Of a DNA stretch of 33,521 nt, positions 1 to 33,521 are shown piece after piece (position 1 is the stretch's first letter; each line of letters begins with the position of its first letter). Position numbers and translations under genes: made by a program. Origin of the DNA: Clostridium sp. (GTDB taxonomy: Bacteria; Bacillota; Clostridia; Clostridiales; Clostridiaceae); contig JALEZF010000077.1 of assembly GCA_022773025.1 (NCBI GenBank), positions 1 through 33,521 on the forward strand, in the 5' to 3' direction. Under the pieces are notes generated by a model, which was not told the origin of the DNA, searched no databases, and saw only the letters and a program-made list of their open reading frames with translations.

Positions 1-46
1 TAACCACTTCCATTTCATTTTGTGCTTCTCTTCTTTCGTTTATCAT
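1..46 (-). CDS. 5' end of an unidentified gene (runs off the left edge); possible transposase
   Basis: Only the first 15 codons are inside the window, reading MINERREAQNEMEVV. The ATG at 46 is preceded by a GGGGG ribosome binding site with 8 bases of spacing. An in-frame ATG 15 bases upstream would be an alternative start but has no binding site of its own. The gene lies downstream of, and on the same strand as, the prsA terminators. In many Firmicutes spoVT follows mfd/prsA, but this N-terminus does not look like SpoVT. The charged lead-in ending in E-M-E-V-V resembles the first residues of some IS1182-type transposases. That is a weak resemblance from memory, and the product should be treated as unknown. 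Confidence 0.4.
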   Translation of the reverse strand, partial: MINERREAQNEMEVV

Positions 47-111
47 TGGCAAAACCCCCATGTAATAAATTAATATATCTTAAATTATATTACATATTTG
101 TATAAAATTAA

Positions 112-168
112 AGACTGCTGACACTTTGTCAGCAGTCTGAAAAGAGACCGTCATAAACGGTCTCTTTT
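112..168 (-). terminator. Tandem intrinsic terminators after prsA
   Basis: Two hairpins follow one another on the minus strand downstream of the prsA stop. The first (140-168) has an 11-bp perfect stem with core GAGACCG/CGGTCTC and a 7-base loop. The second (112-138) has a 12-bp perfect stem (AGACTGCTGACA/TGTCAGCAGTCT), a 3-base loop, and is followed by TTTAATTTT. The pair should stop transcription before the gene at the left edge. Confidence 0.85.
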
Positions 169-175
169 GAAAATC

Positions 176-1216
176 CTATTGATTTAAATTCTTTTCATTT
201 ATCTCAACTTTTAATTCTTTTTTCCACTCATCTACAGTATTGGTGTAAATCTCATTTTGTTTAGTTTGAAGAAGATAAGTCTTTATTTGATCCTTAACTT
301 CATCTAAAGATTTAACTACTGGATCAGCCTTGATTCCAGTTGCTTTGATTATATGGTATCCAAACTGAGTCTTAACTGGTTCTGATATTTCGCCTTCTTT
401 AAGCTTGCTTGCTCCTGACATAAAATCTGCATCGTACTGAGTATTTGTATATTCTATAAATCCTAATTCGCCGCCCTTATCCTTAGTTCCGTCAGTTCCA
501 TATTCTGCTGCTAAAGTTTTGAAATCTCCACCATTATCAAGCTTTGTCTTTACCTCTTGTGCTTTTTTAAGAGAAGCATCAAAATCTATATCTCCATTAG
601 AATTCTTTTCAGCAATTAATATATGATATAGTGTAGCACCTGGTTGTGTTGTGAACTTACTATCTTTATTTTCATTATAATATGTTTCAATGTCGCTGTC
701 TTCTACAGTAACATCCTTTAATATATATTCCTCAACCTTTTGAGCTATTATGCTGTTCTTTATTGCAGCTTTTAATGAGTCTTCTGTAAGCTTAGAGTCC
801 TCTAATGCACTTTTGAATTTTTCCTCATCTCCAAAAGCAGCTTTCATACTTTCAAATTGAGTTTCTATTTCTTTGTTTAGTTCATCTTCTGCTGGAACTA
901 ATCCTAGTTCATCAGCTTTCTTCAAATATACCTTTTCAAGAACCATAGAGTCTAGCATACTTTTCTTTTGCTTATTGAATGCCTCACTAGTTTTGCTGTC
1001 TGACATATAGTTGTCACCATATTGCTGTGCATATTGTTCCTTTAGATATTCTAATTCCTTATCTAAATCTCCATAAGTTATTTTTTCCGAACCTATTTTT
1101 GCAACTACACTTTTATTTATAGCCTCTGGAGTTTTCTCTATCAAATTACATCCTGCTACAGCTGTTGATAGCATTGCTACAAGAGCTACAGCTATTATTT
1201 TTTTAGTATTTTTCAC
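176..1216 (-). CDS. prsA: PrsA-type peptidyl-prolyl cis-trans isomerase lipoprotein (parvulin family)
   Basis: Extracytoplasmic foldase expected to help secreted proteins fold on the outer face of the membrane. The 346-aa product starts with a lipoprotein signal: KK at 5-6, a hydrophobic stretch 7-21, and lipobox VAGC with the lipidated Cys at 23. Residues 35-190 look like a SurA/PrsA-type helical chaperone region. Residues about 194-295 form a parvulin (PpiC) domain with YHIL (197-200), GGELGF (248-253) and GYHII (286-290). The start codon is GTG, preceded by GGGGGAAGTAAA. A promoter-like TTGAAG-17 bp-TATAAT sits 45-73 bases upstream, so the gene can be transcribed separately from mfd. It is followed by two terminators. 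The family is clear. Whether it is the only PrsA of the cell cannot be told. Confidence 0.92.
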   Translation of the reverse strand: MKNTKKIIAVALVAMLSTAVAGCNLIEKTPEAINKSVVAKIGSEKITYGDLDKELEYLKEQYAQQYGDNYMSDSKTSEAFNKQKKSMLDSMVLEKVYLKKADELGLVPAEDELNKEIETQFESMKAAFGDEEKFKSALEDSKLTEDSLKAAIKNSIIAQKVEEYILKDVTVEDSDIETYYNENKDSKFTTQPGATLYHILIAEKNSNGDIDFDASLKKAQEVKTKLDNGGDFKTLAAEYGTDGTKDKGGELGFIEYTNTQYDADFMSGASKLKEGEISEPVKTQFGYHIIKATGIKADPVVKSLDEVKDQIKTYLLQTKQNEIYTNTVDEWKKELKVEINEKNLNQ

Positions 1217-1260
1217 TTTACTTCCCCCGCTTCATATTTTAATTTATAAGCACTTATTTT

Positions 1261-1289
1261 ATTATAAAGTTTTTAATTTGGTTCTTCAA
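1261..1289 (-). promoter_or_regulatory. Predicted sigma-A promoter of prsA
   Basis: On the minus strand -35 TTGAAG (1289-1284), a 17-bp spacer and -10 TATAAT (1266-1261). The site overlaps a 9-bp imperfectly placed inverted repeat (TTTAATTTG/CAAATTAAA) that might act at the end of the mfd transcript but lacks a U-tract. Confidence 0.6.
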
Positions 1290-1345
1290 ATTAAATTTTT
1301 ATAAACAGTTTCATTATATCATCATATTGTGAATTGTACAATTTT

Positions 1346-4300
1346 TTACAAAGCTTCAGCTTTTAAGTATTCCATGAGATTCTTAAATATACCAAGCATA
1401 TCTTCTCTATTTATTGTTTGAAGCTTAAATCCAAAAGCTGGTTTCTCCCCAAGCTTAAATATTATATTTTTATTATACTTTTTCATTATGGCTTTCATAA
1501 TCTTATCATTAAAGCTGTTTCTTGAATCAAATTGAAATACTACTTCTTGACCCTTTTCCCTGATTTCTTCAATACCAAAATCCTTAGCCATACTTCTTAT
1601 GTAAGCTATATTCATAAGGTTATATACAGGGTCTGGAATTGTTGAGAATCTATCCTCTAACTCCTCCTTTATATCCATCAGATCATCAAAGCTATCTATA
1701 GCAGCTATCTTCTTATATACCTCAATCTTTTGAATCTCATCATCGATATACTTGTCAGGTATATATGCATCAACTTTTACATCCATAACAGTTTCTATCG
1801 GTTCTTTTTCTATATCTCCCTTTATGAGTTTTATTGTATCTTCAAGCATCCTACAATACAAGTCATAACCTATTGTGGCCATATGCCCATGCTGTGCTGA
1901 CCCCATCATGTTTCCAGCACCTCTTATCTCTAAGTCTCTCATGGCAATCTTGAACCCTGATCCAAGTTCTGTAAAATCCTTTAATGCTTTTAGCCTTTTT
2001 TCTGCTACCTCTGTTAGAATTTTATCCTTTCTATAGGTAAAATATGCATAGGCTATTCTATCGGACCTTCCTACTCTTCCTCTAAGCTGATAAAGTTGAG
2101 ATAGTCCCATTCTGTCTGAGTCATAGATTATGATAGTATTGACATTTTGTATGTCTATTCCTGTCTCTATGATAGTTGTACATACTAATATGTTTATTTC
2201 ATTTTCTATAAATTTCATCATGACATCTTCTAATTCTCTTTCCGTCATCTGTCCATGTGCTATCCCTACATTGGCTTCCGGAACAAGTTTTTGAAGATAG
2301 GATGCCATATTCTTTATATCCTCCACCCTATTGTAGACGAAGTATACTTGACCCTTCCTATTAATTTCTCTTAAAATAGCATCTTTTATAAGCTGATCAT
2401 TATACTCAACTACATAGGTTTGAATCGGATATCTCTCCTCTGGAGGAGTTTCAATTACACTTATATCTCTTACCCCTGTAAGTGACATATGAAGAGTTCT
2501 TGGAATAGGTGTTGCACTTAGTGTAACTACGTCTATATTTTTCTTTAAGCTCTTTATCTTTTCTTTCTGGGTAACTCCAAATCTCTGCTCTTCATCTATT
2601 ATAAGAAGTCCTAAATCTTTAAACTCTATATCTTTTGATACAAGTCTATGGGTTCCTACAAGAATATCTACATTTCCCTCCTTCACAGCCTTTAATGTTG
2701 TTTTTTGCTGTGTTGTAGTCCTAAATCTACTTATCATGTCTATTCTCATAGGGAAATCAGAAAATCTCTTTTTCATATTCGTGTAGTGCTGCTCTGCAAG
2801 TATAGTAGTAGGCACTAGAAAGGCCACTTGTTTTCCATCCATAACTGCTTTAAATGCAGCTCTCAATGCTACTTCCGTCTTTCCATAACCAACATCTCCA
2901 CATATAAGTCTGTCCATAGGCTTATCAGACTCCATGTCCTTCTTTATTTCTTCTAAAGATGTAAGTTGGTCCGGTGTCTCTTGAAATGGGAATTCATCTT
3001 CAAACTGTCTTTGCCAAGGTGTATCCTTGGAAAACTTATATCCTTTTAAGGTAGCTCTGGAAGCATAAAGCTTAACTAAGTCACCAGCTATTTCATTGAT
3101 TGACTTTCTAGCCTTTGCCTTAGCTTTAGTCCATTCACTTCCACCGAGTTTATTTACCTTTGGTGCCTTCCCCTCACTACCTATATACTTTTGAACCAAA
3201 TCAAGCTGATCTACTGGTACATAGAGTTGGTCTCCTTTGTCATAGGTTATATCTAGATAGTCCCTCTTCTTTCCTTGAACCTCTATCTGTTTTATACCTT
3301 TGTATACACCTATTCCATGGTTTGTGTGAACTACATAATCCCCTGGCTTCAGTTCTGCAAAGCTCTTAATCTTAGAAGCTCCTTTTTGTTTAGTTACTCT
3401 CTTTGATGTTTTTCTTTTAGCTTTTCCGAACACCTCTTGATCGGATATAACACATACTTTAAATTCAGGATACTCATATCCCTTCAAAAGGTTTCCAAAG
3501 GTCACCACAACTTCTCCGAATCCTATATTATCTACAGAATCACTGTAATGAGCCTCTACTCCTCGATCTCTAAGGGTGTCTACAAGCCTTTCTCCCCTAG
3601 GTCTTGTACCCGAAAGAATTAGTGTCCTATATCCATTTTGTTTTTTAGCCTTTATATCTTCAATGAGAAGGTCTAACTGTCCATGATAGCTACTTGGAGT
3701 TATCTGTGAAAAATTATTTAATGCCCTTGGTTTCAGTATACTTGTACTTTTAGCTATAGCTTCTATAGTGAATACTTTCCCAAGCTCTAGAGTTTCCATA
3801 AGCATTTCTTTTTGAATCAATAAATCTCCCTGTTTTGGAAGTATGTCTCCTCTTTGTAGAAAGGCGCTGTAACTGTATTCAAATTCTGTATATACACTTT
3901 CTAGCTTTCCGCTACATCTTTGAATATCATCTACTATGATATAGCTGTCTCCTATATAATCAAAAAACGTAGATGTCTTTTCAAAAAAATAAGGTATATA
4001 ACTCTCAATAGTTTCAAAGGAGCTTATCTCTTTAAGTTCTTCTAAGTTTCTTTTTACGATTCCCTTTATCTTGTCTAGAAGAGCCTTATTCTTTTTATTT
4101 TCCTTTTGTGAAATAAACTTTTGAAAATCTTCTTCTATAGCATCATAACCTCTTAAGATATCTTGATTCTTTAGGATGATTTCCTTAGCAGGAAAAATTT
4201 CTATCCTTGTAACCTTGTCTATACTTCTTTGAGATTCTACGTTGAAAGTTCTTATGGAATCTATCTCATCATCAAAAAGTTCAATTCTATAAGGATAAAC

Positions 4301-4864
4301 TGATATTGTAGGAAATATATCTAGTATTCCTCCTCTTATAGAAAACTGGCCCTTGCCATCCACCATATCCATTCTTTCATAGCCGCATTGTACCAGTCTT
4401 TCAGCTAGTTCTAGCATATCTATCTGCTTTCCTACTTTAAGAGTTGTTGTGTACTCCTTGAAAAGTTCTATAGGTGTATATCTAGGACTTAGAACCTCTA
4501 TGGAGGTTACTATTATCTTTTTCCCTTTAGACACCATCTCTTTTATTACTTTAAGTCTTTCCCATCTCAAATCACCTGATATAGCATCTACATTGTAGAA
4601 TACTACATCTTTGGATGGAAAGTAATAAACTTCATTTATATAAAAGCTTAAGTCCTCATAAAGATTTTTAGCCTCCATATCACTATTTGTGAATATAAAT
4701 AAAGGCTTGTCTATACCCTCATATATACCGTTTATTATGTATGAACGTGCCGATTCAGATATCCCATATATACCTATAGGAAATCTTTCATCTCTCACTT
4801 GTTCCATCAAATCTTCATATTTATTGTCTTTTTTAAAAGGCTTCATCAGCCCCTCAAGTCTCAC
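1346..4864 (-). CDS. mfd: Transcription-repair coupling factor Mfd
   Basis: ATP-dependent translocase that pushes stalled RNA polymerase off DNA lesions and recruits UvrA for excision repair. The 1172-aa length is typical. Visible domains are an N-terminal UvrB-like region (about 1-330), a CarD-like RNA-polymerase interaction domain starting near residue 505 (LKPGDYVVHTNHGIGVYKG), a helicase core with Walker A GDVGYGKT (656-663), Walker B DEEQ (757-760) and SATPIPRT (783-790), helicase motifs near 895-940 including RGRVGRSDR, and a C-terminal TRCF regulatory domain. The start is GTG at 4864 with AAGGCGGTGATT about 8 bases upstream. An in-frame ATG six codons in has GAGGGG only 3 bases before it and is less likely. 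It sits between pth and prsA as in many Firmicutes. The small fin gene found before mfd in Bacillus is absent. Confidence 0.98.
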   Translation of the reverse strand: MRLEGLMKPFKKDNKYEDLMEQVRDERFPIGIYGISESARSYIINGIYEGIDKPLFIFTNSDMEAKNLYEDLSFYINEVYYFPSKDVVFYNVDAISGDLRWERLKVIKEMVSKGKKIIVTSIEVLSPRYTPIELFKEYTTTLKVGKQIDMLELAERLVQCGYERMDMVDGKGQFSIRGGILDIFPTISVYPYRIELFDDEIDSIRTFNVESQRSIDKVTRIEIFPAKEIILKNQDILRGYDAIEEDFQKFISQKENKKNKALLDKIKGIVKRNLEELKEISSFETIESYIPYFFEKTSTFFDYIGDSYIIVDDIQRCSGKLESVYTEFEYSYSAFLQRGDILPKQGDLLIQKEMLMETLELGKVFTIEAIAKSTSILKPRALNNFSQITPSSYHGQLDLLIEDIKAKKQNGYRTLILSGTRPRGERLVDTLRDRGVEAHYSDSVDNIGFGEVVVTFGNLLKGYEYPEFKVCVISDQEVFGKAKRKTSKRVTKQKGASKIKSFAELKPGDYVVHTNHGIGVYKGIKQIEVQGKKRDYLDITYDKGDQLYVPVDQLDLVQKYIGSEGKAPKVNKLGGSEWTKAKAKARKSINEIAGDLVKLYASRATLKGYKFSKDTPWQRQFEDEFPFQETPDQLTSLEEIKKDMESDKPMDRLICGDVGYGKTEVALRAAFKAVMDGKQVAFLVPTTILAEQHYTNMKKRFSDFPMRIDMISRFRTTTQQKTTLKAVKEGNVDILVGTHRLVSKDIEFKDLGLLIIDEEQRFGVTQKEKIKSLKKNIDVVTLSATPIPRTLHMSLTGVRDISVIETPPEERYPIQTYVVEYNDQLIKDAILREINRKGQVYFVYNRVEDIKNMASYLQKLVPEANVGIAHGQMTERELEDVMMKFIENEINILVCTTIIETGIDIQNVNTIIIYDSDRMGLSQLYQLRGRVGRSDRIAYAYFTYRKDKILTEVAEKRLKALKDFTELGSGFKIAMRDLEIRGAGNMMGSAQHGHMATIGYDLYCRMLEDTIKLIKGDIEKEPIETVMDVKVDAYIPDKYIDDEIQKIEVYKKIAAIDSFDDLMDIKEELEDRFSTIPDPVYNLMNIAYIRSMAKDFGIEEIREKGQEVVFQFDSRNSFNDKIMKAIMKKYNKNIIFKLGEKPAFGFKLQTINREDMLGIFKNLMEYLKAEAL

Positions 4865-4938
4865 TCTATAATCACCGCCTTATTCTTCTAACCCTATAAA
4901 ATTTATACAATATATATTTACCCTTGCCACGAGAAAAT

Positions 4939-4960
4939 GAACCTTATTTTTGTAAGGTTC
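4939..4960 (-). terminator. Hairpin between pth and mfd (weak terminator or attenuator)
   Basis: Eight-bp perfect stem GAACCTTA/TAAGGTTC with a 6-base loop, about 25 bases after the pth stop and followed on the minus strand by ATTTTCTC. The U-tract is short, so partial readthrough into mfd is likely. Confidence 0.4.
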
Positions 4961-4984
4961 TAGTATCACATCTATTTTAGATAT

Positions 4985-5560
4985 CTACTGATTTTCAGCT
5001 GCATTAAATCCATTAAATTTGTTCATAGCATCATTTGTATTTTGCATAAGTATAGTCACTGCTGCTTCTGATGATGCCTCTAAAGCTTTATTTAGGACTT
5101 CTCTCTCTTCTGGTGAAAACTTTCCAAGAACGTGGGAAACTAAATTTCCTTTTGGAGCTCCAACTCCAACCTTCACTCTAGGGAACACATCTTCACCAAG
5201 ACAGCTTATTATACTTTTGATACCATTATGACCACCGGCACTTCCCTTTGCTCTTATTCTAAGTTTTCCTATATCCAAGCTTATATCGTCATAAATCACT
5301 ACGATATCCTCATGAGGAATCTTATAAAAATTTGCAATTTCAGCTATGCTCTCGCCGCTTAAATTCATGTATGTAGTAGGTTTAAGTAACATTACCTTTT
5401 TTCCGTTTATAAAACCCTCTCCGTACATACCTTTAAATTTTGCCCTATTTACCTCAATATTATACTTTCTTGAAATAATATCTATAGCATCAAAGCCCAC
5501 ATTGTGTCTTGTGCCTTTATATTCTTCTCCCGGATTTCCAAGCCCAACAATTAAATACAT
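4985..5560 (-). CDS. pth: Peptidyl-tRNA hydrolase
   Basis: Cytosolic enzyme that releases tRNA from peptidyl-tRNA lost by the ribosome. The protein has 191 residues, the usual size. All landmark residues of the Pth family are present: N9 in GLGNPG, catalytic H19 in TRHNVGF, N66 in TYMNLSG, D91 in YDDISLDIG and N112 in GGHNG. The ATG is preceded by AGGAGGATATAGA. The position before mfd matches the purR-spoVG-glmU-prs-pth-mfd order of Firmicutes. An 8-bp inverted repeat lies about 40-60 bases upstream of the start. Confidence 0.98.
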
Positions 5561-5596
5561 TCTATATCCTCCTATGTATTCATCAAGTTTATTTCT

Positions 5597-5617
5597 TTAG
5601 TATACCACTTATACTAA
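5597..5617. repeat. Operator-like inverted repeat upstream of pth
   Basis: Perfect inverted repeat TTAGTATA-CCACT-TATACTAA, 37-57 bases before the pth start. It has no U-tract, so a protein-binding site is more plausible than a terminator. The binding protein is unknown. Confidence 0.35.
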
Positions 5618-5642
5618 TCTATCTATAATAATTATAATATAT

Positions 5643-5672
5643 AAAAAAATTAACTCCACACTAAGTGGAGTT
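5643..5672 (-). terminator. Intrinsic terminator after the HtrA-like gene
   Basis: On the minus strand stem AACTCCAC/GTGGAGTT (8 bp, 5-base loop) followed by AATTTTTTTAT. It begins a few bases after the stop of the HtrA-like gene. Confidence 0.75.
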
Positions 5673-5678
5673 TAAATT

Positions 5679-6821
5679 TTATTTTTTTTCAGTTAATCTT
5701 ACTTTTAAATTCATATATTCACCATTTCTCCATACCTTTACTCCGACTTCATCACCTATATTATAGCCATTTAGTATGGAAATTAAATCCGAAAATTGTC
5801 TGACTTTTTTGCCAGCAAACTCTAGTATTACATCTGTAGGCTTTACACCTGCATTGTATAATGGCTGTCCCTTTAATACTTCTTGAACATAGACCCCTTC
5901 CATGGATTTGTTGGAAGACTTTATATCTCCACCCTTTAAACCTAAGGTTGGTCTTTCACCACTTTCTACTGATTTGCTTTTTGTTATGATTTCTGTAATT
6001 TCCCTTATATCAATGGCAATACCTATATTATCTGAGGAATTGCCTTGAAGTACATTCGAGCTTATTATGCCTATAGCTTCTCCATTTTCATTGCATAGCA
6101 TTCCTCCTCGATTATATTGGTTTATCTTAGCATCAGTTTTAAATACCTTATAAGCTACATCTTTTCCCTCTGCATCCTTTTGTGTCATTTTTCCACAACT
6201 GCTTATTATACCTTGAGTTGCAAAAGGGGAATTTTCTTCACCAAGGGGATTGCCTACTGCTATAACTTTGTCACCTATATTTATATTACTCATATCTGCT
6301 AATTTAATAGTTGGAAGCCCTTTTACATCAACCTTTAGAACAGCAACATCCATAGGCTTATTGGCATATAAAAGCTTTGATTTTATAGGCTTCATTCCTT
6401 GAGATGCTATCTTAACATATATATCAGCAGCATTTTCTATACTGCTATAATTGGTTACTATATAGCCCTCACTATTCATTATAACTCCTGAAGTTATCTT
6501 TCCTGTTCCAATATCAGTGAAATTTTCCCTTGAAGTACTTATTCCAACTATACACGGAGATATTTCATCTACTACAGGTTTTTGTTCTTGAGATTTATCT
6601 ATAGTCTTTTCCTCTTCTGCATTTAATGGCGAATTAGAAAATAACTTATTTGTTACATCATCGGCACTGAGTTTGCTGTCTATCACATAAGAGGCTCCGC
6701 AAGCACCTGATATAAATGCCACACCTACTACAACAACAAGTTTTATAGCTCTATGAATTTGTCTTCTTTTTCCATGCTTTTTAAATGTTATCTTACCTAT
6801 GTCATTGCTGTCTTGATCCAT
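5679..6821 (-). CDS. Membrane-anchored HtrA/DegP-like protein with inactivated S1C protease domain and PDZ domain
   Basis: The 380-aa protein has a short basic cytoplasmic N-terminus, one membrane segment (about 27-45), a trypsin-like S1C domain (about 85-285) and a C-terminal PDZ domain (about 290-375). The fold-defining segments are easy to align, but two of the three catalytic residues are gone. The TN(N/Y)HV motif reads TNYSS, so His is replaced by Ser126. The GNSGG motif reads YNRGG, so the nucleophile Ser is replaced by Arg238. The Asp in MDVAVLKVD (Asp158) remains. By homology the protein cannot be a conventional serine protease, and a chaperone, scaffold or sensor role is inference. 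The ATG at 6821 is chosen because AGGAGGTG lies 6 bases upstream. A GTG three codons earlier overlaps that site. The gene follows the kinase gene by 94 bases with no terminator between, so co-expression is likely. Confidence 0.88.
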   Translation of the reverse strand: MDQDSNDIGKITFKKHGKRRQIHRAIKLVVVVGVAFISGACGASYVIDSKLSADDVTNKLFSNSPLNAEEEKTIDKSQEQKPVVDEISPCIVGISTSRENFTDIGTGKITSGVIMNSEGYIVTNYSSIENAADIYVKIASQGMKPIKSKLLYANKPMDVAVLKVDVKGLPTIKLADMSNINIGDKVIAVGNPLGEENSPFATQGIISSCGKMTQKDAEGKDVAYKVFKTDAKINQYNRGGMLCNENGEAIGIISSNVLQGNSSDNIGIAIDIREITEIITKSKSVESGERPTLGLKGGDIKSSNKSMEGVYVQEVLKGQPLYNAGVKPTDVILEFAGKKVRQFSDLISILNGYNIGDEVGVKVWRNGEYMNLKVRLTEKK

Positions 6822-6915
6822 AAAGCACACCTCCTATAATTTCAAAGAGATTATATATTATCAATTTAAACTCAATATGAACAATGTATGATTTATATAT
6901 AAAGATTTACTACAG

Positions 6916-8346
6916 CTAAACTTTAGTCAAAGTGAAAGTAAATATAACTCCCTCTTCCTTATCTTTATTCTTATTCTCTACCCATATATCTTCTCCAAGC
7001 TGAGTGAGAATATTTCTAACTATAGGAAGTCCTAGTCCTGTGCTGACTTTAGAAGTTCTAGACTTATCTCCCTTATAAAATCTATCCCATATATGAACTA
7101 TATCTTCTTCACTTATTGGAGGACCATCATTATACACAGATACCTGAACTTTATCACCCTTATCCTTTATCGTAACCTTAATAATACCATTGTCCTTTGC
7201 ATATTTAAGTGCATTATCTAAAAGATTTGTTACAACTTGAATCATTCTATCTCTGTCTCCAGCCACGTAAATATGGTCTTCCGGAAAAATTACATCCACT
7301 TTTAGCTTTTTATCATTTATTCTCTGCTCAAACTTTATTACACAAACTTTTACTATTTCAATTATATCAAGCTCCACTATTCTAAGTGAGAATTTTCCCG
7401 ACTCCATGGATGCTAAATCTAAAAGGTCATTAACAAGCCTTGTAAGCCTTTGAATTTCATCATAGGCTATATTTAGATAATAGCTTTCTTTTCCCTTAGG
7501 TATCACTCCATCAAGAACACCGCCTATAAAGCCTTTTATAGAGGTTATAGGTGATCGTAATTCATGGGATACATTAGACATAAACTCTCGTCGATTTTTT
7601 TCTACCTGCTCTAGGGAATCTGCCATTATATTAAAGGAAGTTGCAAGCTCACCTATCTCATCATTAGAATCTATATAAGCTCTTCTTTCTACTTCTCCCT
7701 TTGCTATTCTTCTAGCCGCTATATTTATCTTTGACAAAGGAGTTATAAGTATCCTTTGAGCAAAATAATATATTACTATACTTGAAAAAACAATAGCTAA
7801 AATGGCACACATCCATATGATTGCATAAACCTTAGTCAGTGGTGATTTTATCTGATCTAATGGTGTATGCATGAATATTACTCCTCTAAAGGTATCTGAT
7901 ACAAAAATGGGGTTTATATATATATAACATGGAGAATTAAAGGGTTCATCAAACTTACCCTTCTTCTCAATAGAACGACCTTCTCTAAGTTCATCCATTT
8001 CTTTTATATTAAGATTTGTGAACATGAGATTTTTGTAGTCCTCTGAAGAAACCTGATATACATAACCCATGGCATCAGTTAAAACTATATCTGCTCCTAA
8101 AGTTGATTGAGCAAAACTCAAATCTGCCTTTAATTTATTAAGAGCAGATTCCTGCTGTTCATCTATATATATCATAGCTGAAGTAGCAATTGTCTTTCCC
8201 TGCTTATCTAAAAGAGATTTCCTCTCTTCAAAATAATATCCTTCAAACCATATTGATAGAAAGCTAGCCATTATTATAAAACTCACAGCTATTATAGTAG
8301 TAAAGGTGACTATCATCTTAGAAACTAAGCTGTTTTTAACTAACAT
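6916..8346 (-). CDS. Sensor histidine kinase (HAMP, HisKA, HATPase_c)
   Basis: Membrane kinase of a two-component system. The 476-aa protein has TM1 (about 12-32), an extracytoplasmic sensor region (33-170), TM2 (about 173-195), a HAMP linker (about 196-248), a HisKA domain with the phosphorylated His261 in SHELRSPI, and an ATPase domain with N-box NLLDNALKYA (374-383), NDGPP (406-410) and GLGLPIV (437-443). All catalytic motifs are intact. Its ATG follows the response-regulator stop with no base between (TAGATG), so the two are translationally coupled. The signal is unknown. The following HtrA-like gene suggests an envelope-stress theme comparable to CssRS of Bacillus subtilis, which is inference from context. 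Confidence 0.95.
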   Translation of the reverse strand: MLVKNSLVSKMIVTFTTIIAVSFIIMASFLSIWFEGYYFEERKSLLDKQGKTIATSAMIYIDEQQESALNKLKADLSFAQSTLGADIVLTDAMGYVYQVSSEDYKNLMFTNLNIKEMDELREGRSIEKKGKFDEPFNSPCYIYINPIFVSDTFRGVIFMHTPLDQIKSPLTKVYAIIWMCAILAIVFSSIVIYYFAQRILITPLSKINIAARRIAKGEVERRAYIDSNDEIGELATSFNIMADSLEQVEKNRREFMSNVSHELRSPITSIKGFIGGVLDGVIPKGKESYYLNIAYDEIQRLTRLVNDLLDLASMESGKFSLRIVELDIIEIVKVCVIKFEQRINDKKLKVDVIFPEDHIYVAGDRDRMIQVVTNLLDNALKYAKDNGIIKVTIKDKGDKVQVSVYNDGPPISEEDIVHIWDRFYKGDKSRTSKVSTGLGLPIVRNILTQLGEDIWVENKNKDKEEGVIFTFTLTKV

Positions 8347-9033
8347 CTATTTCACCTCAAATTTGTACCCTACTCCCCATACTGTTTCTAATTGCCAGTT
8401 CATTCCACCATTAAGTTTTTCTCTAAGTCTCTTTATATGGACATCCACTGTTCTTGAATCTCCTGGGTAGTCATATCCCCAAACTTCACATAGAAGCTGT
8501 TCTCTTGTAAATACTCTATTTTTGTTACTTGCTAAATAATGAAGAAGTTCGAATTCCTTTGGAGGCATCTTTATCTCTTCACCTTTATAGGTAACTGTGT
8601 ATGAGTTCACATCTATGGTAAGCTCTTGGAAGTTTAGAGTTTCCTTTCCGCTTCCCTCTACGTTGTATCTTCTCATTACAGCCTTAACCCTTGCAAGCAT
8701 TTCCTTTGGTTCAAAAGGCTTAACTATGTAGTCATCAGCTCCTAGTTCAAGTCCAAGAACCTTATCAAAAGTGTCTCCCTTTGCAGTTATCATTATAACT
8801 GGAGTTTCCCCATCTCTTCTTATCCATTTAAGTACATCTATTCCGTCCACATGAGGAAGCATTATGTCTAAAAGAACCAAATCAGGTTTGTATTCTAAAT
8901 ACACCTCTTGAGCCTTTTTTCCATCATGACAAAGCATAGTGTCATAACCAGAACTTTCAAGATACATTTTTATAACTTCACATATATTTTCATCGTCATC
9001 AACAACTAATATTTTACCTATAGTACCATCCAT
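8347..9033 (-). CDS. OmpR/PhoB-family response regulator
   Basis: DNA-binding partner of the adjacent kinase. The 228-aa protein has a receiver domain with the acidic pocket DDD (12-14), phosphoacceptor Asp56 in LLDIMLP, Thr83 and Lys105 (VKPF). A C-terminal winged helix (about 135-225) carries the usual family pattern RTVDVHIKRLREKL. The start ATG has AAGGAGTGAATTAAA before it. It is the first gene of the regulator-kinase pair, separated from prs by the prs terminator. Target genes cannot be named, but the HtrA-like gene downstream is the obvious candidate. Confidence 0.96.
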   Translation of the reverse strand: MDGTIGKILVVDDDENICEVIKMYLESSGYDTMLCHDGKKAQEVYLEYKPDLVLLDIMLPHVDGIDVLKWIRRDGETPVIMITAKGDTFDKVLGLELGADDYIVKPFEPKEMLARVKAVMRRYNVEGSGKETLNFQELTIDVNSYTVTYKGEEIKMPPKEFELLHYLASNKNRVFTREQLLCEVWGYDYPGDSRTVDVHIKRLREKLNGGMNWQLETVWGVGYKFEVK

Positions 9034-9145
9034 TTTAATTCACTCCTTATAGTGCTTTTATATTTAATTTATCACAAAACTAAGGCTATATAACACTTAT
9101 TTTTTTAAATGTTACAAATATTTTACGTCATTCACTAGTTTTTTT

Positions 9146-9187
9146 AAAAAAATGAGTTATGCCTCTAAAAAATCAGAACATAACTCA
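9146..9187 (-). terminator. Intrinsic terminator after prs
   Basis: On the minus strand stem TGAGTTATG/CATAACTCA (9 bp, 17-base loop) followed directly by seven T. It lies 16 bases past the prs stop and separates prs from the two-component genes. Confidence 0.85.
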
Positions 9188-9202
9188 CTGAAATGGTATA
9201 TC

Positions 9203-10162
9203 TTAGCCCTCAAAAAGTTTGCTTATAGATACATCATCATATATTCTCTTTATAGCTTCTCCAAATATAGGTGCCACAGATATAGACTTAAATTTATTTA
9301 TACTCTCTGCTTGAGCATTTTTTACTGTATTAAGCATTACTAATTCCTTTATAGCAGAATTATTTATTCTCTCTATAGCAGGTCCTGATAAAACACCATG
9401 AGTACAGCATGCATAAACTTCTTTAGCGCCTAAGTCTTTTAGTGCGTTTGCTGCATTAGATATAGTTCCAGCAGTATCTATCATGTCATCTATAAGGATA
9501 CAAGTTTTATCTTTTATATCTCCTATGATATTCATTATTTCTGATACATTTGCTCTTGGTCTTCTCTTGTCTATTATAGCTATTGGTGCATGAAGTTTAT
9601 CTGCAAACTTTCTAGCTCTAGTTACACTTCCAAGGTCAGGCGAAACAACTACTACATCATCTTTTTCTGCAAAGCCTTTCTCTATAAAGTACTTTGATAA
9701 AATTGGCGCTCCCATAAGATTATCAACAGGTATGTTGAAATATCCTTGAATCTGTGATGCATGTAAATCCATTGTAAGAACTCTATCTGCTCCTGCTGTA
9801 GTAAGCAGGTCAGCAACTAATTTTGCTGTTATGGGATCTCTAGACTTTGCTTTTCTATCTTGTCTAGCATATCCATAATAAGGTATAACCGCTGTAATCC
9901 TTCCTGCTGAAGCTCTCTTAAAAGCATCAATCATTATAAGAAGTTCCATTAAATTATTGTTTACTGGAGAACTAGTTGATTGAACTACAAATACGTCTGC
10001 TCCTCTTACCGTTTCATTTATATCTACTGAAATTTCTCCATCACTAAAAGTTCCAACCTTTGAATCTCCAACTTTAACTCCAACTACACTTGCTATGTCT
10101 CTCGCTAATTCTGGATGTGAATTTCCGGTGAAAATCTTAATGTTTTTGCCATGGGTTATCAT
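9203..10162 (-). CDS. prs: Ribose-phosphate pyrophosphokinase (PRPP synthetase)
   Basis: Makes PRPP from ribose 5-phosphate and ATP for purine, pyrimidine, histidine and NAD synthesis. The 319-aa length is typical of class I enzymes. Recognisable parts are the flexible-loop motif [10 protein letters not shown] (95-104), His134 in [12 protein letters not shown], and the PRPP-binding loop DDMIDTAGT (225-233). The ATG has a strong AGGAGGTCACAGG site. It follows glmU by 48 bases and is probably in one transcript with it, then terminated at 9146-9187. The order glmU-prs is conserved in Firmicutes. The ctc gene that follows prs in Bacillus is missing and a two-component system stands in its place. 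Confidence 0.98.
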
Positions 10163-10210
10163 CCTGTGACCTCCTAAAATATTATTATATTTATTAATAC
10201 ATTTCTTTTG

Positions 10211-11578
10211 TTATTTTCTTAGTCCTTTTCTATCTACCCAGCCCTCTATGTTAACTTGCTTTGCTCTAGCAATAGATAAACTTCCTTCTGGAACTTCTTT
10301 TGTTATTGTAGATCCAGCTGCTGTATAAGCATTATCCTTAATTTCAACTGGTGAAACTAGATTTGTGTTGCATCCTATGAATGCATTGTTTCCAATGATA
10401 GTTTTGTGCTTCTTCTTTCCATCATAGTTAACAACTACTGTTCCACATCCAAAGTTGCATCCAGTTCCTACTTCTGCATCTCCTATATATGTAAGGTGAG
10501 ATACTTTTGTATTGTCTCCTATAGAAGATTTTTTTATCTCAACGAAGTCACCTATCCTTGCATTGTTTCCAATAGTACTGTCTGGACGAATATATGCAAA
10601 TGGTCCTACTGTTGTGTTTTCCCCTACTTTACTATCTAGTATAACTGAGCTTTCTATAGTAGCTTCTTTTTCTACTACACTGTCTTTTATTCTGCAATTT
10701 TGATAAATTACAGCTCCAGACTTTATAACTGTAGCTCCCTCTAATATATTGTTTGGATATATTATAACATCTTGTTCTATAACTACATCAGCCCCTATAT
10801 ATGTGCTGTTTGGGTCTATCATTGTAACACCGTTTTCCATGTGTTCCTTATTGATTCTATTCTTTAAAATGTTTTCTACTTGAGCTAATTGAACTTTTGA
10901 ATTAACTCCTAAAGTTTCTTCAAAATCTACAACCATAGCTCCAACTTTTTCATTTTTTCCTTTTAGGATGCCTATAACGTCTGTCAAATAATATTCTCCT
11001 TGAGCATTATCATTCTTTAATTCATCAAGACATTCTAAAAGACTCTTTATGTCAAATGTATATATAGCTGAATTTATTTCGTTAACTTTTAGTTCTTCGT
11101 TATTACAGTCCTTATGTTCTACTATCTTTTCTACGCTTCCATTATTTCTGATAATTCTTCCGTATCCTGTTGGATCATCAACTAAGGAAGTTAGGATTGT
11201 AGCCTTATTTCCTTCTTCATTGTGAAGTTTCATAAGATTTTCTACTGTGGTAGCCTTGATTAAAGGAGCATCTCCTGCAAATACAGCTACTACACCTTCC
11301 TTATCTTTAAGGAATTCTTTCGCACACATGATTGCATGGCCTGTTCCTAATTGTTTGTCTTGGAATGAATATGATACATTTCTATTCTCTGTTCCAGCTT
11401 TAACCTTCTCAGCACCTTTTCCAATGACTACATTAACTTCATCAATACCTGATCTTCTCATAGTATCTATGACATGATTCACCATTTCTTTACCGCAAAC
11501 CTTATGTAACACTTTTGGAGTTGAAGATTTCATTCTCTTCCCTTCTCCTGCAGCTAATATGATAGCATATTTATACAT
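10211..11578 (-). CDS. glmU: Bifunctional UDP-N-acetylglucosamine pyrophosphorylase / glucosamine-1-phosphate N-acetyltransferase
   Basis: Catalyses the last two steps to UDP-GlcNAc, the precursor of peptidoglycan. The 455-aa protein has an N-terminal nucleotidyltransferase domain with LAAGEGKRM (8-16), QLGTGHA (76-82) and GDAPL (102-106), and a left-handed beta-helix of hexapeptide repeats from about 250 to 445 carrying [13 protein letters not shown]. Length and motifs match the family, so both activities are expected. The start ATG is preceded by AAAGAGGTGTAAGA. A very good promoter (TTGAAA-17-TATAAT) lies about 70-95 bases upstream, just after the spoVG terminator, so the glmU-prs pair is its own unit. 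Confidence 0.98.
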
Positions 11579-11645
11579 TCTTACACCTCTTTATGGATTA
11601 TTTTAACGCTTTAAAAAAACATCATTTCATCATTTTCCTTTTTCT

Positions 11646-11674
11646 ATTATATTTTATAACCCGCATGTTTTCAA
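11646..11674 (-). promoter_or_regulatory. Predicted sigma-A promoter of glmU-prs
   Basis: On the minus strand -35 TTGAAA (11674-11669), 17-bp spacer, -10 TATAAT (11651-11646). It is placed between the spoVG terminator and the glmU start. Confidence 0.65.
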
Positions 11675-11722
11675 CCTAATTGCTCAATAGATTGAATTTA
11701 TGTAAAGTTATCCAAATCAAAA

Positions 11723-11756
11723 AAATAAAAAGGAGCACAAAAACTCCTTTTTATTT
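11723..11756 (-). terminator. Intrinsic terminator after spoVG
   Basis: Thirteen-bp perfect stem (AAATAAAAAGGAG/CTCCTTTTTATTT) with an 8-base loop and a T-rich tail on the minus strand, starting directly after the spoVG stop codon. Confidence 0.85.
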
Positions 11757-12050
11757 CTATTCTTCTACTACCGCATCTACAGTTTCAACATCCTCATTCT
11801 TAACCTTTTCATACTCTGTTAAGATTGCAACCTGTATCTTTTCTCTAGTTTGAGTGTTGATTGGATGTGCTATGTCCTTGAATTCTCCGTCTGGAGTCTT
11901 TCTACTTGGCATAGCTATAAATAGTCCATTTTGACCTTCTATAACTTTGATATCATGTACAACAAACTCATTATCAAAAGTTACAGAAACGATAGCCTTC
12001 ATTTTTCCTTCTGCAGCTATCTTTCTAATTCTTACGTCTGTAATTTGCAT
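11757..12050 (-). CDS. spoVG: SpoVG family RNA/DNA-binding regulator
   Basis: Small site-specific nucleic-acid-binding protein that in Firmicutes affects septation, sporulation and virulence or capsule genes. The 97-aa product begins [11 protein letters not shown], the typical SpoVG start, and keeps the conserved central segment [18 protein letters not shown]. The ATG at 12050 is chosen because GGAGGTGG lies 8 bases upstream. A TTG six codons earlier overlaps that site. It lies 89 bases after purR and has its own terminator. A sigma-H-like promoter is visible upstream. The yabJ gene that stands between purR and spoVG in Bacillus is absent. Confidence 0.96.
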
Positions 12051-12087
12051 TATAAAATCCACCTCCAAGATGCTTTATAACATATAA

Positions 12088-12112
12088 CTTCTGCATTTGT
12101 TTAAAATTCCCT
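12088..12112 (-). promoter_or_regulatory. Candidate sigma-H-like promoter of spoVG
   Basis: On the minus strand AGGGAAT (12112-12106), 14 bases, then GAAG (12091-12088). This resembles the AGGAwWW / GAAT elements and spacing of the Bacillus subtilis spoVG sigma-H promoter, but the -10 match is incomplete. Confidence 0.35.
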
Positions 12113-12139
12113 CTTTTTTTGCAGAAATTTTTTGAACAT

Positions 12140-12958
12140 TTATTTTTGGAATAATGTGGATGGTCTTAAAATGGCTTTTTTATCTTTGTCCAATCCTTCA
12201 AATTCTACTATAGATACATAGTCATCTACTAATTTGTTGTCTGTCTCTATATTATCTATCAGTACGGCCATACCTAGAAGTTCGCTATCAAATTCTTTTA
12301 GAAGTTCCTTTATTCCTAGAGCCGTTCCACCTGATTTCATAAAATCATCTATGTATATGCATTTACTTTCCTTACGTAGAGATTTCTTAGATAATGACAT
12401 ATTTTGTATCATTCCTGTGGAACCTGACGCATAATTTATAGTAACCGTTGGTCCTTCTGTAACTTTATTGTCTCTTCTAACTATTACAAGCTGAACTCCT
12501 AAATTTCTAGCAACCTCATAAGCTAAAGGAATACCCTTAGTTTCTACTGTCACTACATAATCTATATCTTGCTCTTGAAAAAAAGTCGAAAGAATTAATC
12601 CAGCCTTGCTTATAACTTCTGGATTATACATAATATCTGTCATGTATATAAAAGTTCCAGCAACTATTCTTTCCTTGTCACCTAAAGCTTTGCATAGGTT
12701 ATTTGCAAATTCTATTTTGTTCTCCTTGCTTATGTCCCCTATGAACTTAATTCCTCCTGCTGCTCCAGATATAGTCTTTACTTTTCCTAAAGACAACCTC
12801 TCTAATGTATCTCTTACTATAACCATATCTTCACTTATAGTGGATTTGGCTGCATTCAGCTTCCCGGAAAATGAATTCAAACTTACTATCTTGCTAGGAT
12901 TTTCTGATAAAATTTTTGTTATAGCTACAACTCTTCCATTTCTTGAGAACTTATCCAT
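12140..12958 (-). CDS. purR: Purine operon repressor PurR
   Basis: PRPP-responsive transcription repressor of purine genes. The 272-aa protein has an N-terminal winged-helix domain (about 1-72) and a type I phosphoribosyltransferase-like effector domain with PRPP loop IDDFMKSGGTA (203-213). In this family the domain binds PRPP but is not an enzyme. The ATG at 12958 is used because AGAAGGTGG sits 5 bases upstream. An upstream GTG overlaps the binding site. A good promoter with TTGATA-17-TAAAAT is 71-99 bases upstream. It heads the conserved purR-spoVG-glmU-prs cluster and is divergent from murC. No convincing PurR box was found in front of it. Confidence 0.97.
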   Translation of the reverse strand: MDKFSRNGRVVAITKILSENPSKIVSLNSFSGKLNAAKSTISEDMVIVRDTLERLSLGKVKTISGAAGGIKFIGDISKENKIEFANNLCKALGDKERIVAGTFIYMTDIMYNPEVISKAGLILSTFFQEQDIDYVVTVETKGIPLAYEVARNLGVQLVIVRRDNKVTEGPTVTINYASGSTGMIQNMSLSKKSLRKESKCIYIDDFMKSGGTALGIKELLKEFDSELLGMAVLIDNIETDNKLVDDYVSIVEFEGLDKDKKAILRPSTLFQK

Positions 12959-13028
12959 GAGTACCACCTTCTATAATTTATTAATTAACGAATTATTTTC
13001 TATTTATTTCAATTATTATTCACTACTT

Positions 13029-13057
13029 ATTTTATTTCATATAGGGAAATATATCAA
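13029..13057 (-). promoter_or_regulatory. Predicted sigma-A promoter of purR
   Basis: On the minus strand -35 TTGATA (13057-13052), 17-bp spacer, -10 TAAAAT (13034-13029). Confidence 0.6.
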
Positions 13058-13235
13058 GGGAATAAATAAATTCTTCGATTTATTACTATACTTCTTATTT
13101 CTTAATATTATTATTGCCAAAATCCGTTATATCATATTGATTTTCTGATGTTTTAAATAATTTTTGTGTTTTTTTCTTGAAAATGTGTATATAATTATCT
13201 AGAAGAAGATATTTTTATCATAAGGAGTGAGAACT

Positions 13236-14609
13236 TTGCCTTTTGACTTTTTAAAAGATACTAATAAAAAAGTTCATTTCATCGGTATTGGCGGCATAAG
13301 CATGAGTGGACTTGCTGCTATACTTCTTAAAAATGGATTTAAAGTTTCGGGTTCTGATATGAAAGAATCAGAAATAACTACTAGACTACAACAACATGGT
13401 GCAGAGATTCATATAGGTCACAGTGCAGATAACGTAAAAAATGTTGATTTAGTTGTTTACACAGCGGCTGTACCTTCAGATAATCCCGAACTTTTATTTG
13501 CTAAAAATAATAATATTCCTTTAATGGATAGAGCAGAATTTCTAGGTTATATAATGAAGGGACATAAGTATAATGTGGCTATCTCAGGAACCCATGGAAA
13601 AACTACAAGCACATCTATGCTTTCTCATATAGTTCTTAGTGCTGAGCTTGACCCAACCATATTAGTTGGTGCAGATCTAGACATAATAAATGGTAACTTC
13701 AGAACTGGCGAAAGCGAATATTTTATAACTGAAGCTTGCGAGTATAAAGCATCATTTTTAAGATTCTTCCCTTATATCGGAGTTATATTAAATATAGATG
13801 CAGACCACTTAGATTTCTATAAGGACATAGACGATATAGAGGCAACCTTTAAAAAGTTTGTTTCTATAATTCCTAATGATGGCTATGCTATAGGAAATGC
13901 AGACGATTTTAGAGTGAAGAGAGTTTTAGAAACAGCTTCTTGTAACACTTTAACCTTCGGATTAAACGAGGGCGACATAGTTGCTAAAGACATCCATTTT
14001 AACGGAAGAGGTTCTTCCTTCGATGTTGTCTACAAGGGAAAAGAGCTATACACTATTCACCTTCACGTTCCTGGAAGTCACAATGTGCTAAATGCTTTAA
14101 GCGCAGTTGCTTCTTCTATAGTCTTAGGAATTGATGAAAAAGCTGTAATAGAAGGATTAGAAGGCTTTAAAGGAGCACATAAAAGATTTGAAATCAAAGG
14201 CTCCAAGGATGATATAACAGTTATAGATGACTATGCTCATCATCCAACAGAAATAAAGGCAACCTTAAAAGCAGCTAGAGAATACCCTCACAATAAGATT
14301 GTGAGTATATTCCAACCACACACTTATTCAAGGACTATATCTCTATTAGATGAGTTCTCCGAGTCTTTTAATGACACTGATGAACTTATACTTATGGATA
14401 TATATGCTGCTAGAGAAAAAGATACTGGCATAGTAAGTTCTAATATGCTTGGAGATAAAATCCGCGCAAAGGGAATCAAATGTATCAATGTTCATTCTCA
14501 TGCGGAGGCTCTTGAAGTAGCAAAGCAAAAACTTTCCTCAGGAGATCTTCTCTTAACTGTAGGCGCTGGAGACGTAGTAAAAGTTGGCGAAATGTTCCTA
14601 CAAGATTAG
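13236..14609 (+). CDS. murC: UDP-N-acetylmuramate--L-alanine ligase
   Basis: ATP-dependent ligase that adds L-alanine to UDP-MurNAc in the cytosol, first of the Mur ligases. The 457-aa protein shows the N-terminal Rossmann motif [14 protein letters not shown], the P-loop GTHGKTTS (118-125), the central-domain stretch [10 protein letters not shown], and the C-terminal [14 protein letters not shown] start at 13236 is preferred: the site AAGGAG (13222-13227) is 8 bases before it. A GTG three codons earlier lies inside that site. The gene is divergent from purR. A TATAAT at 13190-13195 may be its -10, with no clear -35. It is followed by an intrinsic terminator. Confidence 0.97.
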
Positions 14610-14640
14610 TGAAAAATGAAGAGATAAGAGCGAAAAATTC

Positions 14641-14677
14641 AAAAGCACTGCCGATTTTAAAATCCCGGTGCTTTTTT
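14641..14677 (+). terminator. Intrinsic terminator after murC
   Basis: Stem AAAAGCACTG/CGGTGCTTTT with one wobble pair, an inner GAT/ATC stem, and a run of six T on the plus strand. Confidence 0.8.
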
Positions 14678-14853
14678 GTATTTTAAATCGATATGAATAT
14701 TCCAATTTCACCTCTCCACTTCTCTGCTGAACTCTAAACTCTTCATTAATCAATTATTTAGTAACCAATATCTTATTCATCTCATCACATGGTTTCTTAT
14801 TTTTTATAAATTCTGTAGTAGTACAGAATTATCTCAATTTTTCAAATTATCAA
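14678..14853. other. Intergenic stretch before the efflux leader, no gene seen
   Basis: No ORF with a ribosome binding site was found. Read on the minus strand, 14690-14750 is purine-rich (GAAGAGT, GAGTTCAG, GAGAAGTGGAGAGG) and resembles the degenerate purine-rich intergenic sequences seen in clostridial genomes. A related purine-rich stretch lies in plus orientation at 14610-14640. The only other structure is the palindrome at 14809-14830. Confidence 0.4.
14809..14830. repeat. Perfect palindrome upstream of the efflux promoter (operator-like)
   Basis: AATTCTGTA-GTAG-TACAGAATT, a 9-bp perfect inverted repeat with a 4-base centre, 23 bases upstream of the -35 box. No U-tract follows. The position fits an activator or upstream-acting repressor site. 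The cognate regulator is not in the window. Confidence 0.45.
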
Positions 14854-14882
14854 TTGACATAGCTCGTCCATGGTAATATTCT
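14854..14882 (+). promoter_or_regulatory. Predicted sigma-A promoter of the leader-efflux operon
   Basis: Perfect -35 TTGACA (14854-14859), 17-bp spacer, -10 TATTCT (14877-14882). Confidence 0.65.
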
Positions 14883-14922
14883 ATTATTGTAGTATTTATT
14901 TTTTAGAAAGGGAGGTAGGAAA

Positions 14923-15006
14923 ATGTTATTTATAATGAATGTATCAGTATGCTTAATAAATTTAGAGTTTACGTATAGCCCTATCTCTTGTGGAACTTAT
15001 TTTTAG
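14923..15006 (+). CDS. 27-aa leader peptide upstream of the ABC exporter genes
   Basis: Short ORF of 27 codons beginning MLFIMNVSVCL and ending SPISCGTYF-stop. It has one of the strongest ribosome binding sites in the window (GGGAGGTAGGAAA before the ATG) and lies between a clear promoter and two hairpin structures. The product is hydrophobic in its first half and has no visible domain. In Bacillus subtilis bmrB plays such a role for the BmrC/BmrD exporter: slow or stalled translation of the leader changes RNA folding and lets transcription continue. That this ORF works the same way is inference from layout. Confidence 0.7.
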   Translation: MLFIMNVSVCLINLEFTYSPISCGTYF

Positions 15007-15030
15007 TTGTTTGAAAAAAGTCTTCTAGAG

Positions 15031-15110
15031 GTCATGGGTTATCATATCCATGGTTTTTTTATGCTCAAATGTAGATTTTAGACCATGGATAACCATGGTC
15101 TTTTATTTTT
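15031..15110 (+). promoter_or_regulatory. Attenuator: two tandem terminator hairpins with an alternative antiterminator pairing
   Basis: Hairpin 1 (15032-15053) pairs CATGGGT with ATCCATG and is followed by seven T. Hairpin 2 (15081-15100) is a perfect 8-bp stem GACCATGG/CCATGGTC with loop ATAA and the tail TTTTATTTTT. The right half of hairpin 1 plus its loop (GGTTAT...CCATGG, 15037-15053) can instead pair with CCATGGATAACC (15083-15094). This forms about 12 bp and takes apart both terminators. Such mutually exclusive pairing downstream of a leader ORF is the hallmark of transcription attenuation. Confidence 0.7.
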
Positions 15111-15130
15111 GACAAAAAGGGGGAAATTAA

Positions 15131-16873
15131 ATGAAGAGAATTTTCAAGTATGTACTAAAGTACAAAATCCTGCTGATTGTTCCATCCGTAGCAATGCTTT
15201 TAAACATTCTATTGGATATGTTCAATCCTTACCTTACAAAAGAGATTGTAGACAAGGTTCTCATAGGGGGGAACGGTTCCTTGCTTGCACCTATACTCGC
15301 TGCCCTTCTAGGAATAACCCTAGGAAGAGCTGTTTTTGGATATATTAAAGAATTTATATTTGACTATCTATCAACTAAAGTAAATCACGATATAAAATGT
15401 GAGTTATTCAACCACATACAAAGTCTTCCATTTACTTATTTTGATAATACAAATACAGGTGAATTAATGTCTAGAATAGGCGAAGACGTAGAAGTAATCT
15501 GGAGAACAATATCCTTTGGTCTTAGATTATTCGTTGAAAACATCATTTACTTTGTTTTAGGTTCGGCTGCTTTATTTTATCTTAATGCAAAGCTAGCTAC
15601 AGCATGCATAGTTATCATGTTCCCTATAGCTTTTATAGCAATGAGATTTGAAAAGAAAATCTCTGCTGTATATGACAAAATAAGTGATCAAAATGCTGTT
15701 ATGAACACTACCGCTCAGGAAAATATAGCTGGTGTAAGACTAGTTAAAGCCTTTGCAAGAGAAGGTTACGAAAAGGAAAAATTCCTAAACATGAATAAAG
15801 ATTACTATAAGCTAAATATGAATCAAGCTCACGTTACAGGAAATCACCTTCCAACCATAGAGTTCTTGACCAACCTTTCAATCGTAATAATGATAACCTT
15901 TGGAGGATACCTAGTTATGGGAGAAGGCATCTCTATTGGAACTCTCGTTGCCTTCAATGGTTATATAGGAAATCTAATATGGCCTATGAGAAACTTAGGT
16001 GAATTATCTAATATGCTTGCTGAAAACAGCGCTTCTGCAAAGAAAATCTTTAAGATATTAGATAAAAAGCCTGACATCCATTCTCCTGAAGAAAATCAAT
16101 ACAATCCCGAAAAAATTTCTGGAGATATATCTTTTAAAGATGTTTCCTTTAAATACAATGATGAAATCATTCTTCACGATATAAATCTTGATATACAGGC
16201 TGGTTATACTGTAGCAATCATGGGAACTACAGGTTCTGGTAAATCATCCTTAATCAATCTAATCGGAAGATATTACGATGTATGTAGCGGAGAAGTCAAG
16301 ATTGATGGTGTTAACGTTAAAGATTATAACCTTCAAAAGTTAAGAGAAGCCATGTCTATCATACCTCAAGATACATTTTTATTCTCAGATACAATAGAAG
16401 GAAATATACGTTTTAGTAAGACTAACGCCACTAATGAAGAAATCGAAAGAGCTTGCTCACTTTCTTGTGCAAGTGAATTTATAAATGAATTAGAAGACGG
16501 TTATGAAACTATAATCGGTGAAAGAGGAATCGGCCTATCTGGTGGACAAAAACAAAGATTATGTATAGCAAGAGCCCTAGTAAAGGATTCCTCAATTTTA
16601 ATATTAGATGATTCAACCTCAGCCTTAGATATGGAAACAGAATTTACACTATTAAAAAATCTAAATGAAAATAAGTCCAAAGCCACAACCTTTATAATAG
16701 CTCATAGAATTTCTGCCGTTAAGAGCGCAGATCTAATAATATTCATGGATCATGGTACTATTGTAGAACGTGGTACTCATGAGGAGCTTTTAGCTCAAAA
16801 GGGTAAATACTACGAAATATACTGCGAACAATTTAAGGACTTCATAGAGGCTGAAGAGAAAGAGGTGGTTTAA
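15131..16873 (+). CDS. Heterodimeric multidrug-type ABC exporter, subunit with degenerate Walker B (BmrC/YheI-like)
   Basis: Half-transporter of 580 aa with six membrane segments (about 10-300) and a nucleotide-binding domain (about 330-570). Walker A is GTTGSGKS (365-372), signature LSGGQ (469-473) is canonical, and the H-loop His is 525. The Walker B motif reads ILILDD, so the catalytic Glu is replaced by Asp494. This is the usual mark of the subunit providing the degenerate ATP site in heterodimeric exporters such as BmrCD. The ATG has AAAGGGGGAAATTAA before it. The stop overlaps the next start (TAATG). Upstream are the leader ORF and attenuator, which suggest induction by translation-inhibiting drugs. 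The substrate is not deducible from sequence. Confidence 0.92.
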   Translation: MKRIFKYVLKYKILLIVPSVAMLLNILLDMFNPYLTKEIVDKVLIGGNGSLLAPILAALLGITLGRAVFGYIKEFIFDYLSTKVNHDIKCELFNHIQSLPFTYFDNTNTGELMSRIGEDVEVIWRTISFGLRLFVENIIYFVLGSAALFYLNAKLATACIVIMFPIAFIAMRFEKKISAVYDKISDQNAVMNTTAQENIAGVRLVKAFAREGYEKEKFLNMNKDYYKLNMNQAHVTGNHLPTIEFLTNLSIVIMITFGGYLVMGEGISIGTLVAFNGYIGNLIWPMRNLGELSNMLAENSASAKKIFKILDKKPDIHSPEENQYNPEKISGDISFKDVSFKYNDEIILHDINLDIQAGYTVAIMGTTGSGKSSLINLIGRYYDVCSGEVKIDGVNVKDYNLQKLREAMSIIPQDTFLFSDTIEGNIRFSKTNATNEEIERACSLSCASEFINELEDGYETIIGERGIGLSGGQKQRLCIARALVKDSSILILDDSTSALDMETEFTLLKNLNENKSKATTFIIAHRISAVKSADLIIFMDHGTIVERGTHEELLAQKGKYYEIYCEQFKDFIEAEEKEVV

Positions 16874-18663
16874 TGGCTAGAAATTCTACCAATCAAGATG
16901 AACAACTAGAATTTCATTCTAGACGATATATATTAAAAAGACTGGCTTCCTACTTGAAACCCTTTAAGGTCAAGGTAGCCATAGTAATACTTCTTATGAT
17001 ATTTGTAACAGCCTGTGGACTTATAAATCCATACCTGCTGAAAATGGCCCTTGATGATTTTGTTCCAAATTCAAATATTCGAGGACTTGTCATCATTGCC
17101 TTAGGTTTTATTGGAGTTAATCTAATCTCATTATTTGTTGCAAGACTTAGAATAATAATGATGTCAGAGGTTACAAACAGCATATTAATAACAATAAGGC
17201 ACGAGCTTTATAGCCACATCCAAAAGCTTTCCTTCTCCTTCTTTGACAATAGACCTGTAGGAAAAGTTCTAGCTCGTGTAATGGGCGATGTAAATGCATT
17301 AAAAACTTTATTTGCTACAAGTATAACAAGCTTTATACCCCAACTTTTAAGCTTAGTATTTGTAACTATTATAATGTTTTCTTTAAACTTTAACCTTGCC
17401 GTAGCTGCAATGATAATACTTCCTTTGTTAGGTTTCGGCCTATTCTCAATAGAGGCAAAATCTAGAGATCGATGGCTGGCTTATAGGCAAAAGCGTTCTA
17501 ACGTCAATGCTTATACTCACGAAGATTTTTCTGGTATAAAGGTTGTTCAAGGTTTTGCAGAAGAAGAAAAATCTGAATCTAGATTCCACAACATGGTTTC
17601 TGAAATGATGGATGCCTTCAACAGTGCTGTAAGACTAAATGATTTGTTCTGGCCTTTAGTAGAACTATCTTGGGGAATTGGAACAATACTAGTTTACTGG
17701 CTTGGTGCCAAGCTTATCGTATCCTCTGATATATCTATAGGAACTCTAGTGGCATTTTCCATGTATATAACCATGTTTTGGCGTCCTATAATGAATATCT
17801 CAGATTTCTATAATACCTTAATAACTAATTTTGCAGCAGCAGAAAGAATATTTGAGATAATGTCTGTTGAACCTGACATAGTATCTATAGAGGGTGCAAA
17901 AGAGATGCCAAAGATAAAAGGGACTGTGGAATTTAAGGATGTTTCCTTCGCTTATGATGACGATGATGTTACAGTACTAAAAAATGTATCTTTCAAGGTT
18001 AATCCTGGGGAAAGTATAGCTTTAGTTGGTGCTACCGGCGCTGGTAAGACTACTATAATAAATCTTTTAAGCAGATTTTATGATGTAACTGAAGGGGCAG
18101 TATTGATTGATGGAATAGATGTACACTCTGTCACCTTGGAATCACTAAGGAGTCAGATGGGAGTAATGCTTCAAGACACCTTCTTATTCTCTGATACAAT
18201 AAAGGAAAATATCCGTTACGGAAGGCTTGATGCAACTGACGAAGAAGTTATAGCTGCAGCCAAGGCCGTAAATGCTCATGACTTTATAATGAAGCTCGAA
18301 AATGGCTATGAAACTGAGGTAAACGAAAGAGGTTCTAGACTTTCAGTTGGACAAAGACAGCTTATTTCCTTTGCAAGAGCCCTTCTTGCTAACCCAAGAA
18401 TATTAATATTAGATGAAGCAACCTCTAATATTGATACCTATACAGAGATGCTGGTTCAAACTGGTATAAACAAGCTATTAATGGGAAGAACTTCTTTTGT
18501 AATAGCTCATAGGCTCTCAACCATTCGTGACTGCGACAAAATCATGGTTATAGATGATGGAAGAATCGTTGAGGCTGGTACTCACGATGAACTTTTGAAG
18601 CTTAAAGGCTACTATTATAATCTTTACATGGCTCAATATCGTTTCTTAAAGGAAGGAGCTTAA
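16873..18663 (+). CDS. Heterodimeric multidrug-type ABC exporter, subunit with catalytic Walker B (BmrD/YheH-like)
   Basis: Second half-transporter, 596 aa, with an N-terminal cytosolic extension of about 30 residues, six membrane segments and a nucleotide-binding domain. Walker A is GATGAGKT (386-393). Walker B is ILILDE with the catalytic Glu515, and the H-loop His is 546. The signature reads LSVGQ (490-494) instead of LSGGQ. In the heterodimer this altered signature faces the altered Walker B of the upstream subunit, so one ATP site is degenerate and one is canonical. Start and upstream stop overlap by one base, so translation is coupled. A 22-bp hairpin terminates the operon. Confidence 0.92.
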   Translation: MARNSTNQDEQLEFHSRRYILKRLASYLKPFKVKVAIVILLMIFVTACGLINPYLLKMALDDFVPNSNIRGLVIIALGFIGVNLISLFVARLRIIMMSEVTNSILITIRHELYSHIQKLSFSFFDNRPVGKVLARVMGDVNALKTLFATSITSFIPQLLSLVFVTIIMFSLNFNLAVAAMIILPLLGFGLFSIEAKSRDRWLAYRQKRSNVNAYTHEDFSGIKVVQGFAEEEKSESRFHNMVSEMMDAFNSAVRLNDLFWPLVELSWGIGTILVYWLGAKLIVSSDISIGTLVAFSMYITMFWRPIMNISDFYNTLITNFAAAERIFEIMSVEPDIVSIEGAKEMPKIKGTVEFKDVSFAYDDDDVTVLKNVSFKVNPGESIALVGATGAGKTTIINLLSRFYDVTEGAVLIDGIDVHSVTLESLRSQMGVMLQDTFLFSDTIKENIRYGRLDATDEEVIAAAKAVNAHDFIMKLENGYETEVNERGSRLSVGQRQLISFARALLANPRILILDEATSNIDTYTEMLVQTGINKLLMGRTSFVIAHRLSTIRDCDKIMVIDDGRIVEAGTHDELLKLKGYYYNLYMAQYRFLKEGA

Positions 18664-18706
18664 GATATTCTTACTTCAGATATAATTGAATACACTAAGA
18701 TACTTT

Positions 18707-18758
18707 AAAATAAAACAGGGTAGAAAGTAACAATGCACTTTCTACCCTGTTTTATTTT
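18707..18758. terminator. Bidirectional terminator between the efflux operon and the GGDEF gene
   Basis: Perfect 22-bp stem (18707-18728 with 18737-18758, core ACAGGGTAGAAAGT) and an 8-base loop. A-rich and T-rich flanks allow it to work on both strands. It touches the stop codon of the minus-strand gene. Confidence 0.92.
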
Positions 18759-20415
18759 ATAGGTAATTATTAATTGTAGTGGAAACAATATTGACCATGT
18801 TTTTTCCCATATGTTTAGAAATATAAAGTTGCTTATCTGCCATATCTATTGCAGTTTTTATATCTCTTAAGTCAGACGTATATCCTATAACTCCGCCAAT
18901 ACTTAAGGTCACATTTTCCGATTCACCCTCATTATACTTAATGTTTAATTTACTAACCTTATTTCTAAAGTCTTCCCCTATATTCAAAGCTTCTTCATAG
19001 GTTATATCCTTTTTAAAGAAAATAAACTCCTCTCCACCATACCTTCCAGTTAAAGATTTTAGAGATGAATTTTTCTCCTTTAATGCTCTAGCCACCTTCT
19101 TTAGACACTCGTCACCTTCAGCATGACCCCAATGATCATTAAACCTTTTAAAATCATCTATATCCATAATCATAATAAAAATACTTTGATTTCTATTCCT
19201 GCATTCAGCCCATAAATTGTTCATGCATGTATCTATAAGATGTCTATTTGCAAGACCTGTTAGATGATCATAATTAGCCTTTTCTTTTAAGGAATCATTC
19301 AATGATATTAGCTCTTTTACCTTTTCCTCATGGCTATGTATTTCATCTTCTAGCTGTTCATTTATAATTCTAAAAGACTCTATCTTAGAATTCATATTTA
19401 GTTTTGCTAGCTCAAACTTTATTATCTCAAGCTTGTATCCAATTGTCATTGCATTTATTTTTTCGTGGACATTATAATGCTTTTTTTGATACTCCAACGC
19501 AAGCTTATACTCTGAGTTCTCCTCATAGTAGTCAGCGAGTATAAAGTATATATAACTCAACTTTCTGTCGTTATTTATCTCACTGCAGTATTTTATCGCC
19601 TCATTAAAATAAGTCATTGCATCCTCTAAGTTTTCCTTTAAACTTATCCTTCCCATTCCTATGAGCGCATCTACTTCATAAAGTCCACCCTTTATATTTT
19701 TAAATCTCTTTAATGATTCCTTATAATATGATTTGGCCTTTTCATAGTCCTCTAGCTTTACATATACATTACCCATTTGGCTTTCTACTTGGCCCATCTC
19801 AATAAAATCTTTATGCTCTATTGCATTATCATAACTTTTAGTTAGATAGTCCATGGCCTCATCAAATCTCCCCATAGCAAAGTAGACTTTTCCTATATTC
19901 TTTAATATATATCCTTTATTTTCATCTAAGTTTTTCTCTTCACAAATATCATAAGCTTGCTTATTATATTCAAGAGCTTCATTAAATTTCTTAGATTCTC
20001 TATAGATTTCACCTATATTACTTAAAAGACACGTAAGCATATAGCTGTCACCTATATCATTACATAAAGTTAAAGCTTCAAACAAATATTGAATTGCTTT
20101 ATCATAAACACTGCTATAGTAATATGCAATTGAAATCATATTTAATGCCTTAACCTTTTGCTCCTTATCCCCTATACTTTCAAAGATCTCCAAAGCTTTA
20201 TATGCATGTTTTAGACATAGAGCGACTTGTCCTTTTACTTTATGTATCATACATAAACTCATTAGGCTCATACCTTGTTGTAATAGTAGATTATTTTGTA
20301 GTGAAAGGTTGTAAGCTTCCTCAGCTACTTCATAGGCTTTATCTAAATCTTTATCTAAAATCTTATCTATTTGCTCAATTTTACTGTTTACTTCATCCGA
20401 AATTTTTTTATCCAT
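18757..20415 (-). CDS. Cytosolic TPR-repeat diguanylate cyclase (GGDEF domain)
   Basis: The 552-aa protein has no signal peptide or membrane segment. Residues about 20-320 consist of tetratricopeptide-like helical repeats (for example LLSNIGEIYRES, YILKNIGKVYFAMGRFDEA, QMGNVYVKLEDYEKA), followed by a coiled coil (about 330-380) and a GGDEF domain (about 381-545). That domain has DHLTGLANR (383-391), the metal-binding MDIDDFKRFND (417-427) and the active-site motif GGEEF (460-464). The active motif is intact, so synthesis of cyclic di-GMP is expected. No RxxD inhibitory site is seen upstream of it. The TPR region probably receives a protein or peptide signal. ATG with CTGGAGG before it. A TTGAAA-17-AATAAT promoter lies upstream. 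Confidence 0.93.
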   Translation of the reverse strand: MDKKISDEVNSKIEQIDKILDKDLDKAYEVAEEAYNLSLQNNLLLQQGMSLMSLCMIHKVKGQVALCLKHAYKALEIFESIGDKEQKVKALNMISIAYYYSSVYDKAIQYLFEALTLCNDIGDSYMLTCLLSNIGEIYRESKKFNEALEYNKQAYDICEEKNLDENKGYILKNIGKVYFAMGRFDEAMDYLTKSYDNAIEHKDFIEMGQVESQMGNVYVKLEDYEKAKSYYKESLKRFKNIKGGLYEVDALIGMGRISLKENLEDAMTYFNEAIKYCSEINNDRKLSYIYFILADYYEENSEYKLALEYQKKHYNVHEKINAMTIGYKLEIIKFELAKLNMNSKIESFRIINEQLEDEIHSHEEKVKELISLNDSLKEKANYDHLTGLANRHLIDTCMNNLWAECRNRNQSIFIMIMDIDDFKRFNDHWGHAEGDECLKKVARALKEKNSSLKSLTGRYGGEEFIFFKKDITYEEALNIGEDFRNKVSKLNIKYNEGESENVTLSIGGVIGYTSDLRDIKTAIDMADKQLYISKHMGKNMVNIVSTTINNYL

Positions 20416-20470
20416 AAAAGCCTCCAGTTATTGAATGTTTTAATATTTAAATTTTTAATGACTTATTAAA

Positions 20471-20499
20471 ATTATTTCATATTTTTCACAATTTTTCAA
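20471..20499 (-). promoter_or_regulatory. Possible promoter of the TPR-GGDEF gene
   Basis: On the minus strand -35 TTGAAA (20499-20494), 17-bp spacer, -10 AATAAT (20476-20471). Confidence 0.4.
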
Positions 20500-20651
20500 C
20501 CTTATTTTGGTAAATAATTTGAATTAGTAATTATTTTGTATTTTTAATCAACATAGGAATCTTTAATTTTATATTTTTCACTTTACTTTGTGTAACTCTA
20601 CCTTAATCTTAAGAATATCATATAACATACTACTAATATTTAGGGGATTTT

Positions 20652-21164
20652 ATGAGTTATACAACTGATAGGCAACCTCAAGGACTTTTAAATGACACTG
20701 GAACTTTGCTTAGAGAAGGAATGATTGCAGAAATAGTTGCTATTAATGACTACACTAGATTTATCAGTGCTACAGATAATAAAGAAGTTAAAGATTTATT
20801 CCATCACATAAGAGAAGAAGAAAAGCATCATTACATGGAATTTCTTGATGCTTTAAGATCTATAGACGAAGAGGAATGCAAATTAGCTAAGGAGTTCTCA
20901 GAGCATCCTCCAATATCTGAAAGAGATAAATATAAAGATGAAAGTCACATGAAAAGTTCAAAGAATGGTCTTCTTACTGACATTAGAGATGCTATAAAAG
21001 GCGAATTAGAAGCCATAGTTCTCTATGAGGATCTTATTTCTCATCTTAGGGATGAAACGTTAATTGAACTGATCCGCCATATAACAAAAGAAGAAAAGGA
21101 ACATACAGAAGAACTTACGAAAGCTTTAACAATCTTAGACAAAGATAAGTACGAATCTATATAA
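20652..21164 (+). CDS. Ferritin-like / rubrerythrin-type diiron domain protein
   Basis: Four-helix protein of 170 aa with the carboxylate-histidine pattern of ferritin-like diiron proteins. It has Glu27 in helix 1, E56xxH59 in REEEKHH, Glu118/Glu120 in GELEAIVLYEDL, and E148xxH151 in KEEKEH. The two-fold repeat of E...ExxH supports a bound di-iron centre. There is no C-terminal rubredoxin domain, so it is not a full rubrerythrin. A role in oxidative-stress defence or iron handling is the usual expectation but is not shown by the sequence. The gene stands alone, divergent from the GGDEF gene, with TAGGGGATTTT before the ATG and a terminator behind. Confidence 0.85.
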   Translation: MSYTTDRQPQGLLNDTGTLLREGMIAEIVAINDYTRFISATDNKEVKDLFHHIREEEKHHYMEFLDALRSIDEEECKLAKEFSEHPPISERDKYKDESHMKSSKNGLLTDIRDAIKGELEAIVLYEDLISHLRDETLIELIRHITKEEKEHTEELTKALTILDKDKYESI

Positions 21165-21173
21165 CCACAAAAC

Positions 21174-21214
21174 ACAGTCTCATGTCATAGATTATATGAG
21201 ACTGTTTCTTTTTA
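21174..21214 (+). terminator. Intrinsic terminator after the ferritin-like gene
   Basis: Ten-bp stem ACAGTCTCAT/ATGAGACTGT with a 12-base loop, followed by TTCTTTTT. Confidence 0.8.
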
Positions 21215-21224
21215 ATGTTAATAG

Positions 21225-21252
21225 TTGATTTTTTTTATAACATGGTTATAAT
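21225..21252 (+). promoter_or_regulatory. Predicted promoter of the T-box-asnS transcript
   Basis: -35 TTGATT (21225-21230), 16-bp spacer, -10 TATAAT (21247-21252), just before the T-box leader. Confidence 0.6.
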
Positions 21253-21259
21253 ATATTGT

Positions 21260-21541
21260 ATATAATAAATTATGGCTGTGATGAGAAGAGTAGATATAAG
21301 AGGTAATCTTAGCGAGCGAGGGATGGTGAAAGCCTTGTATGAAACTTATATTGAAGAACATCTCTGAGCTTCTAACCGAAATCTTTTTAGAGAGTAGACT
21401 TAGACGGAGTCAACCCGTTATATGTTGAACTGCATTGTATTGTGCAGATATGAGCGGCTGTTTTTCAGCAAATTGGGTGGTACCACGGAATTATACCTTT
21501 CGTCCCTTATATTTTTAGGGATGGAAGGTTTTTTTATTTTA
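21260..21541 (+). promoter_or_regulatory. T-box riboswitch (tRNA-Asn sensing) controlling asnS
   Basis: The leader starts with GCTGTGATGAGAAGAGTA, typical of T-box stem I, followed by GATGGTGAAAGCC of the distal stem I. The segment GAGCTTCTAACCGAA places an AAC (Asn) specifier codon at 21374-21376. The T-box antiterminator consensus TTGGGTGGTACCACGG is at 21473-21488. The terminator pairs CCTTTCGTCCC (21496-21506) with GGGATGGAAGG (21518-21528) and runs into seven T. Uncharged tRNA-Asn should stabilise the antiterminator and turn on asnS. Confidence 0.95.
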
Positions 21542-21569
21542 TATTCATATATTGAAAGGAGTTTTTACA

Positions 21570-22961
21570 ATGGAAAAGATATCTATAAAAGAACTTTATA
21601 GAAACAGTGACAAATATATAGATAGTGAAGTATCTATATGCGGTTGGATTAGAACACTTAGGGATTCTAAGACTTTTGGATTCATAGAATTAAATGACGG
21701 TACATTTTTCAAAAATCTTCAAATAGTTTTTGATGACGCTCTAGAAAACTTTAAGGAGGTTTCAAAGCTTCCTATAAGTTCATCACTTACAGTTGTAGGA
21801 AAAGTAGTTGCTACTCCACAGGCAAAGCAGCCTTTTGAAATAAAAGCTACTGCTATAGTTATTGAAGGATTATCAAACTCTGATTATCCTCTTCAAAAGA
21901 AGAGACATAGCTTTGAGTACCTTAGATCAATAGCTCACTTAAGACCAAGAAGTAATGCATTTTCAGCAGTATTCAGAGTAAGATCTGTAGCTGCTTATGC
22001 TATCCACAAATTCTTCCAAGAAAGAGGATTTGTATACACTCATACTCCAATAATAACTGGAAGCGACTGCGAAGGTGCAGGAGAAATGTTCCAACTTACA
22101 ACTTTAGACCTTAACGATATTCCAAAAACTGAAGACGGAGCTATAGACTTCAAAGAAGACTTCTTTGGAAAAGAAACTAACCTTACAGTTTCTGGTCAGT
22201 TAAACGCTGAATGTTTCGCTTTAGCATTTAAGAATGTTTATACTTTTGGACCAACTTTCAGAGCTGAAAACTCAAATACAGCAAGACACGCTGCTGAGTT
22301 CTGGATGATAGAGCCTGAAATAGCATTTGCTGATCTTCAAGATGACATGGAGCTTGCAGAAGATATGCTTAAGTATGTTATAAAGTATGTTATGGATGAA
22401 TGTCCTGAAGAGATGCAATTCTTCAGCTCATTTGTTGACAAAGGATTATTAGATAGATTAACTCATGTAGTTTCTTCTGATTTCGGAAGAGTAAGCTACA
22501 CTGAAGCTGTAGAAATTTTAGAGAAGGCTGACAAGAAGTTTGAATACCCAGTATCATGGGGTTCTGACCTTCAAACTGAGCATGAAAGATACTTAACAGA
22601 AGAAGTATTTAAGAGACCAGTTTTCATAACTGACTATCCAAAGGAAATCAAGGCATTCTATATGAGAATGAATGATGATGGAAAGACTGTTGCAGCTACT
22701 GACTGCTTAGTTCCTGGTATAGGAGAAATTATCGGTGGAAGCCAAAGAGAAGAAAGACTTGACGTTCTTGAAAAGAGAATTGAAGAGCTTGGACTTCACA
22801 AGGAAGATTACTGGTGGTATTTAGAGCTTAGAAAATACGGTGGAACAAAACACGCTGGTTTTGGATTAGGCTTTGAAAGACTTATTATGTACATCACTGG
22901 AATGAGCAACATCAGAGACGTTATACCATTCCCAAGAACCACTGGAACTGCAGAATTCTAA
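21570..22961 (+). CDS. asnS: Asparaginyl-tRNA synthetase
   Basis: Class IIb synthetase charging tRNA-Asn. The 463-aa protein has an N-terminal OB-fold anticodon-binding domain (about 1-105; [20 protein letters not shown]), motif 2 with FRAEN (230-234), and motif 3 GFGLGFERL close to the C-terminus. A lysine- and acid-rich insert between QLTTLDL and LTVSGQL is as expected for bacterial AsnRS rather than AspRS. The ATG at 21570 is chosen for the AAAGGAG site 8 bases upstream. An in-frame TTG six codons earlier overlaps the region before that site. Preceded by a T-box with an AAC specifier, which agrees with the assignment. Confidence 0.98.
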
Positions 22962-22976
22962 AATTATAAATTTTAT

Positions 22977-23021
22977 AAAGGTACTCTAAGAATCTAATTT
23001 TATTATTCTTAGAGTACCTTT
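22977..23021 (+). terminator. Intrinsic terminator after asnS
   Basis: Perfect 17-bp stem (22977-22993 with 23005-23021; core GGTACTCTAAGAAT), 11-base loop, T-rich end. Confidence 0.85.
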
Positions 23022-23098
23022 TATGTTAGAATTATTTTTATAAACTCAAACTAAGAATTATAATTTTTTGATGCATATCTGCACAGAAAGGACGACTT

Positions 23099-23746
23099 AT
23101 GGATAAAACTTTAATTATTGAGACTACTAAAAAATTTGTTCATGATAAATTATACGGAGAAGGCAGTGGTCACGACTGGTTTCATATTGAAAGAGTGTAT
23201 AACACTTCAAAATTTCTAGCCTCCAAAGAAAATGCGGACAATTTTATTGTGGAGATGACAGCTCTTCTTCATGATATAGATGATTGGAAATTTTCCGAGG
23301 GTACTGAGACAAACACTTCTAGAACTGAAGCTTTTCTCAGATCTCAAAATATAGATGAAGCTTCAATAAATCATATTTTAACTATCATTAGAACCATGTC
23401 CTTTAAAGGTGGTGTAGTTGACTCTACTCAAAATACTATAGAAGGAATGGTGGTTCAAGATGCTGATAGATTAGACGCTATCGGAGCAATTGGAATAGCA
23501 AGAACCTTTGCCTATGGTGGTCACAAGAATCGTCCAATTTATGACCCTTCCATAAAACCCATGGAATTTTCATCTTTAGACCAAGTTAAAAACGCAGAAA
23601 ATCATACTATAAATCACTTTTATGAAAAACTTCTAAAGCTAAAGGATCTTATGAATACAGAGACAGCAAAGAAGCTAGCTCAGGAAAGACACGATTTTAT
23701 GTTAAGATTTTTAGATGAGTTCTACAATGAATGGAATTTCAAATAA
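23099..23746 (+). CDS. HD-domain metal-dependent phosphohydrolase (YpgQ-like)
   Basis: The 215-aa protein has the HD metal-binding set H29 (GHDWFHIERV), H58-D59 (ALLHDIDD) and Asp123/Asp126 in VQDADRLDAIGAIGIAR. This pattern and the segment FAYGGHKNRPIYDP match the YpgQ/YedJ group of HD hydrolases. YpgQ of Bacillus subtilis has been reported as a nucleoside triphosphate pyrophosphohydrolase. The substrate here is not determinable from sequence. The ATG follows AAAGGACGACTT. The gene is flanked by the asnS terminator and a 50-base palindromic terminator, so it is monocistronic. Confidence 0.88.
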   Translation: MDKTLIIETTKKFVHDKLYGEGSGHDWFHIERVYNTSKFLASKENADNFIVEMTALLHDIDDWKFSEGTETNTSRTEAFLRSQNIDEASINHILTIIRTMSFKGGVVDSTQNTIEGMVVQDADRLDAIGAIGIARTFAYGGHKNRPIYDPSIKPMEFSSLDQVKNAENHTINHFYEKLLKLKDLMNTETAKKLAQERHDFMLRFLDEFYNEWNFK

Positions 23747-23780
23747 TCCTCTACCTATATGAAACATAATCTTCATTGTA

Positions 23781-23830
23781 TAAAAAATAGGGGCATTATC
23801 ATTTTAAAATGATAATGCCCCTATTTTTTA
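23781..23830. terminator. Bidirectional terminator, 50-base perfect palindrome
   Basis: The entire 50 bases read the same on both strands (arms begin TAAAAAATAGGGGCATTATC), giving a stem of up to about 23 bp with A/T runs on both sides. It serves the HD gene and the convergent aminopeptidase gene. Confidence 0.93.
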
Positions 23831-23831
23831 T

Positions 23832-25304
23832 CTAGTTTTCTCTTGCTAAATAGTAAAGACTTCTAAGTGGTGCAGCTGTTCCACCTGCTGTTAAGTAATC
23901 CTTAGCACCATCCATGAAGCTTGTACCTGCTATATCAAGATGAAGCCATGGCATTGGTTTGTATAAGAATTCTCCAATGAATAAACCTGCTGTTATAGTT
24001 CCAGCAAATCTTCCACCAGAGTTCTTGTAATCTGCTACCTTAGAGTTAAGAAGTTCTTTGTATTCTTCAAAAGCTGGAAGCTGCCAGAATTTTTCCCCTG
24101 AACGCTTACCTGCACTTAAAAGATCATCATAGAAAATCTCATCATTAGTTATAACACCAGTTGTTAATGTTCCTAGCGCTCCTAAAACAGCTCCAGTTAA
24201 AGTTGCTACATCTACAACTTTATTTACATTTTCTTTAGATGTTATATAGTAGATAGCGTCTGCTAGGGTAAGTCTTCCTTCAGCGTCAGTGCTGAATATT
24301 TCTATAGTTTTTCCTGCCATAGAAGATATTACATCTCCTGGCTTATATGCATCATTAGAAACTAAATTCTCGCAAGCAGCAACTACTGCTACTACATTTT
24401 TCTTTAATTTCATTTCAGCGATAGAACACATTGCTCCTATTACAGCAGCAGCGCCTCCCATATCACTCTTCATATCTATCATTCCTTGATTAGGCTTAAG
24501 AGAGTATCCGCCTGAATCATAAGTAAGTCCCTTTCCAACTAATCCAAGGATATTTTCCTTGTCCTCTTCATTCCCAAAGTATCTCATGATTATGAATCTT
24601 GGCTTATTGAAAGCTGCCATTCCTACTGCTAAGAAGGCTTCCATTCCTAATTCCTTTATCTGTTTTTCATCTAATACTTCCACCTCAAAGCCATACTCTT
24701 TTCCTGCTTCTACGGCTTTCTCAGCTAACGTCTCTGGATAAAGTGTATTTGCTGGCTCATTTACTAAATCTCTAGCAAAGATTGTTGATTTAATAAGGCT
24801 TACTCCCTCTTTTAACGCAGCTTCTAGAGTTTCTCTATCTTCCTCATTAAAATCAACTATGTAAACTTCCTTTAAAGTACTTTCTCTCTTATTGCTTTTA
24901 TATTTATCAAAGCTATAATCAGCTAGAGCCATTCCTTCTGCTATAGCCTTAATTGTACCCTTTTTACATAATCCTTCTGTTTCAAAGAATTTAACTGCCA
25001 TAGATGAAATCTTTAGCTCATTTATTTTCTTTATAACTTTAGAAAATATCTTTCTTATAGATTCTGAATCTATATCTTCCTTCTTTCCAAGTCCCACAAG
25101 AAGAACATGTTTTATAGCCTCTTCAGAAACCTTAGTGAAATGATAAGTCTCTCCTTTTGCTGCCTTGAAAGCTTCTCTATTTCTTACCGAATTTATTAGC
25201 GCCTTCATACCTTCACAGCTTACACATAATTCTTGGTTTTCAAATACTGGAACAACTACACATTCTAGTGATGAGCAGCCATTACCACTTAATTTAAATT
25301 CCAT
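23832..25304 (-). CDS. pepA: Leucyl aminopeptidase, M17 family
   Basis: Cytosolic di-metal aminopeptidase that removes N-terminal residues from peptides. In the 490-aa protein the M17 active-site ligands are all present: Lys258 and Asp263 in GKGLTYDSGG, Lys270 in SLKP, Asp281 in MKSDM, and Asp340, Glu342 and Arg344 in STDAEGRL. The N-terminal regulatory domain (about 1-160) is divergent, as usual. The ATG at 25304 is chosen because GGGGGAAAGAAT precedes it. A longer frame begins 18 codons earlier without a binding site. It lies downstream of a small peptide gene but a hairpin with a T-rich tail separates them. Confidence 0.95.
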   Translation of the reverse strand: MEFKLSGNGCSSLECVVVPVFENQELCVSCEGMKALINSVRNREAFKAAKGETYHFTKVSEEAIKHVLLVGLGKKEDIDSESIRKIFSKVIKKINELKISSMAVKFFETEGLCKKGTIKAIAEGMALADYSFDKYKSNKRESTLKEVYIVDFNEEDRETLEAALKEGVSLIKSTIFARDLVNEPANTLYPETLAEKAVEAGKEYGFEVEVLDEKQIKELGMEAFLAVGMAAFNKPRFIIMRYFGNEEDKENILGLVGKGLTYDSGGYSLKPNQGMIDMKSDMGGAAAVIGAMCSIAEMKLKKNVVAVVAACENLVSNDAYKPGDVISSMAGKTIEIFSTDAEGRLTLADAIYYITSKENVNKVVDVATLTGAVLGALGTLTTGVITNDEIFYDDLLSAGKRSGEKFWQLPAFEEYKELLNSKVADYKNSGGRFAGTITAGLFIGEFLYKPMPWLHLDIAGTSFMDGAKDYLTAGGTAAPLRSLYYLAREN

Positions 25305-25324
25305 ATTCTTTCCCCCTTTGTAAA

Positions 25325-25362
25325 AATAATGACTAGAGAGATTTGTCCCTCTAGTCATTAGT
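25325..25362 (-). terminator. Hairpin between the 39-aa peptide gene and pepA
   Basis: Eleven-bp stem AATGACTAGAG/CTCTAGTCATT with a 10-base loop. On the minus strand it is followed by ATTTTTAC, so it can terminate the small gene's transcript, or act as an attenuator 23 bases before the pepA start. Confidence 0.6.
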
Positions 25363-25394
25363 ATAGTTTATTTTCGTATTTAATCCAATAAATT

Positions 25395-25514
25395 TTATTT
25401 CATAAACCAAGTTGGTATTGCATTCCCCAGACGTATATCACTGTTAAGCAGTGCTGTAAGTGTTAAAGTTAATATTATAGCTATGGCAACTAACCTTATA
25501 ATTCTCTTATTCAT
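25395..25514 (-). CDS. 39-aa small secreted or membrane peptide, unknown function
   Basis: ORF of 39 codons with an excellent ribosome binding site (AAGGAGGAATTTTT before the ATG). The product begins MNKRIIRLVAIAIILT, a basic N-terminus followed by a hydrophobic run (about 8-23), and ends NSDIRLGNAIPTWFMK. This looks like a signal peptide or single membrane helix with a 16-residue outer tail. The layout resembles precursor peptides for signalling or small membrane proteins. No family was recognised. It lies between nrdG (80 bases upstream) and the hairpin before pepA. A small hairpin ATCTAT/ATAGAT stands just upstream of its binding site. Confidence 0.6.
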   Translation of the reverse strand: MNKRIIRLVAIAIILTLTLTALLNSDIRLGNAIPTWFMK

Positions 25515-25585
25515 AAAAATTCCTCCTTACCATCTATATACCCATAGATTGTGTTAAATTCAGATTTTTATAACAAGAGAATATC

Positions 25586-26098
25586 TTATTTATACTTTAA
25601 AACTATGTGATTCTCATCACTGTTATTTATATCTATTATTCGCTGATTGCTAGATCCCTTGAACTTTAACCCTTCTTTTTTCTTTGTTTCATCAAACTTT
25701 CCATCAACTAGAACATCAATATTATTTAAAAGGTCCTTCCATCCTGCTCTCTTATCTACATTGTCTAAGATATATTCATAGGTATATCCTGTATAACACC
25801 ATACATTTAATCCCTGTTCTTTAAAGTGCTTTGCCATATATGCGAATTTGTCAGCCTGCTCCCATGGATCACCACCGGAAAAAGTCACTCCTTTAAGCAT
25901 AGGATTTACTTTGACTTCGGCTATAAGTTTATCCATATCAAATTCTTCACCCCCATTAAAATCATGGGTCTCAGCATTAAAACACCCTGTGCAGTTATGT
26001 ATGCAGCCTTGAGCAAAGAAAACTCTTCTTATGCCAGGACCATTTACAAGACTTTCTTGAAGCATGCCGGAAAGTCGTACAGTCTTATCTTTTTTCAT
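25586..26098 (-). CDS. nrdG: Anaerobic ribonucleotide reductase activating protein (radical SAM)
   Basis: Radical-SAM activase that installs the glycyl radical in NrdD. The 170-aa protein carries the iron-sulfur cluster motif C32-x3-C36-x2-C39 (GCIHNCTGCFN) and the glycine-rich SAM-binding segment FSGGDPWEQ. The ATG at 26098 is used because GGAGGG lies 7 bases upstream. A second ATG five codons earlier precedes that site. Unlike the common nrdD-nrdG operon, nrdD lies about 2.9 kb away, with two plus-strand genes between, so the two are transcribed separately. A TATAAT at 26128-26133 (minus strand) may be its -10, with a poor -35. No NrdR box was found here. Confidence 0.95.
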   Translation of the reverse strand: MKKDKTVRLSGMLQESLVNGPGIRRVFFAQGCIHNCTGCFNAETHDFNGGEEFDMDKLIAEVKVNPMLKGVTFSGGDPWEQADKFAYMAKHFKEQGLNVWCYTGYTYEYILDNVDKRAGWKDLLNNIDVLVDGKFDETKKKEGLKFKGSSNQRIIDINNSDENHIVLKYK

Positions 26099-26278
26099 AA
26101 CAATTCCCTCCATTATCTCATTAATACATTATACACTTTGATTAATATATTTTCTATCAGTACACTTTTTTCATAACCAATATAGATAATACTTTCCTGT
26201 AGTTCATCTATGTAAATTTGCTGTATAATTATAATAAGAATTTTCTAATTATTATGTTTTCTAAAGGAGGCAATTAAA

Positions 26279-28282
26279 ATGAGAAATATCGAACTAGATG
26301 ATTTTACAAAGTACAAATTCCTTTCTTCATTAAACTTTTCGCCAAAAGGAGACAATGCCTGTTTCGTAGTTTCCAATGCAAACGTAGAAGATAACAACTA
26401 TGACTCTAATTTATGGATTTATAACGCCAAAAATGAGACATGCTCTCAGCTTACTGCATGTGATAAGGAAAGAAGCTACATATGGCTTTCTGATAATGAA
26501 ACTATACTTTTCCCATCATCAAGGGCTTCAAAAGATAAAAAGAAACTTGAAAATGGACATGAATTCACTCAATTCTACAAGATAAACATCCATGGTGGCG
26601 AGGCTGTCAAAGCTTTCAAAATTCCTAAGCTTGTATCTTCCATATATGAAATAGATGAGGATACCTTCCTTTTCACTTCCATGTATAAAATAGGCTCTAA
26701 TGACTTATCCAAATTATCTGATGACGAAAAAGAGGACGAGCTTAAAATTAGAAAAGAAGAAAAAGATTATGAAGTTTTAGATGAAATTCCTTTTTGGAGC
26801 AATGGTAGCGGATTTACAAACAAGCAACGTCATAGACTTTATAAATATGTAGTTAGTTCAAATAAAGTCACAGCTATCACAGATGAATACACCTCCGTTG
26901 GTGGTCTTCATTTAAATAAAAATAAGGATAAGATTATTTTCACTGGTAGCTCCTTCAAGGATAAGGCTCCTTTAAATGATAATTTGTATATTTATGATAT
27001 AACGAAAAATTCTCTCACTCATATAAATAAAGATGAAAATTTCTCTTATAGCTATGTTGACTTTATAAATGATGATACTTTGATAGCTTTAGGAAGCGAT
27101 ATGAAAAAATACGGTATCAATGAGGATGGAAAATTTTATTTGATAAGCTTAAGGGATTTTTCAAAAGCAATCCTAACTCCTGATTTAGACAAGAGTACAT
27201 GGAATTCCGTGGGTACTGATTGTCGTTATGGCGGTGGAAAGACCATGGTTATGGACGGAGAATACCTTTATTTTATAACAACAGAGATAGACAGTTCTTA
27301 TATAAATAGAATAGATATAAAAGGTAATATAGAAAAAGTAAGCTTTAACAAGGGCTCTGTTGACTGCTACGATGTTAAAGATGGAAAAATCTTAATGATA
27401 GCTCTTAGAGAGCAAAAACTTCAAGAGCTTTACAAAATGGATTGTGGGTCAGAAAAACAGCTTTCTACCTTTAATCAATGGGTACAAGAAGAACTGAAGG
27501 TAATAAAGCCTGAAAGTCTTAACTTTGAAGCAGTTCCTGGTATCAATATAGAAGGATGGGTTCTTAAACCTGCTGATTTTGATGAAACTAAGACATACCC
27601 AGCTATCTTTGATATTCACGGCGGTCCTAAGGGAATTTACGGCGATGTTTTCTATCATGAAATGCAGTTTTGGGCAAACGAAGGTTACTTTGTATTCTTC
27701 TGCAATCCTAGAGGTGGAGATGCCCATGGCAGCGAATTTGCTGATATAAGAGGAAAATATGGTACCATAGATTATGATGACCTTATGAGATTTACTGATG
27801 AGGTTCTAAAAAAATATCCTAATATAGATCCTTCAAACGTAGGTGTTACAGGTGGCTCTTACGGTGGATTTATGACTAACTGGATAATAGGTCATACAAA
27901 TAGATTTAAGGCTGCTGCCTCTCAAAGAAGTATATCAAATTGGATTTCGAAATTCTGTACTACAGATATAGGATATTATTTCGTAGATGACCAGCAAGGA
28001 GCTACCCCTTGGAATGATTATGAAAAGCTTTGGTTCCATTCTCCTCTTAAGTATGCGGACAAAGTTACAACTCCAACCCTATTCATACATTCAGAGGAAG
28101 ATTATAGATGCTGGCTTGCAGAAGGTATTCAAATGTTCACAGCGCTCAAGTATCATGGTGTTGATTCTAGACTATGCATGTTCAGAGGTGAAAATCATGA
28201 ACTTTCTAGAAGTGGTAAACCAAAGCATAGGATAAGAAGACTTACCGAAATTACCAACTGGTTTGAGAAATATCTAAAATAA
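26279..28282 (+). CDS. S9 family serine peptidase (acylaminoacyl-peptidase / prolyl oligopeptidase type)
   Basis: The 667-aa cytosolic peptidase has an N-terminal beta-propeller-like region (about 1-410) and a C-terminal alpha/beta-hydrolase domain (about 415-667). The catalytic triad is visible: Ser527 in GGSYGG, Asp608 in HSEEDYR and His640 in GENHELS. The oxyanion-side motif DIHGGP is at 445-450. The segment ENHELSRSGKP is common in the S9C subgroup. No signal peptide is present. The gene stands alone, divergent from nrdG, with AAAGGAGG 8 bases before the ATG. It probably degrades oligopeptides. The exact substrate is not shown. Confidence 0.93.
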   Translation: MRNIELDDFTKYKFLSSLNFSPKGDNACFVVSNANVEDNNYDSNLWIYNAKNETCSQLTACDKERSYIWLSDNETILFPSSRASKDKKKLENGHEFTQFYKINIHGGEAVKAFKIPKLVSSIYEIDEDTFLFTSMYKIGSNDLSKLSDDEKEDELKIRKEEKDYEVLDEIPFWSNGSGFTNKQRHRLYKYVVSSNKVTAITDEYTSVGGLHLNKNKDKIIFTGSSFKDKAPLNDNLYIYDITKNSLTHINKDENFSYSYVDFINDDTLIALGSDMKKYGINEDGKFYLISLRDFSKAILTPDLDKSTWNSVGTDCRYGGGKTMVMDGEYLYFITTEIDSSYINRIDIKGNIEKVSFNKGSVDCYDVKDGKILMIALREQKLQELYKMDCGSEKQLSTFNQWVQEELKVIKPESLNFEAVPGINIEGWVLKPADFDETKTYPAIFDIHGGPKGIYGDVFYHEMQFWANEGYFVFFCNPRGGDAHGSEFADIRGKYGTIDYDDLMRFTDEVLKKYPNIDPSNVGVTGGSYGGFMTNWIIGHTNRFKAAASQRSISNWISKFCTTDIGYYFVDDQQGATPWNDYEKLWFHSPLKYADKVTTPTLFIHSEEDYRCWLAEGIQMFTALKYHGVDSRLCMFRGENHELSRSGKPKHRIRRLTEITNWFEKYLK

Positions 28283-28330
28283 TATAATTTTATAATCAGA
28301 GAATAAATAATCATAGCTAGGAAATACTAA

Positions 28331-28355
28331 CCCTATATTTAATTTTAGTATAGGG
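28331..28355 (+). promoter_or_regulatory. Hairpin that overlaps the ribosome binding site of the CmpB-like gene
   Basis: CCCTATA (28331-28337) can pair with TATAGGG (28349-28355), which includes the first bases of the site TAGGGAGGAA. A competing pairing, ATACTAA (28324-28330) with TTAGTAT (28346-28352), would free the site. Whether either is used is unknown. Confidence 0.3.
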
Positions 28356-28365
28356 AGGAATCTTT

Positions 28366-28908
28366 ATGGATTTTGCAAACAGAGAGTTTCCGGCTATAAA
28401 CATTTATTCTCTGCTTTTTTATTTTGTCCTATATTCATTTTTAGGGTGGATAGTAGAAGGTCTCTACAGCCTTGCTGTTTGCGGAAGTTTCTCTAAGAAT
28501 GGATTTCTCATAGGTCCCTTTAAACCAATGTATGGTTTTGCCATGACTATAATGATAGTACTTCAGAGATACAATTCTAGTCTATGGTTTTTAGGTATTA
28601 TGAGTATCATCGTTCCAAGCACTGTTGAGTATATAACAGGTTTTTTATTGGATCATTTCTTAGATTTACGTTATTGGGACTATACAGGTCTTCCTCTCAA
28701 TATAAATGGCTACGTATGTATGCTTTTTTCAGCCTTTTGGATTATACTAGTGTTCGCTGCATTATACCTGCTTCAACCCATGATAAATAGCTTATATCTA
28801 AAGGCTCTATACATATTTAATTCACTATCTATAATTTTAGCAATGTACCTTATTGTAGACTTGGCCTTAACCCTTATGGCAAAGCTGCCAAAGGATAAGT
28901 TCATATAA
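28366..28908 (+). CDS. Putative ABC-transporter type IV membrane protein (CmpB/DUF1113 family)
   Basis: Integral membrane protein of 180 aa with about five hydrophobic segments. The family pattern is well kept: YSFLGWIVEGLY (about 23-34), GFLIGPFKPMYGF, the central TVEYITGFLLDHFLDLRYWDY, and PLNINGYVCMLFS. The family is common in Firmicutes and annotated as putative ABC transporter, although no ATPase gene is next to it and the function has not been established. AGGGAGGAATCTTT precedes the ATG. It lies 83 bases after the S9 peptidase with no clear terminator between, so they may be co-transcribed. Confidence 0.85.
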   Translation: MDFANREFPAINIYSLLFYFVLYSFLGWIVEGLYSLAVCGSFSKNGFLIGPFKPMYGFAMTIMIVLQRYNSSLWFLGIMSIIVPSTVEYITGFLLDHFLDLRYWDYTGLPLNINGYVCMLFSAFWIILVFAALYLLQPMINSLYLKALYIFNSLSIILAMYLIVDLALTLMAKLPKDKFI

Positions 28909-28953
28909 AAATTAGCCCCTGCTGATGATTAGGGTCAGCAGGGGCTAATTTTT
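28907..28953. terminator. Bidirectional terminator between the CmpB-like gene and nrdD
   Basis: Perfect 19-bp stem (28907-28925 with 28935-28953; core TTAGCCCCTGCTGA), 9-base loop, T-rich ends in both directions. It starts at the end of the plus-strand gene and touches the nrdD stop. Confidence 0.92.
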
Positions 28954-31070
28954 TATTCACAATCTCTATATCCGCACTCTCTTGTCGTATGAGTTAATCT
29001 GTCATGTCTTTCTGCATACTTTCCAGGTCCAAATCTCTCATCAAGACTTAAATATCCTGTAACTCTAGATACACCTTGTATATCATTGCTCCCGCACTTA
29101 GGACACTTTATATCTCCTGTGTCTAGATATGTTCCACAAGATTTACAGTATCTTATGTGAAAATTTATGCCCATATAGCTTATATTAGTGTTTTTGTAGG
29201 CATAATTTAAGATATCCATTATAGTCTCTCCATCTGGACGGTCATCTACTTCTATATAAGTTATATGTCCAGCATTACATAGCTTGTGATATGGAGCCTC
29301 TATATCTATTTTGTCCTTTATAGAAATAGGAAATCCAACTGGTATGTGGTAGCTGTTTGTATAGTAATCTTTGTCTGTAACTCCTGGTACTTCTCCAAAT
29401 ACCTTTTTATCCTGAAGGATGAATTTTCCGCTTAATCCTTCCGCTGGAGTTGCATAAGTACTCCAATTAAGCTTTGTTTCCTCAGTAAGTCTATCAGTGT
29501 ACTGTCTAATATGAGTTATTATCTTAACCCCCAATTCTTTAGACTTCTCATCTTCACCATGGTGCTTTCCTGTAAGAGCCTTAAGTGTCTCTGCAAGTCC
29601 AATGAATCCTATGCTCCAGCTTCCTTGCTTTAATATAGGCTCTATTGAATCATTTGGATCTAATCCTTCTGCTCCCTTCATAAGTCCTTGCCCTGCTACA
29701 AATGGAAGGTCCTTAACTTTTAGATTCTTAAGAACTCCATATCTATGCATCAAAGCTTCTTTTGCAAGATTTAGTCTTGAATCAAGAATTTCAAAGAATT
29801 TCTCTACATCTCCCTTTGCTAAAAGTCCTATTCTTGGAAGGTTTACGGTTGTTGGAGCTATATTACCTCTTCCTTTAGTTCCTGGCTCTCCATTTACATT
29901 AGACATGATATATGTCCTACATCCCATAGTTGCTGGAACAACACCTTTGTCATAATAACTTTTATTGAAATCTGCATCTATATTCATAAAAGTTGGATTC
30001 ATACGCTTGCTTGCTACTCTGCATGCTAATTCATATAGATAATAATATGGGTCCTGTGCTTCTCTATTGACCCCTTCCTTAACTCTAAAGATTATGTTAG
30101 GGAATATAGGCTGCTCTCCCTTTCCTAATCCCTTTTCATATTCTAAAAGGAATATTTCACATATCATAGCACTGTCATGATTTTCAGGTATACCTATATT
30201 TACTGAACTAAATGGCACTTGAGAACCAGCTCTTGAGTGCATTGTATTTAGATTATATACTATACCCTGCATAGCCTGATGAATTTGCTTTTTAAGCTTC
30301 TTCTCTGTCATCTCTTCAAGCTGACTTCCTGTAAGTCCATACTCTTCTAATTCACGTCTTATTTCTTTTCTAGTAGGCTCTACAAAGATTCCCATATCAT
30401 TATCGAAATCAGGATGAGACTGTCCACCAAACATATCATTTTGAGTAGATTGAAGAAGTATACAAGAAAGCTCTGCTGCAGATTCAATTCTCTTTGGAGG
30501 ATTTATAGTTCCGTATCCAGTATTAAATCCTCTTTCTAAAATCTCTCTAGTAGGTATATGTAAACAATTTGTAGTCAAATTGTAGCTATCTAAATCATGA
30601 TAATATAAATCCCCATTTTCGTGAGCTTTGGCTAAATTTTTAGGCATAGACGCTAAGTTATGCCACTTATTTGATTCACTTGCGATTCTTAATAATTTTG
30701 AACTAAAGTTATTTCCAACATTAGCATTATCTCTATCTGTTTCTACACCAATTTTTTCTATGGCTTTCATAAGGTCAGACTTTATCTCCCTAACCTTTGT
30801 TCTTTCTTTTCTATAATTGCTATAAGTCTTGCTGACTTCACCATAGCTTAAATCTGCCAAAGTCTTCTCAACTATGTTTTGTATTGTTTCTACCGTTATT
30901 TCATTTAATTCACAGTTTTCTATTTCCTTTATAACGTCTTTAGTTATCTCTATTATTTCACTTTCCTTCAATCCATAAGCGATTTCCTCAGATGCTCCTT
31001 TTACAGCATCCGCTATCTTTTGAGAATTGAATTCAACCTTACGGCCATCTCTTTTCACAACATGTAGCAT
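28953..31070 (-). CDS. nrdD: Anaerobic ribonucleoside-triphosphate reductase (class III)
   Basis: Oxygen-sensitive glycyl-radical enzyme that makes deoxyribonucleotides. The 705-aa protein has an N-terminal ATP-cone (about 1-90, starting LHVVKRDGRKVEF), a catalytic barrel, a zinc site of four Cys (C642, C645, C656, C659) and the glycyl-radical loop RVTGYL with Gly672. GGAGGGATACTTTA precedes the ATG. A good promoter and two NrdR-like boxes lie upstream, so repression by NrdR when dATP is sufficient is expected. The activase gene nrdG is nearby but in a separate unit. Confidence 0.97.
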   Translation of the reverse strand: MLHVVKRDGRKVEFNSQKIADAVKGASEEIAYGLKESEIIEITKDVIKEIENCELNEITVETIQNIVEKTLADLSYGEVSKTYSNYRKERTKVREIKSDLMKAIEKIGVETDRDNANVGNNFSSKLLRIASESNKWHNLASMPKNLAKAHENGDLYYHDLDSYNLTTNCLHIPTREILERGFNTGYGTINPPKRIESAAELSCILLQSTQNDMFGGQSHPDFDNDMGIFVEPTRKEIRRELEEYGLTGSQLEEMTEKKLKKQIHQAMQGIVYNLNTMHSRAGSQVPFSSVNIGIPENHDSAMICEIFLLEYEKGLGKGEQPIFPNIIFRVKEGVNREAQDPYYYLYELACRVASKRMNPTFMNIDADFNKSYYDKGVVPATMGCRTYIMSNVNGEPGTKGRGNIAPTTVNLPRIGLLAKGDVEKFFEILDSRLNLAKEALMHRYGVLKNLKVKDLPFVAGQGLMKGAEGLDPNDSIEPILKQGSWSIGFIGLAETLKALTGKHHGEDEKSKELGVKIITHIRQYTDRLTEETKLNWSTYATPAEGLSGKFILQDKKVFGEVPGVTDKDYYTNSYHIPVGFPISIKDKIDIEAPYHKLCNAGHITYIEVDDRPDGETIMDILNYAYKNTNISYMGINFHIRYCKSCGTYLDTGDIKCPKCGSNDIQGVSRVTGYLSLDERFGPGKYAERHDRLTHTTRECGYRDCE

Positions 31071-31086
31071 TAAAGTATCCCTCCAA

Positions 31087-31132
31087 ACACAATATCTAGT
31101 ATTAACTTGCTACATTATACTAAACATAGTTT
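31087..31132 (-). promoter_or_regulatory. Tandem NrdR-type boxes in the nrdD promoter
   Basis: Box 1 ACACAATATCTAGTAT (31087-31102) matches the NrdR consensus ACACwATATwTwGTGT at 14 of 16 positions. Box 2 ATACTAAACATAGTTT (31117-31132) matches at 12 of 16. The start-to-start distance is 30 bp, close to three helical turns. Box 2 overlaps the -10 and spacer, and box 1 covers the expected transcription start region. Confidence 0.7.
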
Positions 31133-31142
31133 CTCATAGCAA
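31114..31142 (-). promoter_or_regulatory. Predicted sigma-A promoter of nrdD
   Basis: On the minus strand -35 TTGCTA (31142-31137), 17-bp spacer, -10 TATAAT (31119-31114). Confidence 0.65.
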
Positions 31143-31227
31143 TTTTTATAAACATATTTTTTTTCGAAATTTCCCCTTTAATTAGTTCTAGCTTTCTCTA
31201 CATAGATTTTTTACACATTCCCTCCTG

Positions 31228-31257
31228 TTGACAAGGCAAAGTTTTCTCATCTATTCA
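31228..31257 (+). promoter_or_regulatory. Possible promoter of the DUF3048 lipoprotein gene
   Basis: Perfect -35 TTGACA (31228-31233), but the best -10 at 18 bp is only TATTCA (31252-31257). Confidence 0.3.
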
Positions 31258-31320
31258 TAAATTCACCCTATCTTTCATATAAATACTAAATATATTATAA
31301 ATTCAAGGGAGGTTTTTAAT

Positions 31321-32346
31321 GTGAATAAACATTTTATTTTAGCGTTAACCTTAGGAATTTCCATAAATTTATTAGGTTGTTCCTTAGCTGAAAAAAAGGA
31401 ACCTGACAACACAAAAGAGGCAACTGCAGAAACTTCAGCAAAGGTACATAATGAAGGAATTCCTTCGTCTTCAGTTAAAAGTCTGTTTACTGGAGAAGAA
31501 ATAAATTCTGCCATCAAAAATCAAACTCCATTTATGGTTGTCATAGAAAATTCTAAAGCTGCACGCCCTCAAAGTGGATTAAATGATGCTGATATAGTTT
31601 ATGAAACCATGGCAGAAGGAGGTATCCCTAGGTTCATTGCTGTTTTTCAAAAGAATGATGCCAAAGTTATTGGACCTGTTCGCAGCCTTAGGCCTTATTT
31701 TATAGATATATCTGAAGAGTATAATCTTCCCTTTGCTCATTGTGGTGGCAGCGATGATGCCTTAGCCTGTGTGAAATCAGAAGGCCTTATGTCTATGGAT
31801 GAGATAGTTAATAGCGGATCTTATTGGAGGGATTCTAAACGTAAAGCACCACATAATCTATATACTTCTTCCTCAAAAATTATAAGCACAATAAATAAAA
31901 AGGGCTTTAATAATACTCCATGTTGTAATTTAAAATTTGATAAAGATTATTGGATGAAAGATTCCTTAGAGTCCTGCAATTATATAGAACTTCCAATAAA
32001 TAGATCCTACAAAACCTCATATACCTTTAATAATGGAAAGTACTACAAAGTTATGGACGATGAAGCTTCAACAGACAGAGAAACTGGAGCACCTGTAGGC
32101 TTTAAAAACGTAGTGATTCAACTCACTAAGATTACCTTAAACAAAGATGGTCAGCACGTAGATATAGACCTAAAAGGTTCCGGAGATGGTTTTATACTAT
32201 CTAATGGAAAAATCAAGTCAGCAAAGTGGTACAAAGAAAATAATTCTACAGTATTGAAAGATGAGTCCGGAAGTGTAATTCCCCTTTCTCCTGGAAATAC
32301 CATATGGAATATAATTGACTCTTCTACTAAGATATCTAAAAATTAA
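31321..32346 (+). CDS. DUF3048 (YerB-like) lipoprotein
   Basis: The 341-aa protein starts with a lipoprotein signal peptide with lipobox NLLGC (Cys20), so it should be anchored on the outer membrane face. The rest matches the YerB/DUF3048 pattern: TPFMVVIENSKAARPQSGL, ADIVYETMAEGGIPRFIAVF, IGPVRSLRPYF, and a C-terminal part with GAPVGFKNVVIQ and GDGFILSNGKIKSAKWYK. The molecular function of the family is unknown. The start is GTG at 31321 with AAGGGAGG 8-9 bases upstream. An ATG two bases earlier is out of frame and is followed at once by TGA. Divergent from nrdD, with its own terminator. Confidence 0.88.
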   Translation: MNKHFILALTLGISINLLGCSLAEKKEPDNTKEATAETSAKVHNEGIPSSSVKSLFTGEEINSAIKNQTPFMVVIENSKAARPQSGLNDADIVYETMAEGGIPRFIAVFQKNDAKVIGPVRSLRPYFIDISEEYNLPFAHCGGSDDALACVKSEGLMSMDEIVNSGSYWRDSKRKAPHNLYTSSSKIISTINKKGFNNTPCCNLKFDKDYWMKDSLESCNYIELPINRSYKTSYTFNNGKYYKVMDDEASTDRETGAPVGFKNVVIQLTKITLNKDGQHVDIDLKGSGDGFILSNGKIKSAKWYKENNSTVLKDESGSVIPLSPGNTIWNIIDSSTKISKN

Positions 32347-32348
32347 GC

Positions 32349-32400
32349 AAAAAGAATGTGTGCCACATAATTTTTCATGTAGTACACATTCTTTTTAATT
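32349..32400. terminator. Bidirectional terminator between the DUF3048 gene and mgtC
   Basis: Outer 13-bp stem AAAAAGAATGTGT/ACACATTCTTTTT with a second inner stem ACAT/ATGT. A and T runs at both ends suit both strands. Confidence 0.85.
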
Positions 32401-32422
32401 TTATATAATCACCTATATAATT

Positions 32423-33136
32423 TTATATCGCTTCACATCTCACAATTCTTTTTACACCTACATCTGCCGCCACTAAATCTTCAATAAGTTTAGATGGGCT
32501 AAGACCCTTATTGAGTCTTATTGTATATTCACTCTCAGTATATCTTTCGTTTTCATCCTCTTCATTTATAGAAAAATCAACTCTAAGAATTTTTATATTT
32601 TTATTATTAAAGAATTGAGATATATCATGATACACTACCTTATCATTTAAATGCTCAATCTGAACAGTTAATTCATTGTAGCTTATCATATATTTTTTTT
32701 CAAATTTCTTTAGTATACCTAATACTAAAACAGCTGTTATTGTAGATGCAGCAGCTAAGAAATAATATCCCATTCCTATGCCAAGACCTATACATCCAAC
32801 TACCCATAAGGATGCCGCTGTTGTAAGACCTTTTATAGATCCTTTTTCATGTATTATAGTACCAGCTCCTAGAAATCCTATCCCTGATATAACTTGTGCC
32901 CCTAATCTCTGCATGTCCACTTTTACTACATTGGCCATAGCTGGATCTGTTTGTATCATCCTAAGGGCATCATTCACATTAAAACATTGAATAAGCGCTA
33001 CAACAGTCGCCCCTAAACACACTAATATATGAGTTCTAAAACCTGCTGGTCTATTTTTGTGCTGTCGTTCATATCCAATTACTCCTCCGATTATCACCGA
33101 CATAATTAATCTAGCTATAATTTCATAAGTTAACAC
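32423..33136 (-). CDS. MgtC/SapB family membrane protein
   Basis: The 237-aa protein has four to five membrane helices in residues 1-145 with the MgtC signature: GGVIGYERQ, RPAGFRTHILVCLGAT, GIGFLGAGTI and GLTTAASLW(V). A C-terminal soluble domain (about 150-237) is ACT-like. Members are linked to magnesium limitation and phosphate control, mostly from work on pathogens. Which role holds here is not known. The start is GTG with GGAGGACGAATT before it. An extended -10 promoter element lies about 140 bases upstream. No Mg-sensing M-box riboswitch was recognised in the leader. Confidence 0.9.
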   Translation of the reverse strand: MLTYEIIARLIMSVIIGGVIGYERQHKNRPAGFRTHILVCLGATVVALIQCFNVNDALRMIQTDPAMANVVKVDMQRLGAQVISGIGFLGAGTIIHEKGSIKGLTTAASLWVVGCIGLGIGMGYYFLAAASTITAVLVLGILKKFEKKYMISYNELTVQIEHLNDKVVYHDISQFFNNKNIKILRVDFSINEEDENERYTESEYTIRLNKGLSPSKLIEDLVAADVGVKRIVRCEAI

Positions 33137-33284
33137 AATTCGTCCTCCACCCTAATTTAAATTTTAATTTAATACCTAGACTATTTTTCTGAAACATTAT
33201 TTCACTCACTCAAATAATTTTCATTTTCCTTGTAACATATTTTACCACAACATTGTTTGTTTTATTGTATTTCCCTGTAATAGT

Positions 33285-33293
33285 ATTATATCA
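33285..33293 (-). promoter_or_regulatory. Possible extended -10 promoter of mgtC
   Basis: On the minus strand TGATATAAT, an extended -10 with a perfect TATAAT, but no good -35 at 16-18 bp. Confidence 0.4.
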
Positions 33294-33355
33294 TATTTTT
33301 TGTAATAGGTTATTAAAAATCACATAGTTATAAAATTCATTTGAAATATCATTTC

Positions 33356-33383
33356 ATAACTATATCACTATTGATATAGTTAT
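33356..33383. repeat. Perfect 12-bp inverted repeat upstream of mgtC
   Basis: ATAACTATATCA-CTAT-TGATATAGTTAT. An extra copy of ATAGTTAT lies at 33324-33331. No U-tract follows, so it may be a protein-binding site. Confidence 0.5.
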
Positions 33384-33393
33384 CAGTTTGTTG

Positions 33394-33425
33394 AAAAACC
33401 CCCTGTTTAAAAACAGAGGGTTTTT
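33394..33425. terminator. Intrinsic terminator near the right edge
   Basis: Stem AAAAACCC/GGGTTTTT with an inner CTGTTT/AAACAG stem, T-rich on both sides. It is probably for a minus-strand gene lying beyond the window, or bidirectional. Confidence 0.65.
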
Positions 33426-33521
33426 CTATTATTAGTTGTGGATAAAATTTAAGATTAAAAATATTATCGAAATTAATAATATAATATGAAAATAACAAAG
33501 ATAGTCTTGTTGCTATCTTCT

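Follow-up and report, generated by a model that had tools for sequence, protein, structure and literature searches.

Ribosome-mediated transcription attenuation is a class of mechanism that is already known, and its closest described examples are summarized here. In Bacillus subtilis, bmrCD, preceded by the bmrB leader, is induced by ribosome-targeting antibiotics, and the terminator lies inside the leader coding region (Reilman 2014, PMC4191407). The vmlR leader has a three-state logic: a three-codon uORF (MIN) sits in an anti-antiterminator stem, with its Shine-Dalgarno sequence (SD) single-stranded before the first stem, and an arrested ribosome breaks that stem, so that the antiterminator forms, the terminator is avoided and an ABCF protein is made (PMC9226507). 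The cplR leader of Clostridia likewise carries its uORF, MR[I/M], in a 5' hairpin followed by a terminator, and ribosome arrest on this uORF brings about induction; the SD of the main gene, again an ABCF gene, is masked by that same terminator hairpin, and a figure legend of that paper names anti-SD elements (PMC10201436). The mef(E)/mel efflux genes are under a transcription attenuation that needs both a macrolide and a leader peptide with an R-x-R motif (MTASMRLR); this leader is eight residues long, has another RNA structure and resides on mobile elements, and erm(K) is cited in the same paper as also having two terminators (PMC4335068).

Here we analyse a leader in a 33,521-nt stretch of DNA from Clostridium sp. 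(the window) and its relatives. Like bmrB, it is a translated leader (here predicted) before a heterodimeric ABC multidrug exporter (here assigned by sequence). Unlike in bmrB, both terminators, at 15027 and 15080, come after the uORF stop codon at 15006, and the antiterminator strand sits in the uORF and doubles as an anti-SD. The predicted three-state logic resembles that of vmlR, and a uORF in a 5' hairpin with a terminator and induction by arrest recalls cplR; with 27 codons and an ABC exporter that has membrane domains, however, the locus falls outside the vmlR/cplR type, whose uORF of some three codons precedes an ABCF gene. Compared with vmlR, the uORF is longer, at 24 to 50 codons, one of its internal segments would pair with the SD itself, and the controlled genes are an exporter pair. 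Control of efflux genes by transcription attenuation would be shared with mef(E)/mel. The predicted features that set the element apart from bmrB, vmlR, cplR and mef(E) are thus an SD-pairing segment in a longer uORF that is reused as antiterminator, terminators placed after the uORF, and, in one group of relatives (the Clostridiaceae-type set below), terminators in tandem.

Among the literature matches listed, judged by title and the start of the abstract, we found no description of the element in clostridia, nor did we see it in excerpts of the structured-RNA surveys PMC11109978 and PMC8632094 or the attenuator survey PMC2965389. In this literature, neither the wiring nor its spread in clostridia was found. 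Small RNAs next to ABC transporters are mentioned in PMC5171806 with reference to a survey of clostridial small RNAs (Chen 2011, mBio), and that survey may already contain some of these leaders as short RNAs.

The leader and its operon in the window

We propose, with a probability of roughly three in four, that the region upstream of the exporter genes is a ribosome-mediated transcription attenuator, in which the position of the ribosome would select between two mutually exclusive pairings, A:B and B:C. The parts are as follows:

14854..14882, + strand: promoter TTGACA-17-TATTCT (TTGACA 14854-14859, 17 nt, TATTCT 14877-14882; 10/12 match)
14910..14919, + strand: segment A, the uORF SD GGGAGGTAGG; partner B (A:B -14.1 kcal/mol, with covariation)
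14923..15006, + strand: predicted uORF (leader peptide) of 27 codons, MLFIMNVSVCLINLEFTYSPISCGTYF, with ATG at 14923 and TAG at 15006; uORFs are present in relatives
14973..14989, + strand: segment B, within the uORF; predicted partners A (via 14980-14989) or C (via 14973-14988), from covariation and folding
15027..15045, + strand: segment C, the 5' arm and loop of terminator 1; predicted partners D or B
15046..15060, + strand: segment D, the 3' arm and T run of terminator 1; possible partner E
15080..15091, + strand: segment E, the 5' arm and part of the loop of terminator 2 (hairpin, covariation)
15092..15109, + strand: segment F, the 3' arm and T-rich tail of terminator 2 (hairpin)
15131..16873, + strand: ABC1, an ABC exporter half-transporter with Walker B ILILDD, in which Asp replaces the usual catalytic Glu
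16873..18663, + strand: ABC2, the partner half-transporter with Walker B ILILDE; best half-transporter match TM_0288

This is the layout of an attenuator: a promoter, a short predicted uORF with an SD, and an intrinsic terminator before the main gene. The promoter, the 27-codon uORF with its strong SD, the two terminator hairpins and the ABC pair are all where the original prediction had placed them. Hairpin 1 spans 15027-15058, and its run of seven T occupies 15054-15060. Hairpin 2 (15080-15101) is likewise present and is followed by the T-rich tail TTTATTTTTG, but its stem is of 9 bp rather than the perfect 8 bp first described. In the window alone, the two-hairpin stretch 15025-15112 and the hairpin 2 stretch fold better than all shuffles (z -4.5 and -4.0, each 0/200 as good); hairpin 1 alone reaches a z of only -1.8 (10/200), and the whole leader taken as a single fold is unremarkable (z -1.5, 17/200). 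Terminator-like sites in 14000-19500 are hardly above chance (3 vs 2.1 in shuffles). Promoter-like sites in the same interval are not above chance (19 vs 23.9 in shuffles), so that the promoter call in the window rests on its conservation. No Rfam family comes near its gathering score in 14840-15160, and the uORF peptide matches nothing in Pfam or PADLOC.

The reading frames of ABC1 and ABC2 share one base, and both proteins have membrane and ATPase domains. An Asp at the end of Walker B in one subunit and a Glu in the other fit a heterodimeric exporter in which one of the ATP sites is degenerate. The top PDB scores of both subunits are to full-length eukaryotic P-glycoprotein-type transporters. 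Among half-transporters, ABC1 scores 345 bits with both YheI (BmrC) and Sav1866, and ABC2 scores 429 bits with TM_0288, 404 with Sav1866 and 365 with YheH (BmrD); by these scores, ABC2 stands nearer to TM_0288 than to BmrD, and they do not by themselves make the pair orthologues of BmrCD. By sequence, the pair resembles multidrug-type exporters, and drug export would be its presumed role.

The next gene lies on the opposite strand: at 18757-20415 (-), convergent with the ABC operon, is a GGDEF (diguanylate cyclase) protein with a TPR-like N-terminal part. Farther along, 20652-21161 (+) encodes a protein matching the EncB encapsulin ferritin-like cargo family (97.4 bits, cut-off 90). The sole Rfam match of the whole window is a T-box leader (RF00230, 115.9 bits) at 21269-21510 (+), upstream of an ORF at 21552-22961.

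Conservation and pairing partners in related loci

ABC1 homologues were found in 58/58 related genomes, with other ABC proteins making up many of the hits, and a scan of a genome collection gave the best 80 of 590 relatives. We examined 105 loci with at least 200 nt of upstream DNA, the window's own included, after excluding three duplicates (L031, L033, L038) and, for want of upstream DNA, L039 and L077. Within 650 nt, a uORF with an SD and a later terminator was present in 59 of them and not found in 46, one of which (L023) has a uORF farther upstream. An A:B score of at least 15, together with a G+C filter on the terminator, then defined a set of 54 of the 105 loci, window included, in which a related exporter is preceded by a terminator, an SD-pairing segment and a uORF; 22 loci from the pattern search described below bring the total to 76. 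Of the 54, 25 form a Clostridiaceae-type set and the remaining 29 the other set, 16 of whose members are labelled Lachnospiraceae. A second hairpin is present in 24/25 loci of the former vs 8/29 of the latter. An ABC2-like gene lies directly 3' of ABC1 in 52/54 loci, and the remaining two are too short to tell.

Upstream of the uORF, 43/54 loci have a promoter of at least 10/12, where shuffles predict 3.5. A transcription start downstream of both hairpins, which would have spoken against the original prediction, is not supported: a promoter-like site between the last hairpin and ABC1 was found in 0/44 loci with at least 35 nt there, a weak test, given that only 0.8 was expected and zero says little. 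With uORF, hairpins and promoter conserved in relatives, the original proposal of a leader-peptide transcription attenuator before the exporter pair is borne out in outline.

Segment B, which lies late in most uORFs, is complementary to the uORF's own SD. Clostridial examples pair CCTATCTC or CCTACCTC (B) with GAGGTAGG (SD), a Lachnospiraceae example pairs TTACCTC (B) with GAGGTAA (SD), and GCCTC with GAGGC is common to both sets. Taking the best uORF of each locus, an A:B score of at least 18.5 is reached by 42/59 loci vs 25/434 ordinary gene starts treated as pseudo-uORFs, and one of at least 15 by 55/59 vs 114/434; the four loci below 15 are L005, L021, L024 and L103. Against shuffled uORFs, p is at most 0.05 in 43/59 loci, and 16/59 miss it. 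B and a few preceding bases can pair as well with C in terminator 1 (its 5' arm plus loop), as in AATAGTCC with GGACTATT (L011) or CTCAGCC with GGCTGAG (L018). Compared with shuffled B, this pairing is among the best 5% in only 33/54 loci.

Further evidence comes from exchanging partners between loci. Over the 54 loci, A:B averages -12.99 kcal/mol with its own partner and -10.50 with swapped ones (z -9.5), and B:C -12.06 vs -7.50 (z -13.3), with the own partner of B:C beating the median partner in 52/54; these z values and those that follow are overstated because the permutations ignore relatedness (L001 and L002 are of the same genus, and further rows are also related). In the other set, A:B and B:C give z values of -7.7 and -7.2. 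The Clostridiaceae-type set gives -7.8 for B:C, -5.3 for D:E (n=24), -2.5 for A:B and -1.7 for C:F; the weak A:B covariation there (own partner better than the median in 12/25) is explained by segment A, which hardly varies. The core of A:B is partly paired by construction, since A:B was used in choosing the best of several uORFs per locus. Its two outer positions are paired in 48/52 and 37/52 loci (36.1 and 20.5 expected), and where the fifth position of the SD GAGGT/C is C, it is always opposite G (7/7 loci), a compensating change.

The element can also be recovered blindly. The pattern GAGGTAGG-ATG-CCTRYCTY with fixed gap ranges matched 40 times in 206 family genomes, once each, vs 11 matches for its backward version. 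Among the 30 matches read as loci, six of which repeat loci already known, 28 lie upstream of an ABC1 homologue, counting L122, whose ABC1 match is partial and weak; of the other two, one stops at a contig end and one is chance. The exact Clostridiaceae-type pattern thus appears almost confined to this exporter operon (28 of 30 loci). A Lachnospiraceae-type pattern matched 7 times in 291 genomes of the class vs 4 times backward, and is therefore near chance. One of its matches, L144, has an apparent real leader (MIIRVRLNN..., uORF MIIRVRLNNLVNRNNVVTSLEFAL), accompanied by two terminator-like hairpins, ahead of an ABC1 homologue that is only 36% identical; the element may therefore reach beyond close orthologues. 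In another locus (L004, reverse complement), two tandem uORFs lie about 480 to 270 nt before ABC1; each has the SD GGAGGTAGG and encodes a stretch NSPIF or DNPTF, and several terminator-like hairpins come after them. This is perhaps a doubled attenuator.

Ribosome position and the predicted switch

The proposed mechanism would work as follows. Transcription from the promoter at 14854 would yield an RNA whose uORF carries B, the alternative partner of A or C. With no ribosome on the uORF, A:B would form, C would be left to D, and transcription would terminate. A ribosome reading through would first cover B, after which A:B could re-form behind it, again giving termination. A ribosome stopped within roughly four codons of the start, or another queued over the SD, would cover A and leave B free; B would then take C, releasing D, which could take E, and the polymerase would read into the exporter genes. 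These positions are estimates for a footprint of about 15 nt on either side of the P site. As a counterpoint, most of B would stay exposed with a ribosome at the stop codon.

Folding with and without a ribosome, the check suggested with the original prediction, favours such a switch at terminator 1. The window RNA was folded from an assumed start at 14889 with the ribosome represented as an unpaired stretch. For RNA ends at 15052-15060 and no ribosome, A:B (8-9 pairs) coexists with C:D (7-8). Placing a ribosome at codon 1 or codon 4 lets B:C displace C:D (9-12 and 0.2-3.4 pairs, respectively), and B:C also prevails with queued ribosomes; a ribosome at codon 8 gives mixed folds with no clear flip, and one on B or at the stop codon gives C:D (7-10 pairs). 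In these folds, A:B would make the untranslated leader terminate, and covering A would be the flip. B:C, predicted from covariation and from folding at terminator 1, thus has the character of a mutually exclusive antiterminator overlapping the uORF.

At other RNA ends, the folds are less clear. At ends 15043 and 15092, B:C is ahead at equilibrium even without a ribosome, and at 15092 D:E (-16.7 kcal/mol) is ahead in all ribosome states. At 15105 the states are mixed: a ribosome over codon 1 leaves both terminator hairpins in the single best fold, while the ensemble favours B:C with E:F about half formed. Because of this ambiguity, the model leans on terminator 1 and on timing that lies outside equilibrium folds. 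Folding hence backs the switch at terminator 1 and, less clearly, at terminator 2; together with the partner exchanges, the structure and its wiring are well supported as predictions.

Inducers, the uORF peptide and alternative explanations

Under the attenuation model, the most likely inducers are drugs that arrest ribosomes near the start codon. The first codons of the uORFs are consistent with this. R/K-x-R/K, a motif at which ribosomes arrest under ketolides and, less strictly, under macrolides (PMC8298421), occurs within residues 1-8 in 17/54 loci vs 4.2 (sd 1.9) in shuffles, and the spacings ++, +xx+ and +xxx+ show no enrichment in the same residues of these loci. Ordinary genes have it in 43/328, also above their own shuffles (29.6); the difference between uORFs and ordinary genes gives a Fisher p of 0.001 with relatedness ignored. 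In species whose uORF starts with R/K-x-R/K, macrolides or ketolides would be the inducers. In other species, the window's included, they are possibly lincosamides or pleuromutilins; the window uORF has neither K nor R, and so no R/K-x-R/K, and for this reason its inducer cannot be read off the sequence.

The same pairings could instead report a general slowing of translation or an amino-acid shortage rather than antibiotics, an explanation that we consider unlikely. It draws on the great variation among uORF sequences and on a mechanism that needs only slow ribosomes near the start, and vmlR is induced by compromised protein synthesis (PMC9226507). Nevertheless, R/K-x-R/K is enriched near the uORF start, the controlled genes resemble multidrug-type exporters, and the uORFs, viewed by eye and uncounted, contain no long run of a single amino acid.

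A second explanation concerns the other end of the uORF. The original prediction suspected a stalling motif in the C-terminal residues SPISCGTYF and saw the switch in a pairing between the two hairpins, as in a classic two-hairpin attenuator, in which a ribosome stalled at that motif would let C pair with F. Such a C:F pairing does exist in the window (-16.4 kcal/mol) and, over the 32 loci with a second hairpin, beats swapped partners (z -3.0, 2/2000). In the Clostridiaceae-type set, however, where the second hairpin is the rule, 73/2000 permutations are as good, and C:F falls well behind B:C and D:E by own-vs-swapped partners; it was rejected as the main switch. Moreover, a ribosome at the uORF end would not be expected, by footprint size, to reach hairpin 1.

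The peptide itself offers little to such a motif. Among the 54 loci, B lies in the main frame of 42 uORFs; there it mostly encodes P-x-S or I/F/V-T-S, and none of the six positions past the S has a residue shared by more than 6/42. B is read in the main frame in 61/74 loci and in another in 13/74, several of these belonging to related pairs. Since B changes frame and the residues after the S vary, the conservation of the uORF end is mostly explained by RNA pairing, and SPISCGTYF was discarded as an arrest motif. The single frame of B in 61/74 loci speaks for the C:F explanation and could reflect a peptide effect or common descent. A HEITS-x-Y stretch is alike in a few Lachnospiraceae-type loci (L054, L063, L089, L096). 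Taken together, a switch between C and F driven by stalling at the uORF end seems quite improbable.

Least probable of the three is that the hairpins are merely terminators or insulators, with the uORF a remnant and expression set elsewhere: intergenic hairpins with T runs are common, murC upstream of the element has its own terminator-like repeat, and the attenuation model is built on sequence comparison and folding rather than on transcripts, but A:B and B:C covariation, the position of the promoter and a blind pattern that recovers the same operon all argue against it.

Returning to attenuation by A:B and B:C, a broader joint reading, to which we give even odds, is that these leaders form a large clostridial family of self-closing attenuators. 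The anti-SD late in the uORF would shut the uORF's own start site and double as the antiterminator strand; because the two are one segment, the RNA would sense the place of the ribosome (absent, early or late) rather than the peptide. The first codons would be tuned in each species to the drugs it meets, with R/K-x-R/K for macrolides or ketolides in many Lachnospiraceae and clostridia. If this is true, the place of a ribosome on a decoy ORF turns on an exporter pair in many gut and soil clostridia, which would explain an inducible intrinsic drug tolerance missed by searches for known regulators or Rfam families. The element would then be a compact three-state RNA with clean predictions, and an early R/K-x-R/K would offer a route to predicting inducers from sequence.
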